DNA of 64,000 nt from Gammaproteobacteria bacterium (GTDB lineage: Bacteria; Pseudomonadota; Gammaproteobacteria; Pseudomonadales; JADFDG01). The translations under genes were made by a program, and so were the position numbers. Location of the stretch: positions 1-64,000 of the forward strand of contig JADFDG010000018.1 of the NCBI GenBank assembly GCA_018262975.1, written 5' to 3'. Position 1 is the first letter of the stretch. Each line of letters starts with the position of its first letter. The notes under the pieces were generated by a model. The model worked only from the letters and a program-made list of their open reading frames with translations, had not been told where the DNA came from and made no database searches. Below are positions 1 to 64,000 of the stretch, piece by piece.

Positions 1-203
1 TCCTTGCCTGCCGCCAGGCGGAGCTGGTGCGCGCGGTCGGCATACTTGAGATCCAGTGCGCGATCGACGTGCTCGACGATCGCCTTGGCAGCAGCCAGAA
101 GATCAGCAGCGTCGTTCTTGAGCTGGAACAGCGACTCGCTGCCAAGGGCGGCGAGCTCGCCGGCTGGGGTGGTCAGGACTTCGTCGGGGGAGATGCGGTT
201 CAC
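1..203 (-). CDS. Small phage/island protein, partial at window edge
   Basis: The leftward frame begins at a GTG (203-201) with a GGAGGT Shine-Dalgarno five bases upstream, and runs 67 codons off the left edge. Its first residues read VNRISPDEVLTTPAGELAAL, followed by a helical, Ala/Leu-rich stretch (LLAAAKAIVEHVDRAL). The start overlaps the stop of the preceding HTH gene as GTGA, so the two are translationally coupled. Short proteins of this appearance occur beside AlpA-type HTH genes in prophage-like islands; that is recollection of gene context, not a recognised domain. The function is unknown and the C-terminus lies outside the window. Confidence 0.6.
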   Translation of the reverse strand, partial: MNRISPDEVLTTPAGELAALGSESLFQLKNDAADLLAAAKAIVEHVDRALDLKYADRAHQLRLAAGK

Positions 204-412
204 AGTGCACCTCCCGCATTGACGCGTTCGGAGGTGCTCTTGCGCAGGCTCTCGGCCTCGTAGGCTTCGATGTCCTCGATGCGATACGCGACGCGGCCTT
301 GCAGCTTCAGAAATACGGGGCCGATTCCCTCGGAACGCCAGCGCTCAAGCGTGGCTTCGCTGACTCCCCAGCGTTCGGCCAGTTGGCCTTGATTCAGATG
401 TTTGACACTCAC
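200..412 (-). CDS. AlpA/excisionase-type helix-turn-helix protein
   Basis: The product is 70 aa and starts at GTG 412, preceded by AAGGAG with a six-base spacer. Residues 7-45 form a MerR/AlpA-like winged helix: LAERWGVSEATLERWRSEG, then GPVFLKLQGRVAYRIEDIEAYE, the typical 'recognition helix plus wing, then R-Y-x-x-x-D-I-E' pattern of the HTH_17/excisionase group. Proteins of this group bind DNA as excision factors or as activators of phage or island genes. The gene follows the terminator of the 334-aa gene upstream and overlaps its downstream neighbour by 4 nt, so it probably heads a separate operon. A longer in-frame extension exists but lacks a ribosome site and its residues are unlike the family. 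Confidence 0.75.
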   Translation of the reverse strand: MSVKHLNQGQLAERWGVSEATLERWRSEGIGPVFLKLQGRVAYRIEDIEAYEAESLRKSTSERVNAGGAL

Positions 413-544
413 GATGCACTCCTTCTGGTTGTTGCGAATTCGTGAGGTCAGTTTCGAAGTCGGCCTGTGCGGGCGTCTGCCGCCGCCATGTACGGGCGGA
501 TGTACGGGCGCAGCTTCTGCGGGGAAAAGCGGGGGCCAGAAAGC

Positions 545-566
545 AAAAAACCGCCCGAAGGCGGTT
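545..566 (-). terminator. Rho-independent terminator of the 409/334-aa operon
   Basis: Read leftward, AACCGCC-TTCG-GGCGGTT forms a 7-bp stem with a stable UUCG loop, followed by a run of six T. It lies about 30 bp after the stop codon of the 334-aa gene and separates that operon from the AlpA-type gene. Confidence 0.85.
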
Positions 567-594
567 GTGCGTAGTGCTGCCAACAGGTGGCGGG

Positions 595-1599
595 TCAATC
601 TCTGCGGAAGCCATACTTTCCCTTTTCAGGGTTGTCGATGTAGTCCTCCCACTCCGTGTTGCCGCTAAACAGGTTCTGCATGCGCTGGCTGCGAGCGGTC
701 TTCTTGTCGGCATAGGCTGCGCCGAGAATCTCGGCGGCTGGAAGGAGCCATCTGTCGTTGATGGCCTGTTTGAACATATACCGGACGGCTGCAGCCTGGC
801 GCTCGCCTTTGATCGTCCAGGGCTTGGTCTTTGTGCGGATAGTCAGCGTGTTGGTGTATTCGTCAAAGTGCACCGGCAACACGGGTCGGATCGCGCCATC
901 GGGTGGCGCGGCCAGGATGCGATGCAGCAGATCCATGTCGATGCACGGCGTGGCGACGTAGTTGATGATTGCTTCTCGAAGCGACGCGAAGCGGTAGCTG
1001 CGCGGTGGGCGAACAAACTGCGGCAACACACCGCCAGACGACAAAATCAGACCCTGCTCAGGAAGACTTGTCTGGCTGAAGTGGCGAAATACCTCTTCGA
1101 CGGAGTGCGCCAAGCCGCGAACGAGCCAGACGTCTGTCAATGCGTGCCCGATTCGTGCCTTTCCCAAATGCCAGAGGGAATCGTCCAGCAGCGGCGCATC
1201 AATCCCTTTTCGCAGAGCCTGCGCGATACCTAGGAGATCGGCGATGGTGCTCAGGATTGCACCTGGTCGAACGCTATAGACGGCGACTTCAGCAGCGGGG
1301 ACAGACTTCCACCGAAAAGTCTCAGGGCAGCGGTAGCGATACCGATCAGCTTGGTCATCTTCAGTCAGGTCGACTTGAACGAGATCGTCATCAAGCGATG
1401 CTGGGTAGCTCCCGGCGTAGCCGACGCAGTCGGTCCACTGCTCCAGCAGCTTCGGCGTCAAAGATGTCCGTCCAAGGACACTCCACCCGGGCACCCCACG
1501 AAGCCGCTGTCCGTCGCCGTCGGCAATCGGCTGCCCAGACCACTCGAACAGGTCGATCAGTTCAAGCAGCGACTGTGTCGGCAGGGGCTTCGACGACAT
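595..1599 (-). CDS. Unrecognised 334-aa island protein with possible C-terminal winged helix
   Basis: A soluble 334-aa protein with no signal peptide or membrane segment. I do not recognise the family. The last 90 residues (about 245-334) begin with a strand-rich segment (FDEYTNTLTIRTKTKPWTI), followed by GERQAAAVRYMFKQA and a terminal GKYGFRRD. This resembles the wing/helix layout of OmpR-like winged-helix domains, so DNA binding is possible but only inferred. The start codon lies 38 nt inside the upstream 409-aa gene, so the two are co-translated, and a clear terminator follows. The pair points away from the XRE/ImmA pair across a shared intergenic region, suggesting control by that repressor. 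Confidence 0.7.
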   Translation of the reverse strand: MSSKPLPTQSLLELIDLFEWSGQPIADGDGQRLRGVPGWSVLGRTSLTPKLLEQWTDCVGYAGSYPASLDDDLVQVDLTEDDQADRYRYRCPETFRWKSVPAAEVAVYSVRPGAILSTIADLLGIAQALRKGIDAPLLDDSLWHLGKARIGHALTDVWLVRGLAHSVEEVFRHFSQTSLPEQGLILSSGGVLPQFVRPPRSYRFASLREAIINYVATPCIDMDLLHRILAAPPDGAIRPVLPVHFDEYTNTLTIRTKTKPWTIKGERQAAAVRYMFKQAINDRWLLPAAEILGAAYADKKTARSQRMQNLFSGNTEWEDYIDNPEKGKYGFRRD

Positions 1600-2791
1600 G
1601 GCCGATCTCCTTCACCAGATGCCATTTGGCCAGCAGTCGGTCGCACAGCGCCCGGTCCTTTTCCCGCTTGGTCTTGATGTTGCACTTGTTGTCGTCGCGC
1701 AGGATCACGGTGATCGTCCGTGCGCGGTCCTTACCGACCTTTTTCAGCTTGATGGACAGCTTGGCGTAGTTGAGGTGGTGATCGCGGAAGTCGAAGGCGG
1801 GACCGATCAACGACCGGGCGGCCACGTAGATGTCATCGACGTCCTTGGTCCAGATCTTCACCAGGAGTGACCGTCCATTGGCAGCGGAGTAGCCAAGCTC
1901 GACGACCTTGACGTGAGCCACGGGCTCGCCAGCCGAGTCGAAGTTTCGCGGCGCCGCCAGGCTCTGGTAGTCGTACTGCTTGAGCGGGATCTTCTCGCCG
2001 GTGATGGGCGATTGCAGCAGGGAGTCGGCCACGATTCGGGCCAGCGCTTCGCGCCCATCCGTATCCTTTGACAGCACCTCCAGGTGTCCATTGGCCGGCT
2101 CATAGGTGATGTGCGATGAAACCGCACGGATCACCTCTTGTGGCACCAGTTCGCTGGCCTGCACGCAGTCGATGATTTCCGGTGGGCGGTTGTGGTGGAT
2201 GCTGATCTGGTAGAGGTCCACGTCTTCGCCGGTCTGCGTATCGGGCCGCAGGCGCTTGAAGATCTGGATCGCGACGGCGTCATCGGAGCACCCGAGTTGT
2301 TGGGCCACGGTCTGGTGGAACGCCGTCTTGGCAGCTGCATCGTCGAGTACAGCAAGGTTGGCGGGCGCCATGAAGCCCGAGTAGCAAGAGGCGCTTTGCC
2401 GAAACACGTCGGCCTGCCGGGCGTTCAGTGCTTCCTCGAAGAGCGCGGGCTCGTTGATATGAAGCCACAGCGCCCGCTGGTACTGGTTCGGGATCGCAGC
2501 GAAGGCTTCCCGGGCGGTGTCATCGAAAATATCGTCCTTGAAGCCGTCGATGACGTCCTGGCCGGCGCCGTCCGACAAGAGCACGATTCGTTCGGCCACT
2601 TCCTCGATCCGCTGCCGCTCACTCACCCCAAGGGCGGACAGCACGGCCTCCATCTGTTCACGCTGCTCCTTTTTCGGCTTCTTGGTGTCCAGGTTCGGCA
2701 TGGCCAGGCTGAACTCGTCCATCATGAATTCACGGAACACTGCCGGAGGCAGGTGTCCCAGGAGCTTGGTCAAGTTCTCTGCATCATTCAT
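1562..2791 (-). CDS. Unrecognised 409-aa island protein, first gene of divergent operon
   Basis: A 409-aa soluble protein of unknown family. It starts at ATG 2791 behind a GAGGGG ribosome site. Residues 1-130 are helical and acidic with a KKPKKEQRE patch near residue 38. The C-terminal third, about 290-390, alternates basic strands (LSIKLKKVGKDRARTITVIL, then CNIKTKREKDRALCD). No catalytic motif stands out. The gene overlaps the 334-aa gene by 38 nt and is transcribed divergently from the XRE regulator, 205 bp away. It may be an effector gene controlled by the repressor/protease pair, but no biochemical role can be read from the sequence. Confidence 0.72.
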   Translation of the reverse strand: MNDAENLTKLLGHLPPAVFREFMMDEFSLAMPNLDTKKPKKEQREQMEAVLSALGVSERQRIEEVAERIVLLSDGAGQDVIDGFKDDIFDDTAREAFAAIPNQYQRALWLHINEPALFEEALNARQADVFRQSASCYSGFMAPANLAVLDDAAAKTAFHQTVAQQLGCSDDAVAIQIFKRLRPDTQTGEDVDLYQISIHHNRPPEIIDCVQASELVPQEVIRAVSSHITYEPANGHLEVLSKDTDGREALARIVADSLLQSPITGEKIPLKQYDYQSLAAPRNFDSAGEPVAHVKVVELGYSAANGRSLLVKIWTKDVDDIYVAARSLIGPAFDFRDHHLNYAKLSIKLKKVGKDRARTITVILRDDNKCNIKTKREKDRALCDRLLAKWHLVKEIGHVVEAPADTVAA

Positions 2792-2874
2792 CTACATACC
2801 CCTCAAAAGGTTTGGATTGGCTTGGTATCAGCCCCGACGGCCCCTTTTCCAAAGTGGGGTGTGCAGACCGATCA

Positions 2875-2892
2875 CGTTCGGTGTACCGAACG
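2875..2892. promoter_or_regulatory. Perfect 18-bp palindromic operator in the divergent region
   Basis: CGTTCGGT-GT-ACCGAACG is an exact inverted repeat with a 2-bp centre, lying between the two divergent operons. A second half-site, CGTTCGG, occurs at 2942-2948. It sits just upstream of a TATTAT -10-like box (2957-2962) for the XRE gene, with a degenerate right arm. The layout of a full site plus a promoter-embedded half-site is what an autoregulating XRE repressor would use. That the neighbouring XRE protein binds here is inference. Confidence 0.7.
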
Positions 2893-2996
2893 ATTGTGAT
2901 TGTCTCGGAGCGGTTAGGGGTTTGTCAAGCAGGTACGCATTCGTTCGGCGTAGTGGTATTATTTTCGGCCTGACGCGAACACATGAGGAGATAACG

Positions 2997-3317
2997 GTGC
3001 CATCGCCCCTGGGGGACAAGATCCGCGCATTGCGGAAGCAGAAGAAGCTCAGCCTGGAGCAGTTGGCCGAGCTGACGGACTCCAGCAAGAGCTACATCTG
3101 GGAGCTGGAGAACAAGGACGATCCGAAACCATCGGCCGACAAGATCGGCAAGATCGCCGCCGTCCTCGATGTCACCACGGAGTTCCTGTTGACCGAGTCG
3201 GCCGCCACGCCGGACGAGCAAGTGCTCGATGAGGCCTTCTTCCGCAAGTACAAAACCATGTCGGAGCCGGACAAGAAGAAGATCCGCAAGATCCTCGATG
3301 CCTGGGAAGATGAATGA
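2997..3317 (+). CDS. XRE-family transcriptional repressor (ImmR-like)
   Basis: The 106-aa product starts at GTG 2997, which has GAGGAG six bases upstream; longer in-frame starts have no such site. Residues 5-60 form a lambda-repressor-like HTH (LSLEQLAELTDSSKSYIWEL holds the helix-turn-helix). The C-terminal half is short and charged (KYKTMSEPDKKKIRKILDAW). Its stop overlaps the ATG of the ImmA-type protease gene as ATGA. In ICEBs1-like elements, ImmR represses the element and ImmA cleaves ImmR to induce it, so this pair probably works similarly. Likely targets are the 18-bp palindrome and half-site upstream. Confidence 0.88.
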   Translation: MPSPLGDKIRALRKQKKLSLEQLAELTDSSKSYIWELENKDDPKPSADKIGKIAAVLDVTTEFLLTESAATPDEQVLDEAFFRKYKTMSEPDKKKIRKILDAWEDE

Positions 3318-4225
3318 CGGATGCGAAGAAGCCCATGGCCGAGGCCAATCGCATCTCGTCCATGCTCAACACGGTTCTCGGTGCGGATCGCTTTCCGGTC
3401 AAGGTTGATGAGCTGGCGCTGGAGTATTCCCGTCAGTGCTTCTCAGACTCGCCGATCGACAAGGTCCAGGGCGAAGATCTCGACGGTTTCGATGGTCTGC
3501 TGAAAGCCAATAAGTCGCGGTCGAAGTGGCTGGTCCTCTACAACAGTGCCACCCCGTCGGAGGGTCGCAAGCGCTTCACGATTGCGCATGAGTTCGGTCA
3601 CTACATCCTTCACCGTCACCAGCAGGACATTTTCGAGTGCGGCGACGGCGACATCGAAACGGGAGACAACAACGAGCGCGACATCGAGGCAGAGGCGGAC
3701 TTGTTTGCTTCGACCCTGCTGATGCCGCTGGACGACTTCCGGCGCCAAGTCGACGGCCAGCCGATCAGCTTCGATCTGCTGGGCCACTGCGCAGACCGCT
3801 ATGGTGTATCGCTCACGGCCGCCGCCTTGCGCTGGACCGAGATTGCACCCAAACGAGCGGTGCTCGTGGCCAGTCGCGACGATCACATGCTGTGGGCCAA
3901 GTCGAACAAGGCGGCGCTGAAGTCTGGCGCCTACTTTGCGACCCGCAGGAACACCATCGAACTGCCGGGTGATGCGCTGGCGCACAGCAACAACGGCTGG
4001 GCCGGCAGCCAGCAACAGACGGCACAGGCGCAGCTCTGGTTTCCACGCGAACCGGAGAGCATGCAGGTCAATGAAATGATCAGGGTTGCCGGCCAATATG
4101 ACTACACCCTGACCTTGCTACTGCTGCCTGAAGCCGAGTGGCAGGGAGCGCGACACGATGATGAGGAACCGGAGGAAGACACCTACGACCGCTTCATCCG
4201 CAACGGCCAGTACCCGGTGCGATAG
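3314..4225 (+). CDS. ImmA/IrrE-family zinc metalloprotease
   Basis: The 303-aa protein has the HExxH zinc motif as HEFGHYILH (residues 92-100). A downstream glutamate in IEAEADLFASTLLMP (about 127) is the usual third ligand of the ImmA/IrrE (DUF955) family. The N-terminal 60 residues are the usual lead-in to the metalloprotease fold. Residues 160-300 are an extra C-terminal region ending in an acidic tail (DDEEPEED), longer than minimal ImmA. Translation is coupled to the XRE gene by ATGA overlap. Family knowledge predicts cleavage of the partner XRE repressor under an inducing signal; the signal and substrate here are not known. Confidence 0.88.
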   Translation: MTDAKKPMAEANRISSMLNTVLGADRFPVKVDELALEYSRQCFSDSPIDKVQGEDLDGFDGLLKANKSRSKWLVLYNSATPSEGRKRFTIAHEFGHYILHRHQQDIFECGDGDIETGDNNERDIEAEADLFASTLLMPLDDFRRQVDGQPISFDLLGHCADRYGVSLTAAALRWTEIAPKRAVLVASRDDHMLWAKSNKAALKSGAYFATRRNTIELPGDALAHSNNGWAGSQQQTAQAQLWFPREPESMQVNEMIRVAGQYDYTLTLLLLPEAEWQGARHDDEEPEEDTYDRFIRNGQYPVR

Positions 4226-4242
4226 CTCATCGTGGACCGATC

Positions 4243-5457
4243 ATGAGCGCCCACAAGTGGCAATTCGCTTCCCGTTTTCGCCGGCATGCCTTTGGCTGGC
4301 GGTCCGACACGCCGGTGCAGCGGATCAAGGAAGCCATCACTGAGATCAAGCAGGTTGCCCGCAAGGAGCCTGTAATCGCGGCTGAGGGCGCCATTATCCT
4401 GCTGGAAAAGCTCTCCCCGGCGCTGGAACAGGTGGACAGTTCATCGGGCGCACTGGGTTCGGCTGTCAACAAGGCCATCGATACCCTGGTGCCCATCATC
4501 GTCAAAGCTGATGTCGAGCCGAAGCTGCGCCAACGCTGGCTCGAACGCTTGTGGCAAGCGCTGCAGGACGACGAAATGCCCTACATCGAAGTGCTCGGCG
4601 ATTACTGGGGCGAGTTGTGCGTGACGCCGGAGCTGGCATCGCACTGGGTCGATGAGTTTTTGCCGGTCGTCGAGAGCGTGTGGAGCCCAAATGCATCGGG
4701 GCACGGATTCTTTAAGGGCACCAGCGCTTGCCTGGCATCCCTGTACGCGGCGGGTCGGCACCAGGAACTGTTGGCGTTGCTCGACAAGGCACGGTTCAAG
4801 TGGTGGCACGACCGGCGCTGGGGTGTGAAGGTATTGGCAGCGATGGGCAGGAAGGCAGAGGCAATCCGCTATGCCGAGGAATCGCGCGGTCTCAATGATC
4901 CTGGCTGGCAGATTGCCCAGGCCTGCGAAGAGATCCTGTTGTCCTCCAGTTTGCACGACGAGGCCTACCGCCGCTATGCCATCGAGGCAAATCAGGGCAC
5001 CACGAATCTGGCGACGTTTCGCGCCATCGCCAAGAAGTATCCCCACAAGCAACCGGAAGAGATCCTACGCGACCTGGTAGCCAGCACGCCTGGCGCCGAG
5101 GGCAAGTGGTTCGCCGCTGCCAAGGATGCGGGCCTGTTTGATGTGGCGATCGAGCTGGGCACGCGCAGCCCGACCGATCCACGCACGCTGACGCGCGCTG
5201 CCCGTGACTACGCCGAGAAGCAGCCAGCATTCGCGCTCGCCGCAGGCCTCGCCGCGTTGCGTTGGATCTCTCTTGGACACGGCTATGAGATCACCGGCGC
5301 TGATGTGCTCGATGCTTATTCGGCAGTCACGCAGGCGGTACCGAATGCGGGTGTTCCAGCCCAGCTGGTTAACGAGCAGATCCGGGACATGATCACCAGC
5401 ACCCAGCCCGGAAATTCGTTGATGAAGACCATCCTCACCCGTCATTTGTCGAACTGA
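4243..5457 (+). CDS. Unrecognised 404-aa alpha-helical protein downstream of ImmA
   Basis: It starts at ATG 4243, 17 bp after the protease gene, so it is probably the third gene of the XRE operon. The protein is soluble and almost entirely helical. Residues about 130-330 contain TPR-like helical hairpins (AAGRHQELLALLDKARFKWW, AAMGRKAEAIRYAEESRG, SLHDEAYRRYAIEAN), suggesting a solenoid that binds another protein. No catalytic motif is visible. A Trp/Arg-rich N-terminus (HKWQFASRFRRHAFGWR) is notable. I do not recognise the family. Its position suggests a sensor, adaptor or effector tied to the repressor/protease pair, but this is inference. Confidence 0.7.
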   Translation: MSAHKWQFASRFRRHAFGWRSDTPVQRIKEAITEIKQVARKEPVIAAEGAIILLEKLSPALEQVDSSSGALGSAVNKAIDTLVPIIVKADVEPKLRQRWLERLWQALQDDEMPYIEVLGDYWGELCVTPELASHWVDEFLPVVESVWSPNASGHGFFKGTSACLASLYAAGRHQELLALLDKARFKWWHDRRWGVKVLAAMGRKAEAIRYAEESRGLNDPGWQIAQACEEILLSSSLHDEAYRRYAIEANQGTTNLATFRAIAKKYPHKQPEEILRDLVASTPGAEGKWFAAAKDAGLFDVAIELGTRSPTDPRTLTRAARDYAEKQPAFALAAGLAALRWISLGHGYEITGADVLDAYSAVTQAVPNAGVPAQLVNEQIRDMITSTQPGNSLMKTILTRHLSN

Positions 5458-5582
5458 AAGGGTCCCGCTTTTCGCAGCAACCCGCATCGGTTCGCACGAC
5501 TCCGAAACTCCCTCATGGTGTCGGCGGCAGTCAATCCGGACAATTTCACTGCATGTGAGTTTGACCGAGAGGACCGCCACCA

Positions 5583-5801
5583 ATGCATCAAATCAACCAT
5601 CTACCACCGGAGCGGATGACGCCGGAACAGCGTCGCCACGAGATCGCGTCGTTGCTGGCTAACGGCCTGGCACGCCTGCGTCTCACCGGCGTTGAAGAGT
5701 CCGCAAACAGGACCGAAGCGAGCGAGTTTGAGCTTGGCTTCTCTGGCAACCAGCGCGTTCATACAGACCCCGTCAACAAGACAACTACGGAGTCGAAATG
5801 A
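5583..5801 (+). CDS. Small protein heading the DUF2924/serine-recombinase cassette
   Basis: This 72-aa protein carries the motif MTPEQRRHEIASLLANGLAR near its N-terminus, a segment often seen in small proteins immediately upstream of DUF2924 genes. The C-terminal half is polar and poorly conserved in appearance. Its stop overlaps the next start as ATGA, the first of three such overlaps in the cassette. Its biochemical role is unknown; it may assist or regulate the recombinase. Confidence 0.7.
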   Translation: MHQINHLPPERMTPEQRRHEIASLLANGLARLRLTGVEESANRTEASEFELGFSGNQRVHTDPVNKTTTESK

Positions 5802-6304
5802 GCACGCAAACACCATCATTTTCCACGCCGCCATCGGTAGCGGCGCAGATCGCCAGGCTGCCCGAGATGCCGATGGCAGAGATCCGGGCGCTTTGGCAGA
5901 AGCTGGTCGGTGGCGACACGCCCACCCACAACCGCCAGTTCCTCGAACGCCGGATTGCCTACCGGCTGCAGGAGCTGGAATTCCGCAAGGTCGACGTCAA
6001 CCTGCTGGATCGCAACCGGCGTCGCATCGAATCTCTGGTCGAAACCGGCAAGGTGAAAAAACGCGACCGCGATTACCGTCCAGCCGCAGGCACGGTGCTG
6101 GTGCGGGAATACAAAGGCGTCGAGTACCGCGTGATCGCAACCGCCGACGGCCAGTATGACTTCCAGGGACGCATGTACCCGAGTCTCTCGATGATCGCCC
6201 GCGAAATCACCGGCATGCGCTGGTCGGGGCCACTGTTCTTTGGGCTCAAGCCGCCATCCAATGCCAAGACCAAGCCCGCCACCAGGAAGAGAGGTGGACG
6301 ATGA
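5798..6304 (+). CDS. DUF2924 domain protein
   Basis: The 168-aa basic protein has the features of DUF2924: an N-terminal LPEMPMAEIRALWQKL, then HNRQFLERRIAYRLQEL, a middle hinge, and a C-terminal GTVLVREYKGVEYRVIATAD leading to YPSLSMIAREITG. DUF2924 proteins are typically encoded just before large serine recombinases in proteobacterial islands, and the fold suggests nucleic-acid binding. Both ends overlap neighbouring genes by 4 nt (ATGA), so it is made with the recombinase and may be its accessory factor. That role is inferred from linkage only. Confidence 0.85.
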   Translation: MSTQTPSFSTPPSVAAQIARLPEMPMAEIRALWQKLVGGDTPTHNRQFLERRIAYRLQELEFRKVDVNLLDRNRRRIESLVETGKVKKRDRDYRPAAGTVLVREYKGVEYRVIATADGQYDFQGRMYPSLSMIAREITGMRWSGPLFFGLKPPSNAKTKPATRKRGGR

Positions 6305-7656
6305 GCGAAGTCTTGAAGCGCCGAATGCGCTGCGCGGTCTATACGCGCAAGTCCACCGACGAAGGACTCGACCAGGAATACAACTCCATCGATGCCCAGC
6401 GCGACGCCGGTCACGCCTACGTCGCCAGCCAGCGCGCCGAGGGCTGGATTCCAGTAGCCGACGACTACGACGATCCGGCCTTCTCCGGTGGCAACATGGA
6501 ACGTCCGGCGCTGCGCCGCATGATGGCGGACATCGAGGCCGGCAAGATCGATGTGGTTGTCATCTACAAGATCGACCGCCTAACGCGCAGCTTGGCTGAC
6601 TTCTCCAAGATGGTCGAAGTGTTCGAACGCTATGGCGTGTCGTTCGTGTCGGTCACCCAGCAATTCAACACGACGACCTCGATGGGCCGCTTGATGCTGA
6701 ACATCCTGCTGTCCTTCGCCCAGTTCGAGCGCGAGGTCACCGGCGAACGCATCCGCGACAAGATCGCAGCCAGCAAGCGCAAGGGCATGTGGATGGGCGG
6801 CGTGCCACCACTGGGCTACGACGTCGAGAACCGCCGACTGGTGCCCAACGAACGCGAGGCCAAACTGATCCGGCACATATTCCAGCGCTTCGTTGAACTC
6901 GGCTCCAGTACGGCGCTGGTCAAGGAGCTGAAACTGGATGGCGTGACGTCGAAGGCGTGGACCACGCAAGACGGCAAGACCCGCGAGGGCAGACCGATCG
7001 ACAAGGGCCACATCTACAAGCTCCTCAGCAACCGGACCTACCTTGGCGAGTTGCGGCACAAGGACCAGTGGTACCAGGCGGAGCACCCGCCCATCATCAG
7101 CCGCGAACTGTGGGATAGCGTCCACGCGATCCTGACCACCAATGGCCGGGTGCGAGGCAACGCGACACGGGCAACCGTGGCGTATCTGCTCAAGGGCATC
7201 GTGTTCGGCAACGATGGCCGGGCACTGTCGCCGTGGCACACGACCAAGAAGAATGGCCGTCGCTACCGGTACTACGTGCCACAGCGGGACGCCAAGGAGC
7301 ACGCGGGCGCCTCGGGCCTGCCGCGACTGCCGGCGGCGGAACTCGAATCGGCCGTGCTCGACCAACTGCGCGCAATCCTGCGTGCCCCGAATCTACTCGG
7401 CGACATGCTGCCACAGGCGATCAAGCTCGACCCAACGCTGGACGAGGCCAAGATCACCGTGGCCATGACCCGACTCGACGCGATTTGGGATCAACTGTTC
7501 CCAGCGGAGCAAACCCGGATCGTCAAGCTGCTGGTGGAGAAGGTGATCGTGTCTCCCAATGACCTCGAGGTGCGACTGCGCGCCAACGGCATCGAGCGGC
7601 TGGTGCTGGAACTGCAGCCAGCCGGCGCGGCCCAGCCCGAGGAGGCATTGGCATGA
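6301..7656 (+). CDS. Large serine recombinase
   Basis: A 451-aa recombinase. Residues 10-155 are the resolvase catalytic domain, with the nucleophile Ser18 in YTRKST and the conserved YKIDRLTRS and FAQFEREVTGERIRDK segments. Residues about 180-290 are the recombinase DNA-binding domain (GGVPPLGYDVENRRL...). The region corresponding to the zinc ribbon (LLKGIVFGNDGRALSPWHT, then YRYYVPQRDA) has lost the usual cysteine pairs, as is common for DUF2924-linked members. There is no long C-terminal coiled coil. The enzyme probably integrates or excises this element. Its attachment sites cannot be assigned because the left end lies outside the window. Confidence 0.93.
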   Translation: MSEVLKRRMRCAVYTRKSTDEGLDQEYNSIDAQRDAGHAYVASQRAEGWIPVADDYDDPAFSGGNMERPALRRMMADIEAGKIDVVVIYKIDRLTRSLADFSKMVEVFERYGVSFVSVTQQFNTTTSMGRLMLNILLSFAQFEREVTGERIRDKIAASKRKGMWMGGVPPLGYDVENRRLVPNEREAKLIRHIFQRFVELGSSTALVKELKLDGVTSKAWTTQDGKTREGRPIDKGHIYKLLSNRTYLGELRHKDQWYQAEHPPIISRELWDSVHAILTTNGRVRGNATRATVAYLLKGIVFGNDGRALSPWHTTKKNGRRYRYYVPQRDAKEHAGASGLPRLPAAELESAVLDQLRAILRAPNLLGDMLPQAIKLDPTLDEAKITVAMTRLDAIWDQLFPAEQTRIVKLLVEKVIVSPNDLEVRLRANGIERLVLELQPAGAAQPEEALA

Positions 7657-8081
7657 GCGAAATCCGCATCCAGAAAACTGGCGAGCCGGACATCGTTGAG
7701 GCGAGTGATGGCCGGCTAACCCTGTCCGTGCCGATCCAGATCAAACGGCGCAGCGGACGGAAGCTGGTCACCTTGCCAAATGGCGAAACCGCCCCGGTCA
7801 GACCGTGGGATGTAGCAACGACCTCAATCCAACTGGCGCTGGCCAGGGGTCACCGCTGGCTGGCGATGCTGGAATCAGGGGAATCGAAGTCGTTGAAGGA
7901 GATCGCCGCGCGGGAGGGTATCGACAACAGCTACGTGAGCCGGATGGTCAACCTGACCACGCTGGCGCCCGACATCGTGGCCGCCATCCTGGACGACACA
8001 CTGCCGAACCACATCACGCTGTCCGATCTGGCGGTCGACCCGCCAGCGCTGTGGGATGAGCAGCGGGCCAAGCTCACGTAG
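7653..8081 (+). CDS. ParB/KorB-like HTH protein at end of recombinase cassette
   Basis: The 142-aa protein overlaps the recombinase stop by 4 nt. Residues 60-110 contain ALARGHRWLAMLESG, then KSLKEIAAREGIDNSYVSRM, a helix-turn-helix like that of ParB/KorB proteins and often annotated as resolvase-associated. The N-terminal 50 residues are strand-rich and basic (PIQIKRRSGRKLVTL). It probably binds DNA near the recombination site or controls expression. It is the last recognisable gene of the element on this side. Confidence 0.78.
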   Translation: MSEIRIQKTGEPDIVEASDGRLTLSVPIQIKRRSGRKLVTLPNGETAPVRPWDVATTSIQLALARGHRWLAMLESGESKSLKEIAAREGIDNSYVSRMVNLTTLAPDIVAAILDDTLPNHITLSDLAVDPPALWDEQRAKLT

Positions 8082-8154
8082 ACCGGTCGGGGGACAGGTA
8101 CAAATGGCGCCGGTTGTCCACCTTACTTGGAGACGTGTTAATAGATGCGCTGCA

Positions 8155-9402
8155 CTAGGTTCCGTCATGCTGTTGCGCGGGAGTGTTCTCACGAGAATCT
8201 GCCTCGTACCGTCGGAACGCGCGCCAAAGCGCCAGGTCGTAGGCGATCTTGAGCGCGCCGCATGCCACCAGCGGCGCCGCCAGCCAGCCGGCGGCGAACA
8301 GGGCGCCGCCAATGGCGGGGCTGGCTGCGGCCGCGAGGCTCCTGGGAACGGCAGTGAAGCTCGCCGCTGCGGCGCGCTCTGCCGGCGTCACCACCGCCAT
8401 CACGAAGGCCGAGCGCGTCGGCACGTCCATCTGCGACAGGGCGCTGCGCAGGAATAGTAGCGCAAGCGTCACCTCCAGACTGTCGGCGAAGGCGGCGAGG
8501 ATCAGACAGACGCTCGACGGGACGTGGGTGAACACCATCGTGTTGATGAGGCCGATGTGCCGCGCCACCCAGGGGGCGGCGAGCTGAGAACCGGCCGACA
8601 GCAACCCGGCCCAGAAAAAAACCTGGCCGGCAGCGGCGAGCGAGAGGTCGAAACGCTCGAACAGCCAGAGCGCGAGCAAGGTATTGACGATCAAACCGCC
8701 GGCGAAGGCATCGACCGAGAACAGCGCCGCCAGTTTGATCACGATGCAGCGCGAAGGCCCCAGCGCTTCGGGCGATGCGGCCTGCTTATGCACGTGGTGG
8801 TCCGGCAAGGCGCGATACAGAACGAAGATCGCGACACCGGTCAGGCCGTAGGCGACGAACATGAGGCGCAGCGCGTCGAGCTGGGCCAGGCCGGCATCCG
8901 TCAGGGTTTGCGGGATGGCCGTCGCCAGGGAACCGGCTGCGGCGCACAAGGCGCCGACGAAGGTGTAGCGCGCGAACAGGAAGGTGCGCGCCTCGCCCTG
9001 CGCCGATTCGGCCAGCCGCGCATGCTCCAGCGGTAGGAAAACGCTGACGTCGCCGGAGCTGGGGTTCATCGTACCGACGAAGGCGACGAGCAGCAGCGGC
9101 CAGAAGTCGCCAACGCCACCCAGACCGGCAAGCAACAGGCCGGTCAGGCACATCAGTCCGGCGGCGGCAAGCAGCAGGCTACGTTGCCGGAAGCGATGGC
9201 CCCACTGCCCGACCGCGAGGGTCGCCAACGCCGAGCCGAACAAGGTGGCGGTGCTGATCAGTCCGACTTCCCAGATGCCGAGCCCGAGCGCGAGCAGATA
9301 GACCGGCAGCAGAATGGCGACAAAGCCGTCGGTGAAGGCCCGCAGCGCGCGGCCGATCAGCAGCAGACGCGCCTCGGGCGCAACGCCGGCGGGCAGCAGC
9401 AT
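8155..9402 (-). CDS. MFS transporter of the chromate operon
   Basis: This 415-aa major-facilitator protein is taken to start at ATG 9402, which overlaps the preceding stop as TGATG; an upstream in-frame ATG lies inside the neighbouring gene. About twelve hydrophobic segments are visible, with a motif-A-like GQWGHRFRQR after segment 2 and a long central loop near residues 200-215. It is the last gene of the chr operon. MFS genes commonly accompany chrB-type clusters, where a role in metal efflux or tolerance is presumed but not demonstrated. The substrate cannot be read from the sequence. Confidence 0.85.
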   Translation of the reverse strand: MLLPAGVAPEARLLLIGRALRAFTDGFVAILLPVYLLALGLGIWEVGLISTATLFGSALATLAVGQWGHRFRQRSLLLAAAGLMCLTGLLLAGLGGVGDFWPLLLVAFVGTMNPSSGDVSVFLPLEHARLAESAQGEARTFLFARYTFVGALCAAAGSLATAIPQTLTDAGLAQLDALRLMFVAYGLTGVAIFVLYRALPDHHVHKQAASPEALGPSRCIVIKLAALFSVDAFAGGLIVNTLLALWLFERFDLSLAAAGQVFFWAGLLSAGSQLAAPWVARHIGLINTMVFTHVPSSVCLILAAFADSLEVTLALLFLRSALSQMDVPTRSAFVMAVVTPAERAAAASFTAVPRSLAAAASPAIGGALFAAGWLAAPLVACGALKIAYDLALWRAFRRYEADSRENTPAQQHDGT

Positions 9403-9857
9403 CACTTCAGGCCGAGCAGCCGGGCGACCTTCTTCAGCGGTGTGTCGGCGCACCAGGCGTAGAGCGCGTCGTAGATCACCATGCCGGCCTTCAGCATCTC
9501 GCGGTCGTCGGCGAAGTTGAGCGACAGCCCACTCGAGATGGCGAGCAGGCCGGCCGCTTCCTTCGCCAGCTGGGGCTGGCCGCAGTCAGCGGCCCGCACG
9601 ATCAGCGCCAGCTTGTTCAAGGCCGGGTCGTCGAGTTTGTACTTCTCGATGAAGGCATCGAAACTGCAGCGGTCGCCGTGGTGGCCGAGCTCGACATTCG
9701 GCACGTCATAGGGGATTGCGCCGGTGTCGGCGGCGGCCTGCAGGACGTCGCCGGCCGGCACGTAGAGGAACTCGGGGGTTTCGTCGATGAAGCGCGTTAC
9801 CAGCCAGGGGCAGGCGATGCGGTCGATCTTGGGGCGTTCGCGGGTGACCCATTTCAT
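9402..9857 (-). CDS. Stand-alone ChrB C-terminal-domain protein
   Basis: This 151-aa protein starts with MKWVTRERPKIDRIACPWLV and contains TRFIDETPEFLYVPAGDV and ELGHHGDRCSFDAFIEKY. These are the hallmarks of the ChrB C-terminal (chromate resistance) domain, which the full-length ChrB of this operon also carries (RPWVDRLASAWLIRRFIDP...). It lacks the N-terminal regulatory half, so it is not a second complete ChrB. It overlaps the superoxide dismutase stop by ATGA and the MFS start by TGATG. The precise function of stand-alone copies is not settled. Confidence 0.85.
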   Translation of the reverse strand: MKWVTRERPKIDRIACPWLVTRFIDETPEFLYVPAGDVLQAAADTGAIPYDVPNVELGHHGDRCSFDAFIEKYKLDDPALNKLALIVRAADCGQPQLAKEAAGLLAISSGLSLNFADDREMLKAGMVIYDALYAWCADTPLKKVARLLGLK

Positions 9858-10453
9858 GCTCCGCCGTCCACCTCGGCAAGCGCAGCCTCGGCCGCCGTCC
9901 AGGACAGGTTCTGCATGAAGGCGTCCACATAGGCTGCGGCCTTGGCGCCGAAGTCCATGTGATAGCTGTGTTCGTACATGTCGAGGGCGACGAGCGGCGT
10001 GGCTCCGGCGAGGTTGTGTGCGTGGTCGGCGGCCCAGGTGTTCACGAGACGCCCGCGGCGCGGACTCCAAACCAGCAGGGTCCAGCCGGAGCCGCCGCCC
10101 TGGGCCTTGCCCATGGCAGTGAATTCGGCGCGCCAGGCGTCCATGGAACCGAAGTCCCGCTCGATGGCCAGCTTTAACGCACCGCCTGGGTCGGCGCCGG
10201 TACCGCCAAGGGAGTCGAAGTACACCTCGTGCAGGATCATGGAACCGCTGGCGATCATCTCCTCGCGCTTGAGGCCGTTGATCTCGAACACCGGCGCCGC
10301 CGCCCAGTTCAATTGCGCCAGCTTCTGCTCGATGGCGTTGAGACGCTTGACCGCGCCGCCGTAGTTGTTCTCCCAGTGGCTGACGATGAGTTTCTCGGAC
10401 AGGCCGGTGAGTTTGGCCGGATCGCATGAAAGAGGTTTCAGTTCGTAGGGCAT
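9854..10453 (-). CDS. Fe/Mn superoxide dismutase (ChrC-type)
   Basis: A 199-aa Fe/Mn superoxide dismutase. The four metal ligands are visible: His26 (VSHWENNYGG), His75 (ILHEVYF), Asp158 and His162 (LDMYEHSYHMDFG). It has no signal peptide, so it acts in the cytoplasm, converting superoxide to peroxide and oxygen. In chromate-resistance clusters such as TnOtChr, a superoxide dismutase (ChrC) accompanies chrBA, because chromate reduction generates superoxide. It sits 46 bp after chrA and overlaps the next gene by 4 nt. Confidence 0.92.
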   Translation of the reverse strand: MPYELKPLSCDPAKLTGLSEKLIVSHWENNYGGAVKRLNAIEQKLAQLNWAAAPVFEINGLKREEMIASGSMILHEVYFDSLGGTGADPGGALKLAIERDFGSMDAWRAEFTAMGKAQGGGSGWTLLVWSPRRGRLVNTWAADHAHNLAGATPLVALDMYEHSYHMDFGAKAAAYVDAFMQNLSWTAAEAALAEVDGGA

Positions 10454-10499
10454 TTAGGCTTCCTCAAGCAAGGTAAGACGAAGGCAGGCTCGGCCAGGT

Positions 10500-11732
10500 T
10501 CAAGCTTGGCTCGCAAACACCAGCCACCCGGTCAATCCCGCCGCGAGGATCACGACGACGACGTTGAGCTTGTTCTTCCAGGCATAAAGGAATGCCAAGG
10601 CTGCGGCGAAGATCGACATGCCCACCGTCAGCGATGGAACACGATTGGCAGTGACCTGCGCTAGGTCGATGGTGGTTGCGCCGATCAGGCCGACTACGCC
10701 GGCAGCGACACCGTCCAGAAAGGCGTGCAGCCGTTTGTTCTCCACAACCGCCTCCAGCCGGTCGTAGAAAATCAACGAGAACGCAAAGGCCGGAAGAAAG
10801 ACACCGACCGTCATGGCCACCGCCCCGACCGGTCCTCCCGCCACATAGCCGACGAACGTGGCGAAGATGATGAGGGGGGCCGGTAGCACACCGGAAAGCG
10901 CCAATCCGTCCAGGAACTGCCCATCCGTCATCCATCCGCGCCCGACGGCGTCGTTGCGAACGAACGGAATCGCCGTGTAGGCGCCGCCGAAGGTGAGCAA
11001 GCCCGCCTTCAGGCCCGACACGAAGATGAGCAGCACCGAAGCCTGGCCCTGAACGACCGTTTCCACCAGCTTCGCTGTCGGCGCAGCCCACAAAGCTATG
11101 GCCGCGGCCAGCGCCACCGCCGCCAGTGTCACCAGGAGTGCCAAGGCCCGATGATTCAGCACGAGCAGGGCGTACACAAGGCCGCCCGCCGGCAGGGTGA
11201 TCCAGAAGTCGACACGACCTATGGCTGCCAGCGCGCAAACGATGGCAATGGCCCACAACCAGCGATCGAGCAGGATGTGCTCGCCGATGCGGTGCACGGC
11301 ACGCACGATCAGGGCGATCACGGCCGCCTGCACGCCAAGGAATGCCGCGCCCAGCGAGGTACCCACAAGTTCAATCTGGAAGTACAACCAAGACAGCGCG
11401 AACATCAGCAAGAATCCGGGAAGCATGAACCCGAGTCCCGCCAGTACGCCCCCCAGCCGCCCCTTCGCTCGGATACCCAAATGAACGCATATTTCGTGTG
11501 CTTCGGGTCCGGGCAGTACTTGCATTACCGCAAGCAGCTTGTTGAAGCGTTTGCTGGAGATCCAGCGTTCCTCGTCTACGAGCTCGCGGCGCAACATGGC
11601 GATCTGAGCTACAGGCCCGCCCCATGCGAGCAAGCCGAACTTGAGAAAACGCACGAAGAGCTGCGGGTAGCTCATCGCTGGAGGGACGGCTTCAGTCGTA
11701 GCATCCGTCTGAGGACTGATCAGGGCGTTCAC
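10500..11732 (-). CDS. chrA: Chromate efflux transporter ChrA
   Basis: A 410-aa integral membrane protein of the long-chain CHR family. Two homologous halves each begin with the family motif: FLKFGLLAWGGPVAQIAMLR near residue 30, and GLKAGLLTFGGAYTAIPFVR near residue 240. About ten membrane segments are visible. ChrA exports chromate across the inner membrane, driven by the proton gradient. The start is taken as GTG 11732, overlapping the chrB stop (GTGA) and preceded by GAGGAAA; an ATG further upstream lies deep inside chrB. Confidence 0.95.
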   Translation of the reverse strand: MNALISPQTDATTEAVPPAMSYPQLFVRFLKFGLLAWGGPVAQIAMLRRELVDEERWISSKRFNKLLAVMQVLPGPEAHEICVHLGIRAKGRLGGVLAGLGFMLPGFLLMFALSWLYFQIELVGTSLGAAFLGVQAAVIALIVRAVHRIGEHILLDRWLWAIAIVCALAAIGRVDFWITLPAGGLVYALLVLNHRALALLVTLAAVALAAAIALWAAPTAKLVETVVQGQASVLLIFVSGLKAGLLTFGGAYTAIPFVRNDAVGRGWMTDGQFLDGLALSGVLPAPLIIFATFVGYVAGGPVGAVAMTVGVFLPAFAFSLIFYDRLEAVVENKRLHAFLDGVAAGVVGLIGATTIDLAQVTANRVPSLTVGMSIFAAALAFLYAWKNKLNVVVVILAAGLTGWLVFASQA

Positions 11733-12673
11733 GTTGTTTTTTCCTCGTAACTCTTCAACAGCCAATCAAAAACTTCGCACGCGCGAACGAGCAACGCGTC
11801 GTCGTCGGATTCGGATGCTCTCAGGCCCGCGAGCAGCTGCTCGATGCCCGGCGCTTCCGGTACCGGCAGCCCGCCCACGTCCAGGCAATGCACCAGTTCG
11901 CCCAGGCGCGTCAGCGCTGGGTCATCCTCCAGGCCAAAACTCGCCAGCAGCGTCTCGAAGGTGACCTTGGTACCGACGTGGCTGAACGTCGCACCGTCGA
12001 AATCGAAGCCAAGCCAATCGGCTTTGCAGTCGGCGGGACTCGCCAGCCAGACGATGCTGGCCTTCGGGTCGATAAACCGGCGGATCAGCCAGGCCGAGGC
12101 GAGCCGGTCGACCCACGGACGGGCCCGCGTGGCCCAGACACGGCCCCGATAGTCGGCGCGCTCCAGTCGCGGAATGTCAGCCTGCCGAGGGGTCGGCTCG
12201 TCGGGAGAAAGCCGGCGGGTGAGCGCATCGCGCAGGTCGTCGAGCAGGCTCAAGGTCTGCCGCTGCGCCTCGCCGGGGAAGAAATCGATGCGCGCCACGT
12301 GCTCGAAGCGGCGCACGAGTGGCTGGAGCTTGCGCGCGGCGGCGGCGCCATCCAGGGATGCTAGGCTCCGCCCGAGTTCTTTGATCTCCTCGGCGATGCC
12401 GGCGTACTCCTCGCCGCGGTCGAACAGGGCGCGCAGGGTGGCCTCCTGGCCTTCCTCACACTCCGACAGACGATAGACCTCGCCGCTGCCCCCGGCCTCG
12501 ACCGACTGCGCCGCCACTTCATCCAGCGCCGTAGCGCTATCGGCCGAGTCAGGCAGCAGATAAACCCCATCCCGCAGCGTCGCGCAGCCCAGCGCCTTGA
12601 CGGAGCGCCAGACGCGCATGCGGCCGGTCGATGCCTTGGTGGGCAGGCTGACGAAAAGAGCGAGAAGGCTCAC
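11729..12673 (-). CDS. chrB: Chromate-sensing regulator/resistance protein ChrB
   Basis: A 314-aa full-length ChrB. The N-terminal half (about 1-150) begins MSLLALFVSLPTKASTGRMR and includes VWRSVKALGCATLRDGVYLL, a winged-helix-like region. The C-terminal half (about 165-314) holds the ChrB domain (ARPWVDRLASAWLIRRFIDP, then DFDGATFSHVGTKVTFETLL). ChrB proteins sense chromate and control the chr promoter. This gene is first in the operon, directly downstream of a promoter with a palindrome at the predicted start site, and is translationally coupled to chrA. Confidence 0.93.
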   Translation of the reverse strand: MSLLALFVSLPTKASTGRMRVWRSVKALGCATLRDGVYLLPDSADSATALDEVAAQSVEAGGSGEVYRLSECEEGQEATLRALFDRGEEYAGIAEEIKELGRSLASLDGAAAARKLQPLVRRFEHVARIDFFPGEAQRQTLSLLDDLRDALTRRLSPDEPTPRQADIPRLERADYRGRVWATRARPWVDRLASAWLIRRFIDPKASIVWLASPADCKADWLGFDFDGATFSHVGTKVTFETLLASFGLEDDPALTRLGELVHCLDVGGLPVPEAPGIEQLLAGLRASESDDDALLVRACEVFDWLLKSYEEKTT

Positions 12674-12699
12674 GGAAGGCTCCTTGGTCGATTGGCGGC

Positions 12700-12760
12700 G
12701 TAGTATGTTATAGATACTACATTACGTTATAGATTATACCAAAATGGTGGTGTGACGCAA
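12700..12760 (-). promoter_or_regulatory. chr operon promoter with operator palindrome
   Basis: Read leftward there is TTGCGT (12760-12755), a 16-bp spacer and a consensus TATAAT (12738-12733). The predicted start is near 12726. Just downstream lies a perfect inverted repeat GTAGTAT-N7-ATACTAC (12700-12720), and TTATAGAT is repeated directly at 12708 and 12727, 19 bp apart. This is markedly AT-rich against its surroundings. It is probably the site where ChrB or another repressor blocks transcription; the identity of the binding protein is inferred. Confidence 0.75.
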
Positions 12761-13150
12761 TTTTGGGCATCGGTCTGGAGGTGACCTGGCACCGTGCAAG
12801 ACGCCACTACCAGGCATGTCGCGCAGAATCCGTTCGCGCGGATTCATGGGCAGGCGAGGTAAGGCGACCGCTCTTGTATTGGAACGGAGGGGCGGCGGCC
12901 AGGTTGTCCCCTCCGCCAACCAATGCCGCAATCCAACCGATTGATTCGTCCGCGCGTAACTCGTTGATCTGTATGGATGTGACTTGCGGCCCTTGCGGAC
13001 TTCTGGCCAGTTCAAGGGAGCGAGGTCGCAGCGAGGAATGGCCAGGAGAGAGTGGAATGTGGCCCGGAACGGGCTGAGAGGCTGACCGGCGTAGTCCGCA
13101 GGCTTCCGCAGGAACCCCCAAGAACACGCGGGAACCGGCGCGATCGGGCA
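12761..13150. other. Intergenic segment, no recognisable gene
   Basis: Open frames exist on both strands, but none has a ribosome site, a recognisable domain or a convincing protein composition. A frame running leftward out of the tmRNA end is a by-product of reading through that RNA gene. The segment lies between the chr promoter and the ssrA terminator, where a tyrosine-integrase gene often sits in other genomes. No integrase remnant could be recognised here. Confidence 0.5.
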
Positions 13151-13183
13151 AGAAAAAACCCCAACCGAGCACGGTTGGGGTTT
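13151..13183 (-). terminator. ssrA terminator
   Basis: Read leftward, AAACCCCAACCG-TGCT-CGGTTGGGGTTT is a perfect 12-bp stem followed by TTTTTTCT. It begins just after the CCA end of the tmRNA. Confidence 0.92.
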
Positions 13184-13189
13184 CGTTAT

Positions 13190-13544
13190 TGGTGGAGACG
13201 GCGGGAATCGAACCCGCGTCCGTCAGCACTCCGCCTTCAGTACTACATGCTTAGCTGCGCCTATTGGGTTAACCCGTTGGCGACCCGGCGAGCGGGGTGC
13301 CTGGGGCGATTCCGCTTTGTTTCGGCTGCCGGTCGCGGACGCTCCGTCAGCCTATTCCGTATCAGATGACCGAGTTTTCAGGAGTTACGGACGACTCCCT
13401 GGCTCGGCTGACCGCATTAAGCGGCCAGGGCGTAAGTTTCGTCGTTGGCGACTAACTTGATCTGGCTGTGTATTTACGAGCCTTCGCCAGCGGCTCGGCA
13501 TGCACCTCAGGGTTTGTAACCGGCGTCGAAGCCATGTCGTCCCC
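13190..13544 (-). ncRNA. ssrA: Transfer-messenger RNA (tmRNA)
   Basis: The 355-nt RNA rescues stalled ribosomes with SmpB. The 5' end GGGGACG (13544-13538) pairs with CGTCTCC before the encoded ACCA 3' end, and the T-arm GGGTTCGATTCCCGC is canonical. The tag reading frame is at 13449-13417 and encodes ANDETYALAA followed by TAA, close to the E. coli ANDENYALAA. The resume triplet GCC follows TAGTC. A terminator follows, and smpB lies about 0.6 kb upstream on the same strand. The 3' end of ssrA is a common island attachment site, and accessory DNA begins directly beyond it. Confidence 0.96.
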
Positions 13545-13612
13545 TTGGAGTGCCTAGTGTGGGGCCGTGGGAGGGGGAATTCAATGTGGCTTGCCACGCC
13601 CGGCAGGGTCCA

Positions 13613-13708
13613 TGTCGGACAGCAGTGGTAACTACTTATGAAAAAGCACCACTTCTTGTATGAATGTCCGACACAGATCAAGACAGTGCACAACTGTACA
13701 CTTAATAT
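13613..13708 (+). promoter_or_regulatory. Promoter with two palindromic TGTC-S-GACA boxes
   Basis: Two 9-bp palindromes, TGTCGGACA (13613-13621) and TGTCCGACA (13665-13673), lie 52 bp apart centre to centre, about five helical turns. AGTGGT and ACCACT form a further inverted pair between them (13624, 13648). Downstream are AAGACA (13680-13685), 17 bp, and TAATAT (13703-13708), a plausible promoter for the 94-aa gene. The boxes would then centre near -46 and -98, positions typical of an activator. The binding protein is unknown. Confidence 0.5.
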
Positions 13709-13781
13709 AGGCCTCGTGATCCGCGACGGCAACTGCCCCGGGTCACAGCCACGCAGTAACCGGTAGAGAGAGGTAATGCAC

Positions 13782-14066
13782 ATGACCATCCAGAACGCCA
13801 ACACCGGCCGTGCCACCGAGGCCGCCAAGCACCTGGCCCGTCGCATCCCGCTGACCGTCCGTACCCTGGAGTTGCTGGCCGTCGTCGCCCTGTACGTCGC
13901 CGGCGTGATCTTCGTCGACCACCTGACCGGCCAGGCCCACTTCCCGGTGGCGGTGGCGGCGATGTTCCTGCTGCCGATCGTGCTGAGCGTCGGCCTGCGC
14001 TGGGTGCGCACCGTCGAGCGCCGCGTGCGCCACGTCACCCACCACGACCTGCCGCACGTCGGCTGA
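13782..14066 (+). CDS. Small two-helix membrane protein, function unknown
   Basis: A 94-aa protein. ATG 13782 is chosen over ATG 13776 because GAGAGAGG ends 8 nt before it and only 2 nt before the other. Residues 33-48 (LLAVVALYVAGVIFVD) and 57-73 (FPVAVAAMFLLPIVLSV) are two membrane segments. The N-terminus is basic and amphipathic (KHLARRIPLTVRTLE), and the tail is rich in Arg and His (RRVRHVTHHDLPHV). I do not recognise the family. It has its own promoter region with paired palindromes and a shared terminator with smpB, which supports it as a real, separately regulated gene. Confidence 0.65.
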   Translation: MTIQNANTGRATEAAKHLARRIPLTVRTLELLAVVALYVAGVIFVDHLTGQAHFPVAVAAMFLLPIVLSVGLRWVRTVERRVRHVTHHDLPHVG

Positions 14067-14078
14067 CCCCGGAAACGA

Positions 14079-14103
14079 CAAGGCCCGCAGCATGCGGGCC
14101 TTG
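14079..14103. terminator. Shared hairpin terminator of convergent genes
   Basis: CAAGGCCCGCA-GCA-TGCGGGCCTTG is a perfect 11-bp stem with a 3-nt loop between the convergent 94-aa gene and smpB. The flanking T content is modest on the + side (TTGCT), and on the - side TCGTTTCC follows. Confidence 0.7.
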
Positions 14104-14121
14104 TTGCTAGAGGGGGGGCGC

Positions 14122-14598
14122 TCAGCGGCTGCGGGTGCGCATCAGGCGCTGCCGTTCGCGGTTCCAGTCCCGTTCCTTCTCCGACTCCCGCTTGTCGTGG
14201 AGTTTCTTGCCGGTGGCCAGGGCGATTTCCAGCTTGGCCAGCCCGTGGCTCCAGTACATCTTCAGCGGGATGCAGGTTTCGCCCTCGCGGGAGATCGCCG
14301 CGACAACCTGGCTGATCTGCCGGTCGTGCAGCAGCAGCTTGCGGGTGCGCAGGGGGTCCGGGTTCACGTGGGTGGACGCGGTCTGCAACGGCTGGATCTG
14401 GCAGCCGAACAGGAACACCTCGCCGTCCTTCACGGTGACGTAGGCGTCCGACAGGTTGCACTTGCCGGCGCGCAGGGCCTTCACCTCCCAGCCCTCCAGC
14501 ACGAGGCCGGCCTCGAAGGTGTCGCCGATGTGGTACTCGTGGCGCGCTTTCCGGTTGACGGCGATGGTCGCCGGCGGCGCCTGTTTGTCCTTGCTCAT
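14122..14598 (-). CDS. smpB: SsrA-binding protein SmpB
   Basis: A 158-aa SmpB. It has the oligonucleotide-binding barrel signature ([20 protein letters not shown], then [19 protein letters not shown]) and a basic C-terminal tail ([19 protein letters not shown]) that enters the ribosomal mRNA channel during trans-translation. It carries tmRNA to stalled ribosomes. It lies next to ssrA on the same strand, as in several proteobacteria, but the 94-aa gene on the opposite strand separates them, so they are independent transcripts. Confidence 0.96.
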
Positions 14599-14730
14599 AG
14601 GCGGCGGATTATAGGGACTCCCCCGCGGGGCCGATACGAAAACCGCCCGCCTTGAGCCGGCGGCCCGGCCGGCGGACAATGCCGCGGCGCCGCCTGGCGC
14701 CCCCTTGCCCCCGCCCGCCGAGGTCGCTGC

Positions 14731-16104
14731 ATGTCGTTCACCAAGCTCCCGGAATCTTCCGTCCACGGACTCTGGGCGGCCCGCTGGATCTTCATCCTCG
14801 CCGCCGCCGGCTCGGCCATTGGCCTCGGCAACATCTGGAAGTTTCCCTACATCACCGGCATGTACGGCGGCGGCGCCTTCGTGATGGTGTACCTGCTGTG
14901 CGTGCTGTTCATCGGCATGCCGATCATGGTGGCCGAGGTGATGATGGGGCGCCGTGCGCGCGCGGCGCCGATCAACGCGGTGCAGAAGCTGGCGCAGGAA
15001 TCCGGCATCAGCCGGCGCTGGGGGCTGCTCGGCTGGATGGGCACGCTGTCGGGATTCCTCATCCTGTCCTTCTACTCGATGATCGCCGGCTGGGCGCTTT
15101 ACTACGTGCTGCTGCTCGCACAGGGCACGTTCACCGCCGGCACCGCCGACACCGTGAAGACCTCGTTCGACGGCTTGCTCGCCAATCCCGGGCTGATGCT
15201 GCTCTGGCATAGCCTGTTCATGGCCATGGCCATTTTCATCGTGGCGCGCGGCGTCAACGCCGGCCTGGAGCGCGCGACGCGCGTCATGATGCCCGCGCTG
15301 ATCGTCCTGCTGTTCGCGCTGGTGGGCTACGCGATGACCACCGGGCACTTCATGGATGGCGTGCATTTCCTCTTCGACGTCGACTTCTCGAAGCTGACGC
15401 CGCAGGCGGTGCTGGTGGCCATGGGGCACTCGTTCTTCACGCTCAGCCTCGGCATGGGCGCGATCATGGCCTATGGTGCCTACATGCCGCGCGAACACTC
15501 GATCGGCCGCTCGGTGCTGACCATTGCCTTCCTAGATACCGCCTTCGCCTTGCTGGTCGGCCTGGCCATCTTCCCGATCGTGTTCGCCAATGGCCTGGAG
15601 CCGGCTTCCGGTCCGGGCCTGATGTTCGTGACCTTGCCATTGGCGTTCGGCAACCTCCCGGCCGGTGCACTGGTGGGGACGGTGTTCTTCGTGCTGGTGG
15701 TGATCGCGGCACTGACCAGTGCCATTTCCATCGCCGAGCCGTTCGTGGCCTGGGCGGTCGAGAAGGGCATGAGCCGCCTGGTCGCCGCCACCATCATCGG
15801 TGCGACCAGCTGGTTCCTCGGCATCTTCTCCATCCTCTCGTTCAACTGGCTGGCCGGCGACGAGTACAAGCTGTTCGGCCGGACCTTCTTCGACAACCTG
15901 GATTTCCTCACCACCAACATCCTGCTGCCGCTGGGTGGCCTGCTCATCGCGGTGTTCGCCGGCTGGGCGATGAAGGAAACCAAGGTGATGAAGGAGCTGG
16001 AGATGAAGAACCAGGCGGTCTACATCGCCTGGCGCATCGCCGTGCGCATCGTCGCGCCGCTGGGCATCCTGCTGGTGATGCTCAATTTCCTCGGTGTGCT
16101 CTGA
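14731..16104 (+). CDS. Sodium-dependent transporter, NSS/SNF family
   Basis: A 457-aa integral membrane protein of the neurotransmitter:sodium symporter family. The N-terminal unwound helix motif [19 protein letters not shown] (residues 25-43) carries the Na+ and substrate site. About eleven to twelve membrane segments follow, compatible with the bacterial 11-12 helix LeuT/MhsT type. The substrate is probably an amino acid but cannot be specified. GAGGT precedes the ATG. The stop overlaps the ratA start (TGATG). Confidence 0.93.
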
Positions 16105-16547
16105 TGCCGCAGCTCACGCGCACGGCCCTGGTTGCCTGGGCGCCCGGCGAGTTGCTGGCGCTGGTCGGTGATGTCGAGGCCTACCCGCAGTACCTGCCGT
16201 ACTGCGTGGAGGCGCGCGTGCTCGAGCGCCACGATGACGGCGCACTGACTGCGTGCATCGCGTTTGCGCGAGCCGGCCTGCGTCATGGCGTGACCACCCG
16301 CAATCGCGTCGTTGCGCCGCACCGCCTGGAGATGGAGCTGGTGGACGGGCCATTCCGCCAGTTGCGCGGCGCCTGGGAGTTCCGCGCGCTGGGTGCCGCG
16401 GCGAGCAAGGTGGTGTTCACCATCGACTACGAGATCGATTCGCAGCTGGCGCACCTGGCGGCCGGCGCGTTGGTCAACGAGGCGTCGGCGCTGGCGGTGG
16501 ATGCATTCCAGAAGCGCGCCGCGCATTTGTACGGCCGGAAATTCTGA
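16104..16547 (+). CDS. ratA: RatA, START/Coq10-type protein
   Basis: A 147-aa START-like (polyketide cyclase/Coq10) protein. The family signature is seen in LVGDVEAYPQYLPYCVEARV and the C-terminal helix LVNEASALAVDAFQKRAAHL. In E. coli, RatA was described as inhibiting 70S ribosome assembly. Homology to Coq10 suggests an alternative role with ubiquinone, and the function remains debated. It overlaps the transporter gene by one base and is followed 13 bp later by ratB. Confidence 0.92.
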   Translation: MPQLTRTALVAWAPGELLALVGDVEAYPQYLPYCVEARVLERHDDGALTACIAFARAGLRHGVTTRNRVVAPHRLEMELVDGPFRQLRGAWEFRALGAAASKVVFTIDYEIDSQLAHLAAGALVNEASALAVDAFQKRAAHLYGRKF

Positions 16548-16560
16548 AGGGGGATCACAG

Positions 16561-16881
16561 GTGGGCGAATCAGGACGGATCCGGGTGGAAGTGGCCTACG
16601 CGTTGCCGGAACGCCAGGTGGTGGTGCCGCTGGAAGTCGAGGCCGGCACGACCATGTACGAGGCGGTGGTGCGCTCGCGCATCGCCGAGCAGTTCCCCGG
16701 ACAGATCGACCCGGAACGCATCGCCATGGGCATCTTCGCGAAAGCCGAGCCGAATCCCCGGGCGCGTGTGCTCGCCGATGGCGAGCGGGTGGAGCTCTAC
16801 CGTCCGTTGCTCGCCGACCCGAATGATTCGCGCAAGGACCGCGCGCAAAAGGCAAAGCAGAAGCGCGCCCAGGAAGGCTGA
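16561..16881 (+). CDS. ratB: RatB/RnfH-family ubiquitin-fold protein
   Basis: This 106-aa protein starts at GTG 16561 behind AAGGGGGA. The segment RIRVEVAYALPERQVVVPLE, followed by TTMYEAVVRSRI and GIFAKAEPNPRARVLADGER, is the RnfH/RatB beta-grasp fold. The tail is strongly basic (SRKDRAQKAKQKRAQE). It is regularly paired with ratA. Its function is poorly defined. It converges with bamE with only 6 bp between the stops. Confidence 0.9.
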   Translation: MGESGRIRVEVAYALPERQVVVPLEVEAGTTMYEAVVRSRIAEQFPGQIDPERIAMGIFAKAEPNPRARVLADGERVELYRPLLADPNDSRKDRAQKAKQKRAQEG

Positions 16882-16887
16882 TCGCCA

Positions 16888-17283
16888 TCAGGGCGTCGGT
16901 GTGGCCTGTCCGCCGCCCGCGGCGCCGCTGGTGTTGATGCGGCTGCGTGCTTCCGGCGGCAGCGCCTTGCCTTCCTGGCGCGCCAGGACGCCGCCTTCGA
17001 ACCACAGCACGAGTTTCGCTTCCACGACGTCGCCGTTGCCTCGGCGCAGGCGGTACAGGTACACCTCGCGGCCGGGTTCGAACGGGTCGACGATCTGCGG
17101 CGTGCCCATCACGTAACGGACCTGCGCCGCGGTCATGCCGGTCTTGAGCCGGCCGAGCATCTCGTCGGTGACGATGTTGCCTTGCTCGATGTCGATCCGG
17201 TAAACGCCGGGAAAGCGCAGGCCGCTGCAGCCGGCCAGCAGGATGGCCGCGCAGGTGCACGCCAGGAGCATTCGCTTTTGCAT
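16888..17283 (-). CDS. bamE: Outer-membrane assembly lipoprotein BamE (SmpA/OmlA)
   Basis: A 131-aa lipoprotein. The start is set at ATG 17283 (MQKRMLLACTCAAILLAGC), giving a typical lipoprotein signal with lipobox LAGC. The next upstream ATG would add 19 residues unlike a signal peptide. The SmpA/OmlA domain follows (VYRIDIEQGNIVTDEMLGRL, then GMTAAQVRYVMGTP and REVYLYRLRRG). BamE is a lipoprotein of the BAM complex, which inserts outer-membrane proteins. It is divergent from fur, as in Pseudomonas, and has a Ser/Ala/Gly tail. Confidence 0.93.
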   Translation of the reverse strand: MQKRMLLACTCAAILLAGCSGLRFPGVYRIDIEQGNIVTDEMLGRLKTGMTAAQVRYVMGTPQIVDPFEPGREVYLYRLRRGNGDVVEAKLVLWFEGGVLARQEGKALPPEARSRINTSGAAGGGQATPTP

Positions 17284-17381
17284 CGGGATGGCGGGATCGT
17301 CTAAGGTTTGCCGGACCCGCAGGGACTGCGGGAGCAACATGTTAACGGATCACGCCGCAGGCGGCTAACGGGAGACGGGGA

Positions 17382-17822
17382 ATGCCCACACATCAACAGG
17401 ACCAGGAACTGCGCAAGGTTGGCCTGAAGGTCACCCTGCCGCGGGTCAAGATCCTCGAGTTGCTCGAGGAGGCCCACCGGGATAACCGCCACCTCACCGC
17501 CGAGGACGTGTTCCGCCGGCTGCGCGATGCCGGCGAGGACATCGGCCTGGCCACGGTGTACCGGGTGTTGACCCAGTTCCAGGACGCCGGGCTGGTCATC
17601 AAGCACAACTTCGATGCCGACCAGGCCGTGTTCGAGCTGGAGTCCGGCAAGCACCACGATCACCTGGTGTGCCTGCGCTGCAGCAAGGTGACCGAGTTCA
17701 GCGACCCGCTGATCGAGCAGCGCCAGCAGGAAATCGCCGAGCAGCACGGCTTCCGCCTGACCCACCACAGCCTGTACATGTACGGGATTTGCAGCGAGTG
17801 TGCCCGGCGTTCGCCGGGCTGA
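17382..17822 (+). CDS. fur: Ferric uptake regulator Fur
   Basis: A 146-aa Fur repressor. It has the N-terminal winged helix (VTLPRVKILELLEE, LTAEDVFRRL, GLATVYRVLTQFQDAGLV) and a C-terminal dimerisation domain with metal ligands HHDH (91-94), C97 and C100 (CLRC), and C137 and C140 (CSEC). With Fe2+ it represses iron-acquisition genes. It is divergent from bamE. The 98-bp spacer contains a 7-bp inverted repeat CCCGCAG-GGA-CTGCGGG (17316-17332) of unknown role; no clear Fur box was found there. Confidence 0.96.
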   Translation: MPTHQQDQELRKVGLKVTLPRVKILELLEEAHRDNRHLTAEDVFRRLRDAGEDIGLATVYRVLTQFQDAGLVIKHNFDADQAVFELESGKHHDHLVCLRCSKVTEFSDPLIEQRQQEIAEQHGFRLTHHSLYMYGICSECARRSPG

Positions 17823-18716
17823 TTACTTGCCGGCCTCCCGCGCCGCGTCCGAGGCGGCTTCCGCCTTCAGCGGGATGAAGCGCCTGGTGCGTTCGACGCC
17901 CGTGGCGTAACCGTCCAGCGATTCGCCCATCGCCTCGGCCAGCAGGTCCAGGCGCGTGGCCGGCGCCGGGTGCGTCTTGAACATCAGTGCCACCGCCGAG
18001 TCCTGGGTGCTGATCTCGCCGAGTGTCTGCAGGGCATTCACCAGCCCGTAGGGGTTGTAGCCGGCGCGCGCGGCGATCACCACGCCGGCACGGTCGGCGG
18101 CGAACTCGTCCTGCTTGTCCAGGCCGCGCGCGAAGATCTCGGTGCCGGCGCCGAAGGCCTTGGCCAGGTTCTGCGCATCCTTGGTGCCCTTGTCCTCGGC
18201 GACGGCGCCCACCAGTTCCATCTTCCACTCGTTGCCCAGCGATTTCTGGATCTGCCGCAGCTGGTGCTTCTCGAGCACGTGGGCGATCTCGTGCGCGAGC
18301 ACGCCGGCCAGTTCGCCCTCGTTGCGGAAGCGCGAGTACATGCCACGCGTGATCAGCACCGTGCCGCCGGGCATGGAGAACGCGTTCACGTCATCACTGG
18401 CGATCACGCCGAAGCGCCACGGCAGGTCGGGGCGCTCGGTCTGCAGCGCCAGCCACAGGCCAACGCGGTTTACGTAGTCCTGCAGTGCCTTGTTGTCGAC
18501 CAGCGGTGCGGCGCCCAGCACCTGGGCAGCCACCCCCTTGCCGATGTTGATCTCCTCGTCCTGGTTGATCTCGCGGTTGGCCTTGGCCATCTTGCTGCCG
18601 ATGGACACGGCCTTCTGGACCTTTTCGAGGTCCTTCAGGTTGCTGAAGTCGAATGCCTGTGCGGCCGGAGCGATCGAGATGGCCAGCAGGCACAGCGGGG
18701 CGATGAACCTTTTCAT
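17823..18716 (-). CDS. Periplasmic M48-family zinc metalloprotease
   Basis: This 297-aa protein has a cleavable signal peptide (residues 1-21, ending PAAQA). The zinc site HEIAH is at 142-146, and a third ligand, Glu204, lies in KQDEFAADRAG. Substrate-groove features ASDDVNAFSMPGGTVLITRG precede it. M48 proteins such as LoiP and BepA cleave or chaperone outer-membrane proteins. The absence of a TPR tail makes it more LoiP-like than BepA. It ends immediately beside the fur stop and is the last of a leftward group with the SH3-domain gene. Confidence 0.9.
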   Translation of the reverse strand: MKRFIAPLCLLAISIAPAAQAFDFSNLKDLEKVQKAVSIGSKMAKANREINQDEEINIGKGVAAQVLGAAPLVDNKALQDYVNRVGLWLALQTERPDLPWRFGVIASDDVNAFSMPGGTVLITRGMYSRFRNEGELAGVLAHEIAHVLEKHQLRQIQKSLGNEWKMELVGAVAEDKGTKDAQNLAKAFGAGTEIFARGLDKQDEFAADRAGVVIAARAGYNPYGLVNALQTLGEISTQDSAVALMFKTHPAPATRLDLLAEAMGESLDGYATGVERTRRFIPLKAEAASDAAREAGK

Positions 18717-18732
18717 GATGGAATCCCTCGCT

Positions 18733-19245
18733 TCAGCGCTTCGCCGGTGCCGGCAGGTAATCGACTTTCTGCGCCTTCAGGCCGGCGAGCTTCGCGCTGT
18801 CGCGCGCAGCCTTCTCGCTGGCCTTGTAGCCGGTGAGCTTCTCGACCTGCGCGTGGTCCGGCTCGGCGCCGGTGAGTGCTTCGCCCGACATGCCTTTCAC
18901 GCCGGTGGCAACCGTGTTCCCGCTGGATCCGGTCTTGAACACGCTGGCCAGCGCGCCGACGCCGCTGTCGCCCTTGCGGGCGCTGCCGGTGCGCAGATTC
19001 AGCAGGCGCACGTAGCCCTGCTTGCCGTCGGCGGTGGAGACCTGGGCCCAGGCGCCGCTGCGCGCGGTCACCGTGACGCTGGCCTTGGCCTTCAGGGGGG
19101 CCACCACGGTGGCATCGCCCAGCGGCTTCTCGCGCAACTCGGTGTCGCGCGCCACGGTTGCGCTTGAGGCGGGCTCGGCAGCCGCCGCATGGGCGGTGAA
19201 CGTGCTAAGCAGCAGGGCTGCCAGCAGTCTTGCGCAGAGGTTCAT
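18733..19245 (-). CDS. Secreted bacterial-SH3-domain protein
   Basis: A 170-aa protein with a signal peptide (about 1-23, ending AHAAAAE). A bacterial SH3 domain (residues 30-87) reads ATVARDTELREKPLGDATVV, then AKASVTVTARSGAWAQVSTA and GYVRLLNLR, which usually binds cell-wall peptides. The C-terminal half is polar. It starts 41 nt inside the cyclase gene and ends 16 bp before the M48 protease gene, suggesting a three-gene envelope/signalling operon. The specific role is unknown. Confidence 0.85.
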   Translation of the reverse strand: MNLCARLLAALLLSTFTAHAAAAEPASSATVARDTELREKPLGDATVVAPLKAKASVTVTARSGAWAQVSTADGKQGYVRLLNLRTGSARKGDSGVGALASVFKTGSSGNTVATGVKGMSGEALTGAEPDHAQVEKLTGYKASEKAARDSAKLAGLKAQKVDYLPAPAKR

Positions 19246-21037
19246 ACAGTCTCACTCCCTGTTCGCGTCCCTTCACGTGGACGACGCCGTGGTCGATGAA
19301 GTCGAAGGCATCGCCGCAGGCAAGCCTGGTGTCCTCGGACACCAGCACCCGCGCGACGCCCTTGGTGGCGCCCTCGATGCGCGACGACAGGTTAACGCTG
19401 TCGCCGATCGCGGTGTAGTCGAGCCGGTCGCGCGAGCCGATGAAACCCACTACCGCCGGGCCGGTGTGCACGCCGATGCCCACGTCGAAGTGCTCGCCGG
19501 CCTCGCCCAGTTCGCGACGGAACGCCAGCAGCACGTCAACCATCTCGAGGGCCGCCTCCACGGCATGCACCGCGTGCCGCGGATCGTTGGCAGGTGCGCC
19601 CCAGAAGGCCATGATGGCGTCGCCGATGAACTTGTCGAGGGTGCCGTGGGTGCGGAAGATCACCTGCACCTGGCGGCTGAAGTAGTCGTTGAGCAGCGTG
19701 ACCACCTGTTCCGGGGTGCTGCGCTCGGACAGCGTGGTGAAGCCGCGGATGTCCGAGAACAGGATGCTGATCTCGCGCGCCTGGGTAGCCTGGGCGTCGG
19801 CCACGGCGCCGCCTTCGACCAGCTCGGCGACCACGCGCGGATCGAGAAAGCGCCCGAAGATCGCCACCGCCTGTTCGCGTTGCTGGCGTTCCTGCCACCA
19901 GGACACCAGCGCCAGCGCCAGGAACATCAGCCAGGCCGCCGCCACCGGCGCGATCATGTGCACGAGCAGGCGCAACTTGGCGAGCAGGGCGAACTCCAGC
20001 ACCACCAGCGTGACCGACAGCACCAGCAGTCCGGCAGCGATGCGCAGTGGGCCCAACTTGCGGCGGAAGGCCAGCAACAGCGGCGCCAGCAGCAGCGGGT
20101 ACAGGGCCAGTCCCCAGCGCGTGTCGGTCAGCCAGTCGCCGCTGCGCAGGTTGGCGATGGCGGTACCGAGTACCAGCGCGCCCGGGTAAGTGGAGGACAT
20201 GGGGGTCGGCCGCAGGTCGCCCAGGCCCGGTGCTGCTGCGCCGATGATGACCACCTTGCCGGCGAAGGCATTGTTCAGTGCGGGCGTCGACCCGGTGAGG
20301 TCGTGGAACACGTCCGAGTAACTGTGCCGTGCGCTTACCCGCTCGTACCAGTTGAGCACGAAGGCGTCGCCGGTTGGCGTGGTCCAGCCGAGGTCGTCGG
20401 CCAGGCGGCGGGGCATCGAGGGGATCTTCCACCCGGCCACTTCGTGGTGCAGGGCGTAACTGCGGCCCACGCCGTCGTCATCGGGCAGGAAATTGATGGT
20501 GCCGCCGCGCCAGTGCTCCGGCGCCACCACCAGCGGCACCAGCAGCGGGGCGCGTGCGTCGCCGCCTGCCGCCGGCGTGCGCACGATGTGCAGTGCCGGC
20601 GGGAACTGCGCCAGCGGCGCGCCGTCGCCGTCGGCCAGCAACATGGTCGGCAGGTACACCTGCGGGTGTGCGGCGACGGTGTCGGCGAAGATCGCGTCGA
20701 GCTCCGGCTGCACCTGGTCGGCTTCATTGAACAGCACGTCGAACACGATGGCCTTCGGCTGCTGGCGCGCCAGCGCATCGACCAGTTCCGCGTGCACCGC
20801 GCGCGGCCACGGCCAGCGGCCGGCGGCGTCGTTCATGTCCTCCAGGCTCTTCTGGTCGATGTCGATGAACACGACGTCGGGCGGCAGCGCGCGCGTTTGC
20901 GCGTTGAGGTACAGCAGGCGATCGAGGCCGGCCTGTTCGATGCGGGCCAGCCAGCCACTGGCGCCGGCCACCAGCAGTAGCAGCGCGATGGCGCCGAGCA
21001 GGAGGAATTCGCGTGACGTCCTGTCGGCGGCTTTCAT
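19205..21037 (-). CDS. CHASE2-sensor adenylate cyclase (class III)
   Basis: A 610-aa membrane signalling enzyme. A membrane helix (about 13-30) leads into an extracytoplasmic CHASE2 domain (about 35-310; DVVFIDIDQKSLEDM, later FAGKVVIIGAAAPG). Three more membrane helices follow (about 320-390), then the class III cyclase domain (about 425-600). Both metal aspartates are present, in LFSDIRGFTTLSER and KFIGDAIMAFWG. The Lys in LDKFIGD and Thr in DYTAIGDSVNLSSR suggest ATP rather than GTP as substrate. It presumably makes cAMP in response to a periplasmic signal. One base separates its ATG from the recN stop. Confidence 0.92.
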   Translation of the reverse strand: MKAADRTSREFLLLGAIALLLLVAGASGWLARIEQAGLDRLLYLNAQTRALPPDVVFIDIDQKSLEDMNDAAGRWPWPRAVHAELVDALARQQPKAIVFDVLFNEADQVQPELDAIFADTVAAHPQVYLPTMLLADGDGAPLAQFPPALHIVRTPAAGGDARAPLLVPLVVAPEHWRGGTINFLPDDDGVGRSYALHHEVAGWKIPSMPRRLADDLGWTTPTGDAFVLNWYERVSARHSYSDVFHDLTGSTPALNNAFAGKVVIIGAAAPGLGDLRPTPMSSTYPGALVLGTAIANLRSGDWLTDTRWGLALYPLLLAPLLLAFRRKLGPLRIAAGLLVLSVTLVVLEFALLAKLRLLVHMIAPVAAAWLMFLALALVSWWQERQQREQAVAIFGRFLDPRVVAELVEGGAVADAQATQAREISILFSDIRGFTTLSERSTPEQVVTLLNDYFSRQVQVIFRTHGTLDKFIGDAIMAFWGAPANDPRHAVHAVEAALEMVDVLLAFRRELGEAGEHFDVGIGVHTGPAVVGFIGSRDRLDYTAIGDSVNLSSRIEGATKGVARVLVSEDTRLACGDAFDFIDHGVVHVKGREQGVRLYEPLRKTAGSPAA

Positions 21038-21038
21038 G

Positions 21039-22700
21039 TCAGCTGCCGGCCAGCATGGCTTCGGCGTGTTTCAACGCCTCCGGCGTTATGGTCAGGCCGC
21101 CGGCCATGCGCGCGATTTCCTGCACGCGCTCGGCGCGCCCGAGCGCCACCACGGCGCTGGCCGTCTGCTTGCCGTCGGAGCGTTTTTCCACGCGCAGGTG
21201 CTGGTGGCCGCAGGCCGCCACTTGCGCCAGGTGGGTGACGCACAGCACCTGGCCGCGCTCGCCGAGGCGACGCAGCAGCTTGCCGACCACCTCGGCGATG
21301 CCGCCGCCGATGCCTACGTCCACTTCGTCGAAGATCAGTGTGGGCGTGGTGCTCTTCTCGGCGCAGATCACCTGGATGGCCAGGCTGATGCGCGACAGTT
21401 CGCCGCCGGAGGCGACCTTTACCAGCGGCTTGGGCGGCTGCCCCGCGTTCAGGCTGACCAGCAACTCGATGGTGTCGAGGCCGGCGGCGGTGGCGTCCTT
21501 CTCGGCCAGAGGCGTGAATTCCACCTGCAGGCGGCCGCCGCCCATGCCCAGCAGCGCCAGCTGTTCGCCCACTTCCTTTTCGAGTTTCTTCGCGGCCTTG
21601 CGCCGGGCTTCGCCCAGTTTCTTCGCGGCGGACACGAACGCCTCGCGCAGCGTGGCGACTTCGCGCTCCAGCGCGGCGCGGTGGGTGTCGTGGTGCTCCA
21701 GGCGGTCGAACTCCGCCGACAACCGCTCGTGCAGCTCGACCAGTTCCTCCGGCTGCACGCGGTGCTTGCGTGCCAGCTGGAAGCAGGACGACAGCCGCTG
21801 CTCGATTTCCGCCAGCCGCTCGGGGTCCGCTTCCAGGCGGTCGAGGTAGTGGCGCAGGGTGTCGGCGGCTTCCTCCACGTGGATGATGGCCGACGACAGC
21901 AGTTCGGAGGCCTGTCGCAGCGCGCCGTCATCCTGCCCGTCGAGGGCGTGGCGGGCGCGTTCCAGGCGGTCGCGCGCGGCGCCGTCCTCGTGTTCGTACA
22001 CCAGCGCGAAGGCCTGTTCGCAGGCGGCGCGCAGGCCGTCGATGTTGGCCAGTCGCTTGTGCTCGGCATCGAGTTGCGCGTACTCGCCGGCCTTCAGTGC
22101 CAGGCGGTCGAATTCGTCCACCTGGAATTTCAGCAGGTCGCGGCGCGCATCGCGGTCGGCGGCGGCCTGCTCGAGGGCGGCCAGTTCGTCGCGCTTGCCG
22201 CGCCACGCGCGGAAGGCGGTGGACACCGCACGGGCCTGGGCATCCAGGCCGCCGAACTGGTCGACCAGCGCGCGGTGGGTGTCGCGGCGCAACAGTGACT
22301 GGTGCTCGTGCTGGCCGTGGATGTCGATCAGCAATTCGCCCACGGCCTTGAGGTCGGCCAGCGTGGAGGGCTTGCCGTTGATGAAGGCCCGGGAGCGGCC
22401 GTCGGCGCCCACCGTGCGGCGCAGGATGCAGTCGCCGTCGGCGTCCAGTTCGCGCTCGGCCAGCCAGCCGCGCGCGGCTTCAAGGCGGCTGACGTCGAAA
22501 GTGGCGACGATGTCGGCACGGTCGGCGCCCGGCCGCACGGCGCCGGCGTCCGCGCGGTCGCCCAGGGTCAGCGCGAGGGCGTCGATCATGATCGACTTGC
22601 CCGCGCCGGTCTCGCCGGTGACCACGGTCAGGCCGGGGCCGAACTCGATCTCGAGGGCGTCGACGATGGCGTAATGGCTGATGGACAGGGCGGTGAGCAT
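21039..22700 (-). CDS. recN: DNA repair protein RecN
   Basis: A 553-aa SMC-like ATPase. The Walker A GETGAGKS is at 29-36, coiled-coil arms fill the middle (about 160-370), the ABC signature ASGGELSRISLAI follows, and Walker B is LIFDEVDVGIGG. RecN tethers broken ends during recombinational repair. It is divergent from hrcA. I saw no obvious LexA-type box in the short spacer, though binding motifs differ between lineages and this was only judged by eye. Confidence 0.95.
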   Translation of the reverse strand: MLTALSISHYAIVDALEIEFGPGLTVVTGETGAGKSIMIDALALTLGDRADAGAVRPGADRADIVATFDVSRLEAARGWLAERELDADGDCILRRTVGADGRSRAFINGKPSTLADLKAVGELLIDIHGQHEHQSLLRRDTHRALVDQFGGLDAQARAVSTAFRAWRGKRDELAALEQAAADRDARRDLLKFQVDEFDRLALKAGEYAQLDAEHKRLANIDGLRAACEQAFALVYEHEDGAARDRLERARHALDGQDDGALRQASELLSSAIIHVEEAADTLRHYLDRLEADPERLAEIEQRLSSCFQLARKHRVQPEELVELHERLSAEFDRLEHHDTHRAALEREVATLREAFVSAAKKLGEARRKAAKKLEKEVGEQLALLGMGGGRLQVEFTPLAEKDATAAGLDTIELLVSLNAGQPPKPLVKVASGGELSRISLAIQVICAEKSTTPTLIFDEVDVGIGGGIAEVVGKLLRRLGERGQVLCVTHLAQVAACGHQHLRVEKRSDGKQTASAVVALGRAERVQEIARMAGGLTITPEALKHAEAMLAGS

Positions 22701-22752
22701 GGGGAGGGCGGACCGACGGGGAAAGCCGGATGATAAGCCGCGCGCCGTTGCA

Positions 22753-22781
22753 TTGATAAGCCGTCGGGCGCCGCCTAGACT
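22753..22781 (+). promoter_or_regulatory. Probable sigma-70 promoter of hrcA
   Basis: TTGATA (22753-22758), a 17-bp spacer and TAGACT (22776-22781) give a good housekeeping promoter, with a predicted start near 22788. No CIRCE element (TTAGCACTC-N9-GAGTGCTAA) is visible here. Confidence 0.6.
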
Positions 22782-22852
22782 GCCGTTACAGGCCCCTTTT
22801 CATGAACGAGCATGCCTGCAGTCCCTGTCATCCGCAGGCGCAGTCGAATCCC

Positions 22853-23896
22853 ATGGCCGGCCCCATCCTCAACGACCGTGCGCAACGCCTGCTGAAGACC
22901 CTCGTGGAGTGCTATATCCGCGAAGGCCAGCCCGTGGGCTCCAAGACGCTGGTGCGCGAGGCGGCGCTGCCGGTGAGTCCGGCGACCGTGCGCAACATCA
23001 TGGCCGAGCTGGAGGACCGTGGTTACGTCACCTCGCCGCACACCTCGGCCGGGCGCATCCCTACCGAGGCCGGTTACCGGTTGTTCGTCGACAACCTGGT
23101 GACCTTTTCGCCGCTTGAGCGGGCGCAGCTGGCGCAACTGTCCGGCGAGCTGTCGGCCGGGCGCACCGCCGGGGAGCTGGTGGATTCCGCCTCCCGCCTG
23201 CTCTCGGAGTTCTCGCGCATGGCCGGCGTGGTGGCAGTGCCGCGCCGGCGCTTCGGTACCCTGCGCCATGTCGAGTTCCTGCCGCTGTCCGGTAACCGGG
23301 TGCTGGTCATCCTGGTGGTCAACCAGCGCGAGGTGCAGAACCAGATCATCGACACCGACCGCGAGTATTCCGAGGTCGAACTGCGCCAGGCGGCGAACTT
23401 CATCAACCAGCATTTCGCCGGCATTGATATCGATGACGTCCGCGCGCGCATCGTCGAGCTCATGCGTGCCGACAAGGAGCGCATGGACCTGCTGATGCAG
23501 GAGGCGCTCGACATGGCCGACAAGGCGCTCAAGGCCCAGGAGGCCGACCCTGACTTCCGCCTGGCCGGCGAATCGCACCTGGTGGCGGGGCTGGCCCGCG
23601 AGGCCGGGGTCGAGCGCATCCGCGAGGTGTTCGAGGCCTTCCAGCGCAAGCGCGACATGCTCGACCTGATGGATCGCTGCGGGGCCGCCGCCGGGGTGAA
23701 GGTGTTCATCGGCGCCGAGTCCGGCTACGACGCCTTCGCCGGCTGTTCCATCATCACCGCGCCCTACGGCAAGGGCGGCGACGCGCTGGGCGTACTCGCG
23801 GTGGTCGGTCCCACCCGCATGGCCTACGAGCGGGTCGTGCCGCTGGTCGATATCACCGCCCGGCTGCTCGGCGCCGCCCTGTCCCCCCGCGACTGA
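22853..23896 (+). CDS. hrcA: Heat-shock repressor HrcA
   Basis: A 347-aa HrcA. The N-terminal winged helix reads NDRAQRLLKTLVECYIREG, then VSPATVRNIMAELEDRGYV and SAGRIPTEAGYRLFVD. A GAF-like central region and a C-terminal dimerisation part follow. HrcA represses chaperone genes at CIRCE elements. The start at 22853 fits the family best. An ATG at 22802 would add 17 Cys/Pro-rich residues, and neither start has a strong ribosome site. It heads the hrcA-grpE-dnaK-dnaJ cluster. The visible promoters within that cluster are RpoH-type, so its targets may lie elsewhere. Confidence 0.93.
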   Translation: MAGPILNDRAQRLLKTLVECYIREGQPVGSKTLVREAALPVSPATVRNIMAELEDRGYVTSPHTSAGRIPTEAGYRLFVDNLVTFSPLERAQLAQLSGELSAGRTAGELVDSASRLLSEFSRMAGVVAVPRRRFGTLRHVEFLPLSGNRVLVILVVNQREVQNQIIDTDREYSEVELRQAANFINQHFAGIDIDDVRARIVELMRADKERMDLLMQEALDMADKALKAQEADPDFRLAGESHLVAGLAREAGVERIREVFEAFQRKRDMLDLMDRCGAAAGVKVFIGAESGYDAFAGCSIITAPYGKGGDALGVLAVVGPTRMAYERVVPLVDITARLLGAALSPRD

Positions 23897-23906
23897 CCCC
23901 CTCCCC

Positions 23907-23930
23907 GTCGAGAGGGGGCCGTGTCCCCGA
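23907..23930 (+). repeat. Degenerate copy of the 24-bp intergenic repeat
   Basis: GTCGAGAGGGGGCCGTGTCC plus CCGA matches the family consensus GTAGAGAGGGGGCCATGCCC plus CCGA with four differences. It is a single copy directly after hrcA. Confidence 0.6.
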
Positions 23931-23983
23931 CCCGGCCCCTCGCCCCTATCAACCCCGGGGCCATTGCTGCATCATCCCCGCCT

Positions 23984-24012
23984 CTTGAAAGCCGGGCCCC
24001 CGGGCCCCACCT
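23984..24012 (+). promoter_or_regulatory. RpoH (sigma-32) type promoter of grpE
   Basis: CTTGAA (followed by A; 23984-23989), a 15-bp spacer and CCCCACCT (24005-24012) closely match the heat-shock consensus CTTGAAA / CCCCATNT. The predicted start is about 40 nt before the grpE ATG. Confidence 0.7.
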
Positions 24013-24059
24013 CGGCCTGCGTTGCCGGATGGCCCGGCCCGTATTTGCGTGGAAAGGAC

Positions 24060-24602
24060 ATGACCGACGAAGCCAAGCCCGCCGAATCCCCCGAACCTGC
24101 TGCTGATACGGCCTCCCGGCTGGCAGCGGCAGAGAGCGAACTCGACGCCCTGCGCCAGGAACTGGACCAGGCCCGCAAGGAGGCCGCCGAGGCCACCCTG
24201 CGTGCCCAGGCCGAACTGCAGAACACCCGCAAGCGCCTGGAGCGCGATGCCGACAATGCCCGCAAGTTCGTGCTGGAGAAGTTCGCCGGCGAGCTGCTGG
24301 CGGTGGTCGACAGCCTCGACCGCGGGCTGTCCTCGCTGGACGCCGGCAACGAGGCCCTGCAGCCGGCCCGCGAGGGCATGGACCTCACGTTGAAGTTGCT
24401 CAAGGACACCCTGCGCAAGTTCGACATCGAGGAGATCGACCCGAACGGCCAGCCGTTCAACCCGCAGTTCCACGAGGCGGTGGCGCAGGTGCCGAACCCG
24501 GCGGTGGCCCCGAACACGGTCATCGACGTGATGCAGAAGGGCTTCTCGCTGTCCGGCCGCCTGCTGCGCCCGGCCATGGTCGTGGTCGCCCGCGCGCCCT
24601 GA
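24060..24602 (+). CDS. grpE: Nucleotide exchange factor GrpE
   Basis: A 180-aa GrpE. ATG 24060 has GGAAAGG eight bases upstream. The long N-terminal coiled coil (about 20-80: ESELDALRQELDQARKEAAE onwards) is followed by the compact wing domain (INPQFHEAVAQVPNPAV-like segment, then VMQKGFSLSGRLLRPAMVVV). GrpE dimers release ADP from DnaK and act as thermosensors. It lies between RpoH-type promoters and is followed by an inverted repeat pair before dnaK. Confidence 0.95.
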   Translation: MTDEAKPAESPEPAADTASRLAAAESELDALRQELDQARKEAAEATLRAQAELQNTRKRLERDADNARKFVLEKFAGELLAVVDSLDRGLSSLDAGNEALQPAREGMDLTLKLLKDTLRKFDIEEIDPNGQPFNPQFHEAVAQVPNPAVAPNTVIDVMQKGFSLSGRLLRPAMVVVARAP

Positions 24603-24613
24603 CCAAGCCCTTT

Positions 24614-24669
24614 GTAGAGAGGGGGCCACGCCCCCGACCGATCTATCGGGGGCATGGCCCCCTCGCTAC
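24614..24669. repeat. Inverted pair of the 24-bp intergenic repeat, grpE-dnaK
   Basis: Copy 1 (24614-24637, + orientation) reads GTAGAGAGGGGGCCACGCCC plus CCGA. Copy 2 (24646-24669) is the reverse complement with two differences. They are separated by 8 bp and would form a nearly perfect 24-bp hairpin. The last base of copy 2 is the first base of the dnaK -35 box. Confidence 0.85.
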
Positions 24670-24696
24670 TTGAACGACGCCTGGACGCCCCCATCT
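24669..24696 (+). promoter_or_regulatory. RpoH (sigma-32) promoter of dnaK
   Basis: CTTGAA (24669-24674), a 14-bp spacer and CCCCATCT (24689-24696) match the heat-shock consensus exactly at the -10 element. The predicted start is near 24703, about 65 nt before the dnaK ATG. It abuts the inverted repeat pair. Confidence 0.82.
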
Positions 24697-24768
24697 AGGC
24701 CAACGAACACATGAACCGGCGCCGGTTCGCCCCCGGGCGGGCCGGCCGCAACACCAGGAGAAACGACC

Positions 24769-26688
<1,920 letters not shown>

Positions 26689-26716
26689 TCGTCGCGTTCG
26701 TCCGTCCATGAAGTAT

Positions 26717-26747
26717 CACGAACGCGGGAGCCTCTCCCGCGTTCGTG
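26717..26747 (+). terminator. Strong hairpin between dnaK and dnaJ
   Basis: CACGAACGCGGGAG-CCT-CTCCCGCGTTCGTG is a perfect 14-bp stem with a 3-nt loop, followed by TCTCTG rather than a T-run. It probably acts as a partial terminator or as 3' protection of dnaK mRNA, lowering dnaJ relative to dnaK. Confidence 0.65.
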
Positions 26748-26773
26748 TCTCTGCCACCCGGTGAGTCCCAGCC

Positions 26774-27910
26774 ATGTCCAAACGCGATCTGTATGAAGTG
26801 CTCGGTGTCGAGAAAGGTGCCTCCGCCGAGGACATCAAGAAGGCCTATCGCAAGCTGGCCATGAAGTACCACCCGGACCGCAATCCGGACGACAAGGCCG
26901 CCGAAGAGAAATTCAAGGAAGTGCAGGGCGCCTACGAGGTGCTCAGTGACGACCAGAAGCGCGCCGCCTACGACCGCTTCGGCCACGCCGGCGTCGACCC
27001 GAGCATGGGCGGCGGCGGTTTCGGTGGCGGCGGCGCCGGCGGCCCGAGTTTCTCCGACATCTTCGGCGACGTGTTCGGCGACATCTTCGGAGGTGGTGGC
27101 GGCGGTGGTCGTGGCCGCGGCGGCCCGCAGCGCGGCGCCGACCTGCGTTACACGCTCGAGATCGACCTCGAGGACGCGGTGAAGGGCACCAAGGTGCAGA
27201 TCAAGGTGCCGAAGCTCGAGTCGTGCGGCACCTGCGATGGTACCGGCGCGAAAAAGGGCACCACCCCGGCTACCTGCGGCACCTGCAACGGCCACGGCCA
27301 GGTGCGCATGCAGCAGGGCTTCTTCACCCTGCAGCAGACCTGCCCGGCCTGCCGCGGCAGCGGCAAGCAGATCAAGGACCCCTGCCCGGATTGCCGCGGC
27401 CAGGGCCGCGTGCAGAAGACGAAGACGTTGTCGGTGAACATCCCGGCCGGCGTCGACAACGGCGACCGCATTCGCCTGGCCGGCGAGGGCGAGGCCGGCC
27501 CGATGGGTGGCCCGGCGGGCGACCTGTACGTGCAGGTGTCGGTGCGCGAGCACGAGTTCTTCTCGCGCGACGGCAACGACCTGTACTGCGAAGTGCCGAT
27601 CTCCTTCGTGGACGCGGCGCTCGGCGGCGAACTGGAAGTGCCGACCATGGACGGCCGCGTGAAGCTGAAGATCCCGGCCGAGACCCAGACCGGCAAGCTG
27701 TTCCGCGTGCGCGGCAAGGGCGTGCCCAACGTGCGTGGCGGCGGGCAGGGCGACATGCTCTGTCGCGTGGTGATCGAGACCCCGGTCAACCTCAGCGGCA
27801 AGCAGAAGGACCTGCTGCGCGCCTTCCAGGACTCGCTGGAGGGCAAGGACAACTCGCCGCGCCGTGAAAGCTGGTTCGACTCGGTGAAGAAGTTCTTCAA
27901 CGACCTCTGA
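26774..27910 (+). CDS. dnaJ: Co-chaperone DnaJ (Hsp40)
   Basis: A 378-aa class I DnaJ. The J domain (1-70) carries HPD at 33-35, followed by a Gly/Phe-rich linker (about 76-118). Four CxxCxGxG zinc motifs follow (beginning [24 protein letters not shown] and CPDCRGQG), then the client-binding barrels. It stimulates DnaK ATPase activity and delivers substrates. It is separated from dnaK by the hairpin at 26717-26747 and followed by another GC hairpin. Confidence 0.97.
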
Positions 27911-27914
27911 CGCC

Positions 27915-27940
27915 CCGGCCGCCGGCAGCCCGGCGGCCGG
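27915..27940 (+). terminator. GC-rich hairpin after dnaJ
   Basis: CCGGCCGCCGG-CAGC-CCGGCGGCCGG is an 11-bp perfect stem beginning 5 bp after the dnaJ stop. There is no T-run, so it may be an attenuated terminator or an mRNA end stabiliser. Confidence 0.5.
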
Positions 27941-28030
27941 TCTGCGCCCGCCCGGCGGCGGTGCGTTGCCCCTGCCTTGCCTGCTCCCGTATCCTGCGGT
28001 GCGCAACGCATGGACGTGGGAACAACAACA

Positions 28031-29191
28031 ATGAAAAGCCCCGGCTTCACCCGCCGCGAATTCCTCGCCGCGACCTCCGCCTCACTGCTGCTGGCGCCGC
28101 TGCCGTTGCGTGCCGCCGACGATGGCGACGTGGCCGACAGCCTGGTCGCCGATGCGGACTACCTGGCGCGTGCGTGGCGGCCACTGCCGTTCGACACCAC
28201 GCCGTTCAGTTACACCTTCGCCGAGATCGAGCAGCACTGGGACACGTTGCTGCGTGGCTACCTGATCCCGTTCCCGTCGCCGGAATACCTGCGCAAGCGC
28301 TACACGCGCTACCCGCAGATGTGGGAGGAGCTGCGCTTCAAGGACGAGGATTACCTGATGCACAGCCGCAACGCCCTGGAGGTGTGGCTGCTGTTCTTCC
28401 GCGGCGATTTCCAGGCCGCCCGTGAACTCGGCACGCAGTACGGCGGCTTCGCCCGCGTGCCGGCGCTGTTTGCCCAGCTCATCTACGCCATCTACCTGGC
28501 CGATACGCTCAAGGAAAAGCACGCGCTGCTGCAGGATGCGGTGGCCGGCATCACTTACTACGGCACGGTGTTCCAGCCGCGCCCGGCCGACGACCCGCAA
28601 TACCGCGCCGACTACGCGATGATCCGCCTCGGCTATGCCTACGGCATCGGCCGCATCGCCGAGGACGTGTCGATTCCCACCGCGCTGGCGCGCGATTACA
28701 TCGGCAAGGTCACCCAGGCCAGCAACGACATCCTGGCCGTATACCCGGAGCATCCGATGGGCCTGGGCCTGTCGGCGGGCATCAGCGCCAACATCATCCG
28801 CCGCGCCGGCGCGCTGGGTGGCAAGATCGCCTTCGGTGCCAGCGGCGACGATGCGCGCACCCGCTTCGAGACGTCTTTCGCGCTGGTGCCCGACGTCGCG
28901 TTGACGCGCTACGAGTACGCCAACGCGATGCTCTACGTCGACAGTGCCGCGGCCGTCGATGAAGCCATCCGCCAGCTCGAGCTCGCCGCTACGCTCACGC
29001 CGAAGCACGCCATCGAGGCGCTCGACATCGCCTACGCGAAGAAGCGTCTCGTCGAAGTGCAGGACTACAAGGCAGCCGGTGGCGGCTTCGGAGCCTACGA
29101 TCGCAAGCGCCGCAAGTACCAGAACACCAGCGGTGCCAACCTCTACTGCATCACCGCCGACCCGTTCCTGGTCTCCCGCGCCACCCTGTAG
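28031..29191 (+). CDS. Tat-exported helical-repeat protein, function unknown
   Basis: A 386-aa protein starting at ATG 28031. The start opens a clear twin-arginine signal: FTRREFLAATSASLLLAPLP, ending at LRAADD. An earlier in-frame ATG would place 18 unconserved residues before it. The mature part is helical, with repeated hairpins (LPRGDFQAARELG-like, YEYANAMLYVDSAAAVDEAI, then RQLELAATLTPKHAIEALDI) resembling TPRs. Tat export implies periplasmic folding, perhaps with a cofactor, but no cofactor motif is visible. I do not recognise the family. The TAG stop is supplied by a partial copy of the 24-bp repeat. Confidence 0.8.
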   Translation: MKSPGFTRREFLAATSASLLLAPLPLRAADDGDVADSLVADADYLARAWRPLPFDTTPFSYTFAEIEQHWDTLLRGYLIPFPSPEYLRKRYTRYPQMWEELRFKDEDYLMHSRNALEVWLLFFRGDFQAARELGTQYGGFARVPALFAQLIYAIYLADTLKEKHALLQDAVAGITYYGTVFQPRPADDPQYRADYAMIRLGYAYGIGRIAEDVSIPTALARDYIGKVTQASNDILAVYPEHPMGLGLSAGISANIIRRAGALGGKIAFGASGDDARTRFETSFALVPDVALTRYEYANAMLYVDSAAAVDEAIRQLELAATLTPKHAIEALDIAYAKKRLVEVQDYKAAGGGFGAYDRKRRKYQNTSGANLYCITADPFLVSRATL

Positions 29192-29200
29192 AGAGGGGGC
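29188..29200 (+). repeat. Partial copy of the 24-bp intergenic repeat
   Basis: GTAGAGAGGGGGC is identical to the first 13 bases of the family consensus; the palindromic right part is absent. Its TAG at 29189-29191 is the stop codon of the upstream gene. Confidence 0.6.
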
Positions 29201-29219
29201 GGGGCTGCGCGTACACTAG

Positions 29220-30050
<831 letters not shown>

Positions 30051-30179
30051 CCCGTCGCGGCCCGCCCGGCCCTACAAATCCCCCGGGCGGGGTGGCGGCA
30101 ACGGGGCTTTGCGCATAGAATGCCGGCCCCGGGGAAGGCGCCGACCCGGCACTGCCAGACCCCGCAAGGCGACAGATTC

Positions 30180-30217
30180 AAAAAGCGAGATGAGGCCGGG
30201 CTTCATCTCGCTTTTTT
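30180..30217 (+). terminator. Strong terminator in the carA leader / after dapB
   Basis: GCGAGATGA, a 9-nt loop and TCATCTCGC form a stem flanked by A5 and T6, so it can stop transcription in either direction. It lies 130 bp after dapB and about 108 bp before carA. A TAGAAT -10-like box at 30116-30121 upstream of it raises the possibility of a carAB attenuator rather than only a dapB terminator. A GC hairpin (30061-30069 with 30083-30091) lies just before that box. Confidence 0.8.
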
Positions 30218-30325
30218 ATGAACGGCTTCAATTAGTTACACCCAAAGCATGCACGCCGGAGCCCGGCGAACCCTGCGGCCAGGACCGCGGGGAGGCTTTG
30301 CACAACCTTCGTGGAGGTAGGTCCC

Positions 30326-31456
<1,131 letters not shown>

Positions 31457-31507
31457 GCCGCAGCCGGACTCCGAGATATTGCGCGTCACTGAATAGAGCA
31501 GACCGCC

Positions 31508-34740
<3,233 letters not shown>

Positions 34741-34744
<4 letters not shown>

Positions 34745-35226
34745 GCACCCCGATCCGCTACCCGATGACCGTCGCCGGCGAGAAAGCGCTGCGCGACGAG
34801 CTGCACAAGCTGAAGACCGTCGAGCGCCAGCGCATCTCTGCGGCCATCGCCGAGGCGCGCGCGCACGGCGACCTGCGCGAGAACGCCGAGTACCACGCGG
34901 CCAAGGAACAGCAGGGCATGATGGAAGCGCGTGTGCGCGACATCGAGGCCAAGTTGTCGAATTGCGTGGTGATCGACGTCACCCGCCTCGAGCCCACCGG
35001 CAAGGTGATCTTCGGCACCACCGTCGACCTGCTCAACCTCAAGACCGAGCAGCGCGTGACCTACACGATCGTTGGAGAGGACGAGGCCGACATCAAGGTC
35101 AACAAGATCTCCAACACCTCGCCCATCGCCAAGGCGCTGCTGGGCAAGGAAGAGGGCGACGTGGTCGGCGTGCAGACGCCCGGCGGCGTCGTGGAATACG
35201 AGATCGAGGAAGTTCGCCACGTCTGA
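34741..35226 (+). CDS. greA: Transcription elongation factor GreA
   Basis: A 161-aa GreA. The N-terminal antiparallel coiled coil (residues 1-75) includes the acidic tip region [20 protein letters not shown], and a C-terminal FKBP-like domain follows. It enters the RNA polymerase secondary channel and stimulates cleavage of backtracked RNA. It is translationally coupled to carB, an arrangement shared with Pseudomonas. The intergenic repeat pair follows and may end the transcript. Confidence 0.97.
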
Positions 35227-35228
35227 AT

Positions 35229-35311
35229 GTAGAGAGGGGGCCATGCCCCCGATGCTCTTGATCTTCCGTTACGGGCATCAAGAAGCGTCGGGGGCATGGC
35301 CCCCTCTCTAC
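35229..35311. repeat. Perfect inverted pair of the 24-bp intergenic repeat
   Basis: Copy 1 is 35229-35252 (consensus GTAGAGAGGGGGCCATGCCC plus CCGA). Copy 2 is its exact reverse complement at 35288-35311. A 35-bp spacer separates them, and the pair fills the gap between convergent greA and yhbY. The spacer itself can fold (GCTCTTGATC against GCATCAAGAAGC). Confidence 0.9.
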
Positions 35312-35320
35312 AGGCGGGGC

Positions 35321-35638
35321 TCACGCCTCGCTGGCGTAGCGCACCAGGTTCGAGAGCTTGCGGTTCTGCTTTTTCGCGGCGCGGTAGACCAGCGCGATGT
35401 TGCCGATGGTGTTCACAACCTGGCAGCCGCACAGCTCCGGCAGCGCATCGATCACCGCGCGGCGCGAGTCGCGGTCTTCCGCCGCCACCTTCACCTTGAT
35501 CAGTTCGTGGTCCTCCAGCGCGCGGTCCAGCTCGGCCAGCAGGGCTTCCGACAGGCCGCCGCCGCCAACCAGGATGACGGGCTTGAGGTGGTGGCCGATG
35601 CCACGGAAGTGCTTTTTCTCGGCGGCGGACAGCGCCAT
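35321..35638 (-). CDS. yhbY: CRS1/YhbY RNA-binding protein
   Basis: A 105-aa single CRM-domain protein. The signature reads [20 protein letters not shown], then [20 protein letters not shown], with the GxxG-type loop, HELIKVKV and [12 protein letters not shown]. YhbY binds pre-50S ribosomal subunits. It is divergent from rlmE, which also works on 50S assembly, and converges with greA. Confidence 0.95.
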
Positions 35639-35748
35639 GGCGTAACTCCGGCTGGAGGGTGCGGAAAAGGGCGGCCATTCTAGCCGCGTGCGCGCCGCCC
35701 CCGTTAGTATGGTTTTCCCCGCTTCCCCCCACCGACGGACGGTTTGCC

Positions 35749-36372
35749 GTGTCCCGCTCCAAGAGCAGCTCCCGCTGGCTGCACGAACATTTCAACGACC
35801 CCTACGTGAAGAAGGCCCAGGAACAGGGCTATCGCTCGCGCGCGGTCTTCAAGTTGCTGGAAATCCAGCAGAAAGACCGCATCATTCGTCAGGGTATGTC
35901 CGTGCTCGACCTGGGCGCAGCCCCCGGTGGCTGGTCGCAGGTGGCGGCCGACATCGTCGGCGACCAGGGCCTGGTGATCGCCTCCGATATCCTGGCCATG
36001 GACCCCATCCCCGGCGTGCGCTTCGTGCAGGGCGACTTCCGCGAGGAGCCGGTGTTCAACGAGATCCTCGCCGTGCTCGGCGAGCGCCGGGTCGACCTTG
36101 TGATTTCCGACATGGCCCCCAATATGTCCGGGGAGCGGTCCGTGGACCAGCCGCGCGCCATCTACCTGGCCGAGCTGGCCCTGGACATGGCGCGACGGGT
36201 GCTGCGGCCGGGGGGCGACTTCCTGGTCAAGGTGTTCCAGGGCGAGGGCAGTGATGCCTTCCGCAACGACATGAAGCAGTCGTTCCGCCAGTTGCTCGTA
36301 CGCAAACCGGATGCCTCGCGCGCCCGTTCCAGCGAGATATACCTGCTGGGGCGGGGGTTCGAAATGGTTTAA
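35749..36372 (+). CDS. rlmE: 23S rRNA 2'-O-methyltransferase RlmE (FtsJ/RrmJ)
   Basis: A 207-aa enzyme that starts at GTG 35749 ([15 protein letters not shown]); the ribosome site is weak. The SAM-binding motif [11 protein letters not shown] is at 54-64, and the catalytic K-D-K-E tetrad falls at Lys35, Asp121 ([10 protein letters not shown]), Lys161 and Glu196. It methylates U2552 of 23S rRNA in the A loop. It precedes ftsH, the classic heat-shock ftsJ-ftsH pair. No clear RpoH promoter was found in the short upstream region. Confidence 0.96.
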
Positions 36373-36446
36373 CCTAGCCTTTCCGCGCTGGCTGCAGCGC
36401 CCAACGCATATTTTCGCGCATAGCCGCGATTCGCGAGGAAAACCCC

Positions 36447-38384
36447 GTGAACGACATGGCCAAGAACCTGCTCCTGTGGATCGTCATCGCCGCGGTCCTG
36501 CTCGCCGTCTTCAACAACTTCAAGGGCGGCCAGACCAGGGCGGCGCCGGTGGACTACTCCACCTTCATCTCGCAGGTGAAGGAAGGCCGTGTCGAGAGCG
36601 TCACCATTACCGAGCAGTCGGTGCGTGGCACCTACGACGACCAGTCGCGCTTCGAGACGGTGCTGCCGACGGTGATGGACCTCGACCTCATGCCCACGCT
36701 GCTCGACAACGACGTGCGCGTGGTGGGTACCGAGCCGGAACGCCAGGGCTTCTTCACCCAGTTGTTCCTCGCCATCCTGCCCATCCTCATCATCATGGCC
36801 GTGTTCATGTTCTTCATGCGCCAGATGCAGGGCGGTGGCGCCGGCGGTCGCGGCGGCCCGATGACGTTCGGCAAGTCCAAGGCGCGCCTGCTCACCGAGG
36901 ACCAGATCAAGACCACCTTCCAGGACGTCGCCGGTTGCGACGAGGCGAAGGAGGAAGTGAAGGAAATCGTCGACTTCCTGCGTGACCCGTCCAAGTACAC
37001 CAAGCTCGGCGGCCGCATCCCGCGCGGCGTGCTGATGGTCGGCCCGCCGGGTACCGGCAAGACCCTGCTCGCCAAGGCCATCGCCGGCGAGGCCAAGGTG
37101 CCGTTCTTCTCCATCTCCGGCTCGGACTTCGTCGAGATGTTCGTGGGCGTGGGCGCCTCGCGCGTGCGCGACATGTTCGAGCAGGCCAAGCGCCACTCGC
37201 CGTGCATCATCTTCATCGACGAAATCGACGCGGTGGGCCGTTCGCGCGGCGCCGGCCTCGGTGGTGGCCACGACGAGCGCGAGCAGACCCTCAACCAGTT
37301 GCTGGTGGAGATGGACGGCTTCGACGCCAATGACGGCATCATCGTCATCGCCGCCACCAACCGCCCCGACGTGCTCGACAACGCCCTGCTGCGCCCGGGC
37401 CGTTTCGACCGCCAGGTGACCGTCGGCCTGCCGGACGTGCGTGGCCGCGAGCACATCCTCAAGGTGCACATGCGCAACGTGCCGATCGGCGAGGACGTCG
37501 ACGCGGCCATCATCGCCCGCGGTACGCCGGGCTTCTCCGGTGCCGACCTGGCCAACCTGGTCAACGAGGCGGCCCTGTTCGCCGCCCGCGTCGACAAGAA
37601 GACCGTCACCCAGCGTGAGTTCGAGCTCGCCAAGGACAAGATCCTGATGGGCACCGAGCGCAAGACCATGGTGATGAGCGAGGAAGAAAAGCGCCGCACC
37701 GCCTACCACGAGGCCGGCCACGCCATCGTCGGCCGCGTCGTGCCCGAGCACGACCCGGTGTACAAGGTGTCGATCATCCCGCGCGGCCGCGCGCTGGGCG
37801 TCACCATGTACCTGCCGGAGGAGGACCGCTACAGCATCAGCAAGCTGCAGCTGGAGAGCCGTATCAGCGTGATGTTCGGCGGCCGCATCGCCGAGGAGAT
37901 CATTGGCGGCTTCGACGGCGTGACCACCGGTGCCTCCAACGACATCCAGCGTGCCACGGAGATGGCGCGCAGCATGGTGACCAAGTGGGGCCTGTCGGAG
38001 AAGATGGGTCCGCTGATGTACGAGGAGGACGAGGGCGAGGTATTCCTCGGCCGTTCCGTCACCCAGCGCAAGCACATCTCCGACCAGACCGCGGTGGAAA
38101 TCGACCGCGAGGTACGCGCCATCATCGACCGCTGCTACCAGCGCGCCGAGCAGATCCTGCGCGAGCACCGCGAGAAGCTCGACGTGATGTCCGATGCGCT
38201 GATGCAGTACGAGACCATCGACGCCGAGCAGATCGACGACATCATGAACGGCGTGAAGCCGCGCCCGCCCAAGGGCTGGACCGACAAGACCGGTGGTCCG
38301 GGCAGCGGTGGTGCGGTGGCAACCGCCGGGGCGCCCACCGACAAGCCGGCCGGTCCGATCGGCGGCCCGGCCAGCCAGCCCTGA
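36447..38384 (+). CDS. ftsH: Membrane AAA+ zinc metalloprotease FtsH
   Basis: A 645-aa FtsH. GTG 36447 is chosen because GAGGAA ends six bases before it; ATG 36456 would be too far. Membrane segments are at about 7-24 and 104-124 with a periplasmic domain between. The Walker A GPPGTGKT is at 199-206, the second region of homology follows ([20 protein letters not shown]), and the zinc motif HEAGH is at 421-425. The tail is rich in Gly, Pro and Ala. FtsH degrades misassembled membrane proteins, RpoH and LpxC. Confidence 0.97.
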
Positions 38385-38389
38385 CCCTT

Positions 38390-38409
38390 CGGGCTCCTCG
38401 CGGAGCCCG
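38390..38409 (+). promoter_or_regulatory. Hairpin covering the folP ribosome site
   Basis: CGGGCTCC-TCGC-GGAGCCCG is a perfect 8-bp stem whose 3' arm contains the GGAG ribosome site of folP and ends at the base before its ATG. It also lies 5 bp after the ftsH stop. It could tie folP translation to ribosomes finishing ftsH; that coupling is inference. Confidence 0.6.
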
Positions 38410-39297
38410 ATGCGTTTTGCGCCTGCAACTGCCGTGATCCGCGCCCTGTACTGCGGCAATCGCCGCCTCGACCTGTCGCGCCCGCGCGTGATGGGGATCC
38501 TCAACGTCACCCCCGATTCGTTCTCGGACGGCGGTTGCCATGCCACCGTCGAGGCGGCGCTCGCGCATGCCCGGCGCATGGTCGCCGACGGTGCCCATCT
38601 CATCGATGTCGGTGGCGAGTCGACCCGCCCGGGCGCGGCCCCGGTGTCGGTGCAACAGGAACTCGATCGCGTGGTGCCGGTGGTGGAGCGCATCGCCCGC
38701 GAGCTCGACACCTGCATTTCGGTCGACACCAGTACGCCGGAAGTGATGCGGGCAGTCGCCGCTGCCGGTGCGCACCTGCTCAATGACGTGCGCGCGCTGG
38801 GCCGCCCGGGGGCGCTGGCGGCGGCGGCGGCCACCGGCCTGCCGGTGTGCCTGATGCACATGCGCGGCGAGCCGGGCACCATGCAGCAGTCGCCGCACTA
38901 CGATGACGTGGTGGCGGAAGTCATGGCGTACCTGCGCGAGCGCATGGATGCCTGCCTGGCTGCCGGCATCGCCGCCGACCGGCTGCTGGTCGATCCCGGC
39001 TTCGGTTTCGGCAAGAATCTCGCGCATAATCTCGCGCTGCTTGCCCGCCTGCAGGCGTTCGCCGCGCTCGACGCGCCGCTGCTGGTCGGGCTTTCGCGCA
39101 AGTCGATGATCGGCGCGGTGCTCGGCGATGCCGCCGGCGTGCCGCGTCCGTTGGACGGCCGCCTGCACGGCTCGGTGGCGGCCGCCGTCGTCGCGGCCAT
39201 GAAGGGTGCTGCGATCATTCGCGTACATGACGTCTCCGCCACCGCCGACGCGCTTGCGCTGGTGGCGGCGCTGCAACAACAGGAAGCTCAACCATGA
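38410..39297 (+). CDS. folP: Dihydropteroate synthase FolP
   Basis: A 295-aa TIM-barrel enzyme joining p-aminobenzoate to dihydropterin pyrophosphate in folate synthesis. The first family signature [15 protein letters not shown] starts near residue 28, and the second, [16 protein letters not shown], near 66. The pterin-site DPGFGFGKN and SRKS segments are also present. ATG 38410 is preceded by GGAG held in a hairpin; longer in-frame starts lie within ftsH. The stop overlaps the glmM ATG. Confidence 0.96.
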
Positions 39298-40622
39298 CCA
39301 GGAAGTATTTCGGCACCGACGGCATCCGTGGACGCGTGGGCGAGCCGCCCATCACCCCCGATTTCGTGCTCAAGCTCGGCTGGGCCGCCGGCAAGGTGTT
39401 CCAGGAAAGCGGCAAGTCGAAGATCCTGATCGGCAAGGACACGCGCATTTCCGGCTACATGTTCGAGGCGGCCCTCGAGGCCGGCCTGGTCGCCGCCGGC
39501 GCCGACGTGCGCATGCTCGGCCCGATGCCGACGCCTGCCATCGCCTACCTCACGCGCACCTTCCACGCGCAGGCCGGCATCGTCATTTCCGCCTCGCACA
39601 ACCCGTTTGACGACAACGGCATCAAGTTCTTCTCCGCCGAAGGCAAGAAGCTGCCCGACGAGGTCGAACTGCGCATCGAGCGCATGCTCGAGGAGCCGAT
39701 GGTCACGGTGCCGTCGGCGCAGCTGGGCAAGGCGCTGCGCATCGAGGGCGCGCGCGGCCGCTACATCGAGTTCTGCAAGTCGACGGTGCCGCTGGGCATG
39801 AGCCTGGCCGGCATGCACATCGTCGTCGACGGCGCCAACGGCGCCTGCTACCACACTGCCCCGGACATCCTCGACGAACTTGGCGCGCGGGTGACGAAGA
39901 TCGCCACCGAGCCGGACGGCTACAACATCAACCGCGAGTGCGGCTCCACCCACCCGGATGGTCTTCAGGCCAAAGTGCGCGCCCTCGGCGCCGATCTCGG
40001 CATTGCGCTCGATGGCGATGGCGACCGCCTGATCATGGTCGATCGCCACGGTGAAGTCGTCGACGGCGATGAGCTGATGTACATCATTGCCAGCGACCGC
40101 CACCGCCAGGGCACGCTCCGTGGTGGCGTGGTCGGCACGCTGATGACCAACTTCGGCTGCGAGCTGGCGCTGAAGGACCTGGGCGTGCCGTTCGCGCGCG
40201 CCAACGTCGGCGACCGCTACGTGATGGCCGAACTCGAGGCGCGCGGCTGGTCGCTGGGCGGCGAGTCCAGCGGCCACCTGGTGTGCCTGGACAAGACCAC
40301 CACCGGTGACGGCATGGTGGCGGCGCTGCAGGTGCTCGCGGCCCTGCAGCGCAGCGGCCAGACCCTGGACCAGGCGCGCCGCGGCATGAGCAAGCTCCCG
40401 CAGCGCATGGTCAACGTGAAGGTGGCCCGCGAGGCGGCGAAGGCGCCGGCCGCCCTGGCGGCGGTCGCCGAGGCCGAGGGGCGCCTGGCCGGCCGCGGCC
40501 GGGTACTGTTGCGCCCCTCGGGCACCGAGCCGGTGGTACGCGTGATGGTCGAGGGCGAGGACGCTGCCCTGGTCGATGAACTGGTCCGCTGGCTGGCCGA
40601 CCGGGTGGCGGCCGCCGCCTGA
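39294..40622 (+). CDS. glmM: Phosphoglucosamine mutase GlmM
   Basis: A 442-aa enzyme that converts glucosamine-6-P to glucosamine-1-P for UDP-GlcNAc synthesis. It has the N-terminal [10 protein letters not shown], active-site Ser101 in [13 protein letters not shown], the Mg2+ loop DGDGDR at 240-245, the sugar-binding GGESSGH and the phosphate-binding [12 protein letters not shown]. Length matches the family. It overlaps folP by 4 nt. Confidence 0.97.
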
Positions 40623-40688
40623 GGCGCCGGTTGGCTTCCCGGGGGTGACCGGCTAACATTGCGCTCCCTTTGGGGAGGGGGTACTCGG

Positions 40689-41450
40689 GTGCAGGCAGAC
40701 AAACGTCGCCCGCTGGTGGCCGGCAACTGGAAAATGCACGGCAACCTCGCGGAAGCCCGTGAGCGGGCATTGGCCGTGCGCGCCGGTGCCAACGGCCTGG
40801 CCTGCGAGCTGGCGCTGGTGCCGCCCTTCCTGCATGTCCCGTTGCTGGCCGAACTCCTGCGCGATTCGCCGGTGGCGGTGGGTGCCCAGGATGTCAGCGA
40901 GCATGCTTCCGGTGCGTACACCGGCGAGGTGTCGGCCGGCATGCTGGTGGATGCCGGTTGCCGTTACGTGATCGTCGGCCACTCCGAGCGGCGCGCGCTG
41001 TTCGGCGACACCGACGCGGTGGTGGCGGCCAAGTTCATGGCGGCCCGTGCCGCCGGGCTGGTGCCGGTGCTGTGCGTGGGCGAGACGCTCGCCGAGCGCG
41101 AGGCGGGTGCCACCGGCAACGTGGTGTTGCGCCAGCTGGACGCGGTGCTGGCCGTGGCCGGGTCCGCGGCGGTGTGCGCGGCGGTGCTGGCCTACGAGCC
41201 GGTATGGGCGATCGGCACCGGCCTCACCGCCACGCCGGCGCAGGCCCAGGAGGTGCACGCCTTGCTGCGTGCGCACCTGGCCCGGAAAGATTCGCAAGGC
41301 GCCGCTGCCGTACGCATCCTGTACGGCGGCAGCGTGAAGGCCGGCAATGCGGGGGAGATCTTCGCCATGCCGGACGTGGACGGTGGACTGGTGGGCGGCG
41401 CATCGCTGGATGCCCGCGAGTTTCTGCAAATCTGCGCCCAGGCGCGCTAA
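40689..41450 (+). CDS. tpiA: Triose-phosphate isomerase TpiA
   Basis: A 253-aa TIM barrel. GTG 40689 has a GGAGGGGG site seven bases upstream. Catalytic residues are visible as Lys15 (AGNWKMHGN), His98 (IVGHSERR) and Glu170 (AYEPVWAIGTG). The phosphate loop (YGGSVKAGNAGE) is present. It interconverts dihydroxyacetone phosphate and glyceraldehyde-3-phosphate. It sits between glmM and secG, a common gammaproteobacterial order. Confidence 0.97.
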   Translation: MQADKRRPLVAGNWKMHGNLAEARERALAVRAGANGLACELALVPPFLHVPLLAELLRDSPVAVGAQDVSEHASGAYTGEVSAGMLVDAGCRYVIVGHSERRALFGDTDAVVAAKFMAARAAGLVPVLCVGETLAEREAGATGNVVLRQLDAVLAVAGSAAVCAAVLAYEPVWAIGTGLTATPAQAQEVHALLRAHLARKDSQGAAAVRILYGGSVKAGNAGEIFAMPDVDGGLVGGASLDAREFLQICAQAR

Positions 41451-41464
41451 CAGGTATTACATCG

Positions 41465-41833
41465 ATGGAAGTCGCTCTGCTCGTGGTGCATGTGCTGGTT
41501 TCGCTGGCGCTGATCGGTTTCATCCTCATCCAGCACGGCAAGGGTGCCGACGCCGGCGCCTCCTTCGGCGGCGGCGGTGCGCAGACGGTATTCGGTTCGG
41601 CCGGCTCGGCCACGTTCCTCACGCGCACCACCAAGTGGCTCGCCGTGGTGTTTTTCTCTACCAGTCTTGGCCTTGCCTATCTTGCGCGAGTCGAGGCAGA
41701 AGGGGAGAATAGCGCCCTCATTTCGGAGACCCCGGCGCCGGCAGCGGCCACGGGTGATGTACCGGCCGCCCCGGCGGCTCCCTCGTCCTCCGATATGCCT
41801 GCCGCGCCGGCACCGGTGCCGGCCGGCGAATAA
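41465..41833 (+). CDS. secG: Preprotein translocase subunit SecG
   Basis: This 122-aa protein has two membrane helices (about 3-20 and 56-74), joined by the conserved cytoplasmic loop ILIQHGKGADAGASFGGGGA and FGSAGSATFLTRTTKW. The C-terminal 45 residues are Ala/Pro-rich and low in complexity. SecG supports SecA-driven translocation through SecYE. The start is ATG 41465, 14 bp after tpiA. tRNA-Leu follows after 9 bp. Confidence 0.95.
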   Translation: MEVALLVVHVLVSLALIGFILIQHGKGADAGASFGGGGAQTVFGSAGSATFLTRTTKWLAVVFFSTSLGLAYLARVEAEGENSALISETPAPAAATGDVPAAPAAPSSSDMPAAPAPVPAGE

Positions 41834-41842
41834 GCGTTCCCT

Positions 41843-41927
41843 GCCCAGATGGTGAAATTGGTAGACACGCTACTTTGAGGGGGTAGTGGCGAAAGCCGTG
41901 TCGGTTCAAATCCGACTCTGGGCACCA
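41843..41927 (+). tRNA. tRNA-Leu(GAG)
   Basis: An 85-nt class II tRNA with encoded CCA. The acceptor stem is GCCCAGA/TCTGGGC and the D-loop is GTGAAATTGGTAGAC. The anticodon arm is CTACT-TTGAGGG-GGTAG, giving anticodon GAG (CTC/CTT codons). The variable arm is TGGCGAAAGCC and the T-arm GTCGGTTCAAATCCGAC. It sits directly downstream of secG, as leuU does in E. coli. Confidence 0.96.
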
Positions 41928-42018
41928 AATTCCACGCAAGTGGAAAGTACCTGTCGAAAGGTACAGTTTCGCGTTGACATGACGGGTTGTTAACCCTACA
42001 GTCTGCGCCCGGTTTTGA

Positions 42019-42095
<77 letters not shown>

Positions 42096-42205
42096 CTTAC
42101 GGTGCCTTGGCAACAGGCCCGCTGCAGAAATGCAGGAAAGAGCCCTCCGGGGGTTCATTGCTAGACGGTCTCGCGTAGCGGTCCGTCTACAGGCTTCGTT
42201 CGCGA

Positions 42206-42234
42206 AATGGGCCTCATGCAGGCCCATTTTTTTT
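42206..42234 (+). terminator. Terminator after tRNA-fMet, before rimP
   Basis: AATGGGCCT-CATGC-AGGCCCATT is a perfect 9-bp stem with a following run of T (eight T in total). It ends the tRNA transcript or attenuates read-through into rimP-nusA-infB. The 110 bp between the tRNA and this stem contain an imperfect GACGG/CCGTC inverted repeat but no gene. Confidence 0.9.
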
Positions 42235-42278
42235 GCTCGTGATTTGTGATTCGGCGCCCGATGGCGCGGGAGCGACCG

Positions 42279-42752
42279 GTGACCACAGCCAAGCGCGACC
42301 TCAAGGCCCTGCTCGAACCCGCCGTCACGGCGCTCGGTTTCGAGTTGTGGGGCATCGAGTACATCGTGCGCGGCCGTCACCGCCTGCTGCGCGTGTACAT
42401 CGATGGTCCCGAGGGCATCACGGTCGACGATTGCGCCTCCGTGAGCCACCAGGTCAGCGGCGTGCTGGACGTCGAGGACCCCATTCCCGGCGAGTACACC
42501 CTCGAGGTGTCCTCCCCCGGCCTCGATCGCGTGCTGTTCGAGCCGGAGCAATACGCGCGTTACGCCGGCAGCCTGCTCAACCTGCGCCTCGCGGCGCCGG
42601 TAGCGGGCCGTCGTCGTTTCCGCGGGCGCCTCAAGAGCGTGACCGACACCGGCCTCGTGCTGGCCACCGACGATGGCGGCGAACAGGCAATCGCCTTCGC
42701 CGACATCGACAAGGGCCAGATCGAGCCGGAGTTTTCCAACAACAAGCGGTGA
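42279..42752 (+). CDS. rimP: Ribosome maturation factor RimP
   Basis: The 157-aa product is taken to start at GTG 42279, preceded by GGGAG with a six-base spacer and giving the family N-terminus VTTAKRDLKALLEPAVTALG. ATG 42261 and GTG 42246 are alternatives that add 6 or 11 residues. Conserved segments are LWGIEYIVRGRHRLLRVYID, SHQVSGVLDVEDPIPGEYTL and SSPGLDRVLFEPEQYARYAG. RimP helps assemble the 30S subunit. It heads the rimP-nusA-infB-rbfA-truB group. Confidence 0.94.
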   Translation: MTTAKRDLKALLEPAVTALGFELWGIEYIVRGRHRLLRVYIDGPEGITVDDCASVSHQVSGVLDVEDPIPGEYTLEVSSPGLDRVLFEPEQYARYAGSLLNLRLAAPVAGRRRFRGRLKSVTDTGLVLATDDGGEQAIAFADIDKGQIEPEFSNNKR

Positions 42753-42800
42753 TGCCGGGACGGCAACACCGCCAACCACGAAAGCGATGGGCACAAGGCG

Positions 42801-44285
42801 ATGAGCAAAGAGATCCTCCTCGTAGCTGAGACCGTCTCCAACGAGAAGGGCGTCGACCGCGACGTCATTTTCCAGGCGATCGAGGCCGCGCTGGCCGCGG
42901 CCACCAAGAAGCGTTTCCGCGAGGAAGACGTGGAGATCCGCGTGGCCATCGACCGCCGCACCGGCGAGTACAAGTCGTACCGCGTCTGGCGCGTGGTGCC
43001 TGACGAGGAGTTGTTCGAATTCGGCCACCAGCTCACCCTCGATGAAGCCCACGAGAAGGATCCGTCGCTGAAGCTCGGCGACATCTGGGAAGAGGAAGTC
43101 GAGTCGGTCGATTTCGGCCGTATCGCCGCCCAGACCGCCAAGCAGGTCATCGTGCAGAAGGTGCGCGAGGCCGAGCGGGCGCAGATCGTCGAGCAGTTCC
43201 GCCACCGCGTCGGCACGCTGGTGACCGGTACCGTCAAGAAGGTCACCCGCGACAACGTGATCCTGGACCTGGGCGCCAACGCCGAGGCCCTGCTGCCGCG
43301 CAGCGAGATGCTGCCGCGCGAGGTGTTCCGCACCAACGACCGCGTGCGCGCCGTGCTCTACACCATCAATACCGAGAACCGCGGCCCGCAGCTGATGGTT
43401 TCCCGCACCCGTCCGGAAATGCTCATCGAGCTGTTCAAGATCGAGGTGCCGGAGATCGGCGAGGAACTCATCGAGATCCGCGGCGCCGCCCGCGATCCGG
43501 GCGTGCGCGCCAAGATCGCCGTGAAGTCCAACGACCAGCGCATCGACCCGCAGGGCGCCTGCATCGGCATGCGCGGTTCGCGCGTGCAGGCCGTGTCCGG
43601 CGAGCTGGGCGGCGAGCGCGTGGACATCGTGCTGTGGGACGACAACCCCGCCCAGTACGTCATCAACGCCATGAGTCCGGCCGAGGTTTCGTCGATCATC
43701 GTCGACGAGGACCGCCACTCCATGGATATCGCCGTCGAGGAAGACCAGCTGGCCCAGGCCATCGGTCGCGGCGGCCAGAACGTCCGCCTGGCCAGCGAAA
43801 TGACCGGCTGGGAGCTGAACGTGATGACCGTCGAGGACGCCAACGCCAAGCAGGCGAGCGAGGCGGAGTCGGTGGTGCAGGTGTTCATGAAGGATCTCGA
43901 CGTCGACGAGGAAGTCGCCCAGGTGCTGGCCGACGAGGGTTTCACCACCCTCGAGGAAATCGCCTACGTGCCGATCGACGAGATGCTCTCCATCGAGGGT
44001 TTCGACGAGGACATCGTCAACGAGCTGCGCCAGCGCGCCAAGGATGCGCTGCTGACCCGCGCGCTGGCCTCCGAGGAAAAACTCGAGGGCAGCGAGCCGG
44101 CCGAAGACCTGCTCGGCATGGCGGGCATGGATCGCGCCACCGCGTTCGCGCTGGCGGCCCGCGGCATCCGCACGATGGAAGACCTCGCCGAGCAGGCGGT
44201 GGACGACATCGTCGATGTCGAAGGCATGAACGAGGAGCGCGCCGCTGCCCTGATCATGGAAGCGCGCAAGCCCTGGTTCGCCTGA
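42801..44285 (+). CDS. nusA: Transcription termination/antitermination factor NusA
   Basis: A 494-aa NusA. The N-terminal RNA-polymerase-binding domain (about 1-130) is followed by an S1 domain (about 135-200) and two KH domains (about 230-345, including [18 protein letters not shown] and [18 protein letters not shown]). Two acidic C-terminal helix-hairpin-helix repeats (about 365-494) are present, as in E. coli and unlike the shorter forms of Gram-positive bacteria. It modulates pausing, termination and antitermination. Confidence 0.97.
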
Positions 44286-44358
44286 ACACGCGCTCGATAC
44301 ACGCCGCCGGCGCTGTTGCCGGGGTGAAGGAATGACGACCGGAGACAAAAGTACCCGT

Positions 44359-47073
44359 ATGGCAGAGGTAACCGTCAGGCAGCTGGCCGACAAGCTGAAC
44401 GTCGCGGCGGAAACGCTGTTGGCGCAGATGCGCGATGCCGGCCTTTCGCATTCCTCGGCGGACGAGGCCGTGTCCGATGCCGAGAAAGAGCAGTTGCTCA
44501 CGCACCTGAAGCGTGCGCACGGCAAGGAAGACGAGGCCGGGTCCAGGCGCATCACGCTCAAGCGCAAGGAAACCACCACCATCAAGACCGCCAGCGCGGC
44601 CACGGGCAAGACCAAGACCGTGGAGGTCCAGGTCAAGAAGACCCGTACCTACGTCAAGCGCAGCGATCTTGAAACCAAGGCTGCCGAGGAAGAGGCGCAG
44701 CGCCTCGCCGAGGAAGAAGCACGCCTGGCTGCCGAACAGGCCGCCCGCGAGGCCGAGGCCCGGGCTGCCGAGGCGCGTCGCGAGGAAGAGGCCCGCCGCG
44801 AGGCCGACGCCCGTCGTGACGAGGAAGCCCGTCGCAAGTCGGCGCAGGTGGGCGTCGACGACGTCGAGGCGGCCCACCGCCACAAGGAAATCAAGGTTCC
44901 GCACCACACCACCGAGGCGGCCCGCCTGGCCGCCGAGAAAGTGGCGAAGATCGAGGCCGAGGAGCGCAAGAAGCGCGAGGAAGCCGATGCGGCGCGTCGC
45001 AAGAACGCCGGTGCGTTGAAGGAAGTCGAGGAAAAGGCCGCCAAGGAAACCGCGGAGAAGGCCAAGCGCCTCGCCGAGGAGCTGGCGCACCGCACCGACA
45101 GCGGTCCGCGTGACGATGACGCCGCACCGCTGGTCGGCGCCGGCATCGTGGCCCGCGCCTTCGAGCAGAGCATCGAGGAAGAGGCGCACAGCCTCAAGAA
45201 GGACAGCAAGAGCAAGCTGGCCGGCAAGCGTCGCAAGCAGACGCAGAAAATGGCGTTCGAAGGAACGCTCCGCAGCTCCTTCCACAAGGGGCACGCATTC
45301 GAGAAACCGACGGCGAAAATGGTCTACGAAGTCGAGATCGGCGAGGCCATCACCGTTGGCGACCTCGCCCAGAAACTGTCGATGAAGGTCGGCGAACTCA
45401 TCAAGACGCTCATGAAGATGGGCGAGATGGTCACCGTCAACCACGTGCTCGACCAGGACACCGCCGTGCTGGTGGTCGAGGAACTCGGCCACAAGGCGAA
45501 GATCGTCAGCGCCAACGCCGTCGAGGAAGCCCTCGTCGAGTCGATCAGCCGCGAAGGCGCCCCGGCGCCGCGCGCGCCGGTGGTCACCATCATGGGCCAC
45601 GTCGACCACGGCAAGACCTCGCTGCTGGACTACATCCGTCGCACCAAGGTGGCGGCGGGCGAGGCCGGCGGCATCACGCAGCACATCGGCGCCTACCACG
45701 TCGATACCGGGCACGGCATGATCACCTTCCTCGACACCCCGGGCCACGCGGCGTTCACCGCCATGCGTGCCCGCGGTGCCTCGGCGACGGACATCGTGAT
45801 CATCGTCGTGGCGGCCGATGACGGCGTCATGCCGCAGACGGTCGAGGCGATCAACCACGCGCGCGCCGCCGGCGTGCCGATGATCGTGGCCGTCAACAAG
45901 ATGGACAAGCCGTCGGCCGACCCGGAGCGCGTGCGCTCCGAGCTGACGCAGCACCAGGTCGTGTCGGAAGAGTGGGGCGGCGACGTGCAGTTCGTGCCGG
46001 TCTCCGCGCACACCGGCCTGGGCATCGACAAGCTGCTCGACGCCATCCTGATCCAGGCCGAAGTGCTCGAGCTCAAGGCCGTGCCCACCGGTCCGGCCGA
46101 GGGCGTGGTCATCGAGTCGCGCCTGGACAAGGGCCGTGGTCCGGTTGCCTCGCTGCTCATCCAGCAGGGTGAACTGCACCCGGGCGACATGGTGCTTGCC
46201 GGCCAGTTCTACGGCCGCGTGCGCGCGATGAACGACGAGCATGGTCGCCCGCTGAAGGCCGCCGGCCCGTCGATCCCGGTCGAAGTGCTGGGCCTGGCCG
46301 GCGTGCCGGATGCCGGCGACAAGGTCATGGTCGTGCCGGACGAGCGCCGTGCTCGCGAGGTGGCGCAGCACCGTATCGAGAAGGACCGCCAGGCCCGCAT
46401 GGCGCGCCAGCAGTCCTCCAAGCTCGAGAACGTCTTCGCGAACCTGGCGCAGAACGAGAAACCGACCGTCAACATCGTCCTCAAGACCGACGTGCGCGGT
46501 TCGCTCGAGGCGCTCATCGGCGCCCTGTCGGACCTCAGCACCGAAGAGGTCAAGGTCAACATCGTTTCCAGCGGCGTCGGTGCCATCACCGAGTCCGACG
46601 TGAACCTGGCCATGACCTCCCGTGCCGTCATGCTGGCCTTCAACGTGCGTGCCGACAGCACCGCCAAGAAGATCTGCGAGCGCGAAGGCATCGACCTGCG
46701 TTACTACAGCGTCATCTACGACATGATCGATGACGTGAAGGCGGCGATGGGCGGCCTGCTGGCGCCGGAGAAGCGCGAGACCATCCTTGGTATCGCCGAG
46801 GTCCGCGAGGTGTTCCGTTCGTCGAAGTTCGGCGACGTCGCGGGCTGCATGGTGGTCGAGGGCGTGGTCTACCGCAACAAGCCGATCCGCGTGCTGCGCA
46901 ACGACGTGGTGGTCTTCCAGGGCGCGCTCGAGTCGCTGCGCCGCTTCAAGGACGACGTCGCCGAGGTGCGTGCCGGCATGGATTGCGGTATCGCCGTCCG
47001 CGGTTACAACGACGTGCGTGCCGGCGACAAGATCGAGGTCTACGAGGTCAAGGAGATCGCCCGCACGCTGTGA
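44359..47073 (+). CDS. infB: Translation initiation factor IF-2
   Basis: The 904-aa product is taken to start at ATG 44359, giving [14 protein letters not shown], the usual IF-2 N-terminus; ATG 44332 would add nine residues. A long Glu/Ala/Arg-rich charged coiled segment (about 110-260) precedes the GTPase domain. That domain has G1 GHVDHGKT at 413-420, DTPGHAAF and NKMDKP. Domains II, III and IV follow, including the fMet-tRNA-binding C2. IF-2 brings initiator tRNA to the ribosome. Confidence 0.96.
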
Positions 47074-47099
47074 AGCGTGCGTCGCATCCCGGATAAGCC

Positions 47100-47522
47100 A
47101 TGAGCCACGATTTTCTCGAACGTCCCGGTTCCAGCCGCCCGCAACGCGTGGCGGACGAGATCCAGAAGGAGCTCGCCCGCCTCGTGCAGTTCGAGGTGAA
47201 GGATCCGCGCCTCGGCATGGTGACCATCACCGCTGTCGAGGTGGCCAGGGACTTCTCCTATGCCGATGTCTGGTACACGGTGCTCAAGGGTGACCGCGCC
47301 AAGTCGCAGAAGGCGTTGGAGAGCGCCACCGGCTTCCTGCGTACGCAGATCGGCCGGGCGATCAAGCTGCGCATCACCCCGCACCTGCGCTTCCGTTTCG
47401 ACGAGGCGACCGAGCGTGGCATCGCCATGTCCACGCTGATCGACCAGGCGCGGGCCGACGACAAGCGCATCGTCCACCACGACGACCAGCCGCCAGCCAA
47501 GCCGGACGATGGCAACGACTGA
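47100..47522 (+). CDS. rbfA: Ribosome-binding factor A
   Basis: A 140-aa protein with a KH-like fold ([59 protein letters not shown]). It binds the 16S 5' helix during cold and late 30S maturation. The C-terminal tail is His/Asp/Pro-rich. Its last 14 bp overlap the truB start. Confidence 0.95.
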
Positions 47523-48474
47523 CGCGCCCGCGCGTCGCCGTCGCCGCGCGGTCAGCGGCGTGCTGGTGCTCGACAAGCCGCAGGGCATGACCTCCAACGC
47601 GGCGCTGCAGCGCGTGAAGTGGCTGTTCCGCGCCGACAAGGCCGGGCACACCGGTGCCCTGGACCCGCTGGCGACCGGCGTGCTGCCGCTGTGCTTCGGC
47701 GAGGCCACCAAGTTCTCGCAGTACCTGCTCGATGCCGACAAGGCCTACCGGGCCGGGGCGCGCCTGGGGGTGATCACCGCCAGCGGCGATGCCGACGGCG
47801 AGGTCATTGCCACCCACCCGGTACCGGCCATCGACCGTGCCGACTTCGAGCGACTGCTGGCGGAGCGCTTTACGGGCGACATCGACCAGGTGCCGTCGAT
47901 GTACTCGGCCCTCAAGAAGGATGGCAAGCCGCTGTACGAACTGGCCCGCAAGGGGGTCACCGTGGAGCGCGAGGCGCGCCGGGTGCACGTCAGCCGGCTG
48001 GTACTGGAGGCCCTCGGGCCGGACACCTTCGCCATCGAGGCGGCGGTGAGCAAGGGTACCTACATCCGCAGCCTGGTCGAGGACATCGGCCAGGCGCTGG
48101 GTTGCGGGGCGCATGTGACCGCCCTGCGGCGAACCGTGGCCGGGCCCTTCACCCTGGCCCAGGCGGTGACCCTGGCCGAGGTCGAGCGGGTCGCCGCCGA
48201 GGCGGGGGAAGCCGGGCTGGATCGCCTGCTGCTGCCGCCGGACGTGGCACTGGCCGGATGGCCGGCCATCGAGTTGTCACGGGAAAACGCGTACCATGTG
48301 CGCCGCGGCCAGACGGCCCCCCAGGCTTCCGGCCTGCCGGCGGGCACGAAGGTGGCCCTGTATGAGCGGGCCGGGGAGGGCGATCGCGCCTTCATCGGCA
48401 TCGCAGAGATCACGGACGACGGGCGCGTGGCGCCGCGTCGCCTGCTGAACACCGCTGAAAGCCAGTCCGGCTGA
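47509..48474 (+). CDS. truB: tRNA pseudouridine-55 synthase TruB
   Basis: A 321-aa enzyme making pseudouridine 55 in the tRNA T-loop. Catalytic Asp52 is in [20 protein letters not shown]. Other motifs are [20 protein letters not shown] and [21 protein letters not shown]-terminal PUA-like region (about 245-321) follows. It overlaps rbfA by 14 bp and precedes rpsO. Confidence 0.96.
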
Positions 48475-48579
48475 CGCGGTGGACGAGCACGGTGAAAGCC
48501 GTGCAGGACGCAAGGCCGGCTGCTGCAGTGATGCGCGGCAGTACGGTTTCAACATTGTGCATCGACGGAGAGAACTACC
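48475..48579 (+). promoter_or_regulatory. rpsO leader, possible S15 autoregulatory structure
   Basis: The 105-bp leader contains GCACGG-TGAAAG-CCGTGC (a 6-bp hairpin) and further complementary GC segments before GGAGAG and the rpsO ATG. In E. coli, S15 represses its own mRNA through a pseudoknot here. A comparable role is likely but the specific fold was not established. Confidence 0.4.
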
Positions 48580-48849
48580 ATGGCACTGACTGCCGAAGCC
48601 AAAGCGGAAGTCGTCAAGAAATTCCAGCGCAAGGAAGGCGATACCGGTTCGCCGGAAGTCCAGATCGCGCTGCTGTCCGCGCAGATCGACCAGCTGCAGG
48701 GTCACTTCAAGGGCCACAGCAAGGACCACCACTCGCGTCGCGGCCTGATCCGCATGGTCAACCAGCGTCGCAAGCTGCTGGATTACCTGGCACGCACCGA
48801 CGAGAAGTCCTACCAGCAACTGATCCAGACGCTCGGCCTGCGCCGTTGA
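48580..48849 (+). CDS. rpsO: 30S ribosomal protein S15
   Basis: An 89-aa S15. The canonical sequence includes [40 protein letters not shown] and [20 protein letters not shown]. It binds the 16S central domain. Length and spacing (before pnp, after truB) match E. coli and Pseudomonas. A terminator follows. Confidence 0.98.
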
Positions 48850-48869
48850 GGCAAGGCTAGCGACAGCGA

Positions 48870-48923
48870 GGGCGCGAGTGCTTTTCCGCAACCCGGAAAA
48901 GTCTCGCGCCCTTTTTGTTTTTT
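48870..48923 (+). terminator. rpsO terminator
   Basis: An extended hairpin has GGGCGCGAG/(C)TCGCGCCC as lower stem and CTTTTCCG/CGGAAAAG as upper stem, followed by TTTTTGTTTTTT. It separates rpsO from pnp; some read-through is normal at this position in related bacteria. Confidence 0.9.
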
Positions 48924-48992
48924 GCGCGCAGGTCACCGCGCGCCGCGCATGGGCGCAAGAATTCCCCAAGTGAAATGAAGGAAGAGCAAGCA

Positions 48993-51083
48993 ATGTTCAA
49001 CAAGGTCCGCAAGGAGTTCCAGTTCGGCCAGCAGAAGGTCGTCCTGGAGACCGGTTACATCGCCCGCCAGGCCACGGCGGCGGTGATGACCACCATCGGC
49101 GACACCTCGGTGCTGGTCACCGTGGTCGCCAAAAAGGAGCCGAAGCCCGGCCAGGATTTCTTCCCGCTGACGGTCGACTACCAGGAGCGTACCTACGCTG
49201 CCGGTCGCATCCCGGGCGGTTTCTTCAAGCGTGAAGGTCGCCCGACCGAGAAGGAAACGCTGACCAGCCGCCTGATCGATCGCCCGATCCGCCCGCTGTT
49301 CCCGGAAGGCTTCAAGAACGAAGTCCAGGTGATCGCCACCGTCATGTCCGCCGACAAGGACCATGACCCGGATATCGCCGCCATGCTGGGCGCTTCCGCC
49401 GCGCTGTCGCTGTCCGGTATCCCGTTCCAGGGCCCGATCGGCGCCGCCCGCGTCGGTTACATCAACGGTGCCTACGTCCTGAACCCCAGCTACAGCAGCC
49501 TCAAGCTGTCCGACCTCGACCTGGTCGTGGCCGGCACCGCCGACGCCGTGCTGATGGTGGAATCCGAGGCCAAGGAGCTGAGCGAAGACGAGATGCTCGG
49601 CGCCGTGCTGTTCGGCCACATGGAAATGCAGGTGGCCATCAAGGCCATCAACGAGCTGGTCGCCGAGGCCGGCAAGCCGAAGTGGAACTGGGCGGCGCCG
49701 GCGGCCAACACCGCGCTGATCGAGCAGCTGGAGTCGGCGTTTGCCGGCCCGGTCTCCGAGGCCTACCAGATCACCGACAAGCAGAAGCGCTACGAGCGCC
49801 TCGGCGAGCTGCGCCAGCAGGCCATCGCGCAATTCTGCGGCGAGGAAGAGGGCAAGCCGAAGGCCGACGAGGTGAAGGAGATTTTCGGCAACCTCGAGTA
49901 CAACATGGTTCGCCGCAACATTCTCGACGCCAAGCCGCGCATCGACGGTCGTGATACCAAGACCGTGCGCCGCATCCACATCGATGCCGGCGCGCTGCCG
50001 AAGACGCACGGCTCGGCGGTATTCACCCGCGGCGAGACCCAGGCCATCGTGGTCGCCACGCTCGGCTCGATGCGCGACGCGCAGCTGATCGAGGGCCTGG
50101 AAGGTTCGCGCAACGACCGCTTCATGCTGCACTACAACTTCCCGCCGTACTCGGTGGGCGAGACCGGCCGCGTGGGTTCGCCCAAGCGCCGCGAGATCGG
50201 CCACGGCCGCCTGGCGCGCCGCGGCGTGCAGGCCGTGCTGCCGCCGGAAGACAGCTTCCCGTACGCCATCCGCGTGGTCTCCGAGATCACCGAGTCCAAC
50301 GGTTCGTCGTCGATGGCTTCCATCTGCGGCTCCTCGCTGGCACTGATGGACGCCGGTGTGCCGCTGAAGGCGCCGGTGGCCGGCATCGCCATGGGCCTGG
50401 TCAAGGAAGGCGAGCGCTTCGCGGTGCTCTCCGACATCCTCGGTGACGAAGACCACCTGGGCGACATGGACTTCAAGGTGGCCGGTACCACCAAGGGCGT
50501 CACCGCCCTGCAGATGGACATCAAGATCACCGGCATCACCGAGGAGATCATGGAAGTCGCGCTCAACCAGGCGCGCGACGGCCGCATCCACATCCTCAAC
50601 GAGATGAACAAGGTGCTGGCGCAGCCGCGCGCCGAGCTGAGCAAGCACGCGCCGACCTTCGTCACCATCAAGATCAACCCGGACAAGATCCGCGACGTGA
50701 TCGGCAAGGGCGGCGTGATGATCCGCTCGATCTGCGAGGAGACCGGCGCCACGATCGATATCGAGGACGACGGCACCGTGCGCATCTACGGCGAGACCAA
50801 GGAAGCCGCCGATGCCGCCATCAAGCGCGTCGAGGCGGTGACCGCGGAAGCCGAGATCGGGGCGATCTACGAGGGCAAGGTGGTGAAGATCGTCGACTTC
50901 GGCGCCTTCATCAACATCCTGCCGGGCGTGGACGGCCTGCTGCACATCTCGCAGATCTCCGACGAGCGCGTGAATGCCGTGACCGACTTCCTCACCGAAG
51001 GCCAGGTCGTGAAGGTGAAGGTGCTGGACGTGGACAACCGCGGCCGCATCAAGCTGAGCATGAAGGAAGCGAAGAGCGAGTAA
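48993..51083 (+). CDS. pnp: Polynucleotide phosphorylase
   Basis: A 696-aa PNPase, taken from ATG 48993 ([20 protein letters not shown]). Two RNase PH-like halves are present; the catalytic half includes [22 protein letters not shown]-type residues near 385-405. A KH domain ([20 protein letters not shown]) and an S1 domain ([20 protein letters not shown]) complete it. It degrades RNA 3' to 5' with phosphate and can join the degradosome. A further terminator follows. Confidence 0.97.
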
Positions 51084-51107
51084 TCGCCAGTCGTTTCCCG
51101 TGTGACG

Positions 51108-51132
51108 AAAAGGGGCCGCAAGGCCCCTTTTT
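51108..51132 (+). terminator. pnp terminator
   Basis: AAAAGGGGCC-GCAA-GGCCCCTTTT is a perfect 10-bp stem with a GCAA tetraloop and TTTTT end, 24 bp after the pnp stop. Confidence 0.92.
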
Positions 51133-51179
51133 CATGGGGCGGCGGGATGTTAGAAAGGGGTACCAACCAGGAGGGTGAC

Positions 51180-52019
51180 ATGGCCACGTTCAGCAACAGC
51201 AGCGGTGCCGGCATGCGTGTCTTCAAGTGGGTGGGCGGCGCCATCGGCGCGTTCATCCTCGTGCTCGTTTTCAACCCGTTCGTGATCGTCGGTCCCGGCG
51301 AGCGCGGCGTGGTGCTCAATTTCGGTGCCGTGCAGCCGGAAGTGCTCGGCGAGGGCCTGCATTTCCGCGTGCCGATCATGCAGAGCGTGGTGCTCATCGA
51401 TGTGAAGGTGCAGAAGGCGCAGGTGGAGGCCGGCGCGGCGTCCAAGGACCTGCAGGACACCAACTCCATCGTCGCGCTCAACTACCACGTGCAGCCGGAA
51501 AACGCCCACCGCGTCTACCAGCTGATCGGCGTGGATTACGCCGACCGCGTGATCGCGCCGGCCATGCAGGAGGTGCTCAAGGGCGTCACCGCCAAGTACA
51601 CCGCGATGGAGCTGATCACCCAGCGCGAGAAGGTGCGCGACGAGGCGCGCGACCAGCTGCGCGAGCGGCTGGCGCAATACAACATCATCGTCGACGACTT
51701 CTCGATCGTGAACTTCAGCTTCTCGGCGCAGTTCTCCCAGGCCATCGAGGCCAAGCAGACCGCCGAGCAGCTGGCCTTCAAGGCGCAGCGCGACCTCGAG
51801 CGCATCCGCATCGAGGCCGAACAGAAGGTGGCCCAGGCCAGGGCCGAGGCCGAGGCGCTGCGCTTGCAGAAACAGGAAGTGACCAGCGAGCTGGTGGCGC
51901 TGCGCCAGATCGAGGTGCAGCAGAAGGCCATCGACAAGTGGGACGGCCGCCTGCCCACCGTCACCGGCGGCGCCATGCCGTTCCTCGACGTGATGCAGGT
52001 GTCGGCCAACAACCGCTAG
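51180..52019 (+). CDS. Prohibitin/SPFH-family membrane protein
   Basis: A 279-aa protein starting at ATG 51180 behind AGGAGG. One N-terminal membrane helix (about 14-36) is followed by an SPFH/Band 7 domain (VGPGERGVVLNFGAVQPEVL, then EGLHFRVPIMQSVVLIDVKV). A coiled coil (about 175-240: KAQRDLERIRIEAEQKVAQA) follows. This resembles eukaryotic prohibitin more than HflK/HflC. Such proteins form large rings and may associate with FtsH; a specific client cannot be named. Confidence 0.92.
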   Translation: MATFSNSSGAGMRVFKWVGGAIGAFILVLVFNPFVIVGPGERGVVLNFGAVQPEVLGEGLHFRVPIMQSVVLIDVKVQKAQVEAGAASKDLQDTNSIVALNYHVQPENAHRVYQLIGVDYADRVIAPAMQEVLKGVTAKYTAMELITQREKVRDEARDQLRERLAQYNIIVDDFSIVNFSFSAQFSQAIEAKQTAEQLAFKAQRDLERIRIEAEQKVAQARAEAEALRLQKQEVTSELVALRQIEVQQKAIDKWDGRLPTVTGGAMPFLDVMQVSANNR

Positions 52020-52027
52020 CCCCTTTT

Positions 52028-52047
52028 AGGGGGGGGCATGCCCCCGA
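52028..52047. repeat. Short copy of the 24-bp intergenic repeat
   Basis: AGGGGGGGGCATGCCCCCGA matches the palindromic core and 3' end of the family. It lies between the convergent prohibitin-like and PilZ genes and, with the preceding CCCCTTTTA, can also fold as a hairpin. Confidence 0.65.
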
Positions 52048-52069
52048 CTCTTCCCGTCCTCGCCGCGCG

Positions 52070-52426
52070 CTACTCCTCCAGGCGCGCGGCGATCTGCTGC
52101 TTCCAGGCGACGATGTCGGTGCCGTCGCTGTCGAACAGCGAGAATCCCACGGTCCAGCCGCCGTCGTGCGGTCGCACCCAGCGCACTTCCCCGACCACCT
52201 GCATCGCCGCCATGTCACCCGCCAGGCGGGTGCCCAGGCGCAGGATGCTGCCGACCGCGAGCGCGCGGTCCAGCCGCACCTGCAGGCCGTTCGCCGACAG
52301 GTCGATGCCGTCGCCGGCAATGATGTCCGCCGGTGCGCTGCCGTCGGGGCTCGCCGCCCGCACCTCCACCAGCACGATGGCATTGTCCGGCAGCCGGAAT
52401 TCGCTGCGCCGGTTATCGGTGCTCAT
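52070..52426 (-). CDS. PilZ-domain protein, probable c-di-GMP receptor
   Basis: A 118-aa single PilZ domain. The c-di-GMP-binding signatures are present: RRSEFR (residues 6-11, the RxxxR type) and DLSANGLQV (about 42-50, the D/NxSxxG type). No other domain is fused. The ATG overlaps the DUF1631 gene stop as ATGA, so both are co-expressed. The output of the pair is unknown. Confidence 0.88.
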   Translation of the reverse strand: MSTDNRRSEFRLPDNAIVLVEVRAASPDGSAPADIIAGDGIDLSANGLQVRLDRALAVGSILRLGTRLAGDMAAMQVVGEVRWVRPHDGGWTVGFSLFDSDGTDIVAWKQQIAARLEE

Positions 52427-54240
52427 GAATGGCCTCCGTCGCCACGTTCGTGCCGCAGGTTGTCGACCACGCGCGTCAGCGCGTCATCGAGTTTCTGGTC
52501 GCGGGTGAGCTGGCTGATGCTGCCGTCGGCAAGACCGCGCACCAGTTCGTCGCGCAGGAGCTCGCGCTTGGCGTTGCCGTCCATGTCGACAAAGATGTAC
52601 TTGCCGCTGGAGGGCAGCACCACCGTCAGGCGCCGGCGTTCGATCGCGCCGGCGCCGTCGCGGAAGGCCAGCCAGGCGCCGATGGTCAGGCTGCTGGCCA
52701 TCAGGCGGGCACGTTGCATCCGCTGTTGCTCGGCGTTGCGCGCGGCGAGGTCTGCCTGTTGCTGCGCTTCGCTGGCTCGCCGTTGGGCTTCCAGGCGTAC
52801 CGCTTCCAGCGCCTGGGCTTCGGCCAGGGCCTTTTGCCGCGCGGCCTCGCGCTGGCGCGCCTCGGTGGCCGCTTGCTGGCGTGCCGCGCGCAGCATTTCG
52901 AGCTTGTCCTCCTGCGCGCGCTGCTGGCGCGCCAGCAATTCGGCGGAAACGCCGGCGATACACTCCGCCAGCGGGTCGCCGGCCGGCAGCGCCTCGGCGT
53001 CGCCGCTGGCCAGGTGCAGGGCCATGGCTTCCCATGAACAAGCCAGCGCGCGCGCGCCGAGCGCATTCACGAACAACAGCTGGCGGGTGTCTTCCTGCGA
53101 CACCAGCAGGCGGATGCGCCGCGTGGTGTTGCCGTCGCGCCACAGCAGCCAGGTGCCCGGCGCCAGGCTGCGCACCCGCGCCAGCAGGTGCTCGCTGAGC
53201 GCCGCGCTGCCATCGGCGAGCGCATCGCCGGCGTCCACCGGCGCAAGGGGCAGGGTGTCGCGCGGCTCGTTGCGCAGGACGCGCAGGTGCTCGGCGTCGA
53301 TGGCGGCAATGATGCGTTCGCGCGCGGCGGGATCGTGCACCACCAGTCCGGCCAGCGCCGTGATTTCCTCGCTCACCTGCGCCACCACCCGGTAGAGCTG
53401 GTTGCGCGCCTCGTCGCCGATCTCCGGGCTCAGTGTCCAGCGCAGCGAGCCGGTGGTGCGCTTGACCCGTTGCCACAGCGCGCCCTGCTCGCCTTCGCTG
53501 AGCAGCACCCACTGCATGGCGGCAAACCAGTCCTGCCGCAATACGGTGGCCACCTCGCTGCCGAGCGGTCGTCCGGCCAGCGCCTGGTTGAGCGTGCGGG
53601 CGGCCAGCTGGCGGGCACGCCGGGCACGCAATGCGCCGGATTCGGCGTCGATGACCCGCTTTTCAAGGCGCGCGGTGCGTTGGCGCTCGCCATCCAGCCA
53701 ATGCACCGCCGCATCGGCAATCTCGTGCCAGTGGCTGCCGGGCTCTGCCAGGCGAGCCAGCCACTGTGCGACCTGCGTACGGGTGGCTTCAGCTGCCGGC
53801 CCGAGTTCGGGATGCCAGCCGCAGGCCAGGCTGTAGAAGGTGCCCAGCAGGCGGTGCGCGGCATGTTGCGGGTTGGTCACCCAGCCGTCCGCCGCCAGCG
53901 CCTGCGCGGCAAATACGCCGCGGTGCGCGGCGATGGCATCGGCGAGTTGCGGGTGGAATGCCGGTGCCGCGAGGAACCTGCCGAGTATCTGCTCGACCGC
54001 GTCGAGCATGCCGTACTGGTAGGCGCTGAGTGTCTCCGTGGCCGACAGCCTCACCAGTGCCCAGTCGGCCAGCGACAGTTCGCGACTGACTGCCACGCCC
54101 AGCCGCGCGGCGAGGTCGGCATCCGCCAGCGTGCGGCGATTACCGGGCTCCACCGGCACCGTGTAACCGGCGGCCAGCATCCGCGCGAAGGCCGCCGCCT
54201 GTTCGGCGACCTCGGCGGTCAGGGTGAATGGCGCTGCCAT
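52423..54240 (-). CDS. DUF1631 family protein
   Basis: A 605-aa soluble protein, taken from ATG 54240 (MAAPFTLTAEVAEQAAAF). Residues about 280-330 (WVLLSEGEQGALWQRVKRTT) and the C-terminal LLRDELVRGLADGSISQLTR with a PilZ-like LTIGAWLAFRDGAGAIERRR segment match the DUF1631 family of gammaproteobacteria. A long Ala/Gln/Arg-rich coiled coil (about 450-525) lies before the end. It is coupled to the PilZ gene. A c-di-GMP-linked role is suggested by that pairing but not shown. Confidence 0.82.
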   Translation of the reverse strand: MAAPFTLTAEVAEQAAAFARMLAAGYTVPVEPGNRRTLADADLAARLGVAVSRELSLADWALVRLSATETLSAYQYGMLDAVEQILGRFLAAPAFHPQLADAIAAHRGVFAAQALAADGWVTNPQHAAHRLLGTFYSLACGWHPELGPAAEATRTQVAQWLARLAEPGSHWHEIADAAVHWLDGERQRTARLEKRVIDAESGALRARRARQLAARTLNQALAGRPLGSEVATVLRQDWFAAMQWVLLSEGEQGALWQRVKRTTGSLRWTLSPEIGDEARNQLYRVVAQVSEEITALAGLVVHDPAARERIIAAIDAEHLRVLRNEPRDTLPLAPVDAGDALADGSAALSEHLLARVRSLAPGTWLLWRDGNTTRRIRLLVSQEDTRQLLFVNALGARALACSWEAMALHLASGDAEALPAGDPLAECIAGVSAELLARQQRAQEDKLEMLRAARQQAATEARQREAARQKALAEAQALEAVRLEAQRRASEAQQQADLAARNAEQQRMQRARLMASSLTIGAWLAFRDGAGAIERRRLTVVLPSSGKYIFVDMDGNAKRELLRDELVRGLADGSISQLTRDQKLDDALTRVVDNLRHERGDGGHS

Positions 54241-54268
54241 GCGCGACGGTGTGGGCTCGGCTCCGGCC

Positions 54269-54967
54269 TCAGCGCTGCAACTGGATGGCGCCGTTGACGT
54301 TGACGACGATCTCGCTGTCGCCGCCGGCAAATTCCTGGGGCGCAACCTCCACGGCGTCGGCCTTCATGGCCATGGCGCGCATCACTGGCATCGGCGGCCG
54401 GTTGTTGCCGGCATTGACGTTGAGGTTGACGGCGCGCCAGGCGCGCGCACCCATCGAACGGGCGACGATGTCGGCGCGGGCCTCGAAAGCCTTGAGCGCG
54501 CTGTCGATCAGGCGGTTCTCGGTGGCGGTGGCCGTGTCCGGGGCCAGCACGAAGTGGATGCCGGACAACTGCAGGTTGCCTTCCATCTTCGCGATGGCAC
54601 GAGAGGCGGCGTCGAAGTCCTTGCTCTCCACGCGCAGTTCGGCGCGGGTGCGCCAGCCGGTGAGGCGGTTCTTCGCGTCGTACACCGGCCAGGTGGACTG
54701 CGCCCCGGTCTCGATCTTCACCCCCGGGAATTCGTGCACCAGGCGGACGGCCTGGTTGAGGGTGCGGTTCACCTCGGCGGCCAGCTTCGATGCGTCGCTG
54801 TTGGTCTTCTCCACGTACAGCGTCGCCATCAGCAGGTCGTTGGCTACCTCCGCACGCGCACTGGCGTCCAGGTTGATCACGTCATAGTTCAGCGGCTCTG
54901 CCTGCGCGGCGCCGGCAACGGCAAGGGCGGTGGCGGCAAGCAGGTTGGTCAGGAGCTTCATGTCCAT
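54269..54967 (-). CDS. SIMPL-domain (DUF541) periplasmic protein
   Basis: A 232-aa protein. ATG 54967 is used because GTGAGA lies just upstream; ATG 54961 is a close alternative. A signal peptide (about 1-23, ending GAAQA) is followed by a SIMPL domain (DASARAEVANDLLMATLYVE, TGAQSTWPVYDAKNRLTGWR, FEARADIVARSMGARAWRAV). SIMPL proteins are periplasmic, and some have been linked to oxidative stress. It begins 5 bp after the acs stop and 28 bp before the DUF1631 gene. Confidence 0.88.
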   Translation of the reverse strand: MDMKLLTNLLAATALAVAGAAQAEPLNYDVINLDASARAEVANDLLMATLYVEKTNSDASKLAAEVNRTLNQAVRLVHEFPGVKIETGAQSTWPVYDAKNRLTGWRTRAELRVESKDFDAASRAIAKMEGNLQLSGIHFVLAPDTATATENRLIDSALKAFEARADIVARSMGARAWRAVNLNVNAGNNRPPMPVMRAMAMKADAVEVAPQEFAGGDSEIVVNVNGAIQLQR

Positions 54968-54972
54968 TTTTC

Positions 54973-56910
54973 TCACTTGTTGGCACGGTGTTCGATGAGG
55001 TCGGAGACCACGGACGGATCGGCGAGCGTGGTGGTGTCCCCGAGGCTGTCGAGCTCGTTGGTGGCGATCTTGCGCAGGATGCGGCGCATGATCTTGCCGG
55101 AACGCGTTTTCGGCAGGCCGGGAGCGAACTGGATGACGTCCGGACGCGCGATGGCACCGATCTCCTTCGCTACGAAGACCGCCAGTTCCTTGCGCAGTTC
55201 CTCGGTGGGTTGCTCGCCGCTCATCAGCGTGACGTAGCAGTAGATGCCCTGTCCCTTGATGTTGTGCGGATAACCCACCACCGCTGCCTCGGCGACCTTC
55301 GGGTGCAGCACCAGCGCGCTCTCCACCTCGGCGGTGCCCAGGCGGTGACCTGACACGTTGAGCACGTCGTCTACGCGGCCGGTGATCCACCAGTAGCCGT
55401 CCTCGTCGCGGCGCGCGCCGTCACCGGTGAAATACTTGCCCTTGTAGGTCGAGAAGTAGGTCTGTACGCAGCGGTCGTGGTCGCCGTACACCGTGCGGAT
55501 CTGTCCGGGCCAGGTCTGCGTGATCACCAGGTTGCCGCTGGTGGCGCCCTCCAGCACGTTGCCGTCGGCGTCCACCAGTTCCGGCTTCACGCCGAAGAAC
55601 GGCAGCGTGGCCGAGCCGGGCTTCAGCGCGAATGCGCCGGGCAGCGGCGCGATCATGATGCCGCCGGTCTCCGTCTGCCACCAGGTGTCCACGATCGGGC
55701 AGCGGTGCTCGCCGACCACGCGGTGGTACCACTCCCAGGCTTCCGGGTTGATCGGCTCGCCGACCGACCCGAGCAATTTCAGCGAGGTGCGCTTCGTCTT
55801 CTGAACCGGGCCGTCGCCGAGCGCCATCAGCGCGCGCAACGCGGTGGGCGCGGTGTAGAAGATGTTCACCTGGTGCTTGTCGATCACCTCCCAGAAGCGC
55901 GATGCGCTCGGGTAGGTCGGCACACCCTCGAACATCAGGGTCACCGCGCCATTCGCCAGCGGGCCGTACACGATGTACGAGTGGCCGGTCACCCAGCCCA
56001 CGTCGGCGGTGCACCAGTAGATGTCGCCGTCGTGGTAGTCGAACACGTACTTGTGCGTCATCGCCGCCTGCAGCAGGTAGCCGGCGGTGGTGTGCAGTAC
56101 GCCCTTGGGTTTGCCGGTGGAGCCGGAGGTGTAGAGGATGAACAGCGGGTCTTCCGCCGCCATGCGCTCCGGTTCGCAGGTCGCCGCGGCTTTCGCCGTT
56201 TCCTCGTGGTACCAGACGTCGCGTCCCTGCTGCCAGCCGATGGCGCCGCCGGTACGGCGGACGGTGACCACGGTGTGCACGTTCGGGCAGGACTTCAGGG
56301 CTTCGTCGGTATTGGCCTTGAGCGGCACCTTCCTGCCGCCGCGTACGCCTTCGTCAGCGGTGATCACCACCCGGCAGTCGGAGTCGAGGATGCGGTCCTT
56401 GAGCGAGTCCGGCGAGAAGCCGCCGAACACCACCGAGTGGACCGCGCCGATGCGCGTGCAGGCGAGCATCGCCACCGCTGCTTCCGGGATCATCGGCATG
56501 TAGATGCAGACGCGGTCGCCCTTGCGCACGCCGCGCGCCTTCAGCGCGTTGGCGAGCCGGCAGACTTTCTCGTGCAGCTCGCGGTAGGTGATCTTCGCGT
56601 CGTCGGTGGGCTCGTCGCCTTCCCAGATGATTGCCACCTGGTTGCCGCGCGCATCGAGATGGCGGTCCAGGCAGTTGTAGCTGACGTTGAGCTCGGCGCC
56701 CTCGAACCAGCGCGTATCCACCTTGTGGAAATCCGACTGCACCACCGAGTCCCACTTGCGGAAGAAGGTGAGGAACTCGTCGGCGCGCGCCGCCCAGAAC
56801 GGCCCGGGCTGCTCGATCGATTCGCGGTACCAGGCATCGTACTGCGCACGCGTCATCAGCGTGTTGCGCTGGAATGCTTCGGGTACGGGATAGACGTGCG
56901 CTTCGCTCAT
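54973..56910 (-). CDS. acs: Acetyl-CoA synthetase
   Basis: A 645-aa AMP-forming ligase, taken from ATG 56910 with AAGGAG upstream. It has the ATP-binding [36 protein letters not shown], and the C-terminal Lys606 in [15 protein letters not shown], the residue controlled by acetylation in Salmonella Acs. It activates acetate through acetyl-AMP. In Pseudomonas an acs gene also lies beside the pan/pcnB region, and carbon-catabolite control there involves CbrAB/Crc. Confidence 0.96.
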
Positions 56911-57012
56911 GGCGGGACTCCTTTGGCGTGCGGCCGCGCCGGGCCGCCGGGGAGTCCTACTTTCCCCTGAAAGCCACGGGGGCTCAAGGTGACGGGTGTA
57001 AACGATGACCGG

Positions 57013-57062
57013 TCGGGGGCATGACCCCCTCTCTGCATGTAGTGAGGGGGCCATGCCCCCGA
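57013..57062. repeat. Inverted pair of the 24-bp intergenic repeat, panD-acs
   Basis: Copy 1 in minus orientation is 57013-57036 and copy 2 in plus orientation is 57039-57062. They are separated by only 2 bp, so the order is the reverse of the grpE-dnaK and greA-yhbY pairs (tail-to-tail instead of head-to-head). Each copy differs from consensus at one or two bases. Confidence 0.85.
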
Positions 57063-57082
57063 TTCGTGGCCGGCGCCGGAAA

Positions 57083-57108
57083 CAAAAACGCCCGCACGGG
57101 GCGGGCGT
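57083..57108 (-). terminator. Terminator of the pcnB-folK-pan operon after panD
   Basis: Read leftward, ACGCCCGC-CCCGT-GCGGGCGT is followed by TTTTGTTTCC. It lies 26 bp after the panD stop, between panD and acs. Confidence 0.88.
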
Positions 57109-57133
57109 CTTCAGCAGTGCCGGGTGATCCCGT

Positions 57134-57514
57134 TCAGGCGACCTGCACGGGGATGGCGTTGGTGGTGTGGGTCACCACGTTGCCTTCGCCGCAGTAGACC
57201 ATGCGCGGCTTGTAGTTCAGCAGCTCGGCGGCGCTGTACTGGGCATAGGCGCAGATGATGACGATGTCACCCTCGGCGGCCTTGTGCGCGGCGGCGCCGT
57301 TCACCGAGATCATGCGCGACCCGTTCTCCGCACGGATGGCGTAGGTGGTGAAACGCTCGCCATTGGTCACGTTGTAGATCTGGATCTGCTCGTATTCGTG
57401 GATGCCGGCGAGGTCCAGCAGGTCGCCATCAATGGCGCAGGAGCCCTCGTAGTCCAGCACGGAGTGCGTGACTCGGGCGCGGTGCAACTTGGCTTTCAGC
57501 ATGATGGACTGCAT
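57134..57514 (-). CDS. panD: Aspartate 1-decarboxylase PanD
   Basis: The 126-aa proenzyme is taken from ATG 57514 with GGAGGT just upstream. The self-cleavage site is Gly24-Ser25 in [14 protein letters not shown], which creates the pyruvoyl cofactor. The conserved [20 protein letters not shown] and [12 protein letters not shown] follow. It makes beta-alanine for pantothenate. A 189-bp gap separates it from panC; that gap holds a TAGTAT -10-like box and a degenerate TCGGGG...CCCCGA repeat, so panD may have its own promoter. Confidence 0.96.
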
Positions 57515-57703
57515 GGTCACCTCCAGGCCGGTCGTTACCGCCGGCCCCGTCAGGGGGAGAGCGGACGCCGGATACTAGCCCAGGCCGGAAAAAATGGCGC
57601 GCCAGTTTGCCAGACAAGAATCGGGGTCGCAACGCACAGACTTCTACGCCCCCGACCCTTGCCGGACGGCCCCGACTATGGGCCGGGTTACCCCCGGCGG
57701 ATA

Positions 57704-58558
57704 TCAGGATTTTCCGAGCGAAAACGAGACGTTATCGATCAGCCGGGTGCTGCCCAGACGGGCGGCGGTGGCAATCACCAGGTAGTCGTCGCTGGCCGCT
57801 GCCGGCTTGAGATCATGTCCGTTGCGGATGTCGAAGTAATCGATCACTAACCCGGCTGACTCGATGTTTGCTGAGGCTTCGGCTGCCACCGCGGCAAAAT
57901 CGCGGCGACCGCCGGCAATGGCATCGCGGGCCTGGCAGAGGCTGCGATAAATCACCGCGGCGGTCTGCTTCTGGCTGGCGTCGAGGTAGCCGTTGCGCGA
58001 ACTCATGGCCAGTCCGGAGGCCTCGCGTACGGTGGAAACGCCGATGATGCGTACCGGGAAGCACAGGTCGGCGGCCATGCGGCGGATGATCGCCAGTTGC
58101 TGGAAGTCCTTTTCGCCGAACAGGGCGATGTCGGCGGGCACGATGTTGAACAGCTTGCTGACCACCGTGGACACGCCGTCGAAGTGCCCGGGGCGCGACT
58201 TGCCGCACAGCGCCTCGCCCAGGCCCGGTACGTGCACCACCGTCTGCGTCTTGCCGGCGGGGTACATCTCGTCCACCGACGGGACGAACAGCAGGCTGCA
58301 GCCGGCGGCGGCGAGTTTCGCCGAGTCCTCGGCCAGCGTGCGCGGGTACTTGTCGAAATCCTCGTTCGGGCCGAACTGGGTCGGGTTGACGAAGATGCTG
58401 CACACCACGTGGCGTGCCTGCTTGAGGCCTTCGCGCACCAGGGTGATGTGGCCCTCGTGCAGGTTGCCCATGGTCGGCACGAACGCAACGCTGTCGCCGG
58501 CCTGTTGCCAGGCGCGCACCTGCGCGCGCACCTCGGCGATGGTGTGTACGGTTTTCAT
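57704..58558 (-). CDS. panC: Pantothenate synthetase PanC
   Basis: A 284-aa ligase joining pantoate and beta-alanine with ATP. The HIGH-type motif is VPTMGNLHEGHITLVREG (His34, His37). Conserved FVNPTQFGPNEDFDKYPRT and LFGEKDFQQLAIIRRM follow, and MSSRNGYL is present. It follows panB after 4 bp. Confidence 0.96.
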   Translation of the reverse strand: MKTVHTIAEVRAQVRAWQQAGDSVAFVPTMGNLHEGHITLVREGLKQARHVVCSIFVNPTQFGPNEDFDKYPRTLAEDSAKLAAAGCSLLFVPSVDEMYPAGKTQTVVHVPGLGEALCGKSRPGHFDGVSTVVSKLFNIVPADIALFGEKDFQQLAIIRRMAADLCFPVRIIGVSTVREASGLAMSSRNGYLDASQKQTAAVIYRSLCQARDAIAGGRRDFAAVAAEASANIESAGLVIDYFDIRNGHDLKPAAASDDYLVIATAARLGSTRLIDNVSFSLGKS

Positions 58559-58562
58559 CGGC

Positions 58563-59384
58563 TTATTCGAAGCAATGTTCGGCAGCAGGGAAGGAGCCGT
58601 CCTTTACGGCGGCGACGTAGGCGCGTACCGCGCCCTCGACGCCGTCGGTGCGGCCGGCCAGGAAATTCTTCACGAAGCGCGCCGGCTTGCCGGGCGACAC
58701 GCCGAGGATGTCGTGCAGCACCAGCACCTGGCCGTCGCACTCCGGCGCGGCGCCGATGCCGATCACCGGGATGTGCACCTCGGCCATGATCCGCTTCGTC
58801 AGCGCGCGCGGGATGCATTCGAACAGCAGCACGTCGGCGCCGGCGGCTTCCAGCGCCTTGGCGTCGGCGATGATGGCCTGTGCCTGCGCGTCGTCGCGGC
58901 CCTGCACGCGGTAGCCGCCGAAGGCGTTCACCGACTGCGGCGTCAGCCCCAGGTGCGCGCACACCGGGATCCCGCAGCGCTTGAGCGCGCGCACGGTATC
59001 GGCCAGCCAGCCGCCGCCCTCGATCTTCACCATGTGTGCGCCGGCGGCCATCAGCCGGCCGGACCACTGCAGGCATTGCTCGATGGTGGCAGTACCCATG
59101 AAAGGCAGGTCGGCCATGATCAGCGTGGTCTCGTTGCCGCGCTGCACGCAGGCCACGTGGTAGACCATGTCGTCGATGCTCACCGGCAGCGTGCTGTCGT
59201 GGCCCTGCAGCACCATGCCCAGCGAGTCGCCGACCAGGATCACGTCCACGCCGCAGCGCGACAGCAATGTGGCGAAACTGGCGTCGTAGGTGGTGAGCAC
59301 CGTGAACTTCTCGCCGGCGGCTTTCATCTTGGCCAGCGTGGCGACGGTGACCGGCTTGCGGGTGGCTTCGGACAGGTACGCCAT
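58563..59384 (-). CDS. panB: Ketopantoate hydroxymethyltransferase PanB
   Basis: A 273-aa TIM-barrel enzyme that adds a hydroxymethyl group to 2-oxoisovalerate. Signatures are [45 protein letters not shown] and [15 protein letters not shown]. Length is typical. It follows the deoxynucleoside kinase gene by 5 bp and precedes panC. Confidence 0.97.
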
Positions 59385-59389
59385 GGTCG

Positions 59390-60046
59390 TTACCTCGGGG
59401 CGGGGCCGGCCGGCAGGTCCAGGCGGCCTTCGCGGTGGCTGAGGATCAGGGAGACGAGGCGACTATAGTCGCCGTCGCTACCCACGAGGTCAATTTCGGC
59501 GGCATCCACCACCAGCAGCGGGCTGTCACGGTAGCCGGCAAACAGGCGGGCATAGCCGTCCGAGAGCGCCGCGAGGTAGTCGGGCGCGATGTCCTGCTCG
59601 CAGGCGATGCCGCGGCGGGCGATGCGTTCCTGCAGCACGTCCACCGGCGCGTGCAGCCAGATGACCAGGTCGGGCTTCGGCGGTTCATCCACCACGCGCT
59701 GCCAGATGGCGTCGTACAGGCGGAATTCGTCGGCATCGAGCGTCAGCGAGGCGAACAGCCGGTCCTTCTCCAGCATGAAGTCGCTGACGCGCACCGTCTC
59801 GAACAGGTCGTCCTGGCGCACCGCGCGCAACTGCTCCACCCGCTGGAACAGGAAGAACAACTGGGTCTGCAGCGCATAGTGGCGCGGCTCGCGGTAGAAA
59901 CGCTCGAGGAACGGGTTGTCGGCGGCGCCCTCCAGCAGCAGTTCGCAGCCGAAGGTCTGCGCCAGCCGCCGGGTCAGCGTGGTCTTGCCGACGCCGATGG
60001 TGCCTTCAACGGCAATGAAGCGCGGTGGCCGCGCGGTCTCGCCCAT
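59390..60046 (-). CDS. Deoxynucleoside kinase
   Basis: A 218-aa dCK/dGK-type kinase. The P-loop GTIGVGKT is at 15-22, the conserved ERF-type region reads [20 protein letters not shown], and [20 protein letters not shown] is the DRS-like segment. A lid with [12 protein letters not shown] follows. It phosphorylates deoxynucleosides for salvage; base specificity cannot be read by eye. It sits between folK and panB in an otherwise vitamin and RNA-processing operon. Confidence 0.88.
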
Positions 60047-60056
60047 CGGGAGGTGC

Positions 60057-60566
60057 TCAGTGCGGCAGCCGCAGGGCGCCGTCGTTGAACATCGGTGACG
60101 GCGCGCAGCGCGCCAGCAGGTCGCGCACCACGCTGCCGTCGGGCAGGGCCAGGTCCGGCGAGATGTCGGCCAGCGGCTGCAGGACGAAGCGGCGCTCGCG
60201 CACGCCCGGGTGCGGGATCACCAGGCGCTCGTGGGTGAAACGCTGGTTGCCGTACAGCAGCAGGTCGAGGTCCAGGGTGCGGGCGCCCCAGCGCTGCTGG
60301 CGCACGCGGCCCTGCGCCGCTTCGATTTCCTGCAGCGCGTCGAGCAGCGCCAGCGGCGCCAGCTCCGTGTCGATCAGCGCCACGGCGTTGAGGTAATCCG
60401 GCTGGTCGCTGCGCGGGTCATCCGGCAGCGTCATGGCCGGGTTGCGGTACACCGGCGACACGGCGCGCAGCGTGGTGCCGGGCAAGCGCGCCAGCGCATC
60501 CACCGCACGCTGCAAGTGCGCGCGCGGATCGCCGAGGTTGCTGCCAAGACCGATCCAGGCCTGCAT
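60057..60566 (-). CDS. folK: HPPK, folate pyrophosphokinase FolK
   Basis: A 169-aa enzyme that transfers pyrophosphate to hydroxymethyl-dihydropterin. The N-terminus WIGLGSNLGDPRAHLQRAVD and the signature RWGARTLDLDLLLYGNQRF, then LVIPHPGVRERRFVLQPLAD, are classic. It supplies the substrate of FolP encoded elsewhere in the window. It starts 6 bp after pcnB. Confidence 0.96.
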   Translation of the reverse strand: MQAWIGLGSNLGDPRAHLQRAVDALARLPGTTLRAVSPVYRNPAMTLPDDPRSDQPDYLNAVALIDTELAPLALLDALQEIEAAQGRVRQQRWGARTLDLDLLLYGNQRFTHERLVIPHPGVRERRFVLQPLADISPDLALPDGSVVRDLLARCAPSPMFNDGALRLPH

Positions 60567-60572
60567 GCGTGT

Positions 60573-61982
60573 TCAGTTGGCCGGTTTGCGCCGCCGGCGG
60601 CGTCGCTTGCGCCCCGCGTTGTCGCCGGGCTGCCGGCGCGCATCGAGCTCGCGCACCATGGCATGGCGTTCGTCGGTGTCGGCCTGCTGGTAGTCGCTCC
60701 ACCATTCGCCGAGCTGCTCGGCGAAGATGTCCTGCGGCTCGCGTGCCAGCGGGCCGGCATCCTCGCGCAGCAGCAGGAAGTCGTAGGCGGCGCGGAAGCG
60801 CGGGCTCTGCAGCATGGCCTCGGCGCGCTTGCCGCTGCGCCGCGGCAGGCGCAACTGCATGTCCCAGATCTCGCGCGCCGGCGCGGAAAACCGGCGCGGG
60901 ATGGCGACCACGCGGCACTGTTCGTCGAGCACCTGCTGGCCGGCCTGCGCCATGGCGGGAATGTCGGGCATGCCCTCGGCGAGCAGTTGCTGGTAGCGCC
61001 GGCTCACTTCCGGCCACAGCAGGGCGGCAAACAGGAAGGCCGGGGTGACCGACTTGCCGTCGGCGATGCGGCGGTCGGAATTGTCGAGCGCCGCGAGGAT
61101 GAACTTGCGTGCATTCGGGTCGCGGCGCGCCACGTGGCCGGCATCGGGGAACAGCACTTCATCCAGGCCGAACCGTTCCAGCCATTCCCAGCTGGCGTGG
61201 CCATAGCCGCCCAGCAGCAATTTCAGGACTTCGTCGAACAGGCGCGCCGGCGGCACCTGGTGCAGCAGCGGCTTGAGATGGGCGATCGGCCGGGCGGTGC
61301 CGTCATCAACTGTGAAGCCGAGCTTGGCGGCGAAGCGCACCGCGCGCAGCATGCGCACCGGGTCCTCGCGGTAGCGCGTTTCCGGGTCACCGATCAGGCG
61401 CAGACGCTTCTTTTCCAGGTCCTTCATGCCGCCCACGTAGTCGTGGATGGCGAAGTCGCCGATGTTGTAATACAGCGCGTTCACCGTGAAGTCGCGGCGG
61501 ATGGCGTCTTCCTCGACCGTGCCCCACACGTTGTCGCGCAGGATCATGCCGGTCTTGCCGTGCAGCGATGCGTCCTCGTCGTCCGCCACGTGGTCATCGT
61601 CACCGGTGTCGTCGGCGGCGTGATGGGCGCGGAAGGTCGCGACCTCGATGACGTCGCGGCCGAACAGGATGTGCGCCAGGCGGAAGCGGCGCCCCACCAG
61701 CCGGCAATTGCCGAACACCCGCTTGACCTGCTCCGGGGTGGCGTTGGTGGCCACGTCGAAGTCCTTGGGGTCGCCGCCGAGCAGCAGGTCGCGCACGCCG
61801 CCGCCGACCAGGTACGCCTCGTAGCCGGCGTCCTTCAGGCGATACAGCACCTTCAGGGCATGGGGACTGATGTCCTTGCGGGAAACGTTGTGGGCTTCCC
61901 GGGGGATGACGCGCAGTTCTGCCCGGGGGGGCTTGCTGCCATTGAATACGCGGCTGAGAAAGCCGACGAGGCGCTTGGGCAT
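60573..61982 (-). CDS. pcnB: Poly(A) polymerase PcnB
   Basis: The 469-aa product is taken from ATG 61982 (MPKRLVGFLSRVFNGSKPPR). The nucleotidyltransferase core reads LVGGGVRDLLLGGDPKDFDV, with catalytic Asp74 and Asp76, and RDFTVNALYYNIGDFAIHDY. Arg/Lys-rich residues end the protein (RKRRRRRRKPAN), typical of PcnB rather than CCA-adding enzyme. It adds 3' poly(A) tails that promote decay. It heads the pcnB-folK-dNK-panB-panC(-panD) operon and lies downstream of the CrcZ-like RNA, as in Pseudomonas. Confidence 0.95.
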   Translation of the reverse strand: MPKRLVGFLSRVFNGSKPPRAELRVIPREAHNVSRKDISPHALKVLYRLKDAGYEAYLVGGGVRDLLLGGDPKDFDVATNATPEQVKRVFGNCRLVGRRFRLAHILFGRDVIEVATFRAHHAADDTGDDDHVADDEDASLHGKTGMILRDNVWGTVEEDAIRRDFTVNALYYNIGDFAIHDYVGGMKDLEKKRLRLIGDPETRYREDPVRMLRAVRFAAKLGFTVDDGTARPIAHLKPLLHQVPPARLFDEVLKLLLGGYGHASWEWLERFGLDEVLFPDAGHVARRDPNARKFILAALDNSDRRIADGKSVTPAFLFAALLWPEVSRRYQQLLAEGMPDIPAMAQAGQQVLDEQCRVVAIPRRFSAPAREIWDMQLRLPRRSGKRAEAMLQSPRFRAAYDFLLLREDAGPLAREPQDIFAEQLGEWWSDYQQADTDERHAMVRELDARRQPGDNAGRKRRRRRRKPAN

Positions 61983-62065
61983 GTGGCTCGGCACGGGTGG
62001 TGTGGATGGAACGGCGGCAAGTCTACCAGCGGGGGGCGGGCCAGGCAGGCCCTGGCGGCCCCAAT

Positions 62066-62099
62066 AATGAAAACGGCGGGCCGGTTGCCCGGTCCGCCG
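62066..62099 (-). terminator. Second terminator of the CrcZ-like RNA
   Basis: Read leftward, CGGCGGACCGG-GCAA-CCGGCCCGCCG is an 11-bp stem with one A-C mismatch and a GCAA loop, followed by TTTTCATTATT. It ends about 85 bp before the pcnB start. Confidence 0.85.
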
Positions 62100-62317
62100 C
62101 TTCATGAGCTGTTTTTCTTGTTGGTCTCGCAGCCCGGGCTCGGGGCCCGGGTCAATCGGTGCCGGCTGTTGTTGTTATATACCGGTCACCTTCAATAAAA
62201 GAACCGAGGGATCTCTCCGTCGGTTCGTGCACTGCATTGGCTTCTGGTTGTTTTTCTTCTTCTGCGGTTGTTGTTGTTTTGGGTGCAGAAGCCAGAACTG
62301 TTGTTGTTATTGTTGCG
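62067..62317 (-). ncRNA. CrcZ-like small RNA (Hfq/Crc-sequestering)
   Basis: No convincing protein frame fills 61983-62500. Read leftward from a predicted sigma-54 start near 62317, the RNA carries five A-rich CA motifs: AACAATAACAACAACAG (62298-62315), CCCAAAACAACAACAACC (62266-62283), GAAGAAGAAAAACAACC (62246-62262), ATATAACAACAACAGC (62165-62180) and CCAACAAGAAAAACAGC (62108-62124). Hairpins lie between them (62193-62226, 62132-62152, 62074-62099). Repeated AAnAAnAA-type motifs bind the Hfq distal face with Crc. In Pseudomonas, CrcZ lies exactly here, between cbrB and pcnB, and relieves catabolite repression. The predicted 125 or 250 nt is shorter than Pseudomonas CrcZ (about 400 nt). Confidence 0.82.
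62193..62226 (-). terminator. First terminator-like hairpin of the CrcZ-like RNA
   Basis: Read leftward, GAACCGA, a 12-nt internal part containing a 2-bp helix, and TCGGTTC form a stem followed by TTTTATT. It could end a short (about 125-nt) form, with read-through giving the longer form. Confidence 0.7.
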
Positions 62318-62327
62318 ATGTAAATAA

Positions 62328-62344
62328 AGCAGGATGCGTGCCAA
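62328..62344 (-). promoter_or_regulatory. Sigma-54 promoter of the CrcZ-like RNA
   Basis: Read leftward, TTGGCACGCATCCTGCT matches the -24/-12 consensus TGGCAC-N5-TTGC with one change. GG (62342-62341) and GC (62330-62329) are separated by the required 10 bp. The predicted start is near 62317. It is upstream of the A-rich RNA and downstream of the enhancer-like inverted repeat. Confidence 0.85.
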
Positions 62345-62451
62345 CTTCGGGCTATTCTGTTATTTCCTTTAAAATCATTGGGTTGGCTGTCTGGTGGCTG
62401 CTCTTGCTACGTACAAGTGCGTAGGTCATGTTACTGAACTGCCGATGAGCG

Positions 62452-62476
62452 GTTACCTGATGTTTCGATCGGTAAC
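62452..62476 (-). promoter_or_regulatory. Probable CbrB enhancer site
   Basis: GTTACC (62452-62457) and GGTAAC (62471-62476) form a perfect inverted repeat with a 13-bp spacer, about 110-130 bp upstream of the sigma-54 promoter. A further GTTAC half-site lies at 62430-62434, and CTACG/CGTAG (62407-62411, 62420-62424) forms another inverted pair. The position is typical of NtrC-family enhancer sites. Binding by CbrB is inferred from context. Confidence 0.65.
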
Positions 62477-62500
62477 ACCAGTACCCCCTGAATTGGGGGG

Positions 62501-63843
<1,343 letters not shown>

Positions 63844-63847
<4 letters not shown>

Positions 63848-64000
63848 GCGTCTTGCTCCCTGTGGGATTCGGCGGGGCCGTCATCGGTGCCGCGCCAGCG
63901 CGGCAGTGTCAGCACGATGCGCGTGCCGCGCTGGGTGTCGGCTTGCGCGGGGCTCTCGATGGCGATATGGCCCTGGTGGTCCTCGATGATGCTGTATACC
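63844..64000 (-). CDS. cbrA: C-terminus of histidine kinase CbrA (partial)
   Basis: The last 51 codons of a sensor kinase enter from the right edge: [20 protein letters not shown], then [10 protein letters not shown]. This is the end of an HATPase domain (G2 region followed by the final strand). A polar tail ends in TGA, overlapping the cbrB ATG (ATGA). Coupling to cbrB identifies it as the partner kinase; the sensor and transporter-like domains expected of CbrA lie outside the window, so the symbol rests on context. Confidence 0.82.

Follow-up and report, generated by a model that had tools for sequence, protein, structure and literature searches.

The interval between cbrB and pcnB on this gammaproteobacterial contig raises the question of whether a CrcZ-type RNA is encoded there and, if so, which protein it would sequester. 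In P. aeruginosa, CrcZ (407 nt in PAO1) possesses six (ARN)n≥4 repeats, a motif that suits the distal face of Hfq, and titrates Hfq via that face; Hfq itself binds the A-rich start regions of mRNAs, with Crc in a supporting role (excerpts of PMC4063720). According to the excerpts of PMC6296734 and PMC8871633, CbrAB is confined to Pseudomonadaceae, and cbrA-cbrB-crcZ is known from Pseudomonas and Azotobacter alone. No description of CrcZ outside Pseudomonadaceae was found in the excerpts of the matches listed in the open-access literature, and the excerpted text of an Acinetobacter review (PMC5295007) named CrcZ in its reference list only.

Gene content of the locus

The window, i.e. the whole 64-kb stretch of DNA analysed, carried on its minus strand cbrA-cbrB, the intergenic region, pcnB and folK, followed by a deoxynucleoside-kinase-like gene, panB and panC; the identities of the last three, and of dksA and gluQRS further upstream, were read off the translations. 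All features located below lie on the minus strand. The cbrB gene (62501..63847) encoded a 448-aa NtrC-type response regulator and sigma-54 activator (Response_reg, Sigma54_activat and AAA lid domains) with 58-67% identity to the best 7 of its 80 matches (L001-L007, from Pseudomonas, Serpens, Gilvimarinus, Dasania and others). It was adjoined by the 3' end of cbrA (63844..64000), a gene that runs beyond the window to contig position 66837. Its 997-aa product possessed SLC5-STAC, PAS, HisKA and HATPase domains, the last two those of a histidine kinase, and residues 4-598 matched PDB entry 10ED (1e-217), which PMC13022988, in excerpt, names as the CbrXA SLC5-STAC structure of Pseudomonas. The locus thus encoded an adjacent CbrA and CbrB pair with the transporter and kinase domains of the CbrAB two-component system.

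The likely start of pcnB (60573..61982) was the ATG at 61982, residue 42 of a longer open reading frame whose first codon, at 62105, falls inside the 3' terminator described below; the alignment also began at residue 42 of the long frame or later in 20 of the 25 other loci that had a pcnB match. This ATG lay 85 bp beyond the terminator and in the same direction. The predicted RNA occupies the position of CrcZ, downstream of cbrAB and between cbrB and pcnB.

Enhancer and sigma-54 promoter

The CbrB subsites reported for Pseudomonas are TGTTAC (F) and GTAACA (R), ordered F1, R1, R2 and followed by an IHF site and a GG-N10-GC promoter (excerpts of PMC6296734). By that definition, the region possessed F1 as TGTTAC (62472..62477), R1 as GTAACC (62451..62456, read from the sequence) and R2 as GTAACA (62429..62434), whose GTAAC begins 91 bp ahead of the promoter TGG. 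The corresponding triple, GTTAC-N13..17-GTAAC-N15..19-GTAAC, matched once in the whole 3.3-Mb genome, with no match for the reversed control pattern. Across the order, at least 129 of 390 genomes had a match, but the reversed control also matched many genomes, so this count is not specific and the own-genome result, together with regions located individually, was used instead.

The putative sigma-54 promoter, TGGCACGCATCCTGCT (62328..62343), had the exact GG-N10-GC spacing and agreed with 11 of the 12 specified bases of what we take to be the sigma-54 consensus. One other score-11 site was present in the window, at 63324 on the minus strand within the cbrB coding sequence, where it is probably a chance occurrence; the plus strand had none. 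Between enhancer and promoter, an IHF-like site (62373..62385) matched, in opposite strand reading, 8 of the 9 specified bases of WATCARNNNNTTR, presumably the IHF consensus, a motif short enough for chance matches to be likely. No sigma-70-type promoter was found in 61900-62600. Overall, the F1, R1 and R2 subsites and the GG-N10-GC promoter stood at the spacing conserved among CrcZ-type loci. A preliminary description of this DNA had placed, between cbrB and pcnB and co-directional with them, an enhancer-like inverted repeat, a -24/-12 promoter with exact 10-bp GG-GC spacing and a transcript 5' end near 62317; gene order, subsites and promoter bear this out, and the same +1 is predicted from the -12 spacing.

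A second inverted repeat, CTACG-N8-CGTAG (62424-62407), lay between the enhancer and the IHF-like site and is not among the subsites given in the excerpts of PMC6296734.

Predicted RNA and its Hfq sites

The predicted CrcZ-like RNA spans about 250 nt (62067..62317), its start being set by the -12 spacing and its end by a terminator. Five putative Hfq sites were distributed along it: an (ARN)6 run at about RNA position +4 (62297..62314), a position common to Pseudomonas (L002), Serpens (L007) and many relatives; an (ARN)4 run in the loop of hairpin 1 (62267..62278); 17 nt of overlapping ARN runs, partly bulged, with a mean unpaired probability of 0.67 (62247..62263); an (ARN)4 run in the loop of hairpin 3 (62165..62176); and an (ARN)5 run in the linker ahead of the terminator (62108..62122). 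In the predicted fold, the mean unpaired probability was 0.83 for the ARN sites compared to 0.34 elsewhere, in line with the several (ARN)n≥4 sites in single-stranded RNA that are expected of a CrcZ-type RNA. The five CA-rich single-stranded motifs among hairpins reported previously correspond to these runs.

The plus strand of the window carried 16 runs of (ARN)n≥4 and the minus strand 12, among them the five of the RNA. Overlapping AAnAAnAA motifs were found 16 times on the minus strand, 11 of them starting within 62314-62119, and eight times on the plus strand. From the -12 base to 62106, five non-overlapping AAnAAnAA motifs were counted, compared to 0.45±0.62 in 200 shuffles (maximum 3). 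The predicted fold had a free energy of -92.3 kcal/mol (z = -7.18, or -6.52 without the 3' terminator). That terminator, a hairpin followed by a T run (62067..62105), was identified by both the terminator scan and the fold, against a background in which shuffles yield 1.2±1.2 such sites per region. An inner hairpin followed by TTTTATTG (62201..62226) was weakly terminator-like in the fold and absent from the scan list; of the two terminators claimed earlier, the 3' one therefore stands, while the inner one is weaker than described.

Recognition by the Rfam CrcZ model

Membership of the Rfam CrcZ family (RF01675) is defined by a covariance model match of at least 95 bits. The model gave no match in positions 58000-64000 of the window at E ≤ 10, none in the whole genome and none in the region downstream of cbrB (L143) at the gathering cut-off. 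At the relaxed cut-off of that window search, Rfam gave five matches, all to other families and far under their gathering scores. The positive controls were recognised, with 349.6 bits for Pseudomonas fildesensis (L002), 272.1 for Serpens (L007) and 306.8 for a Pseudomonas-like genome (G020, locus L111). When 33 sources, including all 25 regions with the full module defined in the next section, were searched at the gathering cut-off, 3 of the 25 were recognised. The preliminary description had warned that a primary-sequence search could miss the RNA, and the Rfam CrcZ model, proposed there as a check, does miss it. The new RNAs were judged by eye to be non-alignable outside the promoter and motifs.

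Recurrence across the order

The comparison covered 37 genomes of the order, one per family, and the genome studied here was the sole member of its family among all those listed, the search of 390 genomes included; 28 of them encoded CbrB at E ≤ 1e-150. These 28 genomes and eight named loci (L001-L007 and L010, from the 80 matches) provided 36 regions downstream of cbrB, of which 35 were counted after one (L133) ending at the cbrB stop had been dropped. A full module was defined as a sigma-54 site with a score of 9 or more, a GTAAC 60-100 bp upstream of it and an AAnAAnAA within 45 bases past the -12 base. It was present in 25 of the 35 regions, compared to none of the 35 on the opposite strand and 0.00 in dinucleotide shuffles (100 per region). 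The 25 comprised 20 families, the present one included, two Gilvimarinus, Dasania, P. fildesensis and Serpens; the named genera may overlap with some of the 20 families, and one of these (L111) is Pseudomonas-like by Rfam and by the CbrB tree.

Among the ten regions that lacked the strict module, two were cut by contig ends (L001 at 334 nt, L115 at 365 nt) and three looked like members by eye: L110 had a score-11 promoter and CA motifs with no GTAAC at the right distance, L114 had CA motifs and F/R sites with GT as its -12 element, and L135 had CA motifs and a promoter with a score of 8 by visual count. In the other five (L005, from a MAG named Pseudomonadaceae, L010, L112, L113 and L131) no module was seen; some of the ten were rearranged. 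The CrcZ-like module outside the usual Pseudomonas form, as claimed initially, is therefore present, but it is no one-off: the suggested survey of cbrB-pcnB regions in relatives found promoter, half-site and CA motif in many families across the order, in a geometry shared with Pseudomonas.

Within the scanned 60-100 bp, the distance from GTAAC to TGG was 78-82 bp for 21 values and 88-92 bp for 7, two classes that differ by about one DNA turn, and no value fell at 83-87 bp; the outlying distances of 67 and 100 bp belonged to extra half-sites in loci already possessing one at 81 and 78 bp, respectively. With 91 bp, the present locus belonged to the longer class, about one helical turn more than the 80-82 bp of L002, L007 and L111. 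The first AAnAAnAA was found 15 bases past the -12 base here, in Pseudomonas fildesensis and in Serpens alike.

Crc and the pyrE-linked protein

A PF03372 search of the genome returned five proteins, one of which adjoined pyrE, the position of crc in relatives. This protein scored higher against the exodeoxyribonuclease 2jc5_A, which we take to be from Neisseria, than against P. aeruginosa Crc 4jg3_A (308 and 260 bits, respectively). It possessed intact catalytic residues at all six positions checked. Two of these are Asp and Asn, in place of which P. aeruginosa Crc has Ser and Tyr150, and no sequence among the 31 of the Crc clade retains the pair. According to excerpts of PMC3662782, two of the four catalytic residues remain in P. 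aeruginosa Crc, for which no nuclease activity was observed. In a tree of 48 sequences, the Crc clade comprised 31 (support 100/99) and the pyrE-linked protein lay outside it.

The Hfq-Crc-RNA structures place K135, K139, R140 and R141 in contact with RNA and A78 in contact with Hfq (excerpts of PMC6422490). These five residues occurred together in 31 of 31 Crc-clade sequences, an invariance also found on a subset of 16 of the 31, and were A, T, T, R and H in the protein studied here. As K139-R140-R141 was also present in five ExoIII-type sequences (L147, L148, L150, L151 and L152), that patch alone is not diagnostic for Crc. No second Crc candidate was obtained from the genome with a profile of that subset of 16 Crc sequences, save for a weak match (3e-21). 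By sequence, the genome is without recognisable Crc and the gene at the crc position is of ExoIII type, so that the Hfq/Crc target assumed in the preliminary description probably does not hold for this organism.

The pyrE-linked protein might nevertheless serve as Crc with its nuclease residues kept, the RNA then being a decoy for an Hfq-plus-Crc complex as in Pseudomonas. Its place beside pyrE would fit, as would nine retained residues among the P. aeruginosa contact residues examined (A78, R137, R138, R140, E142, W161, R162, R229 and R233). The intact catalytic positions, the greater closeness to 2jc5_A, the position outside the Crc clade, the replacement of K135, K139 and R141, and the further differences at K155, E193, R196, R230, F231 and W255 argue against it, and we regard this role as unlikely. 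It has the decoy step in common with the preferred explanation, a decoy acting on Hfq probably without Crc, and the two are not exclusive.

Hfq, RpoN and other lineages without Crc

Both hfq and rpoN were present in the genome. No Crc-clade protein was found in 5 of the 25 full-module genomes, namely the present one, G016, G027, G031 and G032. The pyrE loci of G016, G031 and G032 had no Crc homologue within about 1.5 kb, and G027 possessed an intact ExoIII type near pyrE, like the genome studied here. As the completeness of the five ranged from 93 to 100%, a missing contig is possible for one genome and unlikely for all. All five Crc-less loci had the longer enhancer distance, compared to two of the 20 with Crc (Fisher p = 0.0004, uncorrected for kinship).

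Hfq was found in 18 of the 19 genomes searched, the exception (G002) being 75% complete. The motifs FDQYV and VP[AS]RNP were present in all seven Crc-less genomes (the present one, G016, G027, G031, G032, G034 and G037; VPSRNP in G032), and FDQFV in 11 of 11 Crc-bearing ones. Residue F25 occurred in all seven Crc-less genomes, the one studied here among them, and in three of the 11 with Crc; position 25 is Y25 in the Pseudomonas-like G020 and G038. The Hfq mutant examined in the excerpts of PMC4063720 is Y25D, not Y25F.

On the CbrB tree, the Crc-less sequences clustered, with 3 changes compared to 8.9-9.0 for shuffled labels; the labels include L005 as Crc-less without a genome search and G002 as Crc-less at 75% completeness, and the branch of the outgroup L010 is very long. 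Of the 33 inner branches 10 were starred and the base was unresolved; the tree does not decide between loss of Crc and Crc never having been present.

A-rich motifs at candidate target starts

In 400 kb, which is about 12% of the genome, a simple script called 203 SD-supported starts, and four of these carried AAnAAnAA at -35..+15; 0.95 were expected by letter shuffle, and an internal control stretch gave 1. None of the four looked catabolic by eye.

Proposed mechanism and alternative readings

With the DNA elements, their geometry and their recurrence across the order, with cbrA, cbrB, hfq and rpoN all present and no Crc-type protein found, the region very probably encodes a CbrB/sigma-54-driven CrcZ-type decoy for Hfq, acting here probably without Crc. 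From these elements we infer transcription, its dependence on CbrB, RpoN and IHF, Hfq binding and targets, the role of a CbrB-induced Hfq decoy being assigned by analogy with P. aeruginosa CrcZ. The transporter-kinase CbrA would phosphorylate CbrB, which would then occupy the three TGTTAC/GTAACA subsites while IHF bends the DNA, and would activate sigma-54 RNA polymerase to start at 62317. The resulting RNA of about 250 nt would end at the 3' terminator and expose five (ARN)n sites, located in loops and linkers; once abundant, it may fill the distal face of Hfq and so release A-rich mRNA start sites from Hfq repression. Since canonical Crc is missing from this genome, the probable ligand of the decoy is Hfq on its own or together with a non-Crc factor, and the repressive complexes would be weaker or formed with another partner. 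The order of the genes, the CbrB sites, the sigma-54 promoter and an architecture with several Hfq sites all agree with CrcZ, in keeping with the initial proposal of a diverged, shorter form of that RNA, through which carbon-catabolite control may extend to this lineage. Points that count against this reading are the missing Rfam match, F25 of Hfq in place of the Y25 of G020 and G038, the few motif-bearing starts, none of which looked catabolic, and the ten regions that lack the strict module.

A broader evolutionary reading is plausible, although we lean slightly against it. The CbrAB/sigma-54/CrcZ-like/Hfq circuit would predate Crc, the decoy would act on Hfq without Crc in the present family and four others, and the pyrE locus would here keep a catalytic ExoIII ancestral to Crc, the latter having arisen later, when a duplicate lost its active site.

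Apart from the ExoIII-type protein serving as Crc, considered above, the region could be read as the 5' leader of pcnB, formed by read-through of the hairpins, with the A-rich sites controlling pcnB via Hfq in cis. The shared direction, the 85 bp from terminator to ATG and the failure to find a sigma-70-type promoter in 61900-62600 would suit a leader, but the 3' terminator hairpin intervenes, a distance of 126-332 nt separates the ARN sites from the downstream pcnB ATG, which keeps them off its start site, and Pseudomonas crcZ at the same place is a separate transcription unit (excerpts of PMC8871633), which makes this improbable. Somewhat more improbable still is a relic in which promoter and RNA persist and the function of the circuit was lost along with Crc. 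The failure to find a Crc in the genome, or catabolic targets in the 400 kb examined, would suit a relic, whereas the enhancer, the promoter and all five ARN sites have stayed intact in a GC-rich genome (67% on contig C22), and the module is also kept in four other Crc-less families. CsrB-type RNAs are stem-loop arrays with repeated single-stranded motifs, a layout like the one predicted here, but a role in titrating some other protein, for instance CsrA/RsmA, or in encoding a small peptide, is barely credible, as the RNA has only two GGA (62218 and 62095), each in or at a helix, and its reading frames are, by inspection, low-complexity and N/T/Q-rich.

Comparison with known decoy RNAs and variants of the module

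The preferred reading, a CrcZ-type decoy acting on Hfq probably without Crc, can be set against known systems. The Pseudomonas RNA (RF01675; with CrcY and CrcX) is alike in its place between cbrB and pcnB, CbrB F/R subsites, GG-N10-GC promoter, IHF-like site, several (ARN)n≥4 sites and a CA motif at about RNA position +4. The predicted RNA differs from it in length (about 250 nt, compared to 407 nt in PAO1), in possessing five ARN sites rather than six, in lacking an Rfam model match and in belonging to a genome without canonical Crc. CrcZ and CrcY of Azotobacter vinelandii also possess A-rich Hfq motifs (six there), are raised by CbrA/CbrB and sequester Hfq-Crc; unlike the present RNA, they lie within Pseudomonadaceae and work with Crc (excerpts of PMC6292655). 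The Gilvimarinus (L003, L004) and Dasania (L006) regions possessed the same full module after cbrB, likewise with no Rfam match at the gathering cut-off, but encoded a degenerate Crc-clade protein by pyrE. CsrB/RsmZ-type RNAs titrate CsrA/RsmA through GGA motifs. They thus differ in protein and motif, and resemble the present case in principle, that of a many-site RNA titrating a translational repressor, a comparison also drawn in the excerpts of PMC4063720.

If the module spans the order, RNA titration of Hfq would be a general means of carbon control in a large group, missed by the Rfam model; should some lineages operate it in the absence of Crc, they would offer a natural test of what Crc contributes and of whether decoy RNA or co-repressor came first.

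Several loci departed from the single-module layout. Tandem pairs of CrcZ-like modules, in which either copy had a promoter and a half-site of its own, were found between cbrB and pcnB in Dasania (L006), which differs in this too from the present locus, and in L120 and L132. L123, from the Crc-less genome G027, possessed 56 overlapping AAnAAnAA in the 1.5 kb past cbrB, compared to a maximum of 32 in the others. In L010, a stretch rich in CA motifs (5330-5700) upstream of pcnB adjoined a distant (44%) CbrB-like regulator, with no recognisable sigma-54 promoter, and is possibly an RNA of CrcZ-like type under another promoter.
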